Below the pieces are notes generated by a model that saw nothing but the letters and a program-made list of their open reading frames with translations, was not told where the DNA came from and made no database searches. From Caldicellulosiruptor acetigenus (GTDB lineage: Bacteria > Bacillota > Thermoanaerobacteria > Caldicellulosiruptorales > Caldicellulosiruptoraceae), in the NCBI RefSeq assembly GCF_026914305.1, contig NZ_CP113866.1, positions 752,183 through 816,182 of the forward strand: a stretch of 64,000 nucleotides of DNA, read 5' to 3'. Positions 1 through 64,000 of this stretch are shown one piece after another. Numbering within the stretch: position 1 is the stretch's first letter; each line of letters begins with the position of its first letter. A program made the translations under genes and the position numbers.

Positions 1-568
1 TATTGCTGCAGCAGGTGATAGACACTTGGCTGAATTTGTTCCTTACATTTATCTTACAGACAAAGAGACAGTTTATAAATGGAAATTCAACTTAACACCT
101 GTCGAATGGCGAATTAAACACAGAGAAGAATTGATTAAACTTAGCAAAGAATATGCATCTGACCAAAAAGAAGTTCCATTGAATCCTTCTGGAGAAGAAG
201 GAGTCATGCAGATGAAAGCTATTTTAGGTTTGGATACGTTGGTGACAAACGTGAATTTGCCAAATATGGGTCAAATACCAAACCTTCCGATAGGTGTTAT
301 AGTTGAGACAAATGCAGTATTCACACATGATGACGTCAGACCAGTTTATGCAGGAAAGCTGCCTTCAGATTTAGCAAGCATAATGACAAGACATATCAGC
401 AATCAAGAGCTTATAGTTAAAGCTGCTTTAGAAAAGGACTTAAGCCTTGCAAAAAGAGCATTCTTAAATGACCCTGCAGTTGAGAGACTACCGCAGAACA
501 AAGCTGAGCAGCTTTTTGAAGAGATGATAAATAACACTAAAAAGTATCTGGCATATTTAAACTTGTAA
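1..568 (+). CDS. Glycoside hydrolase family 4 (alpha-galactosidase/alpha-glucosidase type), C-terminal part
   Basis: The reading frame is open from base 2 and the start lies outside the window, so only about 188 C-terminal residues are present. The first residues read AAAGDRHLAEF, the GDRHLAEF signature of GH4 enzymes. Further on comes NLPIGVIVETNAVF and a PVYAGKLP stretch, both typical of the GH4 C-terminal domain. GH4 enzymes hydrolyse glycosides in the cytoplasm by an NAD+- and metal-dependent redox mechanism. Which sugar it acts on cannot be told from this part. A strong terminator follows 30 bases after the stop. The gene lies outside the accessory region and is probably core chromosome. 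Confidence 0.85.
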   Translation, partial: IAAAGDRHLAEFVPYIYLTDKETVYKWKFNLTPVEWRIKHREELIKLSKEYASDQKEVPLNPSGEEGVMQMKAILGLDTLVTNVNLPNMGQIPNLPIGVIVETNAVFTHDDVRPVYAGKLPSDLASIMTRHISNQELIVKAALEKDLSLAKRAFLNDPAVERLPQNKAEQLFEEMINNTKKYLAYLNL

Positions 569-598
569 GGATTACAACAATTTCAAAAATGGCTATTT

Positions 599-640
599 GG
601 GGCTTGTTAGGTGTCTCATAACGAGCCCCTTTATTTTTGT
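599..640 (+). terminator. Intrinsic terminator after the GH4 gene
   Basis: Arms 599-609 and 619-629 form an 11-bp stem with one G-U pair and a 9-base loop, followed by a T-rich run. It ends the GH4 transcript. From here to 860 I see no gene. Confidence 0.8.
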
Positions 641-859
641 ACTATATTTGAATTTGAAATTCTAAATTAATAGCTTTTCAAATCTGAGAAATCAAAAAAG
701 AGTTTCGCTTATATCTATTTAATGCTATAATATGCAAGAAGGAAACATTATTAATATTAACCGGAATTCATTCATGGTTTGTCAAGTTTATTACAGAACA
801 CAACATAATACAGCAAAGAAGGTGGTTCGGGTGGAAACAAAGTTGTGTCATAATAAAAT

Positions 860-1078
860 CCATCTCACGACTATGTCAGAAAGCTAAACCTGTATAATCA
901 GTTTAAAGTCAAGGAGTATTGGATTGTAAATCCAAACAACCAAACAATCTTTGTATACAGACTCAAAGACAATGAAGATTACTTGCTGCCAGAAGTTTAC
1001 ACATTCAATGACAAAGTCAAAGTTGGTATCTTTGAAGACCTTATAATAGACTTTGTACAAATCAAAGAGGTGTTATAA
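860..1078 (+). pseudogene. Uma2-family (DUF820) nuclease remnant, C-terminal part
   Basis: The frame from 860 reads PSHDYVRKLNLYNQFKVKEY, then WIVNPNNQTIFVYRL, ending at a TAA at 1076-1078. The KEYWIVNP motif is characteristic of Uma2/DUF820 proteins, which have a PD-(D/E)XK nuclease-like fold and are common in Clostridia and cyanobacteria. The N-terminal half is absent, and two in-frame stops lie just upstream (852-857), so this is a gene relic. Its 3' end is 45 bases from the tRNA-Arg fragment. Confidence 0.65.
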
Positions 1079-1123
1079 AATGCCTGTCAATATTATTCCA
1101 AACCTCAGACCTCTTGAAAACAA

Positions 1124-1172
1124 CTGGCGCGCCCAGGAGGACTTGAACCCCCAACCCTCAGAGCCGTATTCT
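1124..1172 (-). repeat. tRNA-Arg 3'-half fragment, candidate attachment-site remnant
   Basis: This block matches the intact tRNA-Arg(ACG) gene at 58778-58854 from its anticodon loop to its 3' end, in the same orientation. There are about three mismatches (for example T for C at 1144). It has no 5' half and cannot encode a tRNA. A direct repeat of a tRNA 3' end at the far side of inserted DNA is what a tyrosine integrase leaves when it inserts into a tRNA gene. An integrase relic begins immediately to its right. Confidence 0.7.
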
Positions 1173-1720
1173 ATTCTTCTACTATTAAGACTTTCATTTC
1201 CTTTTCACTGGTGTTTTTTTGGTAAAGTAGTTGCTTAACTGACATTTCACACAATGAGTCCGTTTTTAATTGCTTGATTTAAAGCTTAATGTAAGATGAC
1301 ATGAATATGCTTGATTCTTTTTGTTGAAAGACCTACTTTGTGTTTTTCATTGTAAAGCATTTGCAGATTTTCTGGACGCAAATCTTTGAGTTTATATTTT
1401 CCAAGTAGAGGATTTATGTGATTTTTTATTATGCTTTCATAATCATCAAAAGTTGATTCGTTAATTTGATTTTTTTTGTACTGATGCAGCCAAATGTTAA
1501 GCCAATTTTCAAGTGTAATATTATTGTCAGTTATTAAAATTCCCTGTTTAATTTCATTTGGTGCTTGATTTATTTTATCAGCCACTTCTTGTCTTGTTCT
1601 GCCATAAAAGAATTTCTTTTTTTTATTTCCTTTTTCATCATAGCCAACAGTAATAAAGCCACACCATCTTCCATCTTTTCTTTTGAAAATACTGCCTTCA
1701 CCTTTACCGCGCCTTCCCAT
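1173..1720 (-). pseudogene. Tyrosine-family site-specific integrase, decayed and truncated
   Basis: The 144-residue open part starts MGRRGKGEGSIFKRKDGRW, the AP2-like arm-binding domain of phage/ICE integrases. It continues into the SAM-like core-binding domain (NITLENWLNIWLHQY, then INPLLGKYKLKDLRP). After ...HVILH a TAA interrupts. Beyond it the same frame continues recognisably (ALNQAIKNGLIV) with two more stops. A shifted frame then reads EKEMKVLIVEE, also integrase-like. Homology ends where the tRNA-Arg fragment begins, so the whole catalytic domain (R..HxxR..Y) is missing. The protein cannot be active. The RBS region lies near 1730-1740. Confidence 0.8.
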
Positions 1721-1851
1721 TATTACACCTCTCCCAGAGAAAAAGGTTTTACAATTTAAAACTTCTTACAAAAAATGGTATCAGAAATAATGTTCCTGTC
1801 AACCTCTCTTTCATCAACCAAAAATAAAAGAGTTTGTCTATAGCTTATTAA

Positions 1852-1885
1852 GGCAGAGAACGGATTTCCTCTGCCTTTTTTATTT
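1852..1885 (+). terminator. Intrinsic terminator just upstream of the Rep-like gene
   Basis: GGCAGAG (1852-1858) pairs with CTCTGCC (1869-1875) and is followed by TTTTTTATTTT. It lies only 35 bases before the start codon at 1920, so it could act as an attenuator of that gene rather than end an upstream transcript. Confidence 0.7.
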
Positions 1886-1919
1886 TGAACCAAATTTTTT
1901 TTGAGGAGGGTTAAGGGAA

Positions 1920-2507
1920 ATGGTAAAGAATTATTTGATTACATTGACTTTGAAGAACAAATCTTTAGATGAAATAGAATCATATAAAATGTTAGGAAAG
2001 AATTTTTTAAATTCGCTTAGAAATTTTTGTAAGAAGAAGAAAGTAAATTATGCAATTTATTTTTCTTTTTCAACATCAAAAATTAAAAATGGGATCAGAA
2101 GAAATTCAAGACTTCATTTTCATCTAATTTTGAAAACGAACAAAATAAATAAAATAAAAAAGTTTATAACAAAATATTGGAAATATGGTTTTGTACATTT
2201 CAAAAATGTATCCCACTGTTTATTTGAAACTATGGGATACACTATTGCCCAAGAAGAATGGGCTTTTATTCAGGGGAACGACTGCGCATACAAAATGGAA
2301 ATATTAAGCATTATTGAGAATAATTATAATTCATCTGAAAAGGAGATTGCATCTGTTGTTGAAACTCAAAAAGGTGAGAAACTTGAATTTAAAATTAATA
2401 ATATTAGGGATACTAGTAATATATATGATCCAAGAGTATTCTACGACGTAGTTATTGTGTATGGTATTCTTGTGCCACATAGGAAGTGGTATTATGATAC
2501 AAGTTGA
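1920..2507 (+). CDS. HUH-endonuclease-like rolling-circle Rep protein
   Basis: 195 residues. The start is ATG at 1920 behind a GAGGAGGGTTAAGGG ribosome site. YLITLTLKN near the N-terminus resembles Rep motif I. LHFHLIL around residues 62-68 is a good match to the HUH metal-binding motif II of rolling-circle Rep and relaxase enzymes. A candidate catalytic-tyrosine region is the GYTIAQ stretch near residue 100, but the usual YxxK pattern is not exact. The family nicks DNA and joins covalently to its 5' end. The C-terminal half is not recognised. Position beside the integrase relic suggests it belonged to an integrated plasmid or integrative element. Family placement is by motif only. Confidence 0.5.
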   Translation: MVKNYLITLTLKNKSLDEIESYKMLGKNFLNSLRNFCKKKKVNYAIYFSFSTSKIKNGIRRNSRLHFHLILKTNKINKIKKFITKYWKYGFVHFKNVSHCLFETMGYTIAQEEWAFIQGNDCAYKMEILSIIENNYNSSEKEIASVVETQKGEKLEFKINNIRDTSNIYDPRVFYDVVIVYGILVPHRKWYYDTS

Positions 2508-3134
2508 TTTGTTTTGGGGATAATTAGGTGTTTTAGCTGGTTGGTAATCAAAATTATGATTTACAAAAACAGGATTAGATAGCAAAAACAGCAGGCTTTT
2601 CATGTGGTCAAGATTGTGCTAAAATAAGAATGAAAGCTTCAGCAGGAGGCTTTTCGTTATTGCTCCTGAGAAGGGAGAGGTTTTTCGTTACTGCCTGCTG
2701 AGGCTATTTTTTTAATTTTCAATTGGGGCAGTATTTCAGTTGATTTAGTGATTGAATTTTAGTTTTTGTTAGATGGTTTTAAAAGATTTGTATCCGACTC
2801 ATTGAAAAGGACTCTGCCAGTACAGAAGGTACGATAGAGAGATTTTTGAGATAAGTGACACTTTTGGTTTTAAGAGAAGAATAGGAGGTTGAGGAGTTTT
2901 TTGCTTAATTCGACAATTGAAATGCAGTGTTTTGGATAGTAAAATTTGAAATTTCGCAAGAAATACTCAGGGCAGTTGATATGTTCAGACATTATATCGT
3001 TGGGGTGTATCCGAGTTTAAGAGTAAGAGAGTTGATAAAGAAAAGAGTGTTTTGAGTCCGGTGGTTTTCCATCTTGGCCAGGGGAGAAACAACAATAATG
3101 AGCTGATGGAAAGGTTTGAGAAAGTTGTGATTGT
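2508..3134. other. Gene-poor stretch with an inverted repeat
   Basis: No intact gene is visible. An inverted repeat, 2635-2646 with 2694-2705 (one mismatch), is followed by ATTTTTTTAATTTT and may be a long-loop terminator. The right half (about 2975-3120) holds short open stretches that look like decayed coding DNA but match nothing I recognise. Confidence 0.4.
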
Positions 3135-3218
3135 GGGTATGATGATGAATTCATTGCTGATGCTACAGGAGTTGAAATTGAAAGGGTAAAGAAAATTAGG
3201 GAGAAACAACTGAATTAA
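3135..3218 (+). pseudogene. C-terminal scrap of an Rpn-family gene
   Basis: The frame reads GYDDEFIADATGVEIERVKK and stops at 3216-3218. It closely parallels the tail of the Rpn-family gene at 23315-24195 (GYNDQAIEEITGLSIEKIKE). Only this helix-turn-helix-like tail survives. Confidence 0.55.
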
Positions 3219-3226
3219 TGATTAAG

Positions 3227-3252
3227 GGCAGGGTTTAAAACCCTGTCTTTTG
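3227..3252 (+). terminator. Intrinsic terminator
   Basis: A GGCAGGGTTT arm is followed directly by its complement AAACCCTGTC and then TTTTGTTTT. It lies 9 bases after the Rpn scrap. Confidence 0.6.
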
Positions 3253-3294
3253 TTTTAAGATGTTCTTGTTGGAATTTTGGTTTTTGATTTACCT

Positions 3295-3490
3295 GAAATC
3301 CTTTCGATACAATTCAAACAACCAATGAAGAAAATAATTCAGGAAACTATTGCGGAGTAAACGAGGGAGGTTATACTTTCAGTGCCTGTGAAAAGCTTTT
3401 GGCGTTTCTAAAAGAAAATAGTAAGTTGTGGCAGAAAGAAATTGAAGAAAGGCAGCTGTAAGAAACCACATTGCAGGAAGGGATTGAAAA
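3295..3490 (+). pseudogene. Ribbon-helix-helix antitoxin relic (copy 1 of 4)
   Basis: Broken frames spell QPMKKIIQETIAE, then VILSVPVKSF and LKENSKLWQKEIEERQL. These match the better-preserved copies at 4671, 14537 and 21795. The N-terminal third is degraded and stops interrupt it. It lies directly upstream of a MazF-like relic, so the pair looks like a dead MazEF-type module. Confidence 0.55.
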
Positions 3491-3491
3491 A

Positions 3492-3651
3492 GTGAACGTA
3501 GCAAGAGGAGAAATATGGGTTCCCACACGAGGGCATGAACGGAGCAGTGTTCGGTCACCAGTAAATAATCTCAGTTGATGAGTTCAATCCATGTCCTACT
3601 AATTTGGCAACTATTGTGCTGACCATGAGGACGAACAAAAATATACCCTAG
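3492..3651 (+). pseudogene. MazF-like toxin relic
   Basis: From GTG 3492 the frame reads VNVARGEIWVPTRGHERSSV. After a frameshift it reads ISVDEFNPCPTNLATIVLT and ends at a TAG at 3649-3651. RGEIW, TRGHE..VRP and the ISVDEFN..PTNL region are MazF/PemK ribonuclease signatures. Family members are about 115 residues; this one lacks several segments and the C-terminus, so it is dead. Confidence 0.6.
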
Positions 3652-3663
3652 CAAGGGAGTATT

Positions 3664-3849
3664 TTGGACGTGAATTCAGCAGGGAAAGTTCATCAAAATG
3701 ATGTTAACTTCTCACCAGAAGTACAAGCTAAGATACAGAATCTTGTAAAAGAGCTAAGCAAAGAAACTGAAAGCAAGGAAATAGATGAAGCAGTGGAAAG
3801 GTTTATGAGAAGACACAAAAAAGCTCTGATAAAGCTTGCTGGAAAATAA
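3664..3849 (+). CDS. Small hypothetical protein
   Basis: 61 residues from TTG 3664, preceded by an AAGGGAG ribosome site. Sequence is charged and probably helical, with SPEVQAKIQNLVKEL and EAVERFMRRHKKALIKLAGK. No motif points to a function. Its size and position directly after a MazF relic would suit an antitoxin-like protein, but that is a guess. It could also be chance coding left among decaying genes. Confidence 0.4.
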   Translation: MDVNSAGKVHQNDVNFSPEVQAKIQNLVKELSKETESKEIDEAVERFMRRHKKALIKLAGK

Positions 3850-3998
3850 TGAAAATAACTACATATCAACTACTACCTGCTTAATAGAGATGGTGGCTTG
3901 TGGAGTTTTTGTTTGCAACTAATGGTGAAATGTGTGCTATAATAACCATAAATAGAACATTTGCTTGAGCAGAAAACCTAATTTGTGAGGCGTTTGAA

Positions 3999-4514
3999 AT
4001 GGGTAAACTTTCTTTGGACAAGCTTGAAGAGTGGGCTTATCAGTTTGCAAACAAATTTTTGGGAATTTCAGAGGAAATAGAGAGTGTCTACCTTGCAGAT
4101 ATGAATGGGGAAAGTGTAGCAATTGTTTTAAAGGATCAATATCCAGGTGCAAAGTATATTACTCGCGAAATTTATGGAAAGATGGTATGGAAAAAGACAG
4201 ATGAAAGAACAAAATTTAAAGTTATCAAATTGCCAGAGAAAAACGATATATCAGTTAGAATCAGAGGTGAACCTAAAAATGAGAGAAAAGAAATATGGGA
4301 GTTTGGTTATTCAAGTAACTTTTTAGGTTCGAAAAAACCTTTATTTAGGTTTTTCAAAACACGAGGGTGTGGGGAACTTATAATAGAAACACAAAATATT
4401 GATGAACTGAAGTCATTAGAGGAGACAGAACTCTTTGGAAAGCAGATGGAAGAAATATTGAGTAAGTTAGATTGTATAGGTATAATATTGGAACATTTGA
4501 AGAGGATAGTGTGA
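3999..4514 (+). CDS. Hypothetical protein, 171 residues
   Basis: ATG 3999 to TGA 4514. Upstream, GTGTGCTATAATAACC around 3930 gives a good TATAAT -10 box. The product is probably soluble: no signal peptide or membrane segment is seen. I do not recognise the family. Codon use is regular and the frame is intact, so it is probably real. Neighbours are dead toxin-antitoxin relics on both sides. Confidence 0.55.
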   Translation: MGKLSLDKLEEWAYQFANKFLGISEEIESVYLADMNGESVAIVLKDQYPGAKYITREIYGKMVWKKTDERTKFKVIKLPEKNDISVRIRGEPKNERKEIWEFGYSSNFLGSKKPLFRFFKTRGCGELIIETQNIDELKSLEETELFGKQMEEILSKLDCIGIILEHLKRIV

Positions 4515-4670
4515 TAGGAGAACTTGCATTTTACAATGTGGCTTCTACAGAAATATAAAAATAGCTGCAAAACTGCCTTGAACTAATTAAAAGCAAGGTT
4601 TTTTTAGTTTACTAAAACTCATTTCAATGTGGTATGCTCTTAAGTAGACACAATCTGGGGGATGATAATT

Positions 4671-4920
4671 AATGATAAACAAAACCTAACAGTAAGAGTG
4701 GATATTGAAACATATGAGGAATTAAAGAAGCTTTCAAAGCAACTTAATCAACCAATGCAGAAAGTAGTTCAAGAAGTTCTTGCGGAATACAAAAAGAAGG
4801 TTATACTTTCAGCGACTGCGGAGGCTTTTTGCAGCTCTTAAAGAAAACAGTGAACTGTGGCAGAAAGAAATTGAAGAAAGGCAGTTGTGGAAAAGCACTT
4901 TGTAGGATGGGATCGAAAAA
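4671..4920 (+). pseudogene. Ribbon-helix-helix antitoxin relic (copy 2 of 4)
   Basis: It begins MINKT then a stop. The body reads VRVDIETYEELKKLSKQ and QPMQKVVQEVLAEYKKKV, and after a frameshift LKENSELWQKEIEERQLW. The pattern of a beta strand plus two helices near the N-terminus fits ribbon-helix-helix DNA-binding antitoxins. One early stop, one frameshift and a late stop make it inactive. Just upstream, TTTTAGTTTACTAAAA is a near-palindrome beside a TATGCT -10 box and probably was its operator. Confidence 0.6.
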
Positions 4921-5085
4921 TAAGTCCACCTTGGTCTATATGAGTAGACTAGGCGTTGGTTTTAGAACTGTTGCGAAGATCTGAAAATTGATGCGTGGTA
5001 AAAACAATTAGAAAACCTGGGTTCAAAACCTGATTGCAGAAATGTAGAAATGGGAATCAAGCTGCAAAACAAAATAGGTGATAAA
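4921..5085 (+). repeat. R1 noncoding repeat, partial copy
   Basis: The segment from AATAAGTCCACCTTGG, through CAGAACTGTTGCGAAGATCTG-like sequence, to GGAATCAAGCTGCAAAAC is almost identical to 14790-14815 joined to 15004-15121. It is the tail of the R1 repeat with the middle deleted. Confidence 0.65.
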
Positions 5086-5089
5086 GACC

Positions 5090-5481
5090 TTTGGGGGAGA
5101 TATAAACATTTTGATACACTCTTAGAAGAACTGGGTGATAGAGTGATTCAATATACTACAGAAAAAGATCTGGTCAACAAGATTTTTGTTTAGAAAACAT
5201 ATGTAGAGCTTTCAATATAACCCTTGCTGACTTTTTGCTGAAAAAGAACCCGAGATTCCACCTGAAGTCAGGAGTCTGATTAATACTGTGACTGGCTTGA
5301 GCTCAACACAGATAAAGTTGCTGATAACTTTTTAAAAACTTTTCAACCCGGCAGGGTTATCTTTCTTGATGACTTGCCACCAGAAGCTGCTGAGCTGTTA
5401 TCCATTGTCAAAAAACTTGACAGCGATAAGATCAAAATATTGCTCAATATTGCTGAAACGTTCGTCCACCAGGAGAACTAA
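5090..5481 (+). pseudogene. XRE-type helix-turn-helix regulator relic
   Basis: Shifting frames read ENICRAFNITLADF, then PEIPPEVRSLINTVTGLSS and PPEAAELLSIVKKLDSDKI, ending at TAA 5479-5481. 'ICRAFNITLADFF' is the end of an XRE/Cro helix-turn-helix domain. The upstream part (WGRYKHFDTLLEELGD) is unrelated or unrecognised. There are at least two frameshifts and several stops. Confidence 0.5.
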
Positions 5482-5554
5482 AAATAGTGATTGAACTCTT
5501 CTATCATAAGAATTTCTCTGTTTTTCTCCAGGCATAGTTATTAATTTTTCAGTG

Positions 5555-5607
5555 TTCACTGAATAATGTATTTGCTCATTGAAATTTTAAGTTTCATGGA
5601 TTATAAT
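5555..5607 (+). promoter_or_regulatory. VapBC promoter with imperfect operator palindrome
   Basis: TTGAAA (5579-5584) and TATAAT (5602-5607) are 17 bases apart. An inverted repeat, 5555-5566 with 5572-5583, overlaps the -35 box. It is mismatched here but perfect in the second copy. AbrB-type antitoxins usually repress their own promoter through such a site. Confidence 0.65.
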
Positions 5608-5640
5608 AAAGTCAGAACAACTGGTAAAGAGGTGGTTTAG

Positions 5641-5907
5641 ATGATACAGGCAACGTCAAAGATTACTGGAAGGGGTCAAGTACAACTGCCAGCTGAGATA
5701 AGGAAAGTTATTGGTGGGGAGATAGGGGACACTGTACTTTTCACGATGCAGGACGACGGCAAAGTTGTAATTGAAGTGATAAAGAAGCGAAAACTATCAG
5801 AGTTGGGCGGTTCTCTGAAGTCATCAGTTGCGTTCACGGATTTGGAACATGAAGCAAATAGCACAAAAGAAATCTGGGTAAACAAGAGAGTGAAGGGGAC
5901 ACAGTAA
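5641..5907 (+). CDS. AbrB/SpoVT-type antitoxin (VapB-like), copy 1
   Basis: 88 residues; the start ATG 5641 follows an AGAGGTGG ribosome site. The N-terminus TSKITGRGQVQLPAEIRKV is a classic swapped-hairpin AbrB/MazE DNA-binding domain. The C-terminal tail (LEHEANSTKEIW) would wrap the toxin. It neutralises the PIN ribonuclease encoded next and represses the operon. The stop overlaps the toxin start by one base, so translation is coupled. The protein is identical to the copy at 48952. Confidence 0.85.
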   Translation: MIQATSKITGRGQVQLPAEIRKVIGGEIGDTVLFTMQDDGKVVIEVIKKRKLSELGGSLKSSVAFTDLEHEANSTKEIWVNKRVKGTQ

Positions 5908-6317
5908 TGGAAAAGGTTTGGATTGATGCAAATGTTATTTTGAGATACCTTCTGCAAGACCACCAGGAGTTTTTCCAGAAAGTTCAGAAGATTATGCTCG
6001 AAGCGGAGCAGGGGAAGTTAAAGCTGCTTGTTGCTCCAATCACGATTGCAGAGGTTGTATGGAATCTTGAGTTGTTTTATAAGATACCAAGGAAGGAGAT
6101 AGCTGATGTTCTAAGTGCTTTCATATGCTCTGAGGGTATTGAAGCAGAGGAAGCTGATGTTGTTCTTTTTGCACTCAAAAGCTACAAAGAAAGCAATGTT
6201 GATTTCATTGATGCATATCTTTCTCATCACATGGCAAAGTTGGGGAACACCAAGATCTTCACTTTTGATAAAAAACATTTTTCACGACTTGATGTAGAAA
6301 TTTTGAATACAGATTAA
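5907..6317 (+). CDS. PIN-domain ribonuclease toxin (VapC-like), copy 1
   Basis: 136 residues, the usual PIN toxin length. The acidic metal-binding residues are visible: Asp7 in VWIDANVILRYL, Glu49 in ITIAEVVW, Asp in VDFIDAYL and Asp in FTFDKKHF. PIN toxins cleave RNA in the cytoplasm and are held inactive by the antitoxin encoded just upstream. All catalytic positions are intact. It differs from the copy at 49218 by a handful of residues (for example N/T and L/S near residue 52). Confidence 0.85.
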   Translation: MEKVWIDANVILRYLLQDHQEFFQKVQKIMLEAEQGKLKLLVAPITIAEVVWNLELFYKIPRKEIADVLSAFICSEGIEAEEADVVLFALKSYKESNVDFIDAYLSHHMAKLGNTKIFTFDKKHFSRLDVEILNTD

Positions 6318-6322
6318 GGATA

Positions 6323-6586
6323 GTGAAAATGGTTCCCATGGAACCGACTCCGGCACCCTTAAATAAACTCGCAGATTTCTTTGGAGTAACCATAGATTAT
6401 CTGCTGTGCAGGACTGATGTGCGCTCTCCAGAAAAGCAAGACACAAGAAACAACCTGCAGACCCCGGCAGATGCAAACAAAGAAACTGCTCCCGATGATG
6501 TAAAAGAGTTGCTAACACTGGCTCAAAATCTGCAGGAAGAAGATTTGAAACTGTTGAAGCAAATAGCAAAAAGGCTGAGTAAATAG
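6323..6586 (+). pseudogene. XRE regulator, C-terminal part only
   Basis: 87 residues from GTG 6323. PAPLNKLADFFGVTIDYLLCRTD is the end of an XRE/Cro helix-turn-helix domain, followed by a linker and an acidic helix (DVKELLTLAQNLQEEDLKLL) common in phage-type repressors. The recognition helix and everything before it are missing. The break lies where the duplicated VapBC cassette ends, so insertion of the cassette probably cut this gene. Confidence 0.65.
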
Positions 6587-6596
6587 GAGTAAAACT

Positions 6597-6719
6597 ATGA
6601 ATGAAATATTAAAAGTATTTGGAAAAAGATTAAGTGTGTTAAAAAAGTATTACAATATAAGGCAAGCTGGAGATAAGTGCTATGAAAGAATTGCACAGGA
6701 TAAGAGAGCAGATTTATAA
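6597..6719 (+). pseudogene. XRE regulator, N-terminal part only
   Basis: 40 residues from ATG 6597: MNEILKVFGKRLSVLKKYYN is the start of a helix-turn-helix repressor. It breaks off at NIRQAG and runs into unrelated codons before a stop. An AGGAG ribosome site precedes it. Confidence 0.45.
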
Positions 6720-6813
6720 AGAGACAAAAAACATGACACATGGAACACTCAAATTGTCAGATGGATACGTAAGGGAAAAGATTGCAACAGCTTGCAAGGG
6801 AGAAGGAGGGTAA
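6682..6813 (+). pseudogene. Scrap of a small antitoxin-like gene
   Basis: 43 codons starting MKELHRIREQIYKETKNMT. This matches the C-terminal segment of the PIN protein at 22590 (MKELHEIREKIYEETKNMT), which in other genomes is a separate small partner of PIN toxins. After residue 19 the sequence changes to an unrelated tail. The stop lies five bases before the methylase start. Confidence 0.4.
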
Positions 6814-6817
6814 ACAA

Positions 6818-9319
6818 ATGCAAGTAAACGAGAAAAAATTTTATGATGCACTTGAAAATCTATTTGTGGGTGCTAAAGTTGAAGGGGAAGGTGGCTATAT
6901 TAATCTTTTAAAAATAAAGTCTCAATACTGCAAAAAAGTTTTGGAGCAGTTTAAAAGAGAGGTGGAAGAAGACCCAATTATAACAGACAGTTTTAAAGAA
7001 GAATTCTTTGATAAACTGTATTCATTTTTTGAGAAATATTTCAGTGAAAGTGGAAGTGTTTATTTCGTAAAAACAGCAAACTGGCAGAGGGTATATGAAC
7101 AGATATATACTGATAATAAAGATGTAGTGTTATTTTGGAAAACGCATATGCTTTATTACGTGAAAAGCGATATACTGTTCAGAAGCATGAATGTTGAAGT
7201 AACTGACGATGAGACAGGAATAAGTTACAATTTTTACTTTGATGTTGGGAATCTGGAGAACAAAAAGAATAATGAGAGAAAAGAGCTTGTTTTTAATTTC
7301 AGGGAAGTAAAAGAAGAGGGTGAAAAGAAAGTATATGTTTTTGATGTTACGTACAGCGAAAGAGGGACAAAAACGAAAATAGATGATATTGTGAAAAAAA
7401 CAAAAATACCTGAAGAGATATTGGAAAAAGCATTTAGAACCTTCAAAAGACAGTCTGAGGTTGATTTTTTCATAAACAAAAATGCAAAGAAGTTTTTAGA
7501 AGAGCAACTTGACATGTATTTACATCAAATTCTGCTTGCAGAAGAAAATAAGTTTGATCAAAAAAGGTTGGACCAGTTAAAAACAATACATAAGTATGCA
7601 AAAAAAATTATTGCCTTTATATCCCAGTTTGAAGATGAACTGGTGAGAGTATGGAATAAACCAAAGTTTGTTTTAAACAGCAATTATGTAATAACGTTAG
7701 ACAAGCTATCAGATGAAATAATTAATAGAATAGCAAACCATCCTAATTTAAATGAACAGATTAAAGAATGGATTGAGCTTGGAATTGTAGAAGAAGGCTT
7801 TGATTTTAACAAGAGGGACAAAGAAAAGCACAAGTATTTGCCAATAGACACAAAATATTTCAAGGATTTGGAGCTGGACATCTTAAATTTATTTGATAAT
7901 CTTGATGAAGCGCTTGACGGAAGATTAATACACAGTGAAAATTATCAGGCTTTGAATACATTGTTACCTAAATACAAGGAAAAAGTGCAGACAATTTATA
8001 TAGACCCACCGTTTAATTTAGATTCATCAGATCAGTTTATGTATAGAACTAATTACAAAGATGCAAGCTGGGCAACACTACTTGAAAATAGAATAAGACT
8101 GGCAAGAGAATGGTTGAAAGATAGTGGTAGTATTTTTGTAAGGTGTGACTACAATGGAAATTGGATTGTGAGATGTTTGCTAGATGACATTTTTGGCCAA
8201 GAAAATTTTAGAAATGAATTAATAGTTAATAGGATAAATAAACAAGATCCTAAAGCAAAAAAATTCAATACAGCTACAGATACTGTTTATTTGTTTTCAA
8301 AAACTGACAATTTTTATTTTAAACCTATATTCAAAAAATTGAAGAAAGCAAAAAGTGAAAGATGGCATTCGATGGACTCTCAAGGGCAAGGCAAACCCTT
8401 GTATATTTTTGGGTGTCTACTAAATCCACCAGAAGGAAGACACTGGACATATGGGCAAGAAAGCATAATAAACATGGAGAAAGAAGGAAAAATAAGAATA
8501 AAATGCAGATTATGTGGTTATATTCATACAGCTGGTAGGTGGAGTGGATGTCCTAACTGTGGTAATGAAACTAATGTTGTTGTTGAATACCTTTTATCTC
8601 CTACGGAGGAAAAGCAAATTGATTCAAATTGGACAGATATACCTGGATATTCATCAAATTGGGGATTTAGCACAGAAAATTCAGAGATTCTTCTCAAACG
8701 TGTTATAGAATCTACATCTTGTGAAAATGATTTGGTAATGGATTTTTTTCTTGGTTCTGGAACAACAACCGCAGTTGCACATAAACTCAAAAGAAAGTGG
8801 ATTGGAATTGAAATGGGTGAGCATTTTTACACTGTGATTTTGCCACGAATGAAAAAGGTTTTAGCTTATGATAAATCAGGCATTTCTAAAGAAAAAGATG
8901 TTGAAGAAAAATACAACAGCGTCACTGCAGGTGGATTTTTCAAATATTATGAGCTTGAACAGTATGAAGATGTTTTGAGGAACATGAAGTATAAAGATAA
9001 CACACCTGCCGATATACTTGATACTAAAAAGGCCTTTGAGCAATATATTTTCTTTGCAGACGAAAAATTTGCTTATGTATTAGAAGTTAATGGGGATAAA
9101 CTTGAAATAGATTTTGATAAACTTTATCCCAATATAGATTTTGCCGAAACAATCTCAAATTTACTTGGACTACCTATTAAGAAAATTACAAAAACAAGTG
9201 TGATATTGCAGGATGGGGACAGAGAAAAAGAAATAAAAATAGATTACAAAAATATGTCAAATGAAGAAAAGCTCGAATTTGTAAAATTGTTGAAACCGCT
9301 TTTATGGTGGGGTGAATAA
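6818..9319 (+). CDS. mod: Type III restriction-modification DNA methyltransferase (Mod)
   Basis: 833 residues from ATG 6818, chosen because AAGGAGGG lies just upstream; an in-frame TTG at 6782 has no ribosome site. Motif IV DPPF (TIYIDPPFNLDSSDQ) lies in the middle, and motif I FFLGSGTTT with AHKLKRKWIGIE follows later. This is the beta-class order of N6-adenine or N4-cytosine methylases. A CRLCGY...CPNCG zinc-ribbon lies between them, inside the target-recognition part. It modifies the recognition site and gives specificity to the Res subunit encoded downstream. The length is above the usual 600-700 residues because of a long N-terminal helical region. Confidence 0.85.
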   Translation: MQVNEKKFYDALENLFVGAKVEGEGGYINLLKIKSQYCKKVLEQFKREVEEDPIITDSFKEEFFDKLYSFFEKYFSESGSVYFVKTANWQRVYEQIYTDNKDVVLFWKTHMLYYVKSDILFRSMNVEVTDDETGISYNFYFDVGNLENKKNNERKELVFNFREVKEEGEKKVYVFDVTYSERGTKTKIDDIVKKTKIPEEILEKAFRTFKRQSEVDFFINKNAKKFLEEQLDMYLHQILLAEENKFDQKRLDQLKTIHKYAKKIIAFISQFEDELVRVWNKPKFVLNSNYVITLDKLSDEIINRIANHPNLNEQIKEWIELGIVEEGFDFNKRDKEKHKYLPIDTKYFKDLELDILNLFDNLDEALDGRLIHSENYQALNTLLPKYKEKVQTIYIDPPFNLDSSDQFMYRTNYKDASWATLLENRIRLAREWLKDSGSIFVRCDYNGNWIVRCLLDDIFGQENFRNELIVNRINKQDPKAKKFNTATDTVYLFSKTDNFYFKPIFKKLKKAKSERWHSMDSQGQGKPLYIFGCLLNPPEGRHWTYGQESIINMEKEGKIRIKCRLCGYIHTAGRWSGCPNCGNETNVVVEYLLSPTEEKQIDSNWTDIPGYSSNWGFSTENSEILLKRVIESTSCENDLVMDFFLGSGTTTAVAHKLKRKWIGIEMGEHFYTVILPRMKKVLAYDKSGISKEKDVEEKYNSVTAGGFFKYYELEQYEDVLRNMKYKDNTPADILDTKKAFEQYIFFADEKFAYVLEVNGDKLEIDFDKLYPNIDFAETISNLLGLPIKKITKTSVILQDGDREKEIKIDYKNMSNEEKLEFVKLLKPLLWWGE

Positions 9320-9474
9320 ATATAATAAGGGTTTTTAGAATTAAGTTGGTAGGAGTACAAAATGCATAAGGAGTGTTTAGCTAGAAGAATTTTAAATCCT
9401 TTCAGTAAGCAATATTTTCTCTATTACGTGAGATAAAAATAAGTTATTGTAGAATTTAAGGGGGAAAAAACTGT

Positions 9475-10185
9475 ATGATTCGTGATGATTACGAACGTGG
9501 TATGGAAATGGAGAAAAAGGTAATTAAAATCCTTAAAAAGCATGGTATACATGCCGAGAAAAATTGTGATCCATATGATATTGATTTGATAGTAAATTTA
9601 TGTGGAAAATCTATTTTAATAGAAGTAGAAGAAACGAAAGAGAAATATTGGCCATGTTGTTTTAAAAAACCCTGTTATCCATCAAAATTGTTTACTATGC
9701 CTATTCGGAAGATAAAATATTTTATTGAAAATAAAACCAAACAAGATTTGACTCTTAATGAGTATCTGAGAGAGAAGTTTACAATAGGGTCTATTAAAGA
9801 GTTTTATGAAGAAGTGTTTGAAATTAATACGAGGTTTGAAGGAAAAAGAGATGAAAAGATTAGAATATACGTTAAAGGAAGTTATAATTTGGAAAATTTA
9901 TGCATAGTTAAGTCCAATACCGTGATAAAATCCTTAAATAAAGAATTGGTTGATCAAGATAAAGTTAATGAACAAATTAAAGAAATGGAACAAAAACAAC
10001 AGAAAAAATGGAGTTTTTGGGGGAATTTATGGGAAAATAGAGAGGTTACAAATTTCGAAGGACAATTGCGTGATGATCCTGTTACATTAATTTTGGGACA
10101 TATCGAAGCAGAGAACGAATTGATATGGATTTCTATAGATGAGTTGCCTGTTGAACTTTATAAAATAGCTTGCAGCAAATCATAA
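9475..10185 (+). CDS. Nuclease-like protein inserted in the type III R-M locus
   Basis: 236 residues from ATG 9475 behind AAGGGGGAAAA. The N-terminal 50 residues (KVIKILKKHGIHAEK, then YDIDLIVNLCGKSILIEVEE) have the helix, D..., ExE layout of a PD-(D/E)XK nuclease, though the usual lysine is replaced. The rest is unrecognised and ends in a possible NUDIX-unrelated beta region. It lies between mod and res with modest gaps (155 and 63 bases), so it may be an accessory to the system. I cannot name a family. Confidence 0.5.
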   Translation: MIRDDYERGMEMEKKVIKILKKHGIHAEKNCDPYDIDLIVNLCGKSILIEVEETKEKYWPCCFKKPCYPSKLFTMPIRKIKYFIENKTKQDLTLNEYLREKFTIGSIKEFYEEVFEINTRFEGKRDEKIRIYVKGSYNLENLCIVKSNTVIKSLNKELVDQDKVNEQIKEMEQKQQKKWSFWGNLWENREVTNFEGQLRDDPVTLILGHIEAENELIWISIDELPVELYKIACSKS

Positions 10186-10248
10186 TATGACAATATATTA
10201 TAATTTATTAAGGTTATTAAAAGTGTCTTTGTGGTGGGGGAATAGTTA

Positions 10249-13089
10249 ATGAGAAATATCTTAGAACAAATAGTGGATGATATTAATTATAGTAATATAA
10301 CCTTGTGGCATTTGCCTAATTTAACAAGGTTTTCAAAAAATAAAACATTGTTTGATTATCAAGTGAAAGCCCTTGAAAATATTACCAAAGTCTTATATTT
10401 GTATTATTCAGAATTTAATGCTGACAAAAACAAACTGCTGAGAAAATACAGAGAATATGGTTTGGATGACAGTAAATTTGCCATAGAAAAATACGAAACC
10501 AAAAGTAGAATGAGAAAAAACAAGAGGTTTGAATTTTTTAAAAATCATTTTCCGACAGTAAATGACGAATATATTTCTGTTAGTAATTTTTTAAACAGAG
10601 CCTGTTTTTGGATGGCAACAGGAAGTGGAAAAAGTCTTGTTTTGATAAAAACAATTGAACTGGTAGATTATCTTCAAAAGCAGGGATTAATACCCCAAAG
10701 GGAAATAATGCTTTTGCTTCCCCGTGAGGATTTAATTAAGCAGTTTAAGAATGAAATTGATGAATACAATATGTTTAAAGAAAGACCAATAAGATTAGTG
10801 AGTTTGAAGGATTATGAAGGGGACAAGATTCAGCTAACGATGTTCAATGAAATAAAGGTGTATTATTATAGAAGTGACCTTTTGAGAGATGAAACTAAAG
10901 AAAATATTTTGGACTACAGAAATTATTTAAACAATGGGAATTGGTATATATTTTTGGATGAAGCTCACAAAGGAAGCAAAGAAGATTCAATTTTTCAGGA
11001 TTACGTAACCGTGCTGTCCAAGAACGGATTTCTATTTAACTTTTCTGCAACATTCACAGACGAAATTGACCATGTTACAACATGCTACAATTTCAACCTT
11101 GAAAAGTTTATCAAAGCAGGATATGGCAAGAATATTTATTTGAGCCAATCTTATTTTTCATTTAAAGATGATAAAGACGATTTTAATGAAGAAGAAAAGC
11201 AAAAACAGGTTTTAAAATCGTTGATTGTTTTTTCTCTTGTGAAAAAGGCAAAAAAGGAAGGAACGTATCACCATCCCCTGCTTATTACTCTTGTTAATTC
11301 TGTCAATACAGATGACTCTGACCTGCTTTTGTTTTTCAAGAAGTTAGAAGAAATTGCAATTGGAAAAATAAATGAGGATTTATTTGGTGAGGCTAAAGAA
11401 GAGATATTAAGAGAGCTAAAAAATCACAGAACTTATGTCTTTGGAGAAGAACAGCTACAGTTTGATATTGAGATCTTAGAAAAATTAAGTAAAAAAGATT
11501 TATTAGAATGTGTTTTCAATGCTCAGAATCATGGTAAAATAGAAATTTTGGAAGGTGAAAAAGGGAAAGAAATTATTTTGAAACTTGAAACAAGTGATAA
11601 GCCTTTTGCACTCATTAGAATTGGAGATGCCAAGAAGTTTCAAAGAGAAAAATTGGGAAACAATTACGTATATATTTCAAGTTATGATGAGAAAAAAGTA
11701 TTTGAAAACATCAATAATTTAAAGGATATAAACCTGCTTCTGGGCAGCAGAAGTTTTTATGAAGGCTGGGATAGTAACCGTCCAAATGTCATAAATCTCA
11801 TCAATATTGGGAAACAAGATGCAAAGAAGTTTGTTCTGCAGGCAATAGGCAGAGGAATAAGGATAGAGCCTCACAAAGGTGAAAGAAAGAGGTTGCCTCA
11901 GAATTATAAAGACAAGAATGCTCTGCTTGAGACGTTGTTTATTTTCGCAACTGACAAAGATGCAGTAAAAGCAATAATAGAAACAGTTGAGGAACAGAAG
12001 GACAGAGAAGAAGTTGAGATTTCACTTTACGAAAACCAAAATAGAACTTTTGACCTTTTAATACCAGTTTATAAGGAAGAAGAAAATAGAAGAGAAGATA
12101 TTGCTAGATTTAATATAGCTGAGGAGAGTTTAGTGAAATTCAGACAATTTATAAGTTCTTTTGGCAAGAATGTTTTGCTTTTAAAGACAAATTTGTCGTT
12201 GGAGCAGTTGAATTTTTTGCTGGAGAAAGTCACTCGTGATGATTTCTTTCAGATTAAAAACGAAAAAGTTTACAACGACATGGATTTTCTTTTGAAAAAG
12301 CTATCATCACATGTTTCTGTAAAAAATAAAGTCGTATCTGAAGTAAAGGAGTTAGAAGATGAAATTATTCATTTTAAACATGTAAAAGTTGTTAATATGA
12401 GTGATGAAGAAATTGAAGCATTGAAGGAAAAGATAGAAAAAGTGAGAAGGTTTGAAGTAATTAATGAATCTGAAATCGATGCACTATTAGATGAAGGGAA
12501 AATTACAAAGGAAGAGTATAAGAAAATGATTAAAAGTCTTGTAAACACCAAACCTGAAGAGACATTTAAAGACCTTAAAATTAAAAAGGTAGCTCAGCAC
12601 TATTATTTACCTGTTATTTATTCTACTCAAGAAAAGATAGACTACATTAAACACATTATAAAGGTTCCTAGTGAAGTCAAGTTTATAGAGAATTTGGAAG
12701 AGTATGTTAAAAAGAATAGTTTAGATGTTGAGTGGATGTTTAGCAAAATTGATGAAAGGTTAGATAAGAAAATGGGTATACCTTATTTCTGCAGGAAAGA
12801 AAATTCTTATCGTGAATTTTTCCCTGATTTTATTTTTTGGATAAAGAAAGGTAAAAACTACAAGATAGTTTTTGTGGACCCCAAGGGCACAAGTAATGCT
12901 GATTATCAAAATAAAGTAGATGAATTTGAAAGATTATTTTATGAAAATGGTAAACCAAAAGTCTTCACCTATAGAGACTTTGATATAACTTTTGATTTAA
13001 AACTTGTTGCAGAAGATATAAATAGCGTTAGCGCAAAATATCAGAAATACTGGCTTGCAGAAAATGACTTTAGTTTTCTACGGATTTAA
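10249..13089 (+). CDS. res: Type III restriction enzyme, Res helicase-nuclease subunit
   Basis: 946 residues from ATG 10249. Walker A is MATGSGKSLVLIK (about residue 123), the DEAH box is FLDEAHKGS, and motif III is FSATFTDE. A helicase C-terminal domain follows with QAIGRGIRIEP (motif VI). The C-terminus has FFPDFIFWIKKG...IVFVDPKG, a PD-(D/E)XK-type nuclease site. With Mod it translocates or signals along DNA and cuts unmodified DNA between two sites. The gene is full length with all motifs intact. A strong terminator follows. Confidence 0.88.
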   Translation: MRNILEQIVDDINYSNITLWHLPNLTRFSKNKTLFDYQVKALENITKVLYLYYSEFNADKNKLLRKYREYGLDDSKFAIEKYETKSRMRKNKRFEFFKNHFPTVNDEYISVSNFLNRACFWMATGSGKSLVLIKTIELVDYLQKQGLIPQREIMLLLPREDLIKQFKNEIDEYNMFKERPIRLVSLKDYEGDKIQLTMFNEIKVYYYRSDLLRDETKENILDYRNYLNNGNWYIFLDEAHKGSKEDSIFQDYVTVLSKNGFLFNFSATFTDEIDHVTTCYNFNLEKFIKAGYGKNIYLSQSYFSFKDDKDDFNEEEKQKQVLKSLIVFSLVKKAKKEGTYHHPLLITLVNSVNTDDSDLLLFFKKLEEIAIGKINEDLFGEAKEEILRELKNHRTYVFGEEQLQFDIEILEKLSKKDLLECVFNAQNHGKIEILEGEKGKEIILKLETSDKPFALIRIGDAKKFQREKLGNNYVYISSYDEKKVFENINNLKDINLLLGSRSFYEGWDSNRPNVINLINIGKQDAKKFVLQAIGRGIRIEPHKGERKRLPQNYKDKNALLETLFIFATDKDAVKAIIETVEEQKDREEVEISLYENQNRTFDLLIPVYKEEENRREDIARFNIAEESLVKFRQFISSFGKNVLLLKTNLSLEQLNFLLEKVTRDDFFQIKNEKVYNDMDFLLKKLSSHVSVKNKVVSEVKELEDEIIHFKHVKVVNMSDEEIEALKEKIEKVRRFEVINESEIDALLDEGKITKEEYKKMIKSLVNTKPEETFKDLKIKKVAQHYYLPVIYSTQEKIDYIKHIIKVPSEVKFIENLEEYVKKNSLDVEWMFSKIDERLDKKMGIPYFCRKENSYREFFPDFIFWIKKGKNYKIVFVDPKGTSNADYQNKVDEFERLFYENGKPKVFTYRDFDITFDLKLVAEDINSVSAKYQKYWLAENDFSFLRI

Positions 13090-13136
13090 TAGCAGCAGAA
13101 ACTCACCACTAAATAAACAGGGAGAAGGGTAAGCAC

Positions 13137-13175
13137 GCCACAGAGAATTGTTCTCTGTGGCTTTTTTGTTTTTTT
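13137..13175 (+). terminator. Strong intrinsic terminator after res
   Basis: A perfect 11-bp stem (13137-13147 with 13151-13161) and 3-base loop are followed by TTTTTTGTTTTTTTT. It ends the R-M transcript. Confidence 0.9.
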
Positions 13176-13210
13176 TGTGCAACACAACTAAAGCCAGGGG
13201 GGTAAGAACA

Positions 13211-13822
13211 TTGGCAGTTACCAAAGAGATTCCTGTAGAAAAACTGAAACCTTTTAACCTTCGTCCTGTAATCCCTTTCAGAGTCGCTTTTTTAAAGGAG
13301 AGTATTAAAACCAAAGATTACGATCCGGCTTGTCCTTTGGTAGTCCAGCCTGATAATGATGGCTACCTGGTCGTAAATGGCTGCCACAGACTGCAAGCAG
13401 TGAAAGAGCTGGGAATGGACAGAGTACCAGTTGTCGAGTACCCAAAAGATGAAGATCCAATCAAATTAGCCCTGACAACTCAGGAAAACAGTGAAAGCGT
13501 CCAACCATGGGATTTCATCGACAGAGCATTTTTGGTTAAAAAACTATACGAGCAATTGGGGACTCAAATGAAAGTCGCTGAGAAATTAGGATGGAGCCAA
13601 CCTGTAGTAAGTTTTTACCTTCAAATAGCTAACCTACCAGAAGATGTTATAACGGTAATTCGTGAGTCAGTTATAAAACTTCAAAACAACACCGTTATAA
13701 AAAATTATAACGACGTTATAAACAGTAATTTGAACGAATGTGGAAAAACTGAAACAAAACCCAAAAGTGTAGACGATATTTGGAAAATAACATGGTTCAA
13801 AGATGTTATTGATGAGATTTAA
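13211..13822 (+). CDS. ParB/Spo0J-like nuclease-domain protein, short
   Basis: 203 residues from TTG 13211, chosen for the AGGGGGGT site 8 bases upstream; an earlier in-frame TTG lies inside the terminator. The ParB N-terminal CTPase domain is clear: VNGCHRLQAVKELGMDRVPV, then LALTTQENSESVQPWDFID. A helix-turn-helix follows (MKVAEKLGWSQPVVSFYL). Family members run to about 280 residues, so the dimerisation end is missing or replaced. Such proteins partition plasmids or act as regulators of mobile elements. No parA partner is next to it. Confidence 0.7.
   Translation: MAVTKEIPVEKLKPFNLRPVIPFRVAFLKESIKTKDYDPACPLVVQPDNDGYLVVNGCHRLQAVKELGMDRVPVVEYPKDEDPIKLALTTQENSESVQPWDFIDRAFLVKKLYEQLGTQMKVAEKLGWSQPVVSFYLQIANLPEDVITVIRESVIKLQNNTVIKNYNDVINSNLNECGKTETKPKSVDDIWKITWFKDVIDEI
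13646..13721 (+). repeat. Iterated GTTATAA motif inside the parB-like gene
   Basis: GTTATAA occurs at 13646, 13670, 13694 and 13715, with ATTATAA at 13704. The first three are exactly 24 bases apart. It could be an iteron-like binding site or only a repeated VI(K/N) protein motif. Confidence 0.4.
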
Positions 13823-13924
13823 AATTCATTTTTAAAAGTACAAAACAAGTCATAAATAAAAAATATTGATGCATCAATAAATAAGGGATAAAGCAAGAAT
13901 AAAAGAGAAGTACTGGCATATCGT

Positions 13925-14460
13925 ACTGGTGTTCGCTATTAGAAATGTCTCAACCTAATTGAAGGGATCTTCGTCTGTGCGTCTACAAAAAAGTTGAACT
14001 CAAAGCCCAAAACAGACACAGGACAAACCCTGAAACCATTGTGGTGTCTGCATTTTGCCACAGCAGGCAAACCTGAAAAGAGCTTTTGAGCCGGGGAAAA
14101 AGACAGCACAATTGCAAATGACACATAGAAACACTTTGGAAACGCTTTCAGAAAAGAAAGTAAGAAAGCAACAATCTTCACCACGTTCAAGCTGGCTTGA
14201 AAGCTCTTTGCAGGCTTGGGTAGTGTCTCAAAACCCTTGAAAACACTGACTTTGTGAAACTTCCCTGAGTCCGGGAAGGGCTTTTGCTGTGGCTACTGGG
14301 TGTGAAAACAGGCAAAAAGGCAGGGAAAATACTTGTAAACGATTACATAGGAGTGGAACAAGAAAAAGCTGTGCTGATAGCAGGCAGACTGGCTTGAAAG
14401 CTCAAACACAATCTGCACCAGTAGCTAAAACTTTTGAAATTTCTGATTTTTAAACCAGGG
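13925..14460 (+). repeat. R1 noncoding repeat, copy A
   Basis: No credible gene lies between 13823 and 14536. The stretch aligns by eye with 18010-18435 and 22060-22440: TGTTCGCTATTAGAAATG, then AGGCAAACCTGAAAAGAGC, TTGTAAACGATTACA (14333-14347) and GCTTGAAAGCTCAAACACA. An internal part is duplicated. GCTCAAA/TTTGAGC-type complementary blocks suggest an RNA or DNA secondary structure. Confidence 0.65.
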
Positions 14461-14536
14461 GTTTTTTAGTTTGCTAAAAGTTATTTCAATGTGGTATACT
14501 ATTAAGCAGACAAATCAATCTACAGGGTGATAATCT

Positions 14537-14791
14537 CTGATAAACAAAACTACACCAGTAAGAGTGGATATTGAAACATATGAAGGCTTTAAAAAAACTT
14601 TCTCAGCAACTCAATCAACCAATGCAAAAGATAATTCAGGAAGTTCTTGCAGAGTACAAAAGAAAAGTTATACTTTCAGCAACTGCGGGAGCTTTTACTG
14701 CTCTTAAAGAAAACAGCGAACTGTGGTAGAAAGAAATTGAAGAAAGACAACTGTGGAAAAGTACATTGCAGGATAGGATTGAAAAATAAGT
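14537..14791 (+). pseudogene. Ribbon-helix-helix antitoxin relic (copy 3 of 4)
   Basis: The start codon is CTG instead of ATG. The body reads INKTTPVRVDIETYEG, then after a one-base shift QPMQKIIQEVLAEYKRKV and LKENSELW followed by a stop. It is the best-preserved member in its middle part. TTTTAGTTTGCTAAAA and a TATACT -10 box lie upstream (about 14463-14505), like the region before copy 2. Confidence 0.6.
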
Positions 14792-15122
14792 CCACCTTGG
14801 GCTATATGAGTAGACCAGGGCAAGGGCGTACTGTCAGAAGAATGTTAATCTGCCGTGAGAAACATACATGTATACTAGAAATTAGCCATAGCCAACTGGT
14901 GTTCGTCATTAGAAATGGTTAAATTCAATGGCGAAGAAACTTGCAAATGTGTGTGTGGGAAACCTGATCAAGAGCTCAAATCAGGCATGTGGTGTATTAC
15001 AAATCCATGGCTTCAGAACTGTTGCGAAGATCTGAAAATCGATGTGTGGTAAAAACAATTAGAAAACCTGAGTTCAAAACCTGATTACAGAAATGTAGAA
15101 ATGGGAATCAAGCTGCAAAACG
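14792..15122 (+). repeat. R1 noncoding repeat, copy E (rearranged)
   Basis: Contains the R1 blocks GGTGTTCGTCATTAGAAATG (14899), GAGCTCAAATCAGGCA, and the tail from CAGAACTGTTGCGAAG to AAGCTGCAAAAC. It lacks the central palindrome block. No gene is seen in it. Confidence 0.6.
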
Positions 15123-15237
15123 AAAGCTGTGACTTTTACTTTTTTGTAGCATAATTGGTTGTTTTCGTGGTATAATTAAATTGTAAGGTATATTGCTCCC
15201 CTCTTGGGAGTATGCAGGAAGGGGGGAGTTTTGCAAC

Positions 15238-16152
15238 TTGAAGTTGGCAAGAAAGTATGATGAAGGATATAAGAAACTTTTTTCAAACAAACAAAATGTT
15301 GCATGGTTTTTGACTGCCATTGTACCGGAAGAAAAACTAAGAAATGTGCTGCCAGACGATATAGAAATCATAGCTACTGAGTCAATCAACAAAAGATGGC
15401 AAAAAAGAAACTCAGACATGGTGTACAGGATAAACTACAAGTCGTCTTTCTTTTGTCTGACTGTTGAGTTTCAAAGCCGAAGAGACGAGAAAATGCTTCA
15501 TCGGTTGTATGAATATATGCATCTGAACCAGCTAAAGAACGTCAAAGAGGGGAAAATACCTGTTGTTATTCCAATTGTGCTGTACAATGGCACAAAACAT
15601 TGGGATTTTTGCGATGAGTTCAGTAAAATCATCGAACATGCAGAAGATTTTCCTGAGTATGCTCAAAAGTTCAAGGTAATCTTTGTAGACATCAGAAGCA
15701 TCCCGGAAGACAAACTTCTGGGGGCATCGAATGTACTTGCAATAGCTCTGTACATTGACCAGGTTTCTGACGACCCAAATCAAATAATAGAAAGACTACT
15801 AACACTTAAAGACAGGGTAAAACTTAACGATGAACAGAAAGAAGAACTGGCTGATTGGCTGTATGAAGTTTTGCTAAAGCCATATGGAGTAACTGAAGAG
15901 GAAGCTGAAGAGTTGTTTGTAAAATCGGGATTGGGGGTGGAAGAGATGTTCTCCAGCACTGCTGAAAAGGTAAAACTGGGAATTGAGAGAGAAAAGAGAA
16001 AAGTGGCAAAAGAAGTGGCAAAAGAAGTAGCAAAGGAAGTCAAGATAAAAATAGCAAGAAAGATGCTGAGAAAAGGTGTAGAAGAGAATCTTGTGGCTGA
16101 GGTTACGGGATTGAGTTTGAAAAAGGTAAAGGAATTAAAAGGTGAGAAATAA
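15238..16152 (+). CDS. Rpn-family PD-(D/E)XK nuclease (putative transposase-like)
   Basis: About 304 residues; TTG 15238 is chosen because GGGGGGAG lies 10 bases upstream, while the earlier TTG at 15193 has no site. The N-terminal half, RKYDEGYKKLFSNKQNVAW then TVEFQSRRDEKMLHRLYEY and KIPVVIPIVLYNG, is the Rpn/DUF4351-related nuclease core. The EFQS segment and an upstream Asp form the probable metal site. The C-terminus has a repeated VAKEVAKEVAKEV segment and a helix-turn-helix-like tail (VTGLSLKKVKEL). Rpn proteins are DNA nucleases that promote recombination. An extended -10 box (TGGTATAAT) lies near 15170. Confidence 0.8.
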   Translation: MKLARKYDEGYKKLFSNKQNVAWFLTAIVPEEKLRNVLPDDIEIIATESINKRWQKRNSDMVYRINYKSSFFCLTVEFQSRRDEKMLHRLYEYMHLNQLKNVKEGKIPVVIPIVLYNGTKHWDFCDEFSKIIEHAEDFPEYAQKFKVIFVDIRSIPEDKLLGASNVLAIALYIDQVSDDPNQIIERLLTLKDRVKLNDEQKEELADWLYEVLLKPYGVTEEEAEELFVKSGLGVEEMFSSTAEKVKLGIEREKRKVAKEVAKEVAKEVKIKIARKMLRKGVEENLVAEVTGLSLKKVKELKGEK

Positions 16153-16165
16153 GAAAGAACCTGAA

Positions 16166-17965
16166 GGGGCTGTCCAAAAAGACGAAAGGACAGCCTCTTT
16201 AATTTTGTATTTTTGACATAGTGATATATTTTTGATATAATATATAAAAAATGATAACATGAGGTGATATACCAGTGGCTCGTAAACATGATAAAGTTGT
16301 CTTCAAAAATTACAACCCATACCAATATTTAATGCCTATCGACCCAGAAGCTTTTATACCTCAAAATCATTTGGTCAGAGTAATTGATAAAATCATTGAT
16401 AAGATAGATATATCAACCGTAATGGAAAAGTACAAAGGTGGTGGTACAAGTAGTTACCATCCACTGATGTTATTAAAAGTTTTAATCTATGCTTACATAC
16501 AAGGTATTTATTCATCAAGAAAAATAGCTCGGGCTTTACGTGAAAACATTACTTTTATGTGGCTCTCAAAATATCAAGCTCCTGATTTTAGGACTATCAA
16601 CAGATTTAGAAAAGAAATTTTGGGGGATGCAATTGAAAATATCTTTGCCGAGGTGGTTAAACTCCTTATAGAGTTAGGATATGTAAACTTCGACTATTAC
16701 TATCTTGATGGGACAAAAGTTGAAGCTAATGCAAACAAGTATTCTTTTGTTTGGGCTAAAAGCACAAAAACTTTCGAAAAGAAACTGAGAGAAAAAGTAA
16801 AAAACACTCTTGGAGAAATTGAAAGAATAAATGAAGAGGAAGATAAAGCATTAGGAGATTTAGATGTAAAATTGGAAGCTGACTATGATAGCAAGCAGTT
16901 AGAAGAAAAAATTGAGCAAATAAATCAAAGACTTGAGGAAGCTGAGTTTAAAAGTAAGAGAAAAGAAAAAAGAGTAAAGAAATTGGTAAAGGTATTGAAA
17001 AATGATTGCGTTTTCAGACTCAAAAAGTATGAGAATTATGAGACAATTTTAAACGGCAGGAACAGTTTCTCTAAGACAGACAATGATGCCACATTCATGA
17101 GGATGAAGGATGACCATATGAAAAATGGGATGCTAAAACCTGGATATAATGTTCAAATCGGCACACAGAACCGATTTGTAATAGGTTTTAGCATCCACCA
17201 AAGTCCCACAGATACTGTCTGCTTAAAAGAACATCTTGAGGCTGTGAAGAAGATGACAGGATTCACACCCAAGAATGTTATAGCAGACAGTGGCTATGGG
17301 TCTGAAGAAAACTATCTTCATCTGAAAGAATGTGGCATAAATAGCTATATTAAGTATAACACATTTGACTTGGAGCAGACAAGAAGATTTAAGAAGGATA
17401 TTTTTAATGTAAAGAACTGGGAGTACATAGCTGAAGAAGATGCCTATATTTGTCCTGCGGGTAAGAAGGTTAAATATTTGTATCCGAAGATAAGTGTAAA
17501 TGAGAGAGGATTTGTAAGCTATGAGAAGGTATATCAATGCGAAGAGATTTGCAATGGCTGTGAACACAGAGAAAAATGTTATAAAGGTAGAAGATGGAAG
17601 AAGAGATTTAGTGTAAGACCAAGGTTAGAAAAATTGAAGGAAGAGGTAAGACAAAGACTATTGAGTGAAGAAGGCAAAGAGATTTACAATAAAAGGAAGG
17701 TAGAAGTTGAGACAGTATTTGGGATAATAAAGAACAATAAAGGATTTAGGAGATTCCTGCTCAGAGGGTTAAAGGGTGTAAAGCTTGAGTGGGGTTTGGT
17801 TTGTATTGCCTATAACATAGAAAAATTAGCAAAGATAATGATAGAGGGTTGGGGTAAAACTGTCGCCCAACCCTCTTTTTGTTTGCTTTATAACTTAATA
17901 TTGGTATTTAATACCACAAAACGTTCTTTTTTGGTTATTAAAAATTATTGTTTTGGGACAGCCCC
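16166..17965 (+). mobile_element. IS1182-family insertion sequence, copy 1
   Basis: The ends are GGGGCTGTCC at 16166 and GGACAGCCCC ending at 17965, giving about 1.8 kb. Just inside the left end GGCTGTCC pairs with GGACAGCC (16188-16195) and is followed by a T-rich run, a terminator that would shield the transposase from outside transcription. I see no clear target duplication. It is nearly identical to the element at 55511-57309, which lies in the opposite orientation. Confidence 0.85.
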
Positions 17966-18053
17966 TTTTTTCATTGTTAAACCAGTTTTTAGCTTTACTG
18001 AAACTAATTCTAATGCCAACAGGTGTTCGCTATTAGGAATGATCAAATCTTAG
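16275..18053 (+). CDS. IS1182-family DDE transposase, copy 1
   Basis: The frame runs 592 residues from GTG 16275 (ATG in copy 2), behind a GAGGTGAT site. It reads out of the element's right end, so the last ~30 residues are host sequence. Catalytic residues appear as LDGTKVEANANKYSF (D), VIADSGYGSEENY (D) and VETVFGIIKNNKGFRRF (E). A CEEICNGCEHREKC cysteine cluster lies before the last motif. It cuts and rejoins the IS ends. The frame is intact, so it may be active. Confidence 0.88.
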   Translation: MARKHDKVVFKNYNPYQYLMPIDPEAFIPQNHLVRVIDKIIDKIDISTVMEKYKGGGTSSYHPLMLLKVLIYAYIQGIYSSRKIARALRENITFMWLSKYQAPDFRTINRFRKEILGDAIENIFAEVVKLLIELGYVNFDYYYLDGTKVEANANKYSFVWAKSTKTFEKKLREKVKNTLGEIERINEEEDKALGDLDVKLEADYDSKQLEEKIEQINQRLEEAEFKSKRKEKRVKKLVKVLKNDCVFRLKKYENYETILNGRNSFSKTDNDATFMRMKDDHMKNGMLKPGYNVQIGTQNRFVIGFSIHQSPTDTVCLKEHLEAVKKMTGFTPKNVIADSGYGSEENYLHLKECGINSYIKYNTFDLEQTRRFKKDIFNVKNWEYIAEEDAYICPAGKKVKYLYPKISVNERGFVSYEKVYQCEEICNGCEHREKCYKGRRWKKRFSVRPRLEKLKEEVRQRLLSEEGKEIYNKRKVEVETVFGIIKNNKGFRRFLLRGLKGVKLEWGLVCIAYNIEKLAKIMIEGWGKTVAQPSFCLLYNLILVFNTTKRSFLVIKNYCFGTAPFFIVKPVFSFTETNSNANRCSLLGMIKS

Positions 18054-18435
18054 TTGTGAAGGATCGATATCCCCTAACTGTGTTTGAGGATAAGGAACAA
18101 AGAATGATCAAATCTTAGTTGTGAAGGATCACGCAAATACGCCTACGAAAAAACTGGATCAAAAGCTCAAACCAGACACAGAAGTAGCGCAAAAACACAG
18201 ATAACTACTGGGGTTGCAGGTAGTGGGCAAATCCGGGAAGGGCTTTTGAGCTATGGTAGGGTGCCAGAATAGGCAACAAGGAGGAAAGGGAGATTGTAAA
18301 CGATTACATAAGGATGCGACAGAAAAAAGTCATGTCAGCTACAAAACAGCTGGTTCGAAAGCCTAACCAGAACCTGTACTAGCAGTCAAAACCCTTGAAA
18401 ATTCTGGTTTCAAATTGTGTTGCAAATTTCAAAAG
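18010..18435 (+). repeat. R1 noncoding repeat, copy B
   Basis: Begins with GGTGTTCGCTATTAGGAATG and has a short tandem duplication (GAATGATCAAATCTTAGTTG occurs at 18036 and 18102). The shared palindrome TGTAAACGATTACA lies at 18295-18308, and the tail ends near TTCAAATTGTGTTGC. There is no gene between the IS and 18890 apart from the RNA described next. Confidence 0.6.
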
Positions 18436-18574
18436 TTGAGTGTATAATAAAACTGTCAGGAACAGTGTATGAAAAATATGTCTACGAAAATGTAAAAATA
18501 AGAAATATGTTTTCAAATTAAGCTAAGAAGGGTATAATAAAAGTAGAGGATTTTTAGAATACTCATGGAAGAGA

Positions 18575-18745
18575 GCAAGTAAGGTGTGGTATGCACTTTA
18601 AAAGCATACCGGGCTGTGGCAGCAAGCCTCTCCCTAGCTTCGGGACGTAAAATATAGAAGCGCAGTGGGGCTTTTCCTTCGTGTTGGCGCCCTGCTGCCT
18701 AGGGATGAGAAATTCATCCCGAAAACAAAACACGAAAGTGTATTT
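18575..18745 (+). ncRNA. Structured RNA upstream of the Abi_2 gene (abiF-RNA-like)
   Basis: Two clean hairpins are visible: GGTATGC/GCATACC (18588-18594 with 18604-18610, 9-base loop) and GGGATGA/TCATCCC (18702-18708 with 18714-18720, 5-base loop). The GC-rich part between them has TCCCTAG (18631-18637), complementary to CTAGGGA (18699-18705), and GCAGTGGGGC facing GCCCTGCTGC, so a pseudoknot is possible. The region is far more GC-rich than its surroundings. From established knowledge, an 'abiF' RNA motif is found upstream of Abi_2/AbiF genes. Assignment here is by position and structure, not by alignment. Confidence 0.6.
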
Positions 18746-18813
18746 TTTACCAATAAAAGTAATAATAAATATTGACTTGGCAATCGAAAAGATTTAGAAT
18801 AAAAGTAACAGAG

Positions 18814-18876
18814 CTCACCACGCCTCTTGGTTGGCAGAAAGCCAGCCAATGCGGACCAGGGTGAGACTTTTTTATT
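18814..18876 (+). terminator. Terminator between the structured RNA and the Abi_2 gene
   Basis: Inner arms 18827-18835 and 18841-18849 form a 9-bp stem with a 5-base loop. Outer arms CTCACC (18814-18819) and GGTGAG (18860-18865) extend it, and ACTTTTTTATTT follows. It ends 14 bases before the Abi_2 start, so most transcripts would stop after the RNA and only readthrough would express the protein. Confidence 0.75.
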
Positions 18877-18889
18877 TAGAGGGATAAAA

Positions 18890-19780
18890 ATGTCAATAGA
18901 GGAGTTAAAACCTGCTCTTAGTGTGGAGGAACAAATAAAACTTTTAAACTCAAAAGGTTTAATAATTAAAGATATAGAATTCGCCATGCAAGTTCTGTCG
19001 AAAATTAGTTATTACAGGCTTAGTGGATACTGGCATTCCTTTTTGCGAAAAGATAACAAGTTTGAACACTTCGCAGGAAACATTTCTTTTGAAGATATAT
19101 ATCACATATATAGGTTCGACCAAAAGTTAAGACATATAATTTTCGAAGTAATAGAGGAAATTGAAATAACATTCCGGACAAAAGTGGTAAACTACTTTGC
19201 TTGTACATATGGTCCATTAAAGTATAAAGAACCAGAATACTTTGAAAATGCAGAATATCATAAGGAGTTTCTAAATGAAATTGAAAAAGCTATCAAAGAG
19301 CAAGAAAACAAGGAACAGTTTGTGCGGCATTATTTGAATAAATATAGCGGTGAGTTTCCCATCTGGGTAGTTGCAGAGATTCTATCCTTCGGCAGTATGT
19401 CCAAGTTTTATTCCAATCTTAAAAAAGACGATAGAGACAAAATTTCAAAAGAGTGGACTGGTTTTCCTTCGGAATACTTAAAAAGTTGGCTCAAAAGCTT
19501 GGTACTGGTGAGAAATTTATGTGCTCATTACAGGAGATTATACAGACAAACTTTTGCTTTTCCACCAAAACTGAGCAAGAAACAAAGAACGACTATAGGA
19601 AACAACAACTCATTATTTGCAATTTGCTTTGTTATGAAATATATGCTTGAGTCTTCAACGTGGGAGAATTTTATAACAAATCTGGAGGCACTTTTTGAAG
19701 AATACGAAGAAAAGAAAGTGGATATTTCTCTTATAGGTTTTCCAAATAACTGGCTTAAAATTTTTCGTTCATCGATATAA
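18890..19780 (+). CDS. Abi_2 (AbiD/AbiF) family HEPN protein
   Basis: 296 residues from ATG 18890 behind AGAGGG. The N-terminus SVEEQIKLLNSKGLII and ISYYRLSGYWHSF are Abi_2 signatures. RNLCAHYRRLY near residue 230 is an Rx4-6H HEPN ribonuclease motif. Abi_2 proteins of lactococci (AbiD, AbiF) block phage development. The HEPN domain is expected to cut RNA. Its layout, RNA then terminator then protein, resembles type III toxin-antitoxin loci where the RNA restrains the toxin. The frame is intact. Confidence 0.85.
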   Translation: MSIEELKPALSVEEQIKLLNSKGLIIKDIEFAMQVLSKISYYRLSGYWHSFLRKDNKFEHFAGNISFEDIYHIYRFDQKLRHIIFEVIEEIEITFRTKVVNYFACTYGPLKYKEPEYFENAEYHKEFLNEIEKAIKEQENKEQFVRHYLNKYSGEFPIWVVAEILSFGSMSKFYSNLKKDDRDKISKEWTGFPSEYLKSWLKSLVLVRNLCAHYRRLYRQTFAFPPKLSKKQRTTIGNNNSLFAICFVMKYMLESSTWENFITNLEALFEEYEEKKVDISLIGFPNNWLKIFRSSI

Positions 19781-19931
19781 TTCCAAGAGTGGTCAAACAA
19801 CATAATACAGTCAGGAACGAAAAGGGTAAAGGTAAGGCTTTTTGTTTTTTTAAGGGTGATAAATTTGGCGGTAAAATTTTTAACAGTCTTTCCGCAAGAA
19901 GTCTCCATCTTCTATAAGGGGGTTCTTTTAT

Positions 19932-20930
19932 ATGAGAAAAGTAATAAGTATATTTGTTTTAATTGTGATGGTTTTAAGCATCTCCTTATCATTTGCATTT
20001 GGTCAGGATAATAAAGGTATTACAACATCTAAACTGCTCAATTCCGATAAAGGCATTACTTACAAGATTCAAGGCGGGTATTTTTATATTTACTGGGGTG
20101 AAAAACCTACAGGTGGATATGTAATTAAAATTAAGGAAGTTAAATTTGACAAAGGCATCTTGTATGTGTATTATTATACTAAATCTCCAAAGTTTACTGA
20201 CATAGTAACTCAAATTATTACTTATCCAAGTGACAAAGTTAAACTTCTAATATCTGAAGATACAATTAAAGAAGTAAAACTTATTGATATAACTAATACT
20301 GAAATTTATGACAAAAATTACATCAGAAATTATCTGCCACTAATCAAAGGTAATTATTGGGTGTATAATTATAAAGTCAGAGAACCATCAGGGAAAGGAC
20401 AAATAGTTGAAAAGAAAGGGAAAATCAAGATGGAAGTACAGGACATACATGAAGCAAAAGATTATACGGTTGTAGAGATGAAAGGGGATATTCTGAATCT
20501 TCAGCCCAACAGCCGTTTTGGTTTTTTGATAACTTCAAATAAAGTATATTGGCTTGATGAAGCAGACTTAAAAAATGTATTAAAAAATATTAACAAACTG
20601 CAGCAATACAAATCTTTATCAAAGATATTGGGTGAAGGAGTCAGGTTAATATTTGAGTTTCCATTATATCAGGGGCAAAAATTTGGTGGAGATTTGAAAC
20701 GAAACGATATGATGTATGTGTGGGTTGTAAGTCGGGATGGTAAGTTTTTAGGGAAAGGAAATAAAAGTTTTGACAAATTTAAATTAGAATATCGTGAGTT
20801 AGCAGATACAACAACAATTAGGTTTGTTCCGGGAATAGGTATAGTATCTGTTGCTTATCATCACAATGGAACTGTAGACGATAGAATAATAGAGTTGATA
20901 GACTATAAAGTCAACTACCCCCGCCTATAG
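19932..20930 (+). CDS. Secreted protein with PrcB-like domain
   Basis: 332 residues from ATG 19932 behind AAGGGGG. The N-terminus MRKVISIFVLIVMVLSISL with SFAFGQ is a signal peptide. Residues about 50-95 (YWGEKPTGGYVIKIKEV, LYVYYYTKSP) fit the PrcB C-terminal domain, first known from a spirochaete protease complex. The rest (NYLPLIKGNYWVYNYKV) resembles lipoprotein-type beta domains of unknown role. It acts outside the membrane. Its stop codon lies inside the palindromic element that follows. Confidence 0.7.
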   Translation: MRKVISIFVLIVMVLSISLSFAFGQDNKGITTSKLLNSDKGITYKIQGGYFYIYWGEKPTGGYVIKIKEVKFDKGILYVYYYTKSPKFTDIVTQIITYPSDKVKLLISEDTIKEVKLIDITNTEIYDKNYIRNYLPLIKGNYWVYNYKVREPSGKGQIVEKKGKIKMEVQDIHEAKDYTVVEMKGDILNLQPNSRFGFLITSNKVYWLDEADLKNVLKNINKLQQYKSLSKILGEGVRLIFEFPLYQGQKFGGDLKRNDMMYVWVVSRDGKFLGKGNKSFDKFKLEYRELADTTTIRFVPGIGIVSVAYHHNGTVDDRIIELIDYKVNYPRL

Positions 20931-20990
20931 AAGCGAGGGCTTGTCAGCAGGAATGGACTGCTGGCAGATTTGTCAACAAGCAGGTAGTTG
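20905..20990 (+). repeat. Palindromic element, IS200/IS605-end-like, copy 1
   Basis: An outer stem CAACTACC (20910) with GGTAGTTG (20982) encloses a CCCGCC..GCGAGGG hairpin and a CAGCA..TGCTG hairpin, making a three-way junction. The same design is found at 21559-21655. Such ends resemble the subterminal hairpins and guide-RNA ends of IS200/IS605 elements, but no tnpA or tnpB is present. Confidence 0.5.
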
Positions 20991-21174
20991 AATGTGGCTC
21001 TGCAGTTTGGGTGAAGTCTGGATTCGTACACCAACAAGTAAACCCTTTGTAGTTACAGGAACAATATCACAAAAGTGCTTGTACTCACTATAGTTAAAGG
21101 AAACAGCAGGAAAACCCTATGTCAATTCTAAGAAATGCAGGCATATACTCCATATGAGGAAGGGGTACAAATTT

Positions 21175-21558
21175 ATGAAGTCAAAATTAAATCAATACAA
21201 GTCAAGGATACTTCTTGCAATTTTTTGCATTGCTGTGTTAGTAGTATTATTTTTTAATGTGAAGTTACTTTATATTTTTCAAGAGGGAAATCCCATCCCT
21301 TTAGGATTAGCTATTTTCCGGCTTGAATACGGGCACTTGGAGGTAGTTACTTTTGCAAAAAACAAATTAGTGCAAAAGGAAGGTAAAGAAACACTCTTGA
21401 CTTCCTACCTTAAAAAATTTGGTTGGGAATTTTCTGATCGCCTTGGTTCAGTAATATTGTATAAAAAAGGTAATGAAACTCTTATTGTTAAAGCTCGATA
21501 TTTTACAAGACGATATATTGTGTACGAACTTAACAAGAACTTAGATGAATTGGACTGA
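21175..21558 (+). CDS. Small membrane-anchored hypothetical protein
   Basis: 127 residues from ATG 21175, chosen because GAAGGGG lies 8-9 bases upstream; the ATG at 21154 would place that site inside the gene. Residues 10-31 (ILLAIFCIAVLVVLFFNV) form one transmembrane helix, with the rest outside or as a cell-wall-facing domain. I do not recognise the family. A palindromic element follows directly. Confidence 0.5.
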   Translation: MKSKLNQYKSRILLAIFCIAVLVVLFFNVKLLYIFQEGNPIPLGLAIFRLEYGHLEVVTFAKNKLVQKEGKETLLTSYLKKFGWEFSDRLGSVILYKKGNETLIVKARYFTRRYIVYELNKNLDELD

Positions 21559-21655
21559 CGTCAACCACCTCCACCTATAGAGGTGGAGGCTTGCTGGCGG
21601 GAACGAACTGCTGTTGAATTTCCCTGATGGTAGGTGGTTGTATGTTGGGTGATGC
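21559..21655 (+). repeat. Palindromic element, IS200/IS605-end-like, copy 2
   Basis: Outer arms CAACCACCT (21562) and AGGTGGTTG (21632) enclose CCTCCACC/GGTGGAGG (a perfect hairpin with loop TATA) and the conserved GGCTTGCTGGCGGGAA. It parallels 20905-20990. The following 21656-21780 stretch is unusually GC-rich and holds no gene. Confidence 0.55.
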
Positions 21656-21794
21656 TGCAGCCGAACCTGATGTTCCGGGGCAACACTCCCTGCACCTAGC
21701 AGACAGCGGTGCAATCCCGTGACCTTATGCAGGGTGCTCCAGCACGCCTCAGTGCGCCTACCACGTAGATAAAACAAGCTACAGGGTGGTAGTT

Positions 21795-22045
21795 ATGATA
21801 AACAAAACTACAACAGTAAAAGAGGATGTTGAAACATATGAAGGGTTAAAGAAACTTTCAGAGCAGCTCAAACAACCAACGCGAAGATGATTCGGGAAGC
21901 TCTTACTGAGTACAAGAAGAAGATTATACTTTCAGCAACTGCAAAAACTTTTGATGCTCTTAAAGAAAACAGCGAGCTGTGGGAGGAAGAAATTGAAGAA
22001 AGGTAGTTGTGGGAAAATACATTGCGGGTTGGAATTGAAAAAGGA
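21795..22045 (+). pseudogene. Ribbon-helix-helix antitoxin relic (copy 4 of 4)
   Basis: ATG 21795 opens MINKTTTVKEDVETYEGLKK and reads to QLKQPT. A frameshift follows, and the second frame reads MIREALTEYKKKIILSATAK and LKENSELWEEEIEER before a stop. The start codon and the first 25 residues are intact in this copy. Confidence 0.6.
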
Positions 22046-22059
22046 ATACGACAAATGTC

Positions 22060-22440
22060 CTGATACAGTAATAGCTAACTGATATTTGATATTAGAAATA
22101 GTGAAACAAAAGCTCAAATCAGGCACGTGTCATGTTGCAAAGCCATTGATAGTCATGGTTTTGCAGGTAACAGGCAAACCTGAAAAGAGCTTTTGAGGCA
22201 GTGTAGAAACAGCGACATAGACAAGAAGATGGGAGGAAGTGTTGTAAACGATTACACCAAATTGCAAAGCTAAAATTCTACTTGGGTGTGCAAAAGCCAG
22301 CCTGAAAGCTCAAACAAGCCTCTTAGCAGTACTTGAAAACATTGAGAATGCTTGTTTCAAAACTGTTGCGAAAGCCTGAAAATTGAGGTATAAGGTATAA
22401 GAAAAACAATTAAAGAAACTGTATTCATAACTGTTTAAAG
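22060..22440 (+). repeat. R1 noncoding repeat, copy C
   Basis: Blocks ATTAGAAATAGTG, AAAGCTCAAATCAGGCA, ACAGGCAAACCTGAAAAGAG, TGTAAACGATTACA (22243-22256), CTGAAAGCTCAAAC and TTCAAAACTGTTGCGAA appear in the same order as in copies A and B. This is the most compact copy and follows directly on an antitoxin relic. Confidence 0.65.
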
Positions 22441-22453
22441 AAATGTAAAAATA

Positions 22454-22501
22454 AAAAGCAAACACGCCACATACAAAAAACTCTGTGGCTTTTGCTTTTT
22501 T
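22454..22501 (+). terminator. Intrinsic terminator
   Basis: GCCACA (22466-22471) pairs with TGTGGC (22484-22489), extended by AAAAGCAA/TTGCTTTT, and is followed by a T run. A TGGTATAAT promoter box for the next gene lies 25 bases on. Confidence 0.65.
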
Positions 22502-22589
22502 GTAGCATAAAGGATATTGGTTTGTGGTATAATCAAATCAAGAGTATGGTAAGAATACAAGCAAAAAAAGAGAGGAGCAACTCCCAAAG

Positions 22590-23243
22590 TTGAGAAAACT
22601 GAGAGTATACTTAGACACATCAATCATAAACCATTTAGAACAACAACAGGACAATCCAGAATATATGCAAATAACAAAGGAATTTTGGAAACAAATAGAA
22701 AAAGAAAAATACAGCGTATATATTTCGGATATCGTAATAACTGAGATAAATAAGTGTTCTGAACCAAAAAGAAGTAAACTCTTTGAATATCTAAATGGAA
22801 TACAGTACGAAAAAATTGCCGTGGACGAACATGTAATGGAACTTGCAGAAAGGTATATTGACGCAGGAATAATTCCAGCAAGGTTTTCTGATGATGCGAT
22901 TCATATAGCTGTGGCAAGTGTCAAAGATTGTGAGATATTGGTATCATGGAACTTTAAACGCATTGTTAAACTGAAGACAATTCAGGGTGTAAACGGAATA
23001 AATAAGTTAATGGGTTATAGAGAAATCCAACTGGTATCACCGCTTATGATGTTAGAAGAAGAAGTGATTGATAGGTTTGAAACGAGTGATATGAAAGAAT
23101 TACATGAGATAAGGGAGAAAATTTACGAGGAAACAAAAAATATGACACGAAAAGAATTTATTGAATACATTCGCAAAAAGGCAAAGAAAGCCGAAGAAGA
23201 GATGAAAAAGCTGGCTGAAAAATCCAGGGGAAAAGTTAATTAA
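22590..23243 (+). CDS. PIN-domain toxin fused to an antitoxin-like tail
   Basis: 217 residues from TTG 22590 behind GAGAGGAG. The PIN fold is clear: RVYLDTSIINHL (first Asp), ISDIVITEI (Glu), ARFSDDAIHIAVAS (Asp pair) and ILVSWNFKRIV. The domain normally ends near residue 165. It then continues in frame into MKELHEIREKIYEETKNMT and a charged helix. In related loci that segment is the start of a separate small partner gene, as the relic at 6682 also suggests. The fusion may hold the ribonuclease inactive in cis. Function of the fusion is inference. Confidence 0.7.
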   Translation: MRKLRVYLDTSIINHLEQQQDNPEYMQITKEFWKQIEKEKYSVYISDIVITEINKCSEPKRSKLFEYLNGIQYEKIAVDEHVMELAERYIDAGIIPARFSDDAIHIAVASVKDCEILVSWNFKRIVKLKTIQGVNGINKLMGYREIQLVSPLMMLEEEVIDRFETSDMKELHEIREKIYEETKNMTRKEFIEYIRKKAKKAEEEMKKLAEKSRGKVN

Positions 23244-23314
23244 GCTTATTTTTATGTATGGTATAATAAAAGTGTAAAGAAGAATATACAACTTGAGAAA
23301 AAGGAGAAAAAACT

Positions 23315-24195
23315 GTGTGCGATAAATTGCCACCAAAAGAGCACGATATAACATTTAAGTTTTTGTTTGAAGATAAAGAAGAAATACTTTTGCTAGTAAA
23401 GGATGTACTGCACTACACATGGGCAGACAGTATTGAAGAAAACTCCGTCGAGCTTGTCAAGACAAACTATGTTACCCAGCAGTTTTCGCAGGTTGAGGCT
23501 GATGTTGTAGCAAAAGCAAAACTAAAGGACAGAGAAGTGTATTTTTATATCATGATTGAGAACCAATCGAATGTAAAAAGAGAAATGCAACAAAAGATTT
23601 TAAAATACATGATAAGTTTATGGGCAGAGGAGATAAGAAAAGGGGTACAAATCCTGCCGGCAATTATACCGATAGTTGTGTACAACGGAATAGGTGAGAG
23701 ATGGAATGTATCAACCGACCTTATGGAAGCGTTTGACATATTCAAGGATGATGTGTTTAGATACAGAGTAGTTGACATAATAGAGCTTGATGTGAAGGAA
23801 CTTCTTGAGAGAGAAGAGGACGTACTGACACCAATAGTTTTCTACCTTGAGCAGGCAAGAGAAGACAGGAGTGAACTGATAGCAAGGCTTTTAGAGGTTG
23901 AAAAGAATTTAAAGAAGCTGAGCAGAAAGAATGTAGATAGATTTTTGAACTTAGTCTAAGAGTTAAACAAGGAGGAGTGGATGCCATGGGCGAGTTTATA
24001 TCCAATGTTGCAAGACTTTTAGATGAGGCAAGAACAAAAGATTTCATGGCAGGTAAACTTGAAGGAAATCTTGAAGCTACGATGAGAATAGCAAAAAATA
24101 TGATACTGAAAGGTTACAATGACCAGGCGATAGAGGAAATAACAGGACTTAGCATTGAAAAGATAAAGGAGCTGAGGAAGAAACTTGACAATTAA
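23315..24195 (+). pseudogene. Rpn-family nuclease gene, split by a stop and frameshift
   Basis: The first part (GTG 23315 to TAA 23959, 214 residues) carries the nuclease core: HDITFKFLFEDKEEILLL, YIMIENQSNVKREMQQKIL and ILPAIIPIVVYNG. The second part reads MGEFISNVARLLDEARTKDF, then IAKNMILKGYNDQAIEEITG to TAA 24195 in another frame. Together they make one normal-length Rpn protein, so one stop and one shift separate them. The second part has its own AAGGAGG and ATG (23986) and may still be translated. The catalytic half is intact. Confidence 0.7.
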
Positions 24196-24235
24196 GAATT
24201 AAACAAGCAATGATAGTTTTTTTGTTCTAAAAATC

Positions 24236-24455
24236 CAGCAAATGTAGACCAGGGTGGAACGGAAAAATCAAAAGCTGCTGGGAGAAAAAATGCTTGCCAG
24301 AGCAGGCTGGCATGCTTATATTGTTGGGTATAGGTGTATGTTTGTGTTTTAAAAATTCCAGAAAAAGGGCTTGACAGGGAAAGTAAAGGTGTGGTATATG
24401 TATTAATAAGCCATATTATACCTAAAAGGTTGTTAATAAAAAAGATTATTTTTGT
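24236..24455 (+). repeat. R2 noncoding repeat with promoter, copy 1
   Basis: Shared blocks are GTGGAACGGAAAAATC, AAGCTGCTGG, the GCTTGCCAGAGCAGGCTGGC hairpin, CTTGACAGGGAAAGTAAAGG and AATAAGCCATATTATACC with AAAAGGTTGTTAATA. The same blocks occur in order near 28078, 44806 and (the right part only) 55383. Confidence 0.65.
24371..24400 (+). promoter_or_regulatory. Sigma-A-type promoter inside R2 copy 1
   Basis: TTGACA (24371-24376) and TATATG (24395-24400) lie 18 bases apart. Transcription would run through the conserved leader to the terminator at 24472. Confidence 0.6.
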
Positions 24456-24471
24456 TCGATAGTAGAAAATC

Positions 24472-24511
24472 AAGCCGCAGGTGGTTTTGAAGCCGGCGGC
24501 TTTAATTTTTA
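24472..24511 (+). terminator. Terminator or attenuator downstream of the R2 promoter
   Basis: AAGCCGC (24472-24478) pairs with GCGGCTT (24496-24502), followed by TAATTTTT. With the promoter at 24371 it defines a short transcript of about 105 bases ending 80 bases before the surface-protein relic. Confidence 0.6.
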
Positions 24512-24591
24512 GGGGAAGATAGGTTACTTTTTGCGAATCTGATGGTACAAATATACATTGGAAGCAAAAATCAAACAAAAGAGTGGTGAGA

Positions 24592-24978
24592 GATGAGGAA
24601 GACGTGGGCGATTGTATTGGTGTTATCTTTGGTATATTGAGTGTGACTTTAACTGTGAGTGGAAGTTTAGGGCAGTTAGTGACTGCCACTACTGCTTCTA
24701 GTAATACAGGAGGTTACATTACTGCCAACGATTTTGTCATAAAGCTTTTGCAGGGTGCTAAGATTCGAGCAGATAACGACGACTATTGGGAAAAAACTGA
24801 CAAGATGGGTTTGATACCATCGGAAGTTAAAAAGGACAACCCGTTGCTCCGCGCACAGGCAAGCTATATTTTTATTTTAACTCTCGTAAAGAAATATTTG
24901 AAAAAGATTGGAAAGTATTTTATAATCAAACTAAAGTGGTTAGTAGAGTTTCCAAAGGCAAGAAAAAAGGGGGATTAA
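24592..24978 (+). pseudogene. Truncated SLH-like surface-protein gene, relic of the 28416 type
   Basis: ATG 24592 (after GTGGTGAG) starts a signal peptide, MRKTWAIVLVLSLVY, and then stops. The neighbouring frame carries on with LSVTLTVSGSLGQL, then GGYITANDFVIKLLQGAKI and MGLIPSEVKKDNPLLRAQAS. It parallels the N-terminus of the protein at 28416 nearly residue for residue. After the SLH-like unit it ends in unrelated codons. From 24979 to 25240 I see only a 33-codon open frame (GTG 24980) and an AT-rich run. Confidence 0.65.
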
Positions 24979-25239
24979 AGTGATAAAGACAGAAATAGAT
25001 AATAAATTAAAGCAAATAATTCTAACATTGAAAGAATTTATATGCAATGTTCAGAGCATTACCGACAAAGACAAACGGTAAAATGTCAAGGGGGTTTTTT
25101 AAATAATTTTTTTAAATAATTAGGCTAAAAAAGGCAATAGAATACCGAGCCGCTCAGCCTGGAAAAATTTAACTGGCAGCTTGTTTTGAGAAGATTATTA
25201 AATTAAGAAAATGGGATTAACTAAGTATTGTAAACATCA

Positions 25240-26470
25240 CCTCTTTCTTGATATATTTGACCAAGGCTAGAGCATTGCAAAGATCAGAGGAATTAATCGT
25301 CTTGCGGTAAGGACAAGGGCACGTTTATGCTGATGACAGGTCAACCTCTGAGAGCTTCTTGTTGTAGAAGGCTTTATAACGGACTGTGTGCTACAGCACA
25401 CAGTTAGCAGCCTCAACAAGATAGTATTCTGAGAATATTGGTTACCACACTTAGCTAATGAGGTTTCCTGGGCATTGAAATTGCCTGATTGGTATTGAGT
25501 CCAAACAAGGCCGGAGTATTTAGCTAAAGCAGCTTCATTTTTGAAGCGCTTGATATCACCGATTTCAGCGCAGATAGCAGCTGCAAGAACATCTCCTATG
25601 CCAGGGGATGGTGGTCAAGGTTTGGGAGAAAGCTTTAAGAAGTTTTGAGATTTCTTTGTCGAGTTTTTTAAGTTGTTCTTGCATAAATCTAATATTTTCA
25701 AGAGTCATAGACAAAGCTAAGGCATTTGCCTCAGCCAACAGAGGATGTAATCTGTATGAACGATTAGCAGCGGTTTTAAGTATTTCAGCGATTTTATTGA
25801 CATCTGATAATCTGTTGTTGCCGTTGTCAGATACAAATTTAATTAAATCTTCTAAAGACATGGAAGCAATGTCATCTGGGGTGAAGTTTTCGATGATAGC
25901 GCAAGATGCCTTACCGAAGATATCAGAAAATGGACAGTCTTGAGAGTAAGTGGAGAATTTAAGGTATATGAGATTGAGAGCTCTGTTTTTTTCGCGAGTT
26001 AGATTATGAACAAGGTGGTAGCGCATTCTGGTAAGGCGTTGTAGCGCAGCATATTTAAAATCAGGCAAAGGTGTTGGATTCAGCTTACTGAACCTAACGC
26101 ATTCAGCGATGATAATTGCATCGATGCTATCTGTTTTAGGCAAGAAAGTGTAGATTTTTTTAAAGCCTTTGACTATGCTTGGGTTGAGAACATAAAAAGT
26201 TGGTTTATATGGCAGCAGTTCAGATGAAGAAGCAAGATACAAGTGCAGATGCCAAGCGTAATGTGAAGTTGCTTCCATGCCAAACTTAATACAGGATAGA
26301 TTATACTGGCTGAGGCAATCAATAACTCTTTTGATTAATTCGTTAGCGCCTTCTTGATCGTTAGGCAAGGAAAAAGGTTTTTTAATCAAGTGATTTCCGG
26401 CATCATCGATGAAGAAGATAGAATTTGACTGACTACTGATATCAATGCCCACGATTAAAGTATTTGGCAA
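25240..26470 (-). pseudogene. IS110-family DEDD recombinase, frameshifted
   Basis: TTG 26470 lies behind an AGGAGGT site. The N-terminal RuvC-like DEDD domain is intact: LIVGIDISSQSNSIFF, IKFGMEATSHYAW and LPKTDSIDAIIIAE. After SQTLTTIP an extra C shifts the frame. The correct frame then reads GIGDVLAAAICAEIGDI and FKNEAALAKYSGLVWTQ, the C-terminal Tnp_20 domain, with further damage nearer the end. The family needs a serine in that domain, so the encoded protein is probably inactive as it stands. Confidence 0.8.
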
Positions 26471-26530
26471 TTTGAAGACCTCCTTTTTGCAAGTAGTGGT
26501 AAGAAAAAGTATTAAGCCCTTTATCCCTGG

Positions 26531-26666
26531 GGATTACACGTAATGCAGCCTCGCCGATATTAGAGCTACTTGAGCAGTTTACAGGGTGCACACATCTGAC
26601 ATGCTCAAATCAGATGTGGTAAACTGCCAGTGCACAGCAAACGAGTAAACATTACTCATGTAATCC
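26531..26666 (-). ncRNA. Candidate bridge RNA of the IS110 element
   Basis: Directly upstream of the transposase, a 136-base segment folds into a nested structure. GGATTACA (26531-26538) faces TGTAATCC (26659-26666), and GTAATG faces CATTAC. Inside lies a hairpin with perfect 9-bp arms (26574-26582 with 26619-26627) and a second perfect 9-bp helix (26591-26599 with 26610-26618). The two are separated by a one-sided internal loop. From recent work, IS110 recombinases use a noncoding 'bridge' RNA from this position to choose donor and target DNA. The match is positional and structural only. Confidence 0.5.
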
Positions 26667-26895
26667 TTTGGGGTTCAGTCTTTCTCAAGCTGTGGCGTGC
26701 AGATATCAAAGCACGTCCAGCAGGAGGTGGTCAAAAAATATCCAAATAAACTAAATCAGGCTTAAACTTTTTCTGATATTAGTTTACCAGAGATAAAGGG
26801 CAAATTTAAACTGTAGCAGTCAATTTTAATATTCAATTTTTTGAGAAGTGAGTGTTTTAAGAAAAGCTTTGTTATCAAGGTCAGTTTCCAGTAAT

Positions 26896-26926
26896 CAATT
26901 GGTACTAATAATTTAATGTACCAATT
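26896..26926. promoter_or_regulatory. Inverted repeat upstream of the DruA-like gene
   Basis: AATTGGTAC is mirrored by GTACCAATT across a ~12-base AT-rich loop. It may be an operator or a hairpin in the leader. No typical T run follows. Confidence 0.4.
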
Positions 26927-26971
26927 GAGATATGAAGTTTTAAGTGATTTGATAATCATATTATACGAGAG

Positions 26972-28072
26972 ATGTATAGCAAAGAAATATATAGAAGGAT
27001 ACATATAAAAGCCAGGAACCAAGAAATAATAAAACATTCTGATTTTATCATGAAAAAGGGTAGAAAGATTGTTGAAAACTACTTTGCTGATGGACATGAA
27101 CTGGATGTCAGAAAAATAAAACCTGTACTGTATACTGCAGAGGATGGGGAGATGTATGAAATATTTAAGACTACACGTTTTGTGTGGAGCTTGCCATACA
27201 CCAGTGGCTACGGCAGACGTTTGAGATTTGTGGTAATGGACGACTACCATAAGAAGATAATAGGAATACTTGGTCTGCATTCGCCTGTTCTTGGTTTAAA
27301 ACCTAGGAATGAATGGCTGGGACTCAGGGGAAAAGACAAAACAACTGCCTTGAATCAAACCATGGATATTTACACCCTTGGGGCTGTTCCACCATACAGT
27401 TTTTTGCTTGGTGGAAAACTAATGGCAATGACAGCGGTAACCAATGAGGTTCGTGAAGCTTACAAGAGAAAATACAAAGGAAAAACCACGATAATTAATG
27501 GGGAATATATAAACGGCGAGCTGGTACTGCTGACCACCACCTCAGCATTTGGAAGGAGTTCATTATACAATAGAGTGAAGTACAAAGATAGATATGTTTG
27601 TTTTTCTGTGGGGTACACTACAGGACTTGGAGTAAGCCATATTCCAGATGCTGTGTTTCATGAAATCAAAGAGTACTTATTAGACAAGGGAATAGAAGTA
27701 AAAAGTGGGTATGGCAATGGACCGAACTACAAGTTTCGGCTAATCAATGCATTTTTAAAAGAAGCTAGTAAAGTTTTAAACCTGAAAGAGATACTAGAGG
27801 TTGACACGCTAAAAGATGTGATAAGGCATGGAATACCAAGGCAGGTGTATGTTTTTCCTCTGGCTGAAAATATAAGAGAGTACTTGCATGGAGTTGATGA
27901 TAAACCAAAATATTTTGACTATCCTTTCGAGCAGTTAGCTCAGTATTGGTACGAACGCTATTTAATACCCAGAAGTACAAGGAATACTGAATGGTTGGAG
28001 TGGAAGAAAGAGAAAATTATTGAGGAATGGAAAGAGATTTTGGGGGCAACTACCACCGGACTATTAAGATGA
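26972..28072 (+). CDS. DruA-family protein (DUF4338), stand-alone
   Basis: 366 residues from ATG 26972; the ribosome site is weak. KKIIGILGLHSPVLGLKPRN, WLGLRGKDKTTALNQTMD and TTSAFGRSSLYNRV followed by VGYTTGLGVSHIP fit DUF4338, the domain of DruA. In the Druantia anti-phage system DruA works with the helicase DruE and other Dru proteins. No druE or other partner lies nearby. Stand-alone DUF4338 genes are common and are sometimes transposon-related. The frame is intact. Confidence 0.7.
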   Translation: MYSKEIYRRIHIKARNQEIIKHSDFIMKKGRKIVENYFADGHELDVRKIKPVLYTAEDGEMYEIFKTTRFVWSLPYTSGYGRRLRFVVMDDYHKKIIGILGLHSPVLGLKPRNEWLGLRGKDKTTALNQTMDIYTLGAVPPYSFLLGGKLMAMTAVTNEVREAYKRKYKGKTTIINGEYINGELVLLTTTSAFGRSSLYNRVKYKDRYVCFSVGYTTGLGVSHIPDAVFHEIKEYLLDKGIEVKSGYGNGPNYKFRLINAFLKEASKVLNLKEILEVDTLKDVIRHGIPRQVYVFPLAENIREYLHGVDDKPKYFDYPFEQLAQYWYERYLIPRSTRNTEWLEWKKEKIIEEWKEILGATTTGLLR

Positions 28073-28077
28073 TGAGA

Positions 28078-28250
28078 GTCTAAAACTGCTGGCAGGAGAA
28101 GATATTTTGCTAGGCGGTTGCATGCTACAATGGATGGGGTTCAAAAATTCCAGAAAAAAAGACCTTGACAGGGAATGTAAAGGTGTGCTATATATATAAG
28201 TAAGCCGTACTATGTCCAAAAGGTTGTTAATACAAAAAGTTCATTTTCAA
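28078..28250 (+). repeat. R2 noncoding repeat with promoter, copy 2
   Basis: Contains AACTGCTGGCAGGAGAAG, AAATTCCAGAAAAAAAGACC, the promoter, and AAGTAAGCCGTACTATGTCC with AAAAGGTTGTTAATAC, in the same order as at 24236. No gene lies between 28073 and 28416. Confidence 0.65.
28165..28194 (+). promoter_or_regulatory. Sigma-A-type promoter inside R2 copy 2
   Basis: TTGACA (28165-28170), 18-base spacer, TATATA (28189-28194), with TG before the -10 box. Probable promoter of a short RNA and, by readthrough, of the surface-protein genes. Confidence 0.65.
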
Positions 28251-28281
28251 AATATTTCCATAGAACAGTAGAAAGGACAAG

Positions 28282-28316
28282 CCGCAGGTTTTAATCACCT
28301 GCGGTTTTATTTTTTT
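28282..28316 (+). terminator. Terminator or attenuator before the surface-protein genes
   Basis: CCGCAGGT (28282-28289) pairs with ACCTGCGG (28297-28304), followed by TTTTATTTTTTT. It sits about 90 bases after the promoter and 100 before the gene at 28416, the same arrangement as at 24472. Confidence 0.75.
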
Positions 28317-28415
28317 GGGGGAAAAAATTTTTTAAAAAAAGTGTTGAAAATTTTGGGGGTAGAGGGTATTAATTAAATTGAGAGAAAAAATAAGCTTGAA
28401 GGGGTGTGATAGATA

Positions 28416-30161
28416 ATGAACATACGCAAATCGATAGTATTTGCTTTAGTGATTGCGTTTATGATGAGTATTGTGCTGACTGGGAGTGGGGTTTTAACAC
28501 AGCAGGCGACTGCGACAACAGCAGGCACAACAGCAACTGCTCAAACAGGTGGTTATGTCAAGGCAGGGGATTTTGTAACACAACTTTTGCAAGGTGCCAA
28601 AATTTCGGTAGACAATGGCGACTACTGGGGGAAAGCTGTGAAGATGGGTATAATTCCGGCTGAGGTTAAGAAGGATAGGACATTGACAAGGGCACAGGCA
28701 GCGTACATTGTGTGGAAGTTCATAAATGCAGTGCCAGAGCTCAAGGACAAGAATATACCGGTCAAAGTTGAGGTTCTCTCACCAGTAGATTACACGCTTT
28801 GGTCAAGAGGTGAACTTGGTGCAAACTTCAGAGGTGCGTATGTGCCATGGTACAGAGCAACTGGTTGGACAAGTGATAAACCAATTTACACAAGCGCTTA
28901 CAGGGTAATAAGGACATACAACATTGTAGTAATTGACAAATACTATAAGGATGGTACAGTCAAAACGGTACACGTGTGGGACAGACTCAGAGATTATGAC
29001 CCGGCAAAGGACTGGGCAAAACTGTTGCAGAAGTTTATGAAAGAGCAGCCAAGCAAGGTTAAGTTTGATTTTCCACAGGATAGGATGAAAGCTTTAGTAT
29101 GGAAAAATACACCATCGTCGTATACTGGTTGGAATGAACTACCTGAAAAAAAACAACTTTATACATTGTATAGGTTGAAGCCGGGTGATCGATACTACAC
29201 CAAAGAACAAGATGGGCAGTATTACTTTTGGACAATGTACAAGACATCAAGCGGTGACGTTAAGTATGGAGCGGTCATTCTGGACTTCCTACAATTTGGC
29301 AAGTATAAGAGCAAAAATCCGGAAGATTGGAACTTAACGGCAGAACTTAACCCGATATTCAATGAATCGCTCAACCGCTGGTTGATGAGCTTGCCAAGGC
29401 AATATCCACTTGACTATACACGGTTCAAATACATTTGTGTGGATTTCAACTCTGTACCGAAACTTTACCAGGAAGCACTGCTGAGACTTGCAGACCTTGG
29501 TATAGTCACTCCAGATGTGAATATTGATAAGAATGTGTTCAAGACAAAGTTTGTGGATATAGCGTCTTACAATTTAAAAAACGCCAAACCAAAGGTTACA
29601 ACACCAGACATCAGATTCAATGCAGGTAGGGTACTAACACAGAAAGAAGCTTCCGAGATGATAGCAAGAGTATTTGATGAATCAAGAAGAAAAGTAGTTG
29701 ATGAGATGACATTTGATTACAGCAAGGAAAAGAATCCTGAAACAGTAGACAAGTATGGTAACACATTATACGATAGCTTTGGAAATCCTGATATGACAAC
29801 AGAACTTTTGATGTTCCAGCATAGTGGTACATCAATAACACTCAGGGTTGATGAATTGTGGCAACTGTTCTATGCACAGTATTTAATGGAGAAGTATCCT
29901 GATGCACCGATGCTCTTTACAAATGCATATTACACTAACCCGAATTATTTAAAATCACCTGAAAAGAGATGGTACAAATTGCATGTTGGATTTGGATATT
30001 TAGACGATTTACCTTACTTAGGAACTACTGCACAATACCAACCTGGAAGTGTTCCAATACCCTTGATTAATGGTGTAGCTCTATCAAAGCAGGCTGAAGA
30101 CTTGTTAGTAAAGAAAAAAGATATTTCCGGATATTATAGTCAAAACAATACCAAGAGGTGA
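28416..30161 (+). CDS. Secreted surface protein with SLH-like regions
   Basis: 581 residues from ATG 28416 behind GAAGGGGTG. It has a signal peptide (MNIRKSIVFALVIAFMMSIV, then LTGSGV). Residues about 45-105, GGYVKAGDFVTQLLQGAKI to RTLTRAQAAYIVWKF, look like an SLH unit ending in the TRAQAA motif. A second SLH-like region lies near residues 345-420 (ALLRLADLGIVTPDV, VLTQKEASEMIARVF). SLH domains anchor proteins to secondary cell-wall polymer. The rest is not recognised. The next gene starts seven bases after the stop, so the two are co-transcribed. Confidence 0.65.
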   Translation: MNIRKSIVFALVIAFMMSIVLTGSGVLTQQATATTAGTTATAQTGGYVKAGDFVTQLLQGAKISVDNGDYWGKAVKMGIIPAEVKKDRTLTRAQAAYIVWKFINAVPELKDKNIPVKVEVLSPVDYTLWSRGELGANFRGAYVPWYRATGWTSDKPIYTSAYRVIRTYNIVVIDKYYKDGTVKTVHVWDRLRDYDPAKDWAKLLQKFMKEQPSKVKFDFPQDRMKALVWKNTPSSYTGWNELPEKKQLYTLYRLKPGDRYYTKEQDGQYYFWTMYKTSSGDVKYGAVILDFLQFGKYKSKNPEDWNLTAELNPIFNESLNRWLMSLPRQYPLDYTRFKYICVDFNSVPKLYQEALLRLADLGIVTPDVNIDKNVFKTKFVDIASYNLKNAKPKVTTPDIRFNAGRVLTQKEASEMIARVFDESRRKVVDEMTFDYSKEKNPETVDKYGNTLYDSFGNPDMTTELLMFQHSGTSITLRVDELWQLFYAQYLMEKYPDAPMLFTNAYYTNPNYLKSPEKRWYKLHVGFGYLDDLPYLGTTAQYQPGSVPIPLINGVALSKQAEDLLVKKKDISGYYSQNNTKR

Positions 30162-30167
30162 TACAAG

Positions 30168-32735
30168 GTGATTAAAAATAGAATATCAGGGAGCAAGGGA
30201 TTGAAGAGATCTCTTGCTCTCTTTTTATCTCTTGTTTTTCTACTGGAATTTGTGTTGCAGGTAGTACCAGTTCAAAAAGCTTTTGCAATAGACTATAGCG
30301 CAATCAGTAACAACTACTATGAAGGCGGATTTGATGAATATAAAGGTGTAACACGTTATGATATTAAGAGAGATATGGGATTCCCATATTCTTTCTTTAA
30401 CAGAGAAACACTTACCACCTATGATCTCAATGTTGAGTTAGCGATAGACTACAGGATGGCGGTGTATGGGCTGCCGACAGATGTTGTTGCTGGACCAAAT
30501 AACGATAAGCAGAGTTGGGTAGAATCGAATCAGGGTTACTGGTTTATTGATTCTGACGGCAAAATAGTAACGGTAAGCAATCCTAGCAATCCACCTGCGA
30601 ATGTTAAGCGTGTTATTTTCAAGTACATGGGCTTTGATGCTAATGGTATTCCTGTTAAAGATCCTTATTGGCCGGATGATGAAGATTTGCAGTGGAGTGA
30701 CCTGACAAAAGAGAATATCCGAGCAATAAGTGACTCACAGGTAAAGTCAAAATATGGTGATTTGCTACAACAAAATGTTCTCAAACAGATTAAGGATTCA
30801 AGGACATTGCAAACGATATTCAACCAAATTATCAACGGTTTGTATACACTCAGGAATTACAGTACAAGTCCAACGATCAACGGGAGATATTCTTTTGAAC
30901 TTGTAAAGAAACTTGGTTTTTTGAATTCAGGCAATTATACTAACTATGTAGTTCTTGTAGGAACACCACAGGAATTATATACCCAAGCATACTTTTTCTT
31001 TCTCAATCCAAGGACAAAACAAGTTAAGGCAGTAAGATTTACTGGTCCTATAGGTAAATTTTTACCTATACAATTTCCTGATAATCCAGAAGCAAGCGAC
31101 GTTCAGACAACAGCAGCAGTAGTGAAAGAAGTAAAAGGAATAACCAAAGATGGAGACGTCATAGACCTTCCAGTAGTCAATGGTAAGTACTGGGTAGATG
31201 CTGGTAAAGTGGAATATATCAAAGTAACATTTACTGTAAATGGTAAGTTTTATGACGCACATCAAATTCTAAAAAGTAGCAATTCATTGGGTTGGTGGTA
31301 TACACGTGATGATGTAACAAAATGGATGACTGTTGCGAACTATTTGAAGTTGTCATATTCTCAAAATGGTCAAACTGTAACAAAAGATTTGACGAACGAA
31401 TATCTCTATTTTGGTGGAATCTACACAGGTGAAGACAAGTATAAGTCAACACAGAAAGTTAATCTTACAGATTTGAACACAGCTTACTGGGAAGATGATT
31501 GGTTAGACCATGACAATGGAGACATATACCTTCCCACAACTGAATTAAAGCTTGGTACCAACACATTATCGTTTTCAGGCAAGGTAAGGGTGTTTTTCAA
31601 TGCTGGTTATCACACAGACGCTGTTAACTCTAAAAGTGTGAGTGTACAGTTTTTGGTAACTGGTTTGCCAAAACCAACAGTTCAGGCAACAGTAAAACCT
31701 CAGGAGACCACAATTGCAAAGTATAACGGGCAGTACTACCTGAGCGGAGAGGTTATGAGTTCTACCATTTTACAGGAAAAGGTAGGAGCAACTGCAAGCG
31801 TTGATACCAGCCAGCTCTTCCCAGGGGTTAAGATAAAGCTATGGGAGTTCAAAGTATACAAGAAGCGATACGACCCTACACAAAAGCAATATGTGCCAGT
31901 AGAGGTTAAGAATTTCACAATAGATGCTACAAATCCGAATGTAACACCGAATGTAACGTTGTCTGCTGACGGGGGCACATGTACTTTTGACCCTGCTTCT
32001 GACAAAGCAGTATTCAATGAAGACGTATCCAAGATATCGGTAGGCAGCACATATACACCGGCGTACTATGTGGATGCAAGGTACCAGACAGACGATGGTA
32101 GATGGTCTGATTGGGCAAGCACATATACATCCGCAAAGATATCGGTTGTAGAGCCATTGCAGATAACCAAAACAGTAGACCCAAAGGCAATTTTCATCGG
32201 CGATACGGCAACATTTACTATTACCGTAAAGAACCTGATAGACAAACCAATACCGAATGTCAGGGTATATGATGCTTTGACGTTCAAGACATCCAAAGGA
32301 CAACCAACATCAATGATGGTTGTGACTGTGACTAATCGAAGTCCGGGGTATACACCTACTGATTCAGTAAGCGGAGTGTGGGATATAGGCACTATTGAAG
32401 GCAATGGGACTGTTACCTTGACAATGGAAGTTAAAGGTCGAATAACTGGTTATGCAACAAACACAGCAAAGATAATGGGTACAAATCAGCAAGCTTCTGC
32501 TACACTGCAGGTTGTATCTCCTGAACGTGGTATGCTGTCAATCACGAAGGCAGTAGACAAACCAGAGATTTTTATAGGACAGACAGCGACGTTCAAGATA
32601 ACTGTCAAGAACACAAGTGTAGTAGATGTTAAAGGACCTGTTGTAATTACGGATACGCTTTTGCCACCAAATGGTGCGGCAAATACGCTGACAATAACAA
32701 GTGTAAGAGCGAGCAGGTGTAATAAAATGATGTAG
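30168..32735 (+). CDS. Large surface protein with DUF11 repeats, truncated C-terminus
   Basis: 855 residues from GTG 30168. It has a long signal peptide (LALFLSLVFLLEFVLQVV, cut near AFA). The middle is unrecognised extracellular beta sequence. The C-terminal 200 residues hold two DUF11-type units: LQITKTVDPKAIFIGDTATF, then LSITKAVDKPEIFIGQTATF. The second unit is cut short and ends in SVRASRCNKMM, which does not belong to the fold. The original gene was probably longer and has lost its 3' part by deletion. It pairs with the SLH-like gene upstream. Confidence 0.65.
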   Translation: MIKNRISGSKGLKRSLALFLSLVFLLEFVLQVVPVQKAFAIDYSAISNNYYEGGFDEYKGVTRYDIKRDMGFPYSFFNRETLTTYDLNVELAIDYRMAVYGLPTDVVAGPNNDKQSWVESNQGYWFIDSDGKIVTVSNPSNPPANVKRVIFKYMGFDANGIPVKDPYWPDDEDLQWSDLTKENIRAISDSQVKSKYGDLLQQNVLKQIKDSRTLQTIFNQIINGLYTLRNYSTSPTINGRYSFELVKKLGFLNSGNYTNYVVLVGTPQELYTQAYFFFLNPRTKQVKAVRFTGPIGKFLPIQFPDNPEASDVQTTAAVVKEVKGITKDGDVIDLPVVNGKYWVDAGKVEYIKVTFTVNGKFYDAHQILKSSNSLGWWYTRDDVTKWMTVANYLKLSYSQNGQTVTKDLTNEYLYFGGIYTGEDKYKSTQKVNLTDLNTAYWEDDWLDHDNGDIYLPTTELKLGTNTLSFSGKVRVFFNAGYHTDAVNSKSVSVQFLVTGLPKPTVQATVKPQETTIAKYNGQYYLSGEVMSSTILQEKVGATASVDTSQLFPGVKIKLWEFKVYKKRYDPTQKQYVPVEVKNFTIDATNPNVTPNVTLSADGGTCTFDPASDKAVFNEDVSKISVGSTYTPAYYVDARYQTDDGRWSDWASTYTSAKISVVEPLQITKTVDPKAIFIGDTATFTITVKNLIDKPIPNVRVYDALTFKTSKGQPTSMMVVTVTNRSPGYTPTDSVSGVWDIGTIEGNGTVTLTMEVKGRITGYATNTAKIMGTNQQASATLQVVSPERGMLSITKAVDKPEIFIGQTATFKITVKNTSVVDVKGPVVITDTLLPPNGAANTLTITSVRASRCNKMM

Positions 32736-32837
32736 TGACAAATTGCACACTATTTTTTGTTAAATCTAGTCTTCCCAAGCTTTTTGAGCTACAAGCTGAC
32801 AAAGTCAAGAAAAATCCCAGCAGGAGTGGTAAATAAA

Positions 32838-33233
32838 ATGGGGTATATAAACTTCAACCTAAAAGAGACGCTTAAGATTATTGTCAGAACCAGCCAAGTT
32901 CCCGAAGTTGTAAAGGGGATATATGTGAACAAGAGGAATATAACAGTTGTTGTAAAACCAGCCGCTATTTTGCCTGAGGTAAAACTGAACTTCACTGTAA
33001 AGGCTGAGGATAAGAAGATTCAGGTTATTTTTAATGAAAGCCAATCCACAATTGTGTATGGTTTTTTGAAGATGGGTTCAGGTCTGGAAAAAACAAAAGG
33101 TGTATATCTTTTGAAGGATAGGATTGTGGTTGACTTAGAGGAATATATATCTGAGAGCGTAAAAGGTATGAAATTTAGCAAACTTGATATAGATGAAGAG
33201 GGGAATATAGAAATAGAGTTCGGGATTGAGTAG
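32838..33233 (+). CDS. Hypothetical protein, 131 residues
   Basis: ATG 32838 is preferred because GCAGGAGTGG lies upstream; the longer frame from 32757 begins inside sequence left by the deleted surface gene. The product (MGYINFNLKETLKIIVRT, YGFLKMGSGLEKTKGVYLL) looks beta-rich and soluble, with no signal peptide. I do not recognise it. It faces the coiled-coil gene across a shared terminator. Confidence 0.55.
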   Translation: MGYINFNLKETLKIIVRTSQVPEVVKGIYVNKRNITVVVKPAAILPEVKLNFTVKAEDKKIQVIFNESQSTIVYGFLKMGSGLEKTKGVYLLKDRIVVDLEEYISESVKGMKFSKLDIDEEGNIEIEFGIE

Positions 33234-33263
33234 AGGAAAGATGAGAGTTTTATCCATATTAAA

Positions 33264-33302
33264 GGGGCTACAACCTCTCACTTAAGTGAGGTGGGTAGCC
33301 CC
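33264..33302. terminator. Bidirectional terminator
   Basis: GGGGCTA (33264-33270) pairs with TAGCCCC (33296-33302), with an inner CCTCACTTAAGTGAGG palindrome. It separates two convergent genes. The minus-strand gene's stop codon lies inside it. Confidence 0.7.
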
Positions 33303-34995
33303 TGTTTTCATTACCATTTGACAATTCCAAAACTTTTTTATAGTTATTCCTTATCCAGTCAATATCTTGCTCTTGAGTAGCCTTGGTGCCAACTCTCAAA
33401 AGATGTATTTTGTTGCCGTTGCGAGCAAAGTACATTCTGTATCTATCATGAAATTTAACTTCAAATACCCCCTCAATGTGAATTTTTTTGATGTTAGAAA
33501 GATTTGTTTTGTTATCTATAATATTTCTTATTTCTTTTTCTAAAGTGTTTTGAATATTTTCGTTGTTTATTCTATCAACCATATCATCAATGACTTTATC
33601 AGTTAAGATAACCTCTGGCCAGCACTTTAAGAATCTGTTTACAATAGCATTTCTTTTATGTTGCCTATTTTTGTTAAATGAATTTAGCAGATGTTGGTAT
33701 TGACGATTTAGTTCATCAATTTGTTTTTTTAAAGCTTCAATTTCCATTTCTTTTTGGGTGAATTCAATTTCCTTTTGTTTCAGTTGATTTATGAGTTCAT
33801 AATTTTCTTGTATAATTTTTTCTGCATCACTTTCCAACATTTCTATTTGCCTTTTAAGTTCAGCATTTTCTGCAATCTTTGACTTAAATTCCTGCAATGA
33901 AGTCTTTTCGTGTTCTATAAATTGAAGAAGTCCTTTTAATATGTGGATATCTTCATCAGTAAAGAAAGTTTGCTGACTTTCAATTTTTGCACGTTCAAGT
34001 TTCTCAATATTATTTTTGTAATAGATAGATTTTTGTGTAAGCACATCAAAGTAAACCTTTTGTATTTCTTCAATTTGAGAGATGATTTTCTTCCATTTGT
34101 TTTCGGTTTCATAAAACTTGTCAAGCAATTCATTTAAATCACCATTTTCTTGTGCTGCTTTGCGCAAGTCGGAAGATAATTTTTGCAATTCTTTATCTAA
34201 TTGATTCTTTTTAACATACAACTGACTTAAAGAGTATTCATATCTTTCGTGATATTGTTCCAGTTCTTTCTTTTCAGACTGACTGATGTTCTTAAAATAT
34301 TCCTTATATTCAGACAGTATTTTTGTTTTTTGTTCCAGCTCAACCCGTTCTTGCATTAAAACAGAAGAAAGCTGCTTCAAAGTTTTTCTGTATTTGCCAA
34401 ATTCTTGGCCTTGTTGCAATGTGTTTTCAAGTTCTTTTATGAGAAGGTTTGGAGATAAAATACCTTTTGATTTTAACTCTTTTTCAGCTCTTTGCTTTTC
34501 AATCCGTTGTATTCTTTTTATTTCCTCTTTTGAAAGTGTTTTATCTCTCATGCGTGCATCTATGATGGCTTTTGAAGCAAAGCCTATCCCAGCTGAGAAG
34601 CCATAGACAACAGGAATGGTTGGTACGGAACCTAAGATAGGGACAAGTATTTTATATAATGCAAGAACACCATGCTGGGCAAGAAATCCATAACCAATTA
34701 TTCCAAGTATGTAAGAAACCAGTTCTTGAGCTTTTGTTTGGTTTATCGGATAGTTTAAAGCTTTAGCAATAAAATACACCATTACTGTTTGGAGAGGAGT
34801 CAATATAAATATATCAGCAAATGGCAAAGGCTGAGCAGCTGTAATTGCGCATATCATTGAAAAGATGTTTATAATTATTACTGCTTTTTTATCTGGACTT
34901 ATTGAGGGATCTTCTATATAGTTTTCTATTGCTTCTTTTATTCCATCTACATATTTCTCTGCGTACTCAAAGAACTTATCCATTTTTATAAGCAT
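33268..34995 (-). CDS. DUF697-like membrane domain, coiled coil and RelE-like domain in one protein
   Basis: About 575 residues. ATG 34995 is chosen: AGGAG lies 12 bases upstream, while the ATG at 35007 directly abuts that site. Residues about 35-150 are hydrophobic (AVIIINIFSMICAITAAQPL, YILGIIGYGFLAQHG), resembling the DUF697 domain found beside bacterial dynamin-like GTPases. Residues about 160-470 are long coiled coils. The C-terminal ~90 residues (IHIEGVFEVKFHDRYRMYF, IHLLRVGTKATQEQDIDWI) fit the RelE/ParE ribonuclease-toxin fold. It is transcribed divergently from the dynamin operon, 200 bases away. Domain calls are by eye. Confidence 0.65.
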   Translation of the reverse strand: MLIKMDKFFEYAEKYVDGIKEAIENYIEDPSISPDKKAVIIINIFSMICAITAAQPLPFADIFILTPLQTVMVYFIAKALNYPINQTKAQELVSYILGIIGYGFLAQHGVLALYKILVPILGSVPTIPVVYGFSAGIGFASKAIIDARMRDKTLSKEEIKRIQRIEKQRAEKELKSKGILSPNLLIKELENTLQQGQEFGKYRKTLKQLSSVLMQERVELEQKTKILSEYKEYFKNISQSEKKELEQYHERYEYSLSQLYVKKNQLDKELQKLSSDLRKAAQENGDLNELLDKFYETENKWKKIISQIEEIQKVYFDVLTQKSIYYKNNIEKLERAKIESQQTFFTDEDIHILKGLLQFIEHEKTSLQEFKSKIAENAELKRQIEMLESDAEKIIQENYELINQLKQKEIEFTQKEMEIEALKKQIDELNRQYQHLLNSFNKNRQHKRNAIVNRFLKCWPEVILTDKVIDDMVDRINNENIQNTLEKEIRNIIDNKTNLSNIKKIHIEGVFEVKFHDRYRMYFARNGNKIHLLRVGTKATQEQDIDWIRNNYKKVLELSNGNENRGYPPHLSERL

Positions 34996-35124
34996 TTTTA
35001 CAATCATCTCCTGCTAAATTTGTGGGTTTTGTATCTAATCAATATTTTACTTAAAAGTTTGAATAAAATCAAAAATTTGAAACATGTCATCAAAATATAC
35101 ATAAAATTCTGTTGAATATTGCAA

Positions 35125-35154
35125 TTGAGTAGATAAACCTGTAAAATTTATATT
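35125..35154 (+). promoter_or_regulatory. Probable promoter of the dynamin-like operon
   Basis: TTGAGT (35125-35130), 18-base spacer, TATATT (35149-35154), 40 bases before the first gene. A TATAAT at 35164 is an alternative -10 box without a good -35. Confidence 0.4.
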
Positions 35155-35195
35155 GTAAAAAATTATAATATCTTATAAAGGGGCAGAAATAGCGT

Positions 35196-37133
35196 ATGTT
35201 ACAACAGCTTGACTTTAGCACAGTCAAACAAGAACTTCTTGAACTAATTGAACAGGCTGAAAAGATAATTGATGAGGAAACCTTGCTTAATAGGTTGAAA
35301 TCAGCAAAGGATAGGTTGGAGAGGGAAAAGCTCAATATATTAGTAGTTGGCGAATTCAGCAGAGGAAAATCTACATTTATCAATGCTTTGTTGGAAGAGC
35401 CTGTTCTGCCTTCAAAGGTAAATCCAACCACCGCAGCAATTACAATTGTCAAAGGCGGTCCAAACAAAAAAATAACAGTATATTACAGTGATGGGACAAT
35501 AAAAGAACTGAAAATAGAAGATGAACCACCAAACAAGTTTTTAAACAACATCATAACAGCAGAAAGCGAAGGGGTTTATAATATAGAAAAGGTTGAGATT
35601 GAGTGGCCATCGATGCTTGAAAAAATTGATGGAATAATTGTAGATACTCCCGGTGTTAATGACCTTGATGAAACCCGCGAACAAATCACTTATGGTTATC
35701 TTTCTGAGGCTGATGCTTGTATTGTCATACTCGACAGTCAGCAGCCTCTGTCACAAAGTGAGATCAATTTTATAAATCAAAAGATATTAAAAGAGGATAT
35801 AATTCGAATCCTGTTTGTGATAAATAGAGTTGATGAAATAGATGATGATCCAAATGGACCGAATATTAAGCGTATAGTTGAGTATGTCAAGGAGTCTATA
35901 AAGAAGAATGTTCCTGATATAAAGGAACCGCGTGTTTTTGCCATTTCGTCAAAACAAGCGCTTAGAGCAAGATATAAAAAAGATGATAGTGCAAAAAATT
36001 GGAATGATAGCTTTTGCGAATTTGAAAAAAAGCTCATAGAGTTTGCAAATGACAGAGCTTTTGAAAAGAGACTTCCCGAACATTTAAACAGGTTGGGAAG
36101 GTTATGCCATGAGGCAATGAGCTATTATGAGAACAAGAGGATTGGTTTAAGATCTTCAAAGGAGCAATTGGAAAGTGAAATCAAAATTCTTTTTAATAAA
36201 CAAAACCTTATAGAGCTGAAGAGAAAGAATTTGATGACATACATGGAGAATCAAAGGACAGAGCTGGAAAGACGGGTGAGTTCAAGGATAAAAGAGGATT
36301 TAACTCAATTCAAAATGGATATTTTTGAAAAGGCAAAGTCGAAGATGAATGAAAAAGATACTCTTGAGAATCTACTAAAACAGGAAGTTAACAAAGCAAT
36401 GAGAGAAATTCTACAACGTATAGATGCTATTTTATATCAATTTAGGGTTGATATTTTAAATTATATAAACAGAGAGATAACAAGAGAAATGGACAGGCTT
36501 TTTGAGGATGAACTATTAAAAATTAAGAAAAATGGGTATAAAAAAGATTATGAGCTTAATACAAATGTGCCTGCAGTTTTGAGCAAACAAACAGATGATT
36601 TGGTTGTGGATGTTAAGATTGATGATTTGGATAATCCATCCTACAATTTTAGCCTTGATGGCTCAGTTGTAAGTGATGATGAAAGAATTGGCATTGAAAT
36701 TTTAAGCAGAGGTGCACTTGGCTTTATTGGTGGAGCTTTGTTTGGCCCAATTGGATTTTTTGCTGGACTTATTGGCGGTGGTAAAGTTGGTGAAAAGTTA
36801 ACTGAATTTATTGTAATCAAAAAGTTAGAAGAAAAACGACAACGTGAATTTGAAAGAAATTTATCAACGAAAATAGATGAGATAATCAAAAATGCTGAAA
36901 AAATCGCTAAAGAGATTGTTGATAAAGAGCTAATGAAGCTCAGGCTATATGCGCAAAACTATATCGACGAAAAGATAGGTATAATAAAATCAATGATAGA
37001 AGAGAAAAATAACCAGCTCATTTTAAAGCAAGAGGATATAGATAAGCTTGTAAATCAAACGCAGGCAAAGCAGCAGCAGATAAAGAAAATTCTTTTCAGG
37101 TTGAGAGAGATTGGAAAAGAGGTGGCAATCTGA
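35196..37133 (+). CDS. Bacterial dynamin-like GTPase 1
   Basis: 645 residues from ATG 35196 behind AAAGGGG. GTPase motifs: G1 VVGEFSRGKSTFINALL (about residue 48), G2 in VNPTTAAITIV, G3 IVDTPGVND, G4 VINRVDE. Long helical stalk regions follow. A hydrophobic glycine-rich segment (GALGFIGGALFGPIGFFAGL, about residue 505) is typical of the membrane-inserting paddle of bacterial dynamins. These proteins bind and remodel membranes. Its stop overlaps the start of the next gene by one base, so the two are co-translated. Confidence 0.85.
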   Translation: MLQQLDFSTVKQELLELIEQAEKIIDEETLLNRLKSAKDRLEREKLNILVVGEFSRGKSTFINALLEEPVLPSKVNPTTAAITIVKGGPNKKITVYYSDGTIKELKIEDEPPNKFLNNIITAESEGVYNIEKVEIEWPSMLEKIDGIIVDTPGVNDLDETREQITYGYLSEADACIVILDSQQPLSQSEINFINQKILKEDIIRILFVINRVDEIDDDPNGPNIKRIVEYVKESIKKNVPDIKEPRVFAISSKQALRARYKKDDSAKNWNDSFCEFEKKLIEFANDRAFEKRLPEHLNRLGRLCHEAMSYYENKRIGLRSSKEQLESEIKILFNKQNLIELKRKNLMTYMENQRTELERRVSSRIKEDLTQFKMDIFEKAKSKMNEKDTLENLLKQEVNKAMREILQRIDAILYQFRVDILNYINREITREMDRLFEDELLKIKKNGYKKDYELNTNVPAVLSKQTDDLVVDVKIDDLDNPSYNFSLDGSVVSDDERIGIEILSRGALGFIGGALFGPIGFFAGLIGGGKVGEKLTEFIVIKKLEEKRQREFERNLSTKIDEIIKNAEKIAKEIVDKELMKLRLYAQNYIDEKIGIIKSMIEEKNNQLILKQEDIDKLVNQTQAKQQQIKKILFRLREIGKEVAI

Positions 37134-38872
37134 TGGATTTTGATAGCATCTCACGACAATTGATGGAAATAGCACAGACTTTAGAAGATGGCAATGTTCA
37201 GAGCATTATAAGAACAATCGAGAGCTACAAATCTCAAGACAGTTTCAATTTGGTTGTGTTAGGCGAATTCAAAAGAGGAAAATCATCTTTGATAAATTCT
37301 CTCCTAATGCGTGATTTACTGCCGACTGATGTGCTTCCTACCACTGCAATTTTACATATTATAAGGTATTCAGAAAGGGAATATGGTGTTGTTGAATTCA
37401 TTGATGGCAGAAAAGAGGAATTTGAGCTTAATAAGGAATTTTTAGAGAGGTTTAAAGCAGACGCTGGTCAAGATTTAGAGAATATAAAGAGCATAAACCT
37501 TTACTGCAACTGTGACATATTAAAAGACGGTGTTGTCATCATAGATACACCGGGTGTCAACGATATATCACAAATGAGGCTTGAGATAACAAAGGAGATT
37601 TTGCCATACTGTGATGCTGCAATATTCTTGTTAGATGCAGCTGCGCCTGTGACAAAATCAGAGGCTGATTTTCTTTTGACTCAGGTTTTATCGCACAAGA
37701 TTGATAATATCCTTTTTGTTATATCAAAAATTGACAGGCTTGATGAGGACGAGAGGGAAGATGCAATATTTGGTGCTAAAAAAAGGTTGCAAGGGCTGTT
37801 GAATAAAGAAGTCAATGTTATACCATATTCTGCAAGAAAAGCGATTGAATTTGGAAAAAGAGGAGATACTTATCAAGATAAAGAGAATTTGATGGTGCAA
37901 CTGGAACAGTTGAAACAAAAAGCTCAGACTGAGAAAATGGAAAGAATTGTAGCAAGGTTGAAAGTATGCATAAATTTACTGAAAGAGAAGGTTGAATATT
38001 TCGAAAGGCTTATGAGCTATGATGCAAACAAGCTGAAGGCTTACGAGTTTGAGCTTAGTAACAAGATTGAGGAGAGTAAGCTAAAGTTTGAAACACTTAT
38101 GCAAAATATTGATTCAATTGGCAAAAGAGCAGCAATAGCTATGTTTGATCAGCATTTTGAAAGATTTTATAAAAAATTTAAAGATCAGGTAAAAATTGAA
38201 ATAAAACAACAGTCTAATGTTGAAAGGTATGTAAAGCAGATATTACCTGTCAGGATAGAAAGAGAGCTGAAAGTATTCAGTGAGCAGGAAGGTGAAGTAC
38301 TGCACAAGTATCTTTTGAAATTTTCTGAGCATGTGGCTAACGAATACAAGAAACATTTTGGTATAGATATGCTTATAGACAGAAAAATGTTTGCGTTTGA
38401 ACTGCAAAGCTACGAGGCTGATATGCCTAAAAGCTCAAATAATTTGGATGAGGTTTTTAAAACCTATTTACCATATTTATTAGGAGCAGTTGTTGGCAGC
38501 TTTTTTATGCCAGGAATTGGCACGATCATTGGTGGTGTGGGTGCTAAGCTTGCTACAGATATATTCAGCAGACAACGAGAAGATGCTATCAGAGATTTTA
38601 TAATAAATAATCTTGATTATTTATTACAGGATGCGCTGAGCGAGTATCGCAGAAATGCTATAAATACTATTGAGTCTTTGTTTATGGACTTGAAAAATAC
38701 AGTAAGAACCTACCATGAAAATAATACTACACAGATTGTGAATAATCTCAAAAAGATGTTGAATTACAGTGACAGTTCTAAAGAGGAGCTTGAGAAAAGA
38801 AAAGCTAACATAAAGAATATCAAAGATAAACTACTGAGTTTAGAAGCTGACCTGCAAAAGGTTTATGCTTAA
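37133..38872 (+). CDS. Bacterial dynamin-like GTPase 2
   Basis: 579 residues from ATG 37133 (TGATG overlap with the gene before). G1 VVLGEFKRGKSSLINSLLM, G2 VLPTTAILHII, G3 IIDTPGVNDIS, G4 ISKIDRLDE. A membrane-inserting segment, YLLGAVVGSFFMPGIGTII, lies near residue 450. Tandem pairs of bacterial dynamins (for example LeoA with its partners, or the fused DynA) usually work as heteromers. The one-base overlap argues that the two products assemble together. Full length and intact. Confidence 0.85.
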   Translation: MDFDSISRQLMEIAQTLEDGNVQSIIRTIESYKSQDSFNLVVLGEFKRGKSSLINSLLMRDLLPTDVLPTTAILHIIRYSEREYGVVEFIDGRKEEFELNKEFLERFKADAGQDLENIKSINLYCNCDILKDGVVIIDTPGVNDISQMRLEITKEILPYCDAAIFLLDAAAPVTKSEADFLLTQVLSHKIDNILFVISKIDRLDEDEREDAIFGAKKRLQGLLNKEVNVIPYSARKAIEFGKRGDTYQDKENLMVQLEQLKQKAQTEKMERIVARLKVCINLLKEKVEYFERLMSYDANKLKAYEFELSNKIEESKLKFETLMQNIDSIGKRAAIAMFDQHFERFYKKFKDQVKIEIKQQSNVERYVKQILPVRIERELKVFSEQEGEVLHKYLLKFSEHVANEYKKHFGIDMLIDRKMFAFELQSYEADMPKSSNNLDEVFKTYLPYLLGAVVGSFFMPGIGTIIGGVGAKLATDIFSRQREDAIRDFIINNLDYLLQDALSEYRRNAINTIESLFMDLKNTVRTYHENNTTQIVNNLKKMLNYSDSSKEELEKRKANIKNIKDKLLSLEADLQKVYA

Positions 38873-38899
38873 AATAAAAATAAAGGGGGATTGATTAAA

Positions 38900-39451
38900 A
38901 TGACACATTTTCCACATATTTTTGATTTTAATGGTGATGGTGTGATGGATAATGATTATAGTGCGGACTTAGGTCATACTGAGCCTAATGTGTTTGGTGG
39001 AGAGAATATGTATGATACTCATGGCAACTATATAGGCCATACAGAACCAAACATATTTGGTGGTGAGGACATACACGATGCAACTGGAAATGTAGTAGGA
39101 CACACCGAGCAAAATGTCTTTGGTGGGAAAAATCTCTATGATGCGGATGGTGAAAAATTAGCTCACACAGAGCCAAATTCAATGGGTGGAGAAAATATCT
39201 ATGGCCAGAATGGTGAAAGGATCGGTTATACAACTGAAAATGCCTTTGGTGGTTTTGATATTCATGATGCAGATGGCAGTACTATTGGACATATAGAACC
39301 TAATGCTTTTGGTGGAGAAGATGTTCATCATGAATCAACAGATTATGGACATGTTGATACTGATACATGGCTGAACAACTTTTTGGATAATGTGAGTGGA
39401 TCTGATGCTGGTTACAAGCTTGATATGATAAAGTTCCCTAATCTTATATAG
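38900..39451 (+). CDS. FGG-repeat protein of the dynamin operon
   Basis: 183 residues. ATG 38900 is chosen for the AAAGGGGG site 9 bases upstream; TTG 38891 is too close to it. The N-terminus has FDFNGDGVMDNDYS, an EF-hand-like DxNxDG calcium loop. Then come six repeats of about 21 residues of the form GHTEPNxFGGExxYDxxGxx, with turn-forming glycines and conserved aromatic positions. The repeats probably build a beta-solenoid or beta-hairpin stack. The last ~30 residues differ. I do not know a function for this repeat. It lies between GTPases 2 and 3, spaced 27 and 24 bases. Confidence 0.65.
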   Translation: MTHFPHIFDFNGDGVMDNDYSADLGHTEPNVFGGENMYDTHGNYIGHTEPNIFGGEDIHDATGNVVGHTEQNVFGGKNLYDADGEKLAHTEPNSMGGENIYGQNGERIGYTTENAFGGFDIHDADGSTIGHIEPNAFGGEDVHHESTDYGHVDTDTWLNNFLDNVSGSDAGYKLDMIKFPNLI

Positions 39452-39475
39452 GCTTCTGAAGGAATGTGATTTGTT

Positions 39476-42400
39476 ATGAATAGGATAATGACTGATAATG
39501 ATGTTCTGAATGTTTTACAAAACTATGCTTTAGATGATAATGACAAAGCAGCAGCATTGTTTGTGAAAAGCATAACAAAGGATCAACTTTTGGACTTTAA
39601 TACTGCAAATGAACTTTTGATGAATTTGTTGATAAATACTGGTGAGAAGAAGGAAGCAGCTGCCTTTTTGGCAAGTAATATTGAGGAAATATGCAATCAT
39701 GATATGCATATATTGGTGAGATACCTTCCCTTTGTTGAGTGGGATGGTATCTCACTAAATATTTTAAAAAGCCATAATCAAAACCACCATTTTGTAAGGC
39801 TTGTTATTGATGTTGCGGAGGGAAGTTTGAAAAATAACAAGAAAAGTTTTGCTAGAAATTTGATGCAGCTGTATAATGAGATTCTTACAGAAAAAGTTAG
39901 AAAAAATGATATATTGAATAATATTGATATTTTCAAAGATGCTGTACTCAATGCCTTGAGCCTTTTAGATGAGGAAAGTGCTCAGATATTTTATGACTTC
40001 TTAAATGAGATTTTGAATTTAATGATGAAGAGTATAGCTAATGCAATAGGTGTAAGCAGTGAGATTAAAAGAGAATTAAATGAAAACTTGCTGAAAGAGC
40101 TTGGGGATTTAGTGAGAGAAAAGAAAATAAGTAGTATAAAAAGGATTACAGAGCAATACTACAACAGTTTGGTATTTGTAAGTAGTCCCATGAAGGATGA
40201 GGCTCAAAGCATATTTGTATTTACTGGATTGAACAATTATTTTGAGAATATCAAGAAAAGGTTTCAAATTGGAAGAACAACAAGGTTTAGTTCCTACACA
40301 AGAAATGTTATAAATGATATAAATAAGACGTTAATCAGGATACTATCTAACATAAAAAATAAGCAGTTAAATATAGATGAAGGATTAAGCACAGTTTATA
40401 AAGAATTGAAGAAGCTGAAATACTTATATAGCTATGAACATCTGCTTGAGACATGGTTTTTATATTATCTATGCAGTATTCAGCTTTCTTTATATAAAAA
40501 AGATTTTTCGAAAACATTTGAAAATATAGAAGTAGCAAAAGATAGATTCCGTTCCAGATTTAATAAAGGCATAAACCCTGTTATTTACCATGCAGATAAA
40601 ATAATTGATTTTTATAGCCATATTCTTTTGGGCAATTACAACGAAGCTGATGATGTGCTGAATATGCTGAAAAAGGAATATGAAGAGCTCGGGTGGTTGA
40701 GTTCAATTTTAGATCAAGATGCTGTTTTTGGTTATGGCAAGTATGATTTTGAAACTGCTCGCAAAATTGTAGCTGAGATATTGGATGATATTAGATTGTT
40801 GGCTGACAATAAAATGATTGATGAACGTGAGCTTGAAAGAATAAAAAAGCTTGTGAGAGTAGCAAGAAAAAAGATAAAACAAAATGAACTTAGGATTTCC
40901 ATTGTTGGTGAGACAAGTGTTGGTAAAACAACATTTTTAAACAGACTTTTTAATACTGATTTGTTTTTTGTGACTCAGGAAGAAGCAACTGCTGTTCCCA
41001 TTGAAATAAGGAAATCTTTTGAAAAGAGCATTAGAATAGAGGTTTTGAACAGCGATGATTCGATTGAAAAAATACTTTTTGCCTATGATTATTTTGATGG
41101 TTTAAAAGAAGAGAAATCTATAAAGGGAATTTTATATTTTGACAAAGAAAAACTAAAAAGTGCACTTTACAGTGGGTTGCCGTTTTCAAGTTTTGTAGAA
41201 AAAGATGTTGTGCAGAATGTGGATGTAAAAGAATTTTTAAGGGAGTACACAGCAGTACAAAATTTTGATTCACCAAAATTTATTAAAAAAGTCAAAGTAT
41301 ACTTACCAATTGACGAACTACCAGATGATGTTGTTATTATTGATACCCCTGGATTTAATGCAAATGAGAAAAGAAGCGACATAGCGTCAGATGTTGTAAA
41401 GAACAGCCATATTTGTTTATTTTTAATTGATGCACGAAATGCCTTAAAAGCTGAAGAAATGAAAAAGATTTCTATGGTAAAAGAGTATGCGAGCAAGGTG
41501 TTTTTTGTTTTGAATAAAATGGATTTGGTTATTGGTGATGACGACTTGGATTGTGATGGGCCTGATAGTGCTGAACAACTGATACAAAGAGTAAGAGAAA
41601 ATTTGCAGGAAGTTTTGGAGCTTGACAGGGTTTTTCTTTATCCAGTTGTTTCTGTTAATGTAAGTAGAAACAGTCCTGCTTTTGTATATTCGGAAAATGT
41701 AGAAAAACTAAAAAAAGAGCTATTTGAAGAGGCCATGGCTCAAAAATATGAATACATATTTGATTATTTAATAAGAGAATTTGCGAGCATATCAGGCAAT
41801 ATCATAACAATTTATAAAAACAAGCTTGGCGAATACGAAAGAATGATAGAGGAGCTAAAGAAGAAAATACCCATTAGTCCTCAATGGATACTTGACCATC
41901 TATATAAGAGTTTGGGAGCAAGTATAGAAGGGAATATAAGGATCTATATAAACAATATGAACTTAGCAATGCAAAAATTTTTCAATTTAGGGAGACTGCA
42001 GTTTAGTGAATGGATGGAAGAAATTTATTCGGAAAGCTATCTCAAAAATGGTTACGAACAAAAAGCAAAGGCTATTGCAAACTTTATAGTTGATAACATA
42101 GCTAAAGCAAGGGTGGCTGAACTTAATAAATTAAATAAGACTTTAGTTAAGGGTTCTGAAATTATTGTTATGAAATTCTTTGAGAATGCAGATATTGATT
42201 TGAGAGAAAGGCTTAAAAGCACTTTGCAGAAAGTTTCTTATATCGAGTTTGCTATTGATGAGAACATTAATAATAAGCTTACATATTTCAATGATGGATT
42301 TGAAAAAGGTTTTTGGGGTGCTGTAGGTGGAGCTATATTAGGGACTTTTATATTGGGACCAATTGGTACTGTTTTAGGTGGGCTTCTAGGGAATTGGTTG

Positions 42401-42727
42401 TTTAAGCCATCGATTGAAGATTTAAAGAGAGAGGCTAGTAAACAATTTGAAGATGCATTGATAAAACTTGAGAAGGCTATCTCAGATGAGCTTGTTAAAG
42501 AGATTGACTATAATAAAGCAGGATCATATGTGCAAAATATAGTGAACAGTCTTGATGAACTTTTAAATAGATATGCAACAGAAATTGAGCAAAAAAGAAA
42601 TGAGCAGATAAAAACGAGAAATGAGCTTTTGAGGAAAGTTATTGCTCTGAATGCTGACATTGCAAAGATAGGGTATAAAATGTACTACTTAAACAAATGG
42701 AGGCAGAACAGGATTTTAGAAGAATAG
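39476..42727 (+). CDS. Large dynamin-like GTPase 3 with N-terminal helical region
   Basis: 1,083 residues from ATG 39476. The first ~470 residues are helical and carry no recognised motif; the pattern (EALLETWFLYYLCS-like helices) could be a repeat scaffold. The GTPase domain follows: G1 ISIVGETSVGKTTFLNRLF, G2 EEATAVPIEI, G3 IIDTPGFNANEK, G4 FVLNKMDLV. A membrane-active segment, GFWGAVGGAILGTFILGPIG, lies near residue 945. It is much longer than usual bacterial dynamins. Intact and in operon order. Confidence 0.8.
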   Translation: MNRIMTDNDVLNVLQNYALDDNDKAAALFVKSITKDQLLDFNTANELLMNLLINTGEKKEAAAFLASNIEEICNHDMHILVRYLPFVEWDGISLNILKSHNQNHHFVRLVIDVAEGSLKNNKKSFARNLMQLYNEILTEKVRKNDILNNIDIFKDAVLNALSLLDEESAQIFYDFLNEILNLMMKSIANAIGVSSEIKRELNENLLKELGDLVREKKISSIKRITEQYYNSLVFVSSPMKDEAQSIFVFTGLNNYFENIKKRFQIGRTTRFSSYTRNVINDINKTLIRILSNIKNKQLNIDEGLSTVYKELKKLKYLYSYEHLLETWFLYYLCSIQLSLYKKDFSKTFENIEVAKDRFRSRFNKGINPVIYHADKIIDFYSHILLGNYNEADDVLNMLKKEYEELGWLSSILDQDAVFGYGKYDFETARKIVAEILDDIRLLADNKMIDERELERIKKLVRVARKKIKQNELRISIVGETSVGKTTFLNRLFNTDLFFVTQEEATAVPIEIRKSFEKSIRIEVLNSDDSIEKILFAYDYFDGLKEEKSIKGILYFDKEKLKSALYSGLPFSSFVEKDVVQNVDVKEFLREYTAVQNFDSPKFIKKVKVYLPIDELPDDVVIIDTPGFNANEKRSDIASDVVKNSHICLFLIDARNALKAEEMKKISMVKEYASKVFFVLNKMDLVIGDDDLDCDGPDSAEQLIQRVRENLQEVLELDRVFLYPVVSVNVSRNSPAFVYSENVEKLKKELFEEAMAQKYEYIFDYLIREFASISGNIITIYKNKLGEYERMIEELKKKIPISPQWILDHLYKSLGASIEGNIRIYINNMNLAMQKFFNLGRLQFSEWMEEIYSESYLKNGYEQKAKAIANFIVDNIAKARVAELNKLNKTLVKGSEIIVMKFFENADIDLRERLKSTLQKVSYIEFAIDENINNKLTYFNDGFEKGFWGAVGGAILGTFILGPIGTVLGGLLGNWLFKPSIEDLKREASKQFEDALIKLEKAISDELVKEIDYNKAGSYVQNIVNSLDELLNRYATEIEQKRNEQIKTRNELLRKVIALNADIAKIGYKMYYLNKWRQNRILEE

Positions 42728-42787
42728 TCATGATTTTTAATATTTAAAAATTTTATAATTTTTTAAATATCAGTGGAGTGATAAAAT

Positions 42788-43606
42788 TTGCTGAAAGATA
42801 TTAAAGATGAGATTTTAAGCAGCTTTGAATTTTCAGAATATTTTCAACTGATTGACAGTAGCAATAAAATTAACAAAGATAATGTTTTGGAATTTGCTCA
42901 ATTCAAAAATGTAGATAAAATAAGAGATTTTATTAGTTATTTGGTCCAAAATTTGAAAACAGTAGATAATACCACTATTATGTTTTCAGACTTAATAAAA
43001 AGTGTATCGGAGATGAGTATTGAATCGGCTATAGATTGGATTTTTGAAAATGCCAAAGATATTGATGGTAACTATACAATATTTGATCTTTTTGAGGAAG
43101 AACCTGAGCTTTACAAGATTTGTCTGATATTGGGCATTGTATTTGGGTTTACTGCTAATGATGCTTTGCAGATTGCTTTAAATGGTTTTGGGATTGCTAT
43201 GAGGTTGAAAAAAAGTATGAGACAAAACAGTACAGATTCAGATTGTTTTGATATATTTGAAAGATGCGTAAGTGCAATTTATAATCTTTTTTCTGAAAAA
43301 AGTAGAAAAACAGATATGGTATTTATAAATAAAATCAATTCTGAATTTTCAGACTTTGGTGAGTCAATATTGAATGATTTTGAGAGAGGATTTACGCTGA
43401 TTACACTCGAAACTTTGGCAGAAAAAGGGTTGAATGAGCTATTGCACTTTGATAAAAGAAACAGAGATTACGTATTAAGTGCGTATGAAAAAAATACAGC
43501 AGATAGCATAAGGTTTGATGATTTAGTAAATAATAGTTCACCTGTTTTTCTAAGCAGATTTATTAAAATTATTATTGACAGTAATTATTATCATGAGCAA
43601 TTGTGA
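42788..43606 (+). CDS. Accessory protein of the dynamin operon, unknown family
   Basis: 272 residues from TTG 42788, behind GTGGAGTG. Mostly helical; a hydrophobic patch (YKICLILGIVFGFTANDALQ) near residue 110 is too polar to be a certain membrane helix. No motif is recognised. It lies 60 bases after GTPase 3 and 16 bases before the next gene, so it belongs to the operon. Confidence 0.55.
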   Translation: MLKDIKDEILSSFEFSEYFQLIDSSNKINKDNVLEFAQFKNVDKIRDFISYLVQNLKTVDNTTIMFSDLIKSVSEMSIESAIDWIFENAKDIDGNYTIFDLFEEEPELYKICLILGIVFGFTANDALQIALNGFGIAMRLKKSMRQNSTDSDCFDIFERCVSAIYNLFSEKSRKTDMVFINKINSEFSDFGESILNDFERGFTLITLETLAEKGLNELLHFDKRNRDYVLSAYEKNTADSIRFDDLVNNSSPVFLSRFIKIIIDSNYYHEQL

Positions 43607-43622
43607 TTTTGGGGGTTTTTAA

Positions 43623-44558
43623 ATGCATGATTTGATAAAACCGCTTGTAAAGCTTTTATGGCAATCTGAAGATGACTTTACAGAGGATTTGGACTTTTAT
43701 TTTGGAAAAAGTGAGAAACCACTGAGGTATGAAGATTATGAAGGTAGAGCTGATGAAAATGACTCATTTGATAAATTCTTAACAAATAACAAATTGCTTT
43801 TTGCAGAATACATATATAAGAAAAAATGTTATTCATATAAAAAAAACAATGATCGTAATAAGCTAAAAGAATACTGGGAGAAGGTGAAAGAAAAAATGGA
43901 TAGAAATTTAGCAGAGGTTGAGAAAGAGCTTGTTAAGAAAAAAGCAACAAAGCTGGATATTGCAAAGCTTGCTGCAACTTTAATTAAAATAAGCGGAGAA
44001 TTTGAGGCTGATATGAACGAGTTAAAGGCTGAGATTGACAAAAAATTAGCAGAATTGAATCAGACCAAAGAAAATGTTGAAACAGCTTATAAGCGCATAG
44101 AGGATTTTAAAAACAATATTGAAGGAAACCTTTCTGGTTTAAGAGAATATGTTAAAAGTCTTAAAGAAGAAATAAATAGTTTAAATAAAGAACAAGAAAT
44201 ACTGAAAAAACAAATCTCTTCAGATATTAGCAATATAATGACAAAAATACAGACTAATTATAATGAAATCACAACTTTAAAAAAGAAAATAGAGGGAAAA
44301 ACTGAAGAATTTTATAATTTCGCTCAAAAAACAAACCAAGATATATCATTTCTGAGAGATAATTTTAAAACAGAAATGGATAAATTTAAAGATGAATTTT
44401 ACGCTTTTAGATCTGAAACTTTATCACAACTTGATAGCTTTAAAGATGAAACAAGGGAAAAAATGAATAATATGTCAGGTTTAATGTGGAAGTTGATATT
44501 GCCTTTGTATATGGCTTTGATATTCATATTATTAAAAATCTTTAATATCCTAAACTGA
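43623..44558 (+). CDS. Tail-anchored coiled-coil protein of the dynamin operon
   Basis: 311 residues from ATG 43623. Residues about 80-285 are heptad-rich coiled coil (KAEIDKKLAELNQTKENV, SLKEEINSLNKEQEILKKQ). The C-terminus, LMWKLILPLYMALIFILLKI, is a single membrane anchor, so the coiled coil would project from the inner membrane. It could act as a scaffold or receptor for the GTPases. It is the last gene of the run; no clear terminator follows. Confidence 0.6.
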   Translation: MHDLIKPLVKLLWQSEDDFTEDLDFYFGKSEKPLRYEDYEGRADENDSFDKFLTNNKLLFAEYIYKKKCYSYKKNNDRNKLKEYWEKVKEKMDRNLAEVEKELVKKKATKLDIAKLAATLIKISGEFEADMNELKAEIDKKLAELNQTKENVETAYKRIEDFKNNIEGNLSGLREYVKSLKEEINSLNKEQEILKKQISSDISNIMTKIQTNYNEITTLKKKIEGKTEEFYNFAQKTNQDISFLRDNFKTEMDKFKDEFYAFRSETLSQLDSFKDETREKMNNMSGLMWKLILPLYMALIFILLKIFNILN

Positions 44559-44805
44559 AAAATTATAGCTTCTAAACTTCACATATTTTTTAAATTTACA
44601 GCTAATATGATTTGAGAGATAATTTTAGGTTTGAAAGCAAAAGACTTTTAGACTTGAGAAATTTTAATAATGGGTTACTATATTTGCATATAATATCTAA
44701 ACAAAGCATTTTGTCGCATTAGTTTTAATGGTACAATAAATATAAAGAGTACGCGATTCGTTTTTGCTTGTTTTTGACTCTAAAGAGTCAACAAATACAG
44801 AACAG

Positions 44806-45005
44806 TATGGAACGGGAAAAATCTAAAAACTACTGGCAGGAAAAAGTACTTACCAAAGTGTGTTGGTATGGCTATCATGATAGGTGCACACCAGCAGGGG
44901 TGTGTTTTAAAAGTATCAGAAAGAGGACTTGATATGAAAGTGAAGCTGTGGCGTTTATGTTAATAAGCCATATTATGTCTAAAAGGTTGTTAATACAAAA
45001 AATTC
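44806..45005 (+). repeat. R2 noncoding repeat, copy 3
   Basis: TATGGAACGGGAAAAATC, AAACTACTGGCAGGAAAAAG, a TTGATA box (44929) and AATAAGCCATATTATGTC with AAAAGGTTGTTAATAC follow the order seen in copy 1. The -10 box is weak here. No gene lies between 44559 and 45148. Confidence 0.6.
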
Positions 45006-45073
45006 AATAGTTAACTTTTAGCTGGTTGGTAATGCCAAGAAGAGTTAACCACTCTACCTGGGGAAAACCTTAC

Positions 45074-45118
45074 TGAAACCCCTGACTTCAGTCAGGGTTA
45101 GTTCACTTGTCTAACCCA
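45074..45118 (+). repeat. Hairpin element of IS200/IS605-end type
   Basis: CCCTGAC/GTCAGGG with a TTCA loop, followed by GGTTAGTTCACTTG and a second CTAACC. Such sequence resembles the subterminal hairpin of IS200/IS605 elements. No transposase is present. Confidence 0.35.
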
Positions 45119-45174
45119 TTCAAAGCAGTTATACTAAGGTTAGAATCTTGACAGGAGAGGTTTGTAATCTTGAC

Positions 45175-45474
45175 ATGACTACCAACGGTGTAAACATTCC
45201 TGAATTTCTGCGTTATCTTTTTTGGGATACAGATTTTACAAAATTGGACGCAAGAGAGCATAAGGAACATATTATATCGCGCATACTGGAATATGGCAAT
45301 ATAGAAGCATACCGCTGGTTGTTTAGGACATATTCTGAAGAAGAAATAGCTGAGGTGGTAAAGAACAGTTTGAACATATCGCCACCAACAGCTTATATGA
45401 TGGCAAATGTTCTGGATATTCCACTAGAAGAGATTAGGTGCCTACGGAGAAAAGTGTTTCCAGAGATACCCTAA
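45175..45474 (+). CDS. DUF6922-like protein
   Basis: 99 residues from ATG 45175 (GGAGAGG upstream at some distance); TTG 45148 with AAGG before it is an alternative. IPEFLRYLFWDTDFTKLD and TYSEEEIAEVVKNS are typical of small proteins often found next to AbiEii-type nucleotidyltransferases, which is the case here. It may be part of that toxin-antitoxin module. Confidence 0.55.
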   Translation: MTTNGVNIPEFLRYLFWDTDFTKLDAREHKEHIISRILEYGNIEAYRWLFRTYSEEEIAEVVKNSLNISPPTAYMMANVLDIPLEEIRCLRRKVFPEIP

Positions 45475-45537
45475 CAGTACTAGAAGGTTTGGATAATATG
45501 CAAAGGTGTAGTATACTGGCAGGAGTGTATGTTCGGC

Positions 45538-45801
45538 ATGATAGAAACCACAATTAATGCGCAGACTGTAAATTATCTCACAGAGAAGGAACTTGCCGAA
45601 ATGATAAAAAAGCAAGAGTTCAAGAAAGAATACGCTGTGCAAGTCTATAACTTTTTCACAGATGTTCCGCTGCAGGATATTGTGAGGTTTATCATAAATT
45701 ACAACATTGATGAGAGTGTTCTGCTGAAGTACTATATAACCTATGTCAAAGAATATTATCCCAACAAAGAGTTAGAGGCGATGCTGGAAGATGTGGTCTG
45801 A
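45538..45801 (+). CDS. Small partner gene of the AbiEii-like toxin
   Basis: 87 residues from ATG 45538 (AGGAG 12 bases upstream; the ATG at 45529 is too close to it). It is acidic and helical, with no motif I recognise. Its last 11 bases overlap the start of the nucleotidyltransferase gene, a coupling typical of antitoxin-toxin pairs. Confidence 0.5.
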   Translation: MIETTINAQTVNYLTEKELAEMIKKQEFKKEYAVQVYNFFTDVPLQDIVRFIINYNIDESVLLKYYITYVKEYYPNKELEAMLEDVV

Positions 45802-46430
45802 ACTGTTCACTAAGGCCACTGCTATATTGGATAGTGCAAAGATAACTGATAGTGAGTGGACGTTTGGTGGGGATACAGCTCTTGCTTTGTATTTTCAGCA
45901 TAGAGAAAGCAAAGATATTGATATTTTTCTGACAGATGCACAGTATCTTCCCTTTCTCTCGCCAAGGCTTAATAAAGCGGCAAAAAAGATAGTCAACGAT
46001 TATACCGAAGCTTCTAATTTTGTAAAATTAAGATTTCCTAAAGGCGAAGTGAATTTCATTATTGCACCGCATTTAACTAAAAATTATTACTGTATCAAGG
46101 AAATTAATGGCAGGCAAATATGTATTGAAACACCAGAAGAAATAATTACCAAAAATTTTTTACAGGGCTGAAAGTTTAAAAATCCGTGATGTGATTGATG
46201 TTGCAGTTGTCTGCAGAAAGAATGGCAATGAGTTAAAGCAGTATTATCCACTGATTTGTTCTAAAATTGACCTTCTTGAACAACGTTGGGGAAAACTAAA
46301 ATCGAAGTATTTTGAGGAAGTCACTCAACTTAAAATATTCGAAGTTGGGAAGATTCTTCCCTTAATAGAGATTAAAACCTTTGTGAAAAGGAGGCATACA
46401 CCTTGCTGCGAAGACATCATGCAAAGATAG
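45791..46430 (+). pseudogene. AbiEii-type nucleotidyltransferase toxin, frameshifted
   Basis: ATG 45791. WTFGGDTALALYFQHRESKD followed by IDIF is the GG(S/T)-x-DxD nucleotidyltransferase site. The frame ends at 46171 after EEIITKNFLQG. The next frame resumes with RAESLKIRDVIDVAVV, and IITKKIFYRAESLKIRD would be the natural reading. Two A residues appear to be missing from the A run near 46152. AbiEii toxins transfer nucleotides and are countered by AbiEi-type partners. The second part overlaps the next gene by 28 bases. Confidence 0.65.
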
Positions 46431-47602
46431 TAAGCTGGATTTTTGTAATTTTCCTTTTACTGAGCTTTAGTTTTAGAGGTGAAAGTGTACAGAGTGGAAA
46501 TGTCACAACTGCAGTGCCAAATAAATCTGTAAAAGTCTTCGTAGATGGCAAACAGATTCCTTGTTATAGTATTGCAGGAAACTTATTTATAAACGCCAAT
46601 CATCTTAAATATTTTGGTTTTGAAATAAAAGACAATAAAAAATTTAGGTTCAATCCTCAGGTGGTTTCACTATCGACCATACCAGCCCAGGAATTTTCAC
46701 GGAAATTTGCTGCTTTGGATACTCCAATATTCATTGATTTAGAGAGTGTAGCAACACCTGCTTTTTATGTTCAAGGAGAATATCTCATATTCTTGAATTC
46801 AATTTTCTGGTTCTGTAGTGTAAACAAGAAAGGAAATGACTATTACCTGAAGATAAACAGGGATTTGCTAAGCAACTACTACTTGATAAGGAATCTTCAT
46901 ATTTTGAAGTCTTCGGTGAACGAATATACACTCAACCAAGCGGTGGTCAAGATTGACTGGAAAACCCTGCAGTTAAAAGTAGAAAATGTATCTAAAACGC
47001 TTGATTACAGTGGTTATGTCTTTGCCCATGCTTTCAGCAGTTTTCCAAAAGATTTTACTTTTCTAAGCGGTACAGATATTCAGAACGGTATTATAGCATC
47101 TATTCCTGTATTGTTTAAGGTTACTGAATATAGTGGGACGATTAGTACCCAGCAAAGTGGAATGACTTTTGCCAACCAGCTCACAGTTGAAAAGGTTGTC
47201 AATTTCAAAGATTTTGTAGCCAAGTTAAAATTTATTTCTTCTATTTGCCTTCAAAACAATAGAAATGTGCCTCTGAAAGTTTTTTCTACAAATGTTGGGG
47301 TAACTTACAATAACATTCCACAGGTTACAATAGAAGTAGTAAATTTGAGCCTGAAACCGGTAGATGCTTTTGAACTCAATTTCAAGTGTTATGATGCATT
47401 TAATAGACCTGTAAAATATCTTGGATTTGGTGACAACATGGTTAGAGGATTGGTCCAGAGGCAAAACATTGTACCTTTTAGTAGCAGTGCCTTTACATGG
47501 ACATTAGTGGATTATAAAAACACAGTTAGTATAAAAGACATAAAGTTTGTTCTGATACATTTTGTTGATGGAAAAATTCAGAGCTTCGGGGGAAATAAGT
47601 AA
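46403..47602 (+). CDS. Secreted protein with copper-amine-oxidase-N-like domain
   Basis: 399 residues from TTG 46403 behind AAAAGGAGG, a strong site. Signal peptide KIVSWIFVIFLLLSFSF. The segment VKVFVDGKQIPCYSIAGNLF to FGFEIKDNKK resembles the copper-amine-oxidase N-terminal (stalk) domain, used by clostridial surface proteins. The C-terminal half has an Ig-like look (VTIEVVNLSLKPVDAFELNF). Exact role unknown; probably cell-surface. Confidence 0.55.
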   Translation: MLRRHHAKIVSWIFVIFLLLSFSFRGESVQSGNVTTAVPNKSVKVFVDGKQIPCYSIAGNLFINANHLKYFGFEIKDNKKFRFNPQVVSLSTIPAQEFSRKFAALDTPIFIDLESVATPAFYVQGEYLIFLNSIFWFCSVNKKGNDYYLKINRDLLSNYYLIRNLHILKSSVNEYTLNQAVVKIDWKTLQLKVENVSKTLDYSGYVFAHAFSSFPKDFTFLSGTDIQNGIIASIPVLFKVTEYSGTISTQQSGMTFANQLTVEKVVNFKDFVAKLKFISSICLQNNRNVPLKVFSTNVGVTYNNIPQVTIEVVNLSLKPVDAFELNFKCYDAFNRPVKYLGFGDNMVRGLVQRQNIVPFSSSAFTWTLVDYKNTVSIKDIKFVLIHFVDGKIQSFGGNK

Positions 47603-47731
47603 TAAACTTATCGAATTCAAAAATCACCTGAAAGGAAAAAATACCTGAGCATAAGACGCATGTGGAAGTAATAATATTGACAGGTACGTATATTTTAACA
47701 CTTTAGAAGTTTTACAGAGACAAAGGTTGTT

Positions 47732-48238
47732 TTATCTACCTTCCGAAAATTTACATAATGCATCTGTCAAAACTTTGCGGACAATTTCTACTACTGTGGT
47801 GAATTTAGATTCAAAAAGATTATAAGCTGGCCGGGGAAAAACTTTAAGCATCTCCTGCCGAAACTCTGAAAGTCCTCTCTTTTCAATTTGATCAACAGCT
47901 GAAGTTATTTTTTCAGCTATCCCGGAAGGTTGGCAGTTGTAATCTAAAAATTTCTTCATAATAAGTTCATAGTCAGTATGTACATTGTGTTTATTACTGA
48001 GTTGATCAAGAAGATAATATATGTCCCACATATCTCTGCCTTGGAGATTTTTTCTTAAGGAGATTGCAACTATTTTATCAGCAAGTATTTCATCAGGAGT
48101 TGCAGCTTTAATGAAAATGAAAGGTGATATTCTTACTACTACGTTTCTGTACGACTGCATGTTTGCAAACTTACATTGGAGTTTCAAGCTTTTTCCCAAT
48201 TCCTTGATTCTAACTATGATGCAAATTTGACAAAACAC
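47732..48238 (-). pseudogene. AbiEii-type nucleotidyltransferase, C-terminal part
   Basis: ATPDEILADKIVAISLRKNL followed by RDMWDIYYLL is the conserved C-terminal helix pair of AbiEii/DUF1814 enzymes. The N-terminal catalytic half (GGT..DxD) is missing, so it cannot be active. About 160 residues remain out of roughly 280. It is antiparallel to the AbiEi relic next to it. Confidence 0.6.
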
Positions 48239-48243
48239 ATCAG

Positions 48244-48612
48244 ATGACTTTTTTTGAGGACGTTAGAATGGAAATATTAAACCAGTTCGTAGAATACAAC
48301 AAGATTCCCAGATTTATGTTCTGGGGGTATGAAAAGGGTATAGATGGAGTGAATTATGCAGAACCCGAGAAAGCTTTTGTGGATTGGTTGTATGTTCGTG
48401 GACTGCGTCAAAAGTAGCCTTTTGAGAGGATTTGCTCTATGATGGAAGATATGTATCTAACTGACGAAGATTTCAGCTTGGACAAGGTGAGGGAATACAT
48501 TAAAGAGATTGAGAACAAAGATTTGAGCAGCAGACTTTTAAAGCTGTTCGAAGATGCACTTAAGGATGTGTTTGAGAAGAACAAAAATAACCCATTCAGC
48601 AAGATTTTGTAG
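48244..48612 (+). pseudogene. AbiEi-type antitoxin, C-terminal part, broken
   Basis: MTFFEDVRMEILNQFVEYNK, then YAEPEKAFVDWLYVRGLRQK and a stop. A shifted frame gives MEDMYLTDEDFSLDKVREYI and SSRLLKLFEDALKDVF. The (A)xPEKAxxDxLY motif is typical of AbiEi antitoxins, which regulate their operon and block the AbiEii toxin. The N-terminal winged helix is absent. Confidence 0.55.
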
Positions 48613-48865
48613 TGGGAAGAGGCAGGGCTGTGCTAAAGTTTTACAAAAAATTGACTATTTTCATGGTTGAGATTGTTCTTGCAGTGCTTTGTTTTCTTGT
48701 TATAATGATAGTTAATTGTGGACTACCATCTACCTACAAAGTTAAACTGCCCTTATTCTCACAGGGTGGTTTACACACCCACTACTGAGTATCTGCTCTG
48801 CAGCAGACTCATCAGGTTTTAGAGTTTATTGGCTTCAACACAACATAGTTATTAATCCTTTAGCG

Positions 48866-48918
48866 TTCAATGAATAATGTACTTATTCATTGAAATTTTA
48901 AACTTCATGTATTATAAT
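48866..48918 (+). promoter_or_regulatory. VapBC promoter with a perfect operator palindrome
   Basis: TTCAATGAATAA (48866-48877) is mirrored exactly at 48883-48894 across a 5-base spacer. TTGAAA (48890-48895) and TATAAT (48913-48918) are 17 bases apart, so the operator overlaps the -35 box. Confidence 0.75.
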
Positions 48919-48951
48919 AAACTCAGAACAATTGGTAGAGAGGTGGTTTAG

Positions 48952-49218
48952 ATGATACAGGCAACGTCAAAGATTACTGGAAGGGGTCAAGTACAACTGC
49001 CAGCTGAGATAAGGAAAGTTATTGGTGGGGAGATAGGGGACACTGTACTTTTCACGATGCAGGACGACGGCAAAGTTGTAATTGAAGTGATAAAGAAGCG
49101 AAAACTATCAGAGTTGGGCGGTTCTCTGAAGTCATCAGTTGCGTTCACGGATTTGGAACATGAAGCAAATAGCACAAAAGAAATCTGGGTAAACAAGAGA
49201 GTGAAGGGGACACAGTAA
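48952..49218 (+). CDS. AbrB/SpoVT-type antitoxin (VapB-like), copy 2
   Basis: 88 residues, protein identical to the one at 5641. Same ribosome site and same one-base overlap with the toxin gene. Because the antitoxins are identical, either copy could neutralise either toxin. Confidence 0.85.
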   Translation: MIQATSKITGRGQVQLPAEIRKVIGGEIGDTVLFTMQDDGKVVIEVIKKRKLSELGGSLKSSVAFTDLEHEANSTKEIWVNKRVKGTQ

Positions 49219-49628
49219 TGGAAAAGGTTTGGATTGATGCAAATGTTATTTTGAGATACCTTCTGCAAGACCACCAGGAGTTTTTCCAGAAAGCTCAGAA
49301 GATTATGCTCGAAGCGGAGCAGGGGAAGTTAAAACTGCTTGTTGCTCCAATCACGATTGCAGAGGTTGTATGGACTTTAGAATCGTTTTATAAGATACCA
49401 AGGAAGGAGATAGCTGATGTTCTAAGTGCTTTCATATGCTCTGATGGTATTGAAGCAGAGGAAGCTGATGTTGTTCTTTTTGCACTCAAAAGCTACAAGG
49501 AAAGCAATGTTGATTTCATTGATGCATATCTTTCTCATCACATGGCAAAGTTGGGGAACAACAAGATATTCACTTTTGATAAGAAACATTTTTCACGACT
49601 TGATGTAGAAATTTTGAATACAGATTAA
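49218..49628 (+). CDS. PIN-domain ribonuclease toxin (VapC-like), copy 2
   Basis: 136 residues with all PIN acidic residues present (WIDANVILRYL, ITIAEVVWTLESF, VDFIDAYL, FTFDKKHF). About six residues differ from copy 1. It reads VVWTLESFYKIPRKE, where copy 1 has VVWNLELFYKIPRKE. Intact. Confidence 0.85.
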   Translation: MEKVWIDANVILRYLLQDHQEFFQKAQKIMLEAEQGKLKLLVAPITIAEVVWTLESFYKIPRKEIADVLSAFICSDGIEAEEADVVLFALKSYKESNVDFIDAYLSHHMAKLGNNKIFTFDKKHFSRLDVEILNTD

Positions 49629-49662
49629 GAATAGTGAGAAATGTTTTCCATGGAACCAACTC

Positions 49663-49795
49663 CTTTAGTACTTGTTTGATAGCCTTATTTTTAATGGTTT
49701 CAAAAATTTCGTTTTTCTTTAAAATCGTGAGCTCACTTTGGTGATTTTAATACTGATTATATAGTGGACACTAATTTTTTTTACTCCCGAGAGAT
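49663..49795 (-). mobile_element. IS256-family end remnant
   Basis: TTTAGTACTTGTTTGATAGCC and CAAAAATTTCGTTTTTCTTT, down to TATATAGTGGACAC and ACTCCC, match the 5' end of the IS256 element at 50034-51340, that is the first ~20 codons plus the left end. Only this end of a second copy is left. Confidence 0.6.
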
Positions 49796-50033
49796 ATAAT
49801 TGAATTACAAGAGGATCTGGTGAAGAAGGGCATGTAAGCCATGTATTAGCTGATAAGATGAGTTCAAGACCAGGAGGATGGAGCGAAGAAGGAGCAGAGG
49901 TAATGGTAAAGCTATTGAGCTTGAAGTATAATGGTGTAAACTTAAGAGAGGCATACCTAAATGAGATTTGCTGGAAAGCAGAAGAGAGAAACGAAAGTGA
50001 AAAAGTGATGAAAGAGATCATGAGAAAAAACAT

Positions 50034-51340
50034 GAGACTTGTCAAGAATTTTGTGTTTCCAATTTATAACGTAAGTTGTAAAGTTGGGTTATATTATTAA
50101 GACATTTTCTAATACTGGGAACTCCATTTTTCCATTTTGTGCGGCGTAAATTCTCACGTTGTAAGTAAACATTAATTTCTAAAACATCAATAGACTGAAA
50201 ATACCCACCTGAATTTACTCTAATTTTCTCAATTATACTGTTGATACTTTCAACAGCGTTTGTGGTATAAATATGCTTTCTTAATTCTTCAGGATATTTC
50301 ATATGGGCAAGATAGAACTCTGCTTTTTCGGATATTCCCTTGACAAAGCGAGGATATTTTACAAGGTATTCTTTACAAAGTTCTTTAAATTTCAATACAG
50401 CTTCATCAAAATCAGATGAAGAAATTCTAAGTTTGTCTAAACTTTTGTTAAAAGCTGAAGCGTCTTCTTTTGACATATGTTTTCTAACGTTGCGTTGAAG
50501 GTGGACAAAACATAGTTGATGGTCTGCAAGAGGATAAGCAAGTTTGACAGCGTCTATGATGCCAGGAAAGTCATCGCTTATGACAATTAGAACTTCCTTA
50601 AGACCTCTTGTAATTAAGTCTTCAAATACTTTTGTCCAATCAGCCTTATTTTCTTTGCCGAAGAAAGTGTAAACACCAAAAATGTCTTTTTTACCTTCTA
50701 AGTCGATACCAAGCACAACATAACAAGTAGCCTGTTTAACCTTAGAATTATCTTTGATTTCACAGTGGTAACCATCAATAATAAGTGCGAAGGCACTTGA
50801 AGGTAATTCTCTTTGTTTAAATAATTGAAGTTCATTTTTGAGGTCTTCTTTGATTTTTAGGATTTCGTTTTCGGAATAAGGAAGATTTAAGTTTTTCAAT
50901 GTTTGAAGGAGAGAGCTTTCAGAATAACCGCTTGCGACTAAAGACATAAGTAGGGCGGTGTAAGAATCATCAACTCTTTTATATGGTTCAGGTAGAATAG
51001 AAGGTCTAAAATTTCCGGAGCGAGCTCTTGGCACAGAAATCTCGAGTGTTCCAACAGAGGTTGCGAGTGTTCTATCGTAAAAACCATTACCTTTGTCATT
51101 TTGGTTTTTAGCAAGATAAATATTTCTTTCAGACAACATAAACCACTCGAGCAAGTTTTCTAAAAGTTGCTTTAAAGCTGGGCGAGTAGGGTCATCTTTG
51201 GAACAATACATGTTTAGAACTTGTTCAATAGCCATGTTTTTTGCAGTTTCAAAAATTTCATTTTTCTCCATGTTTGTAAACCCCCTTTGGTTATTACTCA
51301 ATACTAATTATACAGTAGACACAATTTTATTTTAACTCCC
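50034..51340 (-). mobile_element. IS256-family insertion sequence with target duplication
   Basis: The 1,307-bp element is flanked by the 8-bp direct repeat AAAAACAT (50026-50033 and 51341-51348). Imperfect terminal inverted repeats are visible (GAGACTTGTCAAGAATTTTG against the complement of the right end). It interrupts the ISLre2 relic. Confidence 0.85.
50042..51271 (-). CDS. IS256-family (mutator) transposase
   Basis: 409 residues from ATG 51271 behind AAAGGGGG; the earlier start at 51301 is less likely. Catalytic residues are seen in FALIIDGYHCEIKDNSKV (D), LIVISDDFPGIIDAV (D) and YTTNAVESINSIIEKIR (E), with CFVHLQRNVRKHM, the LCxxHxxRN-type mutator signature. Intact and probably functional. 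Confidence 0.88.
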   Translation of the reverse strand: MEKNEIFETAKNMAIEQVLNMYCSKDDPTRPALKQLLENLLEWFMLSERNIYLAKNQNDKGNGFYDRTLATSVGTLEISVPRARSGNFRPSILPEPYKRVDDSYTALLMSLVASGYSESSLLQTLKNLNLPYSENEILKIKEDLKNELQLFKQRELPSSAFALIIDGYHCEIKDNSKVKQATCYVVLGIDLEGKKDIFGVYTFFGKENKADWTKVFEDLITRGLKEVLIVISDDFPGIIDAVKLAYPLADHQLCFVHLQRNVRKHMSKEDASAFNKSLDKLRISSSDFDEAVLKFKELCKEYLVKYPRFVKGISEKAEFYLAHMKYPEELRKHIYTTNAVESINSIIEKIRVNSGGYFQSIDVLEINVYLQRENLRRTKWKNGVPSIRKCLNNITQLYNLRYKLETQNS

Positions 51341-51493
51341 AAAAACATTAAGAGGATAAAGAAACAGGTTGAGGAGACAAGGAATAATATACCAATTCTA
51401 GAGAGAGGAAAAGTTGATTTGCTGTTTAGAGAGGTTGTTGAATAAAAGATATAACCATTGTAAGTAAAGATATCCACAGGAGAAATAAAAAAA

Positions 51494-51550
51494 TATCCCC
51501 CTTGTGATAAAATTTTAAAGTGCAATAACACAACAACCACAAGGGGGATA
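51494..51550 (+). promoter_or_regulatory. Hairpin that would mask the transposase ribosome site
   Basis: Perfect 13-base arms 51494-51506 and 51538-51550. The right arm holds AAGGGGG, the ribosome site for ATG 51557. Such masking is known to protect other IS elements from translation of transcripts entering from outside. Confidence 0.6.
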
Positions 51551-51556
51551 CAAAAC

Positions 51557-52507
51557 ATGACTAATGATATTAAACCACAAAAGAGAAAATTTTTATAGAT
51601 CCTTTTTGCTATTGAAAAAATAGCTCAAATCTTAAGAGTCTCAAGAAAATCAAATAAAAGAGGAAGGCCGAGAAAATTTGGACTATTTCAAATAATAGCG
51701 TGTTTGGTTTACAAAGTAAAAAATAGTATTACAAGTTTTAGAGAACTTGAGTATAAGATAAATGAAGATAGGGAATTTAGAAGAGCGATAGGGATAGAAA
51801 AAAGCCCGGATCATTCTTATTTTGCGAAGTATGCAGCAATGATAGAAGGAAAATATTTAGCTGATATAAAAGAAATACTGGTAAGTGCAATAAATCCAGA
51901 CACAAGTATTTGTGTGGTGGATTCAACACCATTGAGAAGTAGCAAAAATGACAGACATGCAGCGACAGGTGTATGTGCAGTTTTGGGTTTTTACAATGGA
52001 TACAAACTACATTTACTTGTTACAGGGAAAGACGAGATAATACCTTTGGCGTGGGAATTTTCCTGTGCGAATGAGCATGATAGTCAAAAGATAGAGCTTT
52101 TGTACAGGGCATGGATTTATGGAGCGAAGATTTTAATAGCGGATGCAGGATATGACAGCGAAAAATGGTTCAAGGCAGCTCAAGAGCTTGAGATAAAATT
52201 TGTTGCAGGAGTAAACAAAAGGAATATGAAAAACAAGGATAATGTAAGAAGTGAATTAAGGGCAGAGAATATGAAGTATTTAGAAACAGAGGAAGGCAAA
52301 AAGGTATACAGAAAAAGAACGATGATAGAGAGGCTTTTCAGTAAACTTAAAGGGGAATATAAATTAGAAAATATGAGATTAAGAGGCTTTAGAACTTATA
52401 AAAGGCACGTGGAATGGATATTGATAACTTACTTATTTGAAGAATTTATTAGGAAATTAGAAAAACGTAAATTTACTCTTGCTTATGTATGGAATCAATT
52501 TTGCTAA
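51557..52507 (+). pseudogene. IS4/IS5-type DDE transposase with early in-frame stop
   Basis: ATG 51557 reads MTNDIKPQKRKFL, then TAG at 51596-51598, then continues in frame: FAIEKIAQILRVSRK, RGRPRKFGLFQIIACLVYKV and onward without a break to 52507. DDE residues: ICVVDSTPLRSSKND (D), LIADAGYDSEKWF (D), RKRTMIERLFSKLKGEY (E). Only the 14th codon is damaged, so either the element is dead or translation restarts downstream (for example near 51704). Confidence 0.7.
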
Positions 52508-52659
52508 CCTTATACATACTTTTATGGCAAAAATATTTATTCAACAAGCTCGTTTAGAGTATTAAAAACCTTAAGTACTGGAGATTTCTTAAATGCAGTC
52601 GTATTTTAATAAAAAAATCTCCCTCCAAATTCTTGACACTGTCTCATCTTCACTTGGTG

Positions 52660-52687
52660 TTGCATCTTATAAGACATATGCTATAAT
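52660..52687 (+). promoter_or_regulatory. Promoter of tRNA-Val
   Basis: TTGCAT (52660-52665), 16-base spacer, TATAAT (52682-52687), 33 bases before the tRNA. The stretch 52508-52659 holds the right end of the preceding IS and no gene. Confidence 0.7.
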
Positions 52688-52720
52688 AAATAGACAGAGA
52701 GTATAGTTACCTGAAGTGGT

Positions 52721-52797
52721 GGGGATATAGCTCAGTTGGTTAGAGCGCTTGCCTCACATGCAAGAGGTCATAGGTTCGAGTCCTATTATCCCCACCA
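52721..52797 (+). tRNA. tRNA-Val (anticodon CAC)
   Basis: 77 bases including encoded CCA. Acceptor GGGGATA pairs with TATCCCC; anticodon stem CTTGC/GCAAG encloses loop CTCACAT; the T loop is GGTTCGAGTCC. It reads GUG codons. From 52798 to 53241 the DNA is AT-rich with no gene that I can see. Confidence 0.95.
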
Positions 52798-53241
52798 TTT
52801 ATTTATTTTCATAACTTTAGTTTGGTGGCGAGGTTTATCGTTTTTTTGCTATTATGAAAACTTATCTCAAAGCAGCATTTCTTCTTTTTATTGTTAGTTG
52901 TTGTGAATTACTCACGAAAAAGCTATTTAGTTTTTTCAGTGTTTTACAGAAGTAGTCTATTAGGCAATGAAACAAAAATTGTAAGCTTTCTGCTTGTTTA
53001 GGCGTGTATTAGTATTTTTAAGTAATGTTGTGCAATTTCTTAATATTCTTTATGATTTTGACTTTTCAATTAACATTTAAATTCGACAAGTTTTAAATAC
53101 CCCGTTTTTAAATTTGTGATAAAATAGGATTAAACTTTTTAAAACTAAAAAGAAGATTCTTAAAGTTATATCCAAATTTTAAAGAAGTGAAGGAAGATAC
53201 GATTATTTCTTATTGCTCCTGCAGGACGTGCACTGCGCCAG

Positions 53242-54477
53242 ATGAAAAAAGGGATCCTTAACTTTTCCACTCTCAACTTTGCTCTTACCTTACCACGACT
53301 GGCTGTGTTGTGTCCACCTGATGTAGAAGTCAAGATTGTAGATGACCAAATAGAGGATATCCCCTATGATGAGCCAGTAGATCTTGTAGGACTTACTGGA
53401 GAAACACCTCATGCATCAAGAGCTTATGAAATTGCTGCTGAATTCCGACGACGAGGCATACCTGTTATCATGGGGGGACCTCATGCTACCTTAATGCCCG
53501 AAGAAGCTCTTCAGCATGTGGATGCTGTAGCCATAGGCGAATGTGAAGAAATCTTTGGACAGATAATTGAAGATGCCAGACGTGGTCAACTCAAGAGAAT
53601 GTACCAAGCACCAGCAAAACCTTCTCTTGAGCATCTTCCCCCACCTCGCTTAGATTTACTTAAAGGCAAAAGGTACCTTCCAATAACTGCTGTGGAAACA
53701 TCACGAGGCTGTCCATTTGCTTGCAGTTTCTGTATGGTACGTTACATGTACGGGCGAGGTGTGAGACACAGACCTATAGAAGAGGTAATTGCCGATATTC
53801 AGCGAGCTCCAACTAAACTTATATTTTTCACTGATGACAATGTAGTGGGCGATCCTGAATATGCCAAGGAGCTTTTCCGAACAATGATTCCCTTGAAAAA
53901 GTGGTGGATTGCACAGGCAAGTATTAATATGGCTTATGATTCTGAGCTTCTTGACCTGGCCCGACGAAGTGGGTGCAAAGGAGTGTTTGTTGGAATAGAG
54001 TCTGTATCTCAGGCAAGTCTTCAAGAAGCTAATAAATATCAAAACCAGGTTACTCGTTACCGAGAGGTTATCTCTACTTTTCATAAATACGGGATTCTGG
54101 TAGAAGCAGGAATGGTGACAGGATTTGATAACGAAGATACCTCTATTTTCCCTCAAACATTTGAGATGTTGATGGATATAGGAGTGGATCTTGTGAGCTT
54201 TAAGATTCTCACACCATATCCTGGGACGGAATTTTTCAAAGAGATGGAACAGGCTGGACGAATACTTACATATAATTGGGAACTGTATGATGGAGAACAT
54301 GTGACATATCAACCAGCACGTATGACACCTGAAGAGCTCCAAGCAGGTCATGATTGGCTTCGCAGAAAATTTTACTCATCTTCTCCTATCCTAAAAAGAT
54401 TATTCAAGGTATCCAGACATCCACTAATGCTTCTGTTTTCAGCTGCAGTGAATACAGCCTTTCATTTTATTGAATGA
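53242..54477 (+). CDS. B12-binding-domain radical SAM protein
   Basis: 411 residues from ATG 53242. The N-terminal part (VKIVDDQIEDIPYDEPVDLV, RGIPVIMGGPHATLMPEEA) is a cobalamin-binding-type domain. Then SRGCPFACSFCMVRYMYG gives the CxxxCxxC [4Fe-4S] cluster of radical SAM enzymes. Substrate unknown. Homology extends upstream in frame (LFLIAPAGRALRQ, from 53197) to a stop, with no ATG, GTG or TTG there, so the true start has been lost or is ATA. Codon and residue use (many Arg, Pro) differ from neighbours and suggest transfer. Confidence 0.75.
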   Translation: MKKGILNFSTLNFALTLPRLAVLCPPDVEVKIVDDQIEDIPYDEPVDLVGLTGETPHASRAYEIAAEFRRRGIPVIMGGPHATLMPEEALQHVDAVAIGECEEIFGQIIEDARRGQLKRMYQAPAKPSLEHLPPPRLDLLKGKRYLPITAVETSRGCPFACSFCMVRYMYGRGVRHRPIEEVIADIQRAPTKLIFFTDDNVVGDPEYAKELFRTMIPLKKWWIAQASINMAYDSELLDLARRSGCKGVFVGIESVSQASLQEANKYQNQVTRYREVISTFHKYGILVEAGMVTGFDNEDTSIFPQTFEMLMDIGVDLVSFKILTPYPGTEFFKEMEQAGRILTYNWELYDGEHVTYQPARMTPEELQAGHDWLRRKFYSSSPILKRLFKVSRHPLMLLFSAAVNTAFHFIE

Positions 54478-54575
54478 AGTGACTCTAAAAGCTGAGATTT
54501 TGTTCTGCAAATAAGTAAATAAAGGAATTTACTGTTTGTCACTAAATGATAAAAAAAGAAAGGAGTGTAAGAGTT

Positions 54576-55079
54576 ATGACTCAAAACTTCAAAGTAAATG
54601 TAAAATTATTGACGAGGACTGCTTTATTGCTTGCTCTGACAATAATTGTGCAGTTTTTAAGGATGCCCCAACTGATAACAGGGTCTATAGTGAATGCTAT
54701 GCTAATAATATCTACTGGGATTGTAGGTATATTGTCAGGTATTTCTATAGGATTATTGACACCTATAATAGCAGTAATAGTGGGGATTATGGGTTTTCCG
54801 GCTCTTATTCCTTTCATAATGATTGGTAATATTTTGTACGTTATATTTTATTCTTTTTTGAAGCAGAAGGTAATAGGAATTATTATAGGAAGTATTATTA
54901 AGTTTTTGTGGCTTGCAGTATCTGTGAAGTATATTCTTCGCTGGTTTGGTGTCAAAGTACCTACAAAAATTATTCAGATGTTTACATTACCTCAATTGGC
55001 AACAGCTCTCATTGGAGGTATAATTGGCATAGTTATAGTGAAGGTTTTGGATAATTATCTTAAGAAAGCCCGCACCTAA
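54576..55079 (+). CDS. ECF transporter S component (substrate-binding membrane subunit)
   Basis: 167 residues from ATG 54576 behind AAAGGAG; an earlier ATG at 54546 lacks a site. LTRTALLLALTIIVQFLRMP, VNAMLIISTGIVGILSG and PIIAVIVGIMGFPALIPFI give about five to six membrane helices. The pattern fits the ECF_trnsprt (DUF3816) S-component family, which captures vitamins for a shared energising module encoded elsewhere. The substrate cannot be told. Confidence 0.7.
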   Translation: MTQNFKVNVKLLTRTALLLALTIIVQFLRMPQLITGSIVNAMLIISTGIVGILSGISIGLLTPIIAVIVGIMGFPALIPFIMIGNILYVIFYSFLKQKVIGIIIGSIIKFLWLAVSVKYILRWFGVKVPTKIIQMFTLPQLATALIGGIIGIVIVKVLDNYLKKART

Positions 55080-55382
55080 TAATGACCTTGTTTTTTCATC
55101 CATTAAAGAGTTGAGCAAATTAATGCTTCATTAAAGTATTCTAAATGAACACATCTTTATGTTTTTCAATTTATTGTGTTATCCTTTTCTTGTCGTTCGT
55201 TTATCTGCTCGACGTGAAGGAGAGTATTATTTTTAGCACAACCCGTATTATGCTGAAAGAGGCAAAGTACTTCTACTTTTCACTTTGGAATGACAAGTTG
55301 CTTTTTTATTTAAGGTAACCTGATAAAGTTTGTTTCTTGCAAAATTAAATGCAAGAGGGAGACACTATCAACGACTAACGAT

Positions 55383-55465
55383 ACTTGACAGGAGAAATTA
55401 AAATGTGCTATATTATTAGTAAGCCTTATTATGCCCATCTGGTTGTTAATACAAAAAGTTCATTT
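55383..55465 (+). repeat. R2 noncoding repeat, copy 4 (promoter part only)
   Basis: TTGACA (55385-55390), 18-base spacer, TATATT (55409-55414), then AGTAAGCCTTATTATGCCC and GGTTGTTAATACAAAAAG. The left part of the repeat is absent and IS1182 copy 2 starts 46 bases on. From 55080 to here no gene is seen. Confidence 0.6.
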
Positions 55466-57201
55466 TTGTTCGGTATTTTGTGAAATAAATTTGGACAAAG
55501 CAGCATAAAAGGGGCTGTCCCAAAACAATAATTTTTAATAACCAGAATCGGGCATTTGATGCTACTAAATACCAATATTGAACTATATAGCAAACAAAAA
55601 GAGGGTTGGGTGGCAGTTTTACTCCAGCCCTCTATTATTATCTTCGCTAATTTTTCTATGTTATAGGCAATACAAACCAAACCCCACTCAAGCTTTACAC
55701 CCTTCATACCCCTGAGCAGGAATCTCCTAAACCCTTTATTGTTCTTTATTATCCCAAATACTGTCTCAACTTCTATCTTCCTTTTTTCGTAAATCTCTTT
55801 GCCTTCTTCACTCAATAGCCTTTGCCTTACCTCTTCCTTCAATTTCTCTAACCTAGGTCTTATACTAAATCTCTTCTTCCATCTTTTACCTTTATAACAT
55901 TTTTCTCTGTATTCACAGCCATTACAAATCTCTTCACATTGATATACCTTCTCATAACTTACAAATCCTCTCTCATTTGCACTTATCTTCGGATATAAAT
56001 ATTTAGCCTTCTTACCAGCAGGACAAACATAGGCATCTTCTTCAGCTATGTACTCCCAGTTCTTTACATTAAAAATATCCTTCTTAAATCTTCTTGTCTG
56101 CTCTATGTCAAATGTGTTATACTTAATGTAGCTATTTATGCCACATTCTTTCAGATGAAGGTAGTTTTCTTCAGACCCATAGCCACTGTCTGCTACAAGG
56201 TTCTTGGGCTTGTGGCCTGTTATCTTCTCCACAAGCTCAAGGTGTTCCTTTAGACAGACAGTGTCTGTGGGACTTTGGTGGATGCTAAAACCTATCACAA
56301 ATCGGTTCTGTGTGCCGATTTGCACATTATACCCAGGTTTTAGCATCCCATTTTTCATATGGTCTTCCTTCATCCTCATGAATGTGGCGTCATTGTCTGT
56401 CTTAGAGAAACTGTTCCTGCCATTTAAAATTGCTTCATAATTCTCATACTTCTTGAGTCTGAGGACACAATCATTTTTCAGTACCTTTACCAGCTTCTTT
56501 ACTCTTTTTTCTTTTCTTTTGCTTTTAAACTCAGCCTCCTCAAGTTTTTGATTTATTTGCTCAATCTTTTCTTCTAACTGCTTGCTATCATAGTCAGCTT
56601 CTAACTTTACATCTAAATCTCCCAATGCTTTATCTTCCTCTTCATTTATTTTTTCAATCTCTTCGATTATGTTTTTCACTTTTTCTCTTAACTTCTTTTC
56701 GAAAGTTCTTGTACTTTTAGCCCAAACAAAAGAATACTTGTTCGCATTGGCTTCAACTTTTGTCCCATCGAGATAGTAATAGTCGAAGTTTACATATCCT
56801 AACTCTATAAGGAGTTTAACCACCTCGGCAAAGATATTTTCAATTGCATCCCCCAAAATTTCTTTTCTAAATCTGTTGATAGTCCTAAAATCAGGAGCTT
56901 GATATTTTGAGAGCCACATAAAAGTAATGTTTTCACGTAAAGCCCGAGCTATTTTTCTTGATGAATAAATACCTTGTATGTAAGCATAGATTAAAACTTT
57001 TAATAACATCAGTGGATGGTAACTACTTGTACCACCACCTTTGTACTTTTCCATTACGGTTGATATATCTATCTTATCAATGATTTTATCAATTACTCTG
57101 ACCAAATGATTTTGAGGTATAAAAGCTTCTGGGTCGATAGGCATTAAATATTGGTATGGGCTGTAATTTTTGAAGACAACTTTATCATGTTTACGAGCCA
57201 T
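55429..57201 (-). CDS. IS1182-family DDE transposase, copy 2
   Basis: 590 residues from ATG 57201. Nearly identical to the copy at 16275, with scattered changes (for example KNIIEEIEKINEEED for KNTLGEIERINEEED). Same DDE motifs (LDGTKVEANANKYSF, LVADSGYGSEENY, VETVFGIIKNNKGFRRF). It too reads out past the IS end. Confidence 0.88.
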   Translation of the reverse strand: MARKHDKVVFKNYSPYQYLMPIDPEAFIPQNHLVRVIDKIIDKIDISTVMEKYKGGGTSSYHPLMLLKVLIYAYIQGIYSSRKIARALRENITFMWLSKYQAPDFRTINRFRKEILGDAIENIFAEVVKLLIELGYVNFDYYYLDGTKVEANANKYSFVWAKSTRTFEKKLREKVKNIIEEIEKINEEEDKALGDLDVKLEADYDSKQLEEKIEQINQKLEEAEFKSKRKEKRVKKLVKVLKNDCVLRLKKYENYEAILNGRNSFSKTDNDATFMRMKEDHMKNGMLKPGYNVQIGTQNRFVIGFSIHQSPTDTVCLKEHLELVEKITGHKPKNLVADSGYGSEENYLHLKECGINSYIKYNTFDIEQTRRFKKDIFNVKNWEYIAEEDAYVCPAGKKAKYLYPKISANERGFVSYEKVYQCEEICNGCEYREKCYKGKRWKKRFSIRPRLEKLKEEVRQRLLSEEGKEIYEKRKIEVETVFGIIKNNKGFRRFLLRGMKGVKLEWGLVCIAYNIEKLAKIIIEGWSKTATQPSFCLLYSSILVFSSIKCPILVIKNYCFGTAPFMLLCPNLFHKIPNKNELFVLTTRWA

Positions 57202-57309
57202 GGTTTATCACCTTATGTTATCATTTTTGATATATTATATCAAAAATATATCACTATGTCAAAAGAGCAAAATTAAAGGGACTGCCCATTCATCTTTTTG
57301 GACAGCCCC
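55511..57309 (-). mobile_element. IS1182-family insertion sequence, copy 2
   Basis: Ends GGGGCTGTCC at 55511 and GGACAGCCCC ending at 57309, about 1.8 kb. Opposite orientation to copy 1. The two could drive inversion of the 38 kb between them. From 57310 to 57600 no gene is seen. Confidence 0.85.
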
Positions 57310-57601
57310 TCTTTATTTTTTGACAGATTTATCTTAGGTGCAAGCAAGTTATGTACTCTATTCAAATATACCGGAAGATATTAAGTTCCAGGTATAAACG
57401 GATGAAAGGGTTGCAGAACAATTTAAACGAAGTAAAATTTTTTTAAGGATAACTAAGGATAACAGGGTAGTTTAATAATGCTTTACCTGATTTTTGCTTG
57501 ATTGATTTCCCTAAAACTACGATTGAAAAGATTTAGTAAATGAATAAAAAACGTATAAGTAACAAGAACTCCAGTTGGGAAAAGAAAACTGTACAAATCA
57601 A

Positions 57602-57645
57602 GAAGAGAAGCTCTCTTTAAAGAGGCTTCTCTTCTTTTTTATTTT
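57602..57645 (+). terminator. Terminator just upstream of the first excisionase-like gene
   Basis: AGAGAAGC...GCTTCTCT arms with an inner CTC/GAG pairing and a T-rich tail, 35 bases before ATG 57681. It is placed like those at 1852 and 60481 and may act as an attenuator. Confidence 0.7.
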
Positions 57646-57680
57646 TAGAAACTGTATTTCCTACTGGAGGTAGAGAAATA

Positions 57681-57896
57681 ATGGAAATGAGAGATATTCA
57701 ACATCAGGAAGAAGAAATTGAAAGAGTTACTTATACCATAAACGAAATTGCTAAAATATTAGGTATAAGCTACAAATTGGCTGCAAGATTAGTCCATATG
57801 AAAGGTTTTCCAAAAATCCAAATTGGTCGTCGCATAGTTATTCCGAAACAATTATTTTTGGACTGGCTAAAAAACAATCCAGAAATAAAGATATAA
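57681..57896 (+). CDS. Excisionase-type helix-turn-helix protein 1
   Basis: 71 residues from ATG 57681 behind TGGAGGTAG. TYTINEIAKILGISYKLAAR and FPKIQIGRRIVIPKQLFLDW form the winged-helix/MerR-like fold of the excisionase (Xis) family. Such proteins bend DNA and direct integrases toward excision, or act as regulators. It sits 0.9 kb from the tRNA-Arg end of the island. A terminator follows (57932-57963). Confidence 0.7.
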   Translation: MEMRDIQHQEEEIERVTYTINEIAKILGISYKLAARLVHMKGFPKIQIGRRIVIPKQLFLDWLKNNPEIKI

Positions 57897-57931
57897 AGTG
57901 TAATTATTCCGGAAGCTTTTTGAATCAAGGG

Positions 57932-57963
57932 AATGGGAGAGGAAAACTCTCCCATTATTTTTT
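57932..57963 (+). terminator. Intrinsic terminator
   Basis: AATGGGAGAG and CTCTCCCATT arms with a GAAAA loop, then ATTTTTTAG. From 57964 to 58388 there is no gene that I recognise. Confidence 0.85.
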
Positions 57964-58388
57964 AGGAAAAGGCACAAATCAGTTGAAAATAATCTGCTGG
58001 TACATATTGGCAAATAAATTTATTCCTTTTTAGTGTCTTAAAGTTTTTGTAATAAATCATCTCAAAAGCAAATGCCTATATTCTAACAGATACATCCACC
58101 CAATAAACTTTTTCTCGTCACACTTCTTAAGAAATTCCAAAAAAATTCTAAATAAATTTTCAAATAGATTTGTAAGTGGTGTTACGGGAAAGAGGTTTTA
58201 AGAAGCAACAAATTTAGAAAGATTTTCACAGTTGTCATATTTGCCAAACAGGCATTTTTATTTGGTTCACGCTTAACAAGTGGGTTCGTAGATTATTTAC
58301 TTTTTGGTGTCCAAATGAATGAAGTATGTTGTACGTTTGGCAGGTTTGTCTGACCTTTCAAATAAAATCTTCAAAGGAGGGGTATTTA

Positions 58389-58604
58389 ATGGAAATAATA
58401 AATCTTCAGAAGCAAAGAGAAGAAATTAAAAAAGCAACTTATAACATCGAAGAAATTGCAAAACTGCTGGGCGTGAGTTATAAATTAGCTTCTAAATTGG
58501 TTCATTCAAAGGGATTTCCAAAGATACAAATAGGACGCAGAATACTTGTCCCGAAAGATTTGTTCTGGGACTGGCTTAAAACCAATCCTGAGATAAAAAT
58601 TTAA
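58389..58604 (+). CDS. Excisionase-type helix-turn-helix protein 2
   Basis: 71 residues from ATG 58389, chosen for the AAAGGAGGGG site; the longer frame from 58326 is less likely. TYNIEEIAKLLGVSYKLASK and FPKIQIGRRILVPKDLFWDW are close to the protein at 57681, so the two are paralogues. It is only 173 bases from the tRNA-Arg 3' end. A terminator (GGGAAGG/CCTTCCC) overlaps its stop. Confidence 0.7.
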   Translation: MEIINLQKQREEIKKATYNIEEIAKLLGVSYKLASKLVHSKGFPKIQIGRRILVPKDLFWDWLKTNPEIKI

Positions 58605-58637
58605 GGGAAGGCTTTTTCTAACCTTCCCATTTTTGTT
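58603..58637 (+). terminator. Intrinsic terminator after the second excisionase-like gene
   Basis: GGGAAGG and CCTTCCC arms followed by ATTTTTGTTT. Confidence 0.75.
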
Positions 58638-58709
58638 TATGCATAATTAATTACATACACATTCAGCTACGTTCATGCTGATTTTAGTTAATCCAAAACT
58701 TATTTCGTA

Positions 58710-58731
58710 TAGGTGTCAAATAGGTGTCAAA
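58710..58731. repeat. Tandem 11-base repeat near the tRNA-Arg end
   Basis: TAGGTGTCAAA occurs twice without a gap. It lies 47 bases from the 3' end of tRNA-Arg, where integrase arm-binding sites are expected. Confidence 0.5.
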
Positions 58732-58777
58732 CTACTACTTGGGAATTTTATACAACTCCGCGAACCTTGATTTTATC

Positions 58778-58854
58778 TGGCGCGCCCAGGAGGACTCGAA
58801 CCCCCAACCCTCAGATCCGTAGTCTGATGCTCTATCCAATTGAGCTATGGGCGC
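58778..58854 (-). tRNA. tRNA-Arg (anticodon ACG)
   Basis: 77 bases with encoded CCA. Acceptor GCGCCCA pairs with TGGGCGC; anticodon stem TCAGA/TCTGA encloses CTACGGA; T arm has GGTTCGAGTCC. Its 3' half is repeated at 1124-1172, so this gene is the likely integration target of the island. Confidence 0.95.
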
Positions 58855-58879
58855 GCATCCATTTTTCAATTGTTAAATA

Positions 58880-58915
58880 AAAAATAAAGCCCTTTTTTAC
58901 AGGGCCTTATTTGCT
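58880..58915 (-). terminator. Terminator between tRNA-Leu and tRNA-Arg
   Basis: On the minus strand AAATAAGGCCC and GGGCTTTATTT form a stem, followed by a T-rich run. It would end the tRNA-Leu transcript, so tRNA-Arg probably needs its own promoter. Confidence 0.6.
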
Positions 58916-58922
58916 TTTTAAC

Positions 58923-59010
58923 TGGTGCCGAGAGCGAGACTCGAACTCGCACGGGCATAACGCCCACTACCCCCTCAAAGTAGCGTGTCTGCCAATTCCA
59001 CCATCTCGGC
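58923..59010 (-). tRNA. tRNA-Leu (anticodon GAG)
   Basis: 88 bases with a long variable arm (GTGGGCGTTATGCCC) and encoded CCA. Acceptor GCCGAGA pairs with TCTCGGC; loop TTGAGGG gives anticodon GAG. It reads CUC and CUU codons. Confidence 0.95.
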
Positions 59011-59077
59011 ACCTCATTGACTTTGCAATATATATTATAAAGAGCTCTTTTGAGTTTGTCAATAACATTTTTCAGAT

Positions 59078-59335
59078 TTGAATCTTTTTTTACTTACAAT
59101 TTTATATGGAACAGGCATCAATGTTACATTACAAATTCCATTAATTGTGGCAGATTATGTAGCAAAAGATTTGACAGAAGCCCAAATGCTCTCAGTAGGA
59201 TTATTTTATATAGTCCTAATGGTGGTTTATTTTGCCATTTTGCCATATCTAACACTTCTGCAATACCTTCCTTACAATATGCTTTTAAAAAGATGGGAAG
59301 ATGAAAAAAATCAGAATGTCTATGTAATAGGCTAA
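59078..59335 (+). CDS. Membrane-protein fragment or small membrane protein
   Basis: 85 residues from TTG 59078 without a ribosome site. Two likely membrane helices (LLTILYGTGINVTLQIPLIV and LFYIVLMVVYFAILPYL) and a polar tail. It looks like the C-terminal end of a larger membrane protein. I do not recognise the family. A terminator follows. Confidence 0.35.
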   Translation: MNLFLLTILYGTGINVTLQIPLIVADYVAKDLTEAQMLSVGLFYIVLMVVYFAILPYLTLLQYLPYNMLLKRWEDEKNQNVYVIG

Positions 59336-59342
59336 GAAAATA

Positions 59343-59376
59343 AAAATCCCAGCTCCTTTGCAGGGGCTGGGATTTA
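59343..59376. terminator. Bidirectional terminator
   Basis: AAATCCCAGC and GCTGGGATTT arms flanked by A and T runs, between convergent genes. Confidence 0.75.
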
Positions 59377-59378
59377 TT

Positions 59379-59600
59379 TTAGCTTCCACAGCAGCCTTTA
59401 GAACCTGAACAGGTGCTGCAGCTGCTGCTTTTTGCACCGCTTCCTGCAGATAGCCCAATATTTATTTTTGAATAATCTCTTGTGACGTCATTTGACGCAC
59501 ATTTTGGACAGCTGACTTTAAGACCGTTCGAGATTTCTGAAATGGACGCTTTTATTTCAAAAACTTCTTGGCAGCTGTTGCAAACGAATGTGTAAAACAT
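59379..59600 (-). CDS. Zinc-ribbon protein (FmdB-like)
   Basis: 73 residues from ATG 59600, chosen because AAGGTGA lies 7 bases upstream. MFYTFVCNSCQEVFEIKASI and VSCPKCASNDV give two CxxC pairs, a zinc ribbon of the FmdB/regulatory-protein type. The C-terminus is rich in Ser, Gly and Cys (SSSCSTCSGSKGCCGS) and could bind more metal. It follows ferritin with a 94-base gap and may be co-transcribed. Confidence 0.6.
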   Translation of the reverse strand: MFYTFVCNSCQEVFEIKASISEISNGLKVSCPKCASNDVTRDYSKINIGLSAGSGAKSSSCSTCSGSKGCCGS

Positions 59601-59694
59601 CTCTTTGGTCACCTTCATCCAAAAATTTTTATCATCTAATATAGTATAGTGCAAAAGGGCTCTAAAATCAATAGGGCTAAAAACTGGATGTATT

Positions 59695-60213
59695 TTAATT
59701 TTCCTGCAAGATAGAAGGTGGTGTGTACACTCTTGTTGAAAGTTCTTTATCCAAGAACAGAAGTCCACTTGGGTCTTCTTTTATGAATTTCAGCTTTCTT
59801 AAAATCTTGTCCATTGTTTCTTCTTCCTCAGCTTGTTCGTTTATAAACCATTGCAAAAAGTTGTGGGTGGTAAGGTCTTTCTCTTCCAAAGCTGCCTTTG
59901 CAATCTCATGGATAGAAGAGGTTATAAACCGTTCATGTGAAAGTGCAAGTTCAAAAACTTCTGTAGGCGAAGAATAATCTATTTTTGGCTGTTTTAACTC
60001 TTTTAAAATTACTCTTCCACCTATTTTGTTTATATAGTCAAATATCAATCTTGCATGGTCGAGCTCTTCTTTTGTCTGGACCATAAAAAAGTGAGCAAAA
60101 CCATCTAAATTTTGTGAAGCAAAATACGCTTCCATTGCTGTATAAAAGTATGCTGAGAATAGTTCTCTGTTTAACTGTTCATTTAACATCTCAAGGATTT
60201 TTTCACTTCTCAT
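59695..60213 (-). CDS. ftn: Ferritin
   Basis: 172 residues from ATG 60213 (GAGAGGTG upstream). LNEQLNRELFSAYFYTAMEA carries the first ferroxidase glutamate; MVQTKEELDHARLIFDYI carries the ExxH pair; LQWFINEQAEEEETMDKIL carries the last. These are the non-haem, FtnA-type positions. Subunits form a 24-mer shell that oxidises Fe(II) and stores it. Full length. Confidence 0.9.
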   Translation of the reverse strand: MRSEKILEMLNEQLNRELFSAYFYTAMEAYFASQNLDGFAHFFMVQTKEELDHARLIFDYINKIGGRVILKELKQPKIDYSSPTEVFELALSHERFITSSIHEIAKAALEEKDLTTHNFLQWFINEQAEEEETMDKILRKLKFIKEDPSGLLFLDKELSTRVYTPPSILQEN

Positions 60214-60312
60214 TTGGACTGCACCTCTCATTTATTTTAAATTTTGATTTTCAATCATATTAATACCCTTTCAAATATAAAAAATAACACTATATTTTTT
60301 GCTAAGTTGTGG

Positions 60313-60318
60313 TATAAT
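60313..60318 (+). promoter_or_regulatory. Extended -10 promoter box of the pan operon
   Basis: TGTGGTATAAT, a TATAAT with upstream TG; no good -35 is seen. It lies 214 bases before the first gene, leaving a long leader. Confidence 0.5.
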
Positions 60319-60324
60319 TAATTA

Positions 60325-60508
60325 TGAAAAGATGGCATCGACAAGATTGTCGAGCCATACTTTAATAGACTTCTTAATAATGATTTAAACTAATAAAACT
60401 GAAAAATTAAAAAGCTGCCCTGATTTTTAAAGAACAGGGACTGCATATGAACCTGAAAACAAAATTTCTTCAAGCGAAGGAAAGGCAGACTCTGTTCTGC
60501 CTTTTTTA
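60325..60508 (+). ncRNA. Structured leader with terminator before the pan operon
   Basis: Three hairpins in order: ATGGC/GCCAT with TCGAC/GTCGA and one bulged A (60332-60358), CCCTG/CAGGG (around 60418-60438), and a 9-bp intrinsic terminator 60481-60489 with 60496-60504 plus a T run. The layout is that of an attenuator or riboswitch. A 'pan' RNA motif is known upstream of panB in Firmicutes; I cannot confirm that this is one. Confidence 0.5.
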
Positions 60509-60531
60509 GTTTTATATGGAGGTAGTTTAAA

Positions 60532-61407
60532 GTGAAAATAGGCTTTTATGGGGCTTCAAAAGCTGGAATTTCTCTTGCGCTTTATTTCAAAGAGCATGGG
60601 CTTGAGATTACAGGGTTTTATAACAGAACATACGAAAAAGCCATAAAAGCTTCCTACATGACAGCCACACAAGTATTTACAAACCCTGAGGAACTGGTGG
60701 ATGCTTCTGATGTGATTTTTATAGCTATTTCTGATACATTCATAGAAGAAGTTTCTAAAAACCTTTATTCGTCGCATTTGTCACAAAAAGTAATTGGGCA
60801 CTTATCAGGTGCGCTGACCTCTGATGCTATAAAAACCGAATGCAGAGGAAAATTTTCTCTTCACCCTATTCAGACGCTCAGAGGGCAGCCTGAAGATGTC
60901 CAGTTTTTGAAGGAGGCGATATTTTCTTTAGAAGGTGATGATGAAGGAAAAAAGGTTGCCAAGATAATCTTGCAGAAAATAGGGAATAAATATATAGAGC
61001 TCAAAAAAGAAGACAAAGTAGTTTATCATCTTGCAGCAACAGTTGCTTCAAATTACCTTGTGGCTCTTTTAAACTTTTCGTATTCGCTTTATAAGAAAAT
61101 TGGACTCAATGATGAGGCTATTTTTTCTATAATAAAGCCTCTTTCTTCTGCATCACTTGAAAATTTTTTAAAGGATAGGCTCAACTGTTTAACAGGACCT
61201 GCCGCAAGAGGCGATGTTTTGACACTTCAAAAACACTACAATGCTTTGCCGGATGAGAAGAAAACTACTTTTTTAGAACTTTTAAAGCTTGCGGCAGACC
61301 TGATATTTGAAAAGGGAGATAAAAGTGTCTGCGAAAAACTTCAACAATTTATAAATGTAAAAGGTGGTGAAAAAAATGAACAAGGTGACAACCAAGACGC
61401 TTTTTGA
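60532..61407 (+). CDS. DUF2520 Rossmann-fold dehydrogenase, probably in pantothenate synthesis
   Basis: 291 residues from GTG 60532 behind TGGAGGTAG. GFYGASKAGISLALYFKEHG is the NAD(P)-binding fold and ISDTFIEEVSKNLYSSHLS follows. VIGHLSGALTSDAI and FSLHPIQTLRGQPEDV are typical of the DUF2520 family. It heads the pan operon and overlaps panB, so a role as ketopantoate reductase (PanE function) is a reasonable inference but unproved. Confidence 0.75.
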   Translation: MKIGFYGASKAGISLALYFKEHGLEITGFYNRTYEKAIKASYMTATQVFTNPEELVDASDVIFIAISDTFIEEVSKNLYSSHLSQKVIGHLSGALTSDAIKTECRGKFSLHPIQTLRGQPEDVQFLKEAIFSLEGDDEGKKVAKIILQKIGNKYIELKKEDKVVYHLAATVASNYLVALLNFSYSLYKKIGLNDEAIFSIIKPLSSASLENFLKDRLNCLTGPAARGDVLTLQKHYNALPDEKKTTFLELLKLAADLIFEKGDKSVCEKLQQFINVKGGEKNEQGDNQDAF

Positions 61408-62170
61408 AAAAAAGCAAAAGGGCGAAAAGATCACCATGCTTACTGCTTACGACTATACATTCGCAAAGATATTTGATAGCTGCTCTGTGGATATCCTGCT
61501 TGTTGGTGACTCTCTCGGCATGGTGATCCTTGGCTATGACTCTACAATTCCTGTCACAATGGATGATATGGAGCACCATGTTAGGGCGGTTAGCAGAGGG
61601 GCAAAATATTCTATGGTTGTTGCTGACATGCCGTTCTTGTCATACCACACAACAGTTGAGGAAGCTGTGAAAAACGCAGGAAGGTTAATTCGTGCGGGGG
61701 CGTATGCAGTCAAGATGGAAGGCTGCGACGATGTATATGATAAAATAGAAGCTGTCATAAAAGCCCAGATACCTGTTATGGGACATTTGGGGCTGACACC
61801 CCAGTCTGTCAACATCTTTGGAGGCTATGACCTTCGAGCAAAGGAAGAAGCTGAAGCCAAAAAACTTGTGGAAGATGCTAAAAAGCTTGAGAAAGCTGGG
61901 GTATTTGCAATTGTTCTTGAAAAGGTGCCAGCTCATGTTGCAAAACAGGTTCAAGAGAGTGTAAAAGTGCCTGTAATTGGGATAGGGGCAGGACCATACT
62001 GTGATGGTCAGGTGCTTGTGTGCTATGATATGCTTGGTATGTATGAAGATTTCAAGCCGAAGTTTGTAAAAAGATATGCTGAAGTGGGGAATATAATCAA
62101 AGATGCTGTGACAAGGTACATTGAAGAGGTCAAAAAAGGAGAATTTCCAGGAAAGGAGCACAGTTACTGA
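61376..62170 (+). CDS. panB: Ketopantoate hydroxymethyltransferase
   Basis: 264 residues from ATG 61376 (AAAGGTGG upstream), overlapping the previous gene by 32 bases. [47 protein letters not shown] and [17 protein letters not shown] are PanB signatures, with the metal-binding Asp in VGDSLG. It makes ketopantoate from ketoisovalerate and methylene-tetrahydrofolate. The stop overlaps the start of panC. Confidence 0.95.
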
Positions 62171-63018
62171 TGGTTGTTGTGCAAAAAATTCAGGAGATGA
62201 AAGAGATTGTAAAAAGACTTAAAAAAGAAGGTAAATCAATAGGTTTTGTTCCAACAATGGGATATCTGCACGAAGGACATTTGAGCTTGGTAAGGCTTTC
62301 TAAACAGCAAAACGATATTACCATTATGAGCATATTTGTAAATCCTATTCAATTTGGACCAAATGAGGATTATGACAGATACCCGCGCGACTTTGAAAGA
62401 GATAAGAGCCTTGCCGAAAAAGAAGGTGTTGACTATATATTTTATCCATCGGTAAAAGAGATGTATCCCGAAGATTTTAAAACAGTTGTGTCAGTGAAGA
62501 AAATAACAGAGATAATGTGCGGCAAGTCAAGACCAGGTCATTTTGACGGTGTTGCAACAGTCGTATTAAAGCTGTTTAACATTGTAAACCCAGACAGAGC
62601 ATACTTTGGGCAAAAGGATGCCCAGCAGCTTGCTGTCATAAAGCAGATGGTAAAAGACCTAAATCTTGACGTTGAGATAATTCCATGTCCGATTGTGCGT
62701 GAACAAGATGGTCTTGCAATGAGCTCAAGAAATGTATATCTTTCTGAAGAGGAAAGAAAATCTGCAGCTGTTTTGTACAGGGCTTTGAATTTGGCAAAAG
62801 AGATGATTGAAAAAGGCGAAAAGGATGTATCAAGCATAAAAAGGGCTATGGAAGAGATGATTTTAAAAGAGAAGTACACAAAGATTGATTACATTGAGTT
62901 TGTGAACAATGAGACGTTTGAGATAATCTCAAAGGTTGAGGGAAAGGTTTTGATAGCTCTTGCCGTTTTTGTTGGAAAGGCAAGACTTATAGACAACATT
63001 GTGGTGGAGGCGAAATAG
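62170..63018 (+). CDS. panC: Pantothenate synthetase
   Basis: 282 residues from ATG 62170. [20 protein letters not shown] holds the HxGH nucleotidyl site, then [34 protein letters not shown] and the KMSKS-like region [15 protein letters not shown]. It joins pantoate and beta-alanine with ATP. Full length. panD starts 6 bases after the stop. Confidence 0.95.
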
Positions 63019-63023
63019 CAAAG

Positions 63024-63410
63024 ATGTTCATTGAGGTTTTAAAGTCTAAGATTCACAGAGCAACCGTTACAGAGGCAAATCTAAACTATGTTGGTAGTAT
63101 TACAATTGATGAGGACTTGATGAAAGCAGCCGGAATATTTGAAAATGAAAAGGTGCAGGTTGTGAATATAAACAACGGCGAAAGGTTCGAAACTTATGTG
63201 ATAAAAGGTGAAAAAGGCAGTGGAACAATTTGCCTAAACGGTGCAGCAGCTCGCCTTGTGCAGGTGGGCGATAAGATAATCATAATGGCATACTGTCTTC
63301 TTACCATGGAAGAGTATTATAATCACAAGCCAAAGATTGTGTTTGTGGATGATAAAAACAAAATTGTAAGGCTTTCGGATAAAGAAGAGCAATCTGAATG
63401 TATTTGTTAA
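63024..63410 (+). CDS. panD: Aspartate 1-decarboxylase proenzyme
   Basis: 128 residues from ATG 63024. The self-cleavage site is Gly24-Ser25 in NYVGSITID, which yields the pyruvoyl cofactor. [16 protein letters not shown] and [17 protein letters not shown] are conserved. It supplies beta-alanine to PanC. Last gene of the operon. Confidence 0.95.
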
Positions 63411-63425
63411 TTAATTTTGAGTTGC

Positions 63426-63470
63426 AAAGGTGGGGAGAAACAAATTTTCAATCCCCGCCTTTAATTTTTT
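63426..63470 (+). terminator. Terminator of the pan operon
   Basis: AAAGGTGGGGA and TCCCCGCCTTT arms (one G-U pair) followed by AATTTTTTAAT. Confidence 0.8.
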
Positions 63471-63533
63471 AATAAAATTTCTGGCTTTTGCATAAACTAT
63501 ATCTATTGAAGTGCTGAAATTGAAATTTTAAAA

Positions 63534-64000
63534 ATGAAGAGAAAAAATCAGCTCAAAGCTATACTTTCGATTTTAGTTATTCTAATACCTTTAATAGCCA
63601 TTTTAGGCATATCAAACTACAATAAAAATCCATATCTTATATATGTCTCAATTGATGACAGTAGGTTATATGTCTTTAAAGAAGGAATTTTGTACAAGTC
63701 ATATCCCATATCACCTGGGAAACCTTCAACTCCTACTCCAGTTGGCACATTCAAAATAATATCGAAAGACTACTGGGGTGAAGGATTTGGAGGAAGGTGG
63801 ATGGGTCTAAATGTCCGATATGGTAAATATGGTATTCATGGGACAATATATGAAAGTTATATAGGAGCTCATGTGAGCAAAGGCTGTGTCAGAATGCTGA
63901 ACAAGGATGTGAAGGAGCTCTTTTCATATATTCCTATTGGAACTACAGTAATAATTTCAGAAGGCATATATGGAGAGTTTAGAAACGGTTTTAGAACAAT
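63534..64000 (+). CDS. L,D-transpeptidase (YkuD family), cut off by window end
   Basis: 155 residues are visible from ATG 63534; the ribosome site is poor. The N-terminal membrane anchor AILSILVILIPLIAILGI is followed by the YkuD domain: PYLIYVSIDDSRLYVFKEG, PTPVGTFKIISKDYWG, GIHGT and SKGCVRMLNKDV, with the catalytic Cys and the upstream His. It makes 3-3 cross-links or attaches proteins to peptidoglycan outside the membrane. Confidence 0.85.
   Translation, partial: MKRKNQLKAILSILVILIPLIAILGISNYNKNPYLIYVSIDDSRLYVFKEGILYKSYPISPGKPSTPTPVGTFKIISKDYWGEGFGGRWMGLNVRYGKYGIHGTIYESYIGAHVSKGCVRMLNKDVKELFSYIPIGTTVIISEGIYGEFRNGFRT

What the first reader, a model, noticed from the sequence alone, without database searches (positions are those of the whole stretch)
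18575..19780. Structured RNA, terminator and HEPN Abi_2 gene laid out like a type III toxin-antitoxin locus
A GC-rich, hairpin-rich RNA is followed by a strong terminator that ends 14 bases before the Abi_2 start. This layout makes abundant RNA and little protein, as in ToxIN-type modules. A conserved 'abiF' RNA upstream of such genes has been described; whether it restrains the HEPN nuclease here is untested.
Basis: partly seen in the sequence, partly recalled or inferred. Interest (0 to 1): 0.7.

Follow-up and report, generated by a model that had tools for sequence, protein, structure and literature searches.

The report
AbiF toxin-antitoxin plus orphan structured RNA

Summary
The locus holds two RNA units, not one. 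(1) The "terminator" just before Abi_2 is a ~66-nt RNA (18808-18873) with its own promoter. It has the abiF RNA (RF03085) core and aligns to that model end to end, but scores only 13.7 bits because its apical loop is 16 nt longer. Relatives without the insert reach the threshold, and the core stem shows compensatory changes in 6 of 9 pairs. Abi_2 (296 aa, RNLCAH motif) matches the solved AbiF-RNA complex 8vz6 (E 7.5e-36). This is an AbiF/AbiD type III-like toxin-antitoxin, a known kind. It is a genus-restricted RNA that in two relatives sits upstream of a terminator and a PBECR4 nuclease gene; here that gene is gone. Following PBECR4 outward, 26 of 32 Rfam "drum" RNAs (RF02958, no function found in the papers I could read) lie 52-185 nt upstream of a PBECR4 gene and 5 more sit by a PBECR4 remnant. 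Other PBECR4 genes carry ToxI-like tandem-repeat RNAs. I infer an undescribed family of RNA-PBECR4 toxin-antitoxins. No toxicity, binding or transcript was tested.

The parts
18510..18538 (+). promoter-like site for RNA A (TTTTCA-17-TATAAT)
   Evidence: the -10 region is shared with RNA A copies in G001 and G004
18545..18749 (+). RNA A: GC-rich structured RNA, orphan copy; in two relatives it precedes a terminator and a PBECR4 nuclease gene. Ends in a small hairpin plus T-run (18731-18748). 5' end approximate
18645..18738 (+). proposed pseudoknot of RNA A: CCUUCGUGUU in a hairpin loop with AACACGAAGG at the 3' end (10 bp in relatives, one pair lost here); arm positions approximate
   Evidence: only one compensatory pair in the whole RNA, so weakly supported
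18772..18800 (+). promoter-like site for the abiF RNA (TTGACT-17-TAGAAT)
   Evidence: -10-like sequence at the same distance before AACAGA in many relatives
18808..18873 (+). RNA B: abiF RNA (RF03085-type) that also forms the intrinsic terminator; core stem 18814-18819/18860-18865, inner stem 18821-18823/18851-18853, T-run 18868-18873
18827..18849 (+). apical hairpin (TTGGTTGGC-AGAAA-GCCAGCCAA) that lengthens the canonical 11-nt loop by 16 nt; also present in the genus copies in G003 and at G000:855030
18890..19780 (+). Abi_2 / AbiD-AbiF group HEPN toxin, 296 aa; R208-N-L-C-A-H213 motif at about 19511-19528
   Evidence: Pfam 2.9e-56; PADLOC AbiD 6.6e-98; 8vz6 7.5e-36, RNLCAH over RNSCCH

Best explanation
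The Abi_2 gene and the 66-nt RNA directly before it are an AbiF/AbiD type III-like toxin-antitoxin module. The RNA is made from its own promoter. Its abiF hairpin is also the transcription terminator, so most transcripts are antitoxin RNA and rare read-through makes toxin mRNA. The RNA then binds and inhibits the HEPN RNase; loss of the RNA, for example when a phage shuts host transcription, would free the RNase and stop growth. The larger RNA upstream (18545-18749) is a separate unit: the leftover RNA partner of a PBECR4 nuclease module whose toxin gene is missing here. Shown: the two units, abiF homology, Abi_2 identity, RNA A next to PBECR4 in relatives, absence of PBECR4 from this genome. 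Inferred: transcription, termination, toxicity, RNA binding, phage defence, and that RNA A is an antitoxin.
For: AbiF part: Abi_2, AbiD, 8vz6 with aligned catalytic motif. Relatives' RNAs at the same place reach the RF03085 threshold (L053, L055, L058, phiC2 L051); the window copy aligns end to end. In 37 sequences all stem cells but one are standard pairs, with compensatory changes in 6 of 9 pairs. An RNA-only scan found the motif before intact Abi_2 in 9 of 24 places and before broken or fragmentary Abi_2 in 4 more. Experimental precedent in PMC12373285. RNA A part: 96-97% copies in G001 and G004, 91% in G003; PBECR4 directly downstream in G004 and G003 (Pfam 1e-15) with a terminator between; no PBECR4 in this genome. 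Window and G004 share 18159-18749, then diverge exactly after RNA A.
Against: The window abiF copy scores far below the Rfam threshold (13.7 against 37 bits). 11 of 24 abiF RNAs have no Abi_2 nearby, so RNA presence alone does not prove a working module. RNA A is not an Rfam drum RNA, has one compensatory pair in four sequences (137 of 500 shuffles as good), and is next to PBECR4 in only two of five copies. No transcript or toxicity data.
Confidence: 0.77

Rival explanations
1. RNA A (18545-18749) is a second, active regulator or antitoxin of this Abi_2, the two RNAs forming one composite control region.
For: RNA A lies upstream on the same strand, its end some 60 bases before RNA B starts, and structured leaders of Abi_2 genes are known (AbiD1; cited in PMC12373285).
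Against: RNA A is found without Abi_2 in G001, G003 and G004, and in two of them before PBECR4. The abiF-Abi_2 unit is found without RNA A in G003 and many other taxa. A promoter-like site and a T-run separate them.
Confidence: 0.1
2. The short RNA acts only in cis, as a terminator or attenuator that a phage signal can open, and does not bind the toxin.
For: The hairpin is a strong terminator, and the C. difficile RNA also lowers toxin transcription (17-fold rise on deletion, PMC12373285). A phage protein activates AbiD1 through its 5'UTR (cited in PMC12373285).
Against: The most conserved letters are internal-loop bases (GGACCAG, ACGC) rather than only the stem, which fits protein recognition. 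RCd22 works in trans and binds AbiF (PMC12373285).
Confidence: 0.12
3. RNA A has nothing to do with PBECR4: it is a mobile or housekeeping RNA that landed by chance before two PBECR4 genes.
For: Only two associations within one genus; RNA A sits among dispersed repeats; no copies outside the genus.
Against: Both PBECR4 genes of the genus have it. PBECR4 genes elsewhere are also preceded by RNAs (drum, tandem repeats). RNA A of G003 is 91-94% identical to the other copies, while the G003 and G004 proteins are 76% identical.
Confidence: 0.2

Closest known systems
AbiF-RCd22 of Clostridioides difficile (Abi_2 HEPN toxin with RNA antitoxin; PMC12373285)
   Same: Abi_2 protein with RNxCAH motif, abiF-motif RNA directly upstream, one promoter, terminator before the gene.
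   Different: RCd22 carries two abiF motifs and a separate terminator hairpin. Here there is one motif with a longer apical hairpin that is itself the terminator.
PbAbiF-AbiFr (PDB 8vz6; described in PMC12737573)
   Same: Homologous protein over residues 7-288 (E 7.5e-36); one RNA per monomer expected.
   Different: I did not compare the PbAbiFr sequence; about a quarter to a third of residues look identical in the alignment (estimate by eye).
abiF RNA, Rfam RF03085
   Same: Core stem, A bulge, CGC/GCG inner stem and loop sequence CUCU; end-to-end alignment.
   Different: 16-nt longer apical loop drops the score to 13.7 bits.
drum RNA, Rfam RF02958, with PBECR4 (PF18813)
   Same: Promoter, structured RNA, terminator, PBECR4 ORF: the layout of RNA A in G003 and G004. 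Shares short motifs (GGGYU...AGCC, UAG, GAxxUAAA; by eye).
   Different: RNA A is not hit by RF02958 at E up to 5; homology unproven.
ToxIN / CptIN / TenpIN type III toxin-antitoxins
   Same: RNA antitoxin, terminator, then RNase gene; several PBECR4 loci have tandem-repeat RNAs as ToxI does.
   Different: Toxins here are HEPN (Abi_2) and BECR-fold (PBECR4) by family assignment; the abiF RNA is a single non-repeated unit.

Membership tests
AbiF/AbiD type III-like toxin-antitoxin | Abi_2 HEPN protein with R-x4-H RNase motif | tested here: met
   Pfam 2.9e-56, PADLOC AbiD 6.6e-98, RNLCAH over RNSCCH of 8vz6
AbiF/AbiD type III-like toxin-antitoxin | abiF-motif RNA directly upstream on the same strand | tested here: met
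   End-to-end RF03085 alignment but sub-threshold (13.7 bits); relatives over threshold; core conserved with compensatory changes
AbiF/AbiD type III-like toxin-antitoxin | terminator between RNA and toxin start | tested here: met
   hairpin 18814-18865 plus six T ending 16 bases before the ATG; the simple scanner missed it, probably because the hairpin is interrupted by internal loops
AbiF/AbiD type III-like toxin-antitoxin | protein toxic alone, RNA binds and neutralises it | not testable with these tools
   shown only for relatives (PMC12373285)
abiF RNA, Rfam RF03085 | score at or above gathering threshold (37 bits) | tested here: not met
   13.7 bits; so not an RF03085 member by Rfam's own rule, though homologous through intermediates L053, L055, L058
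drum RNA, Rfam RF02958 (for RNA A) | covariance-model match | tested here: not met
   no hit at E up to 5 in 18050-19000
type III toxin-antitoxin of the ToxIN kind (for RNA A-PBECR4) | structured RNA, terminator, nuclease gene in that order | tested here: met
   in relatives G003 and G004; in the window the nuclease gene is missing
type III toxin-antitoxin of the ToxIN kind (for RNA A-PBECR4) | tandem-repeat antitoxin RNA | tested here: not met
   RNA A shows no tandem repeat on inspection of its sequence; some other PBECR4 loci have one

The most novel reading that the evidence does not exclude
PBECR4 (a BECR-fold nuclease family) is the toxin of an undescribed, widespread class of type III-like toxin-antitoxins whose antitoxins are several unrelated-looking RNAs: the Rfam drum RNA (no function described in the papers I could read), two-unit tandem-repeat RNAs, and the genus-specific RNA A. 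The window keeps RNA A after losing its toxin, next to an intact AbiF module.
Probability: 0.6. Interest if true: 0.78.

Novelty: new variant of a known kind. Interest (0 to 1): 0.58.

Why it matters
The Abi_2 part adds a single-motif AbiF module whose antitoxin hairpin doubles as the terminator, and shows that a longer apical loop hides abiF RNAs from Rfam. The larger point is the link found while explaining the other RNA: drum RNA, which has no function in the papers I could read, is almost always followed by a PBECR4 nuclease gene or its remnant. That makes its role directly testable as an RNA antitoxin and would add a toxin fold family to RNA-controlled toxin-antitoxins.

Tried and rejected
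Rfam gathering and lax scans of RNA A: no family. RNA A in viral contigs (one 19-base core pattern): none. RNA A in 398 genomes of the phylum: only the genus, plus short 19-32-base matches at E 0.002-0.01 that I take as chance. Matches of 18547-18577 in G032 and G036 lie in coding sequence with an open frame reading FEYSWKRA, rejected as unrelated. G004-type PBECR4 by tblastn in phages and plasmids: none; in viral contigs: none. Folding energy upstream of PBECR4 genes is not better than upstream of control genes (mean z -1.58 against -1.36, p 0.11); pseudoknots are invisible to that test, but it is a negative result. Own model built from drum hits had only 6 pairs and was not used. abiF-like motif in lactococcal phage sk1, which carries an AbiF-protecting region (title cited in PMC12737573): none found with a simple scan. 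GC-rich matches to the abiF pattern (L017, L025, L027, L030, L033-L035, L037, L039, L045, L050) were judged chance: no T-run and no Abi_2.

Full report
What is there. The stretch before the Abi_2 gene contains two RNA-like units, not one RNA and a terminator. Unit A runs from about 18545 to 18749, has a promoter-like site at 18510-18538 and ends in a small hairpin with six T (18731-18748). Unit B runs from about 18808 to 18873, has its own promoter-like site at 18772-18800, and ends in a hairpin plus six T, 16 bases before the ATG at 18890. The two units occur separately in relatives of the same genus: A at 96-97% identity in G001 and G004 and 91% in G003, B at 89% elsewhere in G003. Unit B folds much better than shuffled sequence (z -4.1, 0 of 200), unit A moderately (z -2.4).

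Unit B is an abiF RNA. The Rfam model RF03085 gives no gathering hit in the window, and none at E up to 5 in 18050-19000. Restricted to 91 bases it aligns end to end at 18814-18866 with 13.7 bits against a threshold of 37. The reason is visible: the apical loop is 27 nt instead of 11 and holds an extra hairpin. Relatives without it, directly before Abi_2 genes in Metabacillus, Exiguobacterium and Phyllobacterium plasmids and in C. difficile phage phiC2, reach the threshold. Over 37 sequences, all stem cells but one are standard pairs and six of nine pairs show changes on both sides. Conserved unpaired letters (GGACCAG, ACGC) suggest a protein-binding surface (inference).

The Abi_2 protein is a full-length AbiD/AbiF-group HEPN protein. 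It aligns over residues 7-288 to the solved AbiF-RNA complex 8vz6 at E 7.5e-36, with RNLCAH over RNSCCH. In C. difficile the homologous RNA RCd22 terminates early, binds AbiF and neutralises its toxicity in cis and in trans; mutating the R and H abolishes toxicity (PMC12373285). PMC12737573 summarises the PbAbiF-AbiFr structure as a type III toxin-antitoxin related to Cas13. So the Abi_2-RNA B pair is a new member of a known kind, with one abiF motif that also serves as the terminator. Toxicity and neutralisation here are inferred.

The association was tested without using the protein. A pattern for the abiF core found 26 RNA-like places (6 viral contigs, 20 genome contigs), 24 of them with at least 500 bases downstream. 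Nine precede an intact Abi_2, four a broken or fragmentary one, and eleven none. Orphan abiF RNAs are thus common, including in phage-like contigs.

Unit A is something else. In G004 and G003 it is followed by a terminator hairpin and a PBECR4 nuclease gene (PF18813, E 1e-15 and 1e-14). The window and G004 share 18159-18749 and diverge exactly after unit A: there the terminator and PBECR4, here the abiF RNA and Abi_2. This genome has no PBECR4. Unit A is also orphaned in G001, and a 53-base fragment exists in G004. It was not found outside the genus. A structure with a 10-bp pseudoknot fits 99.4% of cells, but only one pair shows a compensatory change among four sequences, so the structure is weakly supported.

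Is PBECR4 generally an RNA-controlled nuclease? The first two distant PBECR4 loci examined carried the Rfam drum RNA (RF02958) upstream, and 14 of 40 further ones did. In reverse, 32 drum RNAs were found in two orders. 26 are followed on the same strand by a PBECR4 match after 52-185 nt (20 of 25 tabulated; six of seven from the coordinates). Five of the other six sit beside a PBECR4 remnant: L122, L127 and L130, L148, and L123 through its similarity to L122. Only L139 has an unrelated gene. RNA kept after toxin loss is what an antitoxin predicts. Nine other PBECR4 genes have two tandem 33-57-nt repeats upstream, eight of them with a 50-57-nt unit, recalling ToxI. A terminator-like hairpin lies upstream of 31 of 48 PBECR4 genes against 10 of 40 control ORFs (p 2e-4). 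Folding-energy z-scores did not differ (p 0.11).

I therefore infer that drum and the other RNAs are antitoxins of PBECR4, whose fold class was predicted to be an RNase (PMC5512222), and that unit A is the orphaned partner of such a module. No PBECR4 is shown toxic, and unit A is not itself a drum RNA by model. The papers held that mention RF02958 do not link it to a gene in the passages I read; the original description was not available, so priority is unverified.

Verdict on the finding. The layout observation is right and the type III analogy is right, but the wrong RNA was named. The ordinary part is an AbiF module.

Noticed in passing
L120-L144 and L145-L151 (drum loci in two orders of Bacillota): Rfam drum RNA (RF02958) is followed by a PBECR4 nuclease gene in 26 of 32 cases and by a PBECR4 remnant in 5 more, suggesting drum is an RNA antitoxin.
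   Followed up: yes
L069, L071, L076, L079, L085, L099, L100, L102, L104 upstream of PBECR4: Two tandem repeats, 50-57 nt in eight loci and 33 nt in L085, followed by a terminator-like hairpin in most, then the PBECR4 ORF: a ToxI-like layout.
   Followed up: partly
L014:1130-1161 (-), L016:4645-4676 (+): abiF RNAs in viral contigs without an Abi_2 gene; L014 lies beside a phage lysis module. Possible leftover antitoxins or decoys against AbiF.
   Followed up: partly
L007:1464-1524, i.e. G000:C1 about 855030: Second abiF-like RNA in the same genome with a similar apical extension, no Abi_2 and no T-run; looks degenerate.
   Followed up: partly
L005 / L010 / L013 (G003) and L011 (G001): Abi_2 homologs of the genus are broken: frame-shifted in G003, C-terminal fragment in G001.
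   Followed up: no
window 14062-14445, 15052-15154, 18159-18500, 22101-22535: Dispersed, diverged repeat (67-85% identity to copies in other genomes) that lies upstream of several genes, including RNA A.
   Followed up: no
window 60329-60447: pan motif RNA (RF01749), 41.9 bits, above its threshold.
   Followed up: no
window 22590-23243: 217-aa ORF starting MRKLRVYLDTSIINHLEQQ that looks PIN-like (by eye) but has no Pfam or PADLOC match.
   Followed up: no
L071:2378-2425 (-): DUF3800-XI RNA (RF02975) some 250-300 bases upstream of a PBECR4 gene on the same strand; another described RNA near a putative nuclease.
   Followed up: no
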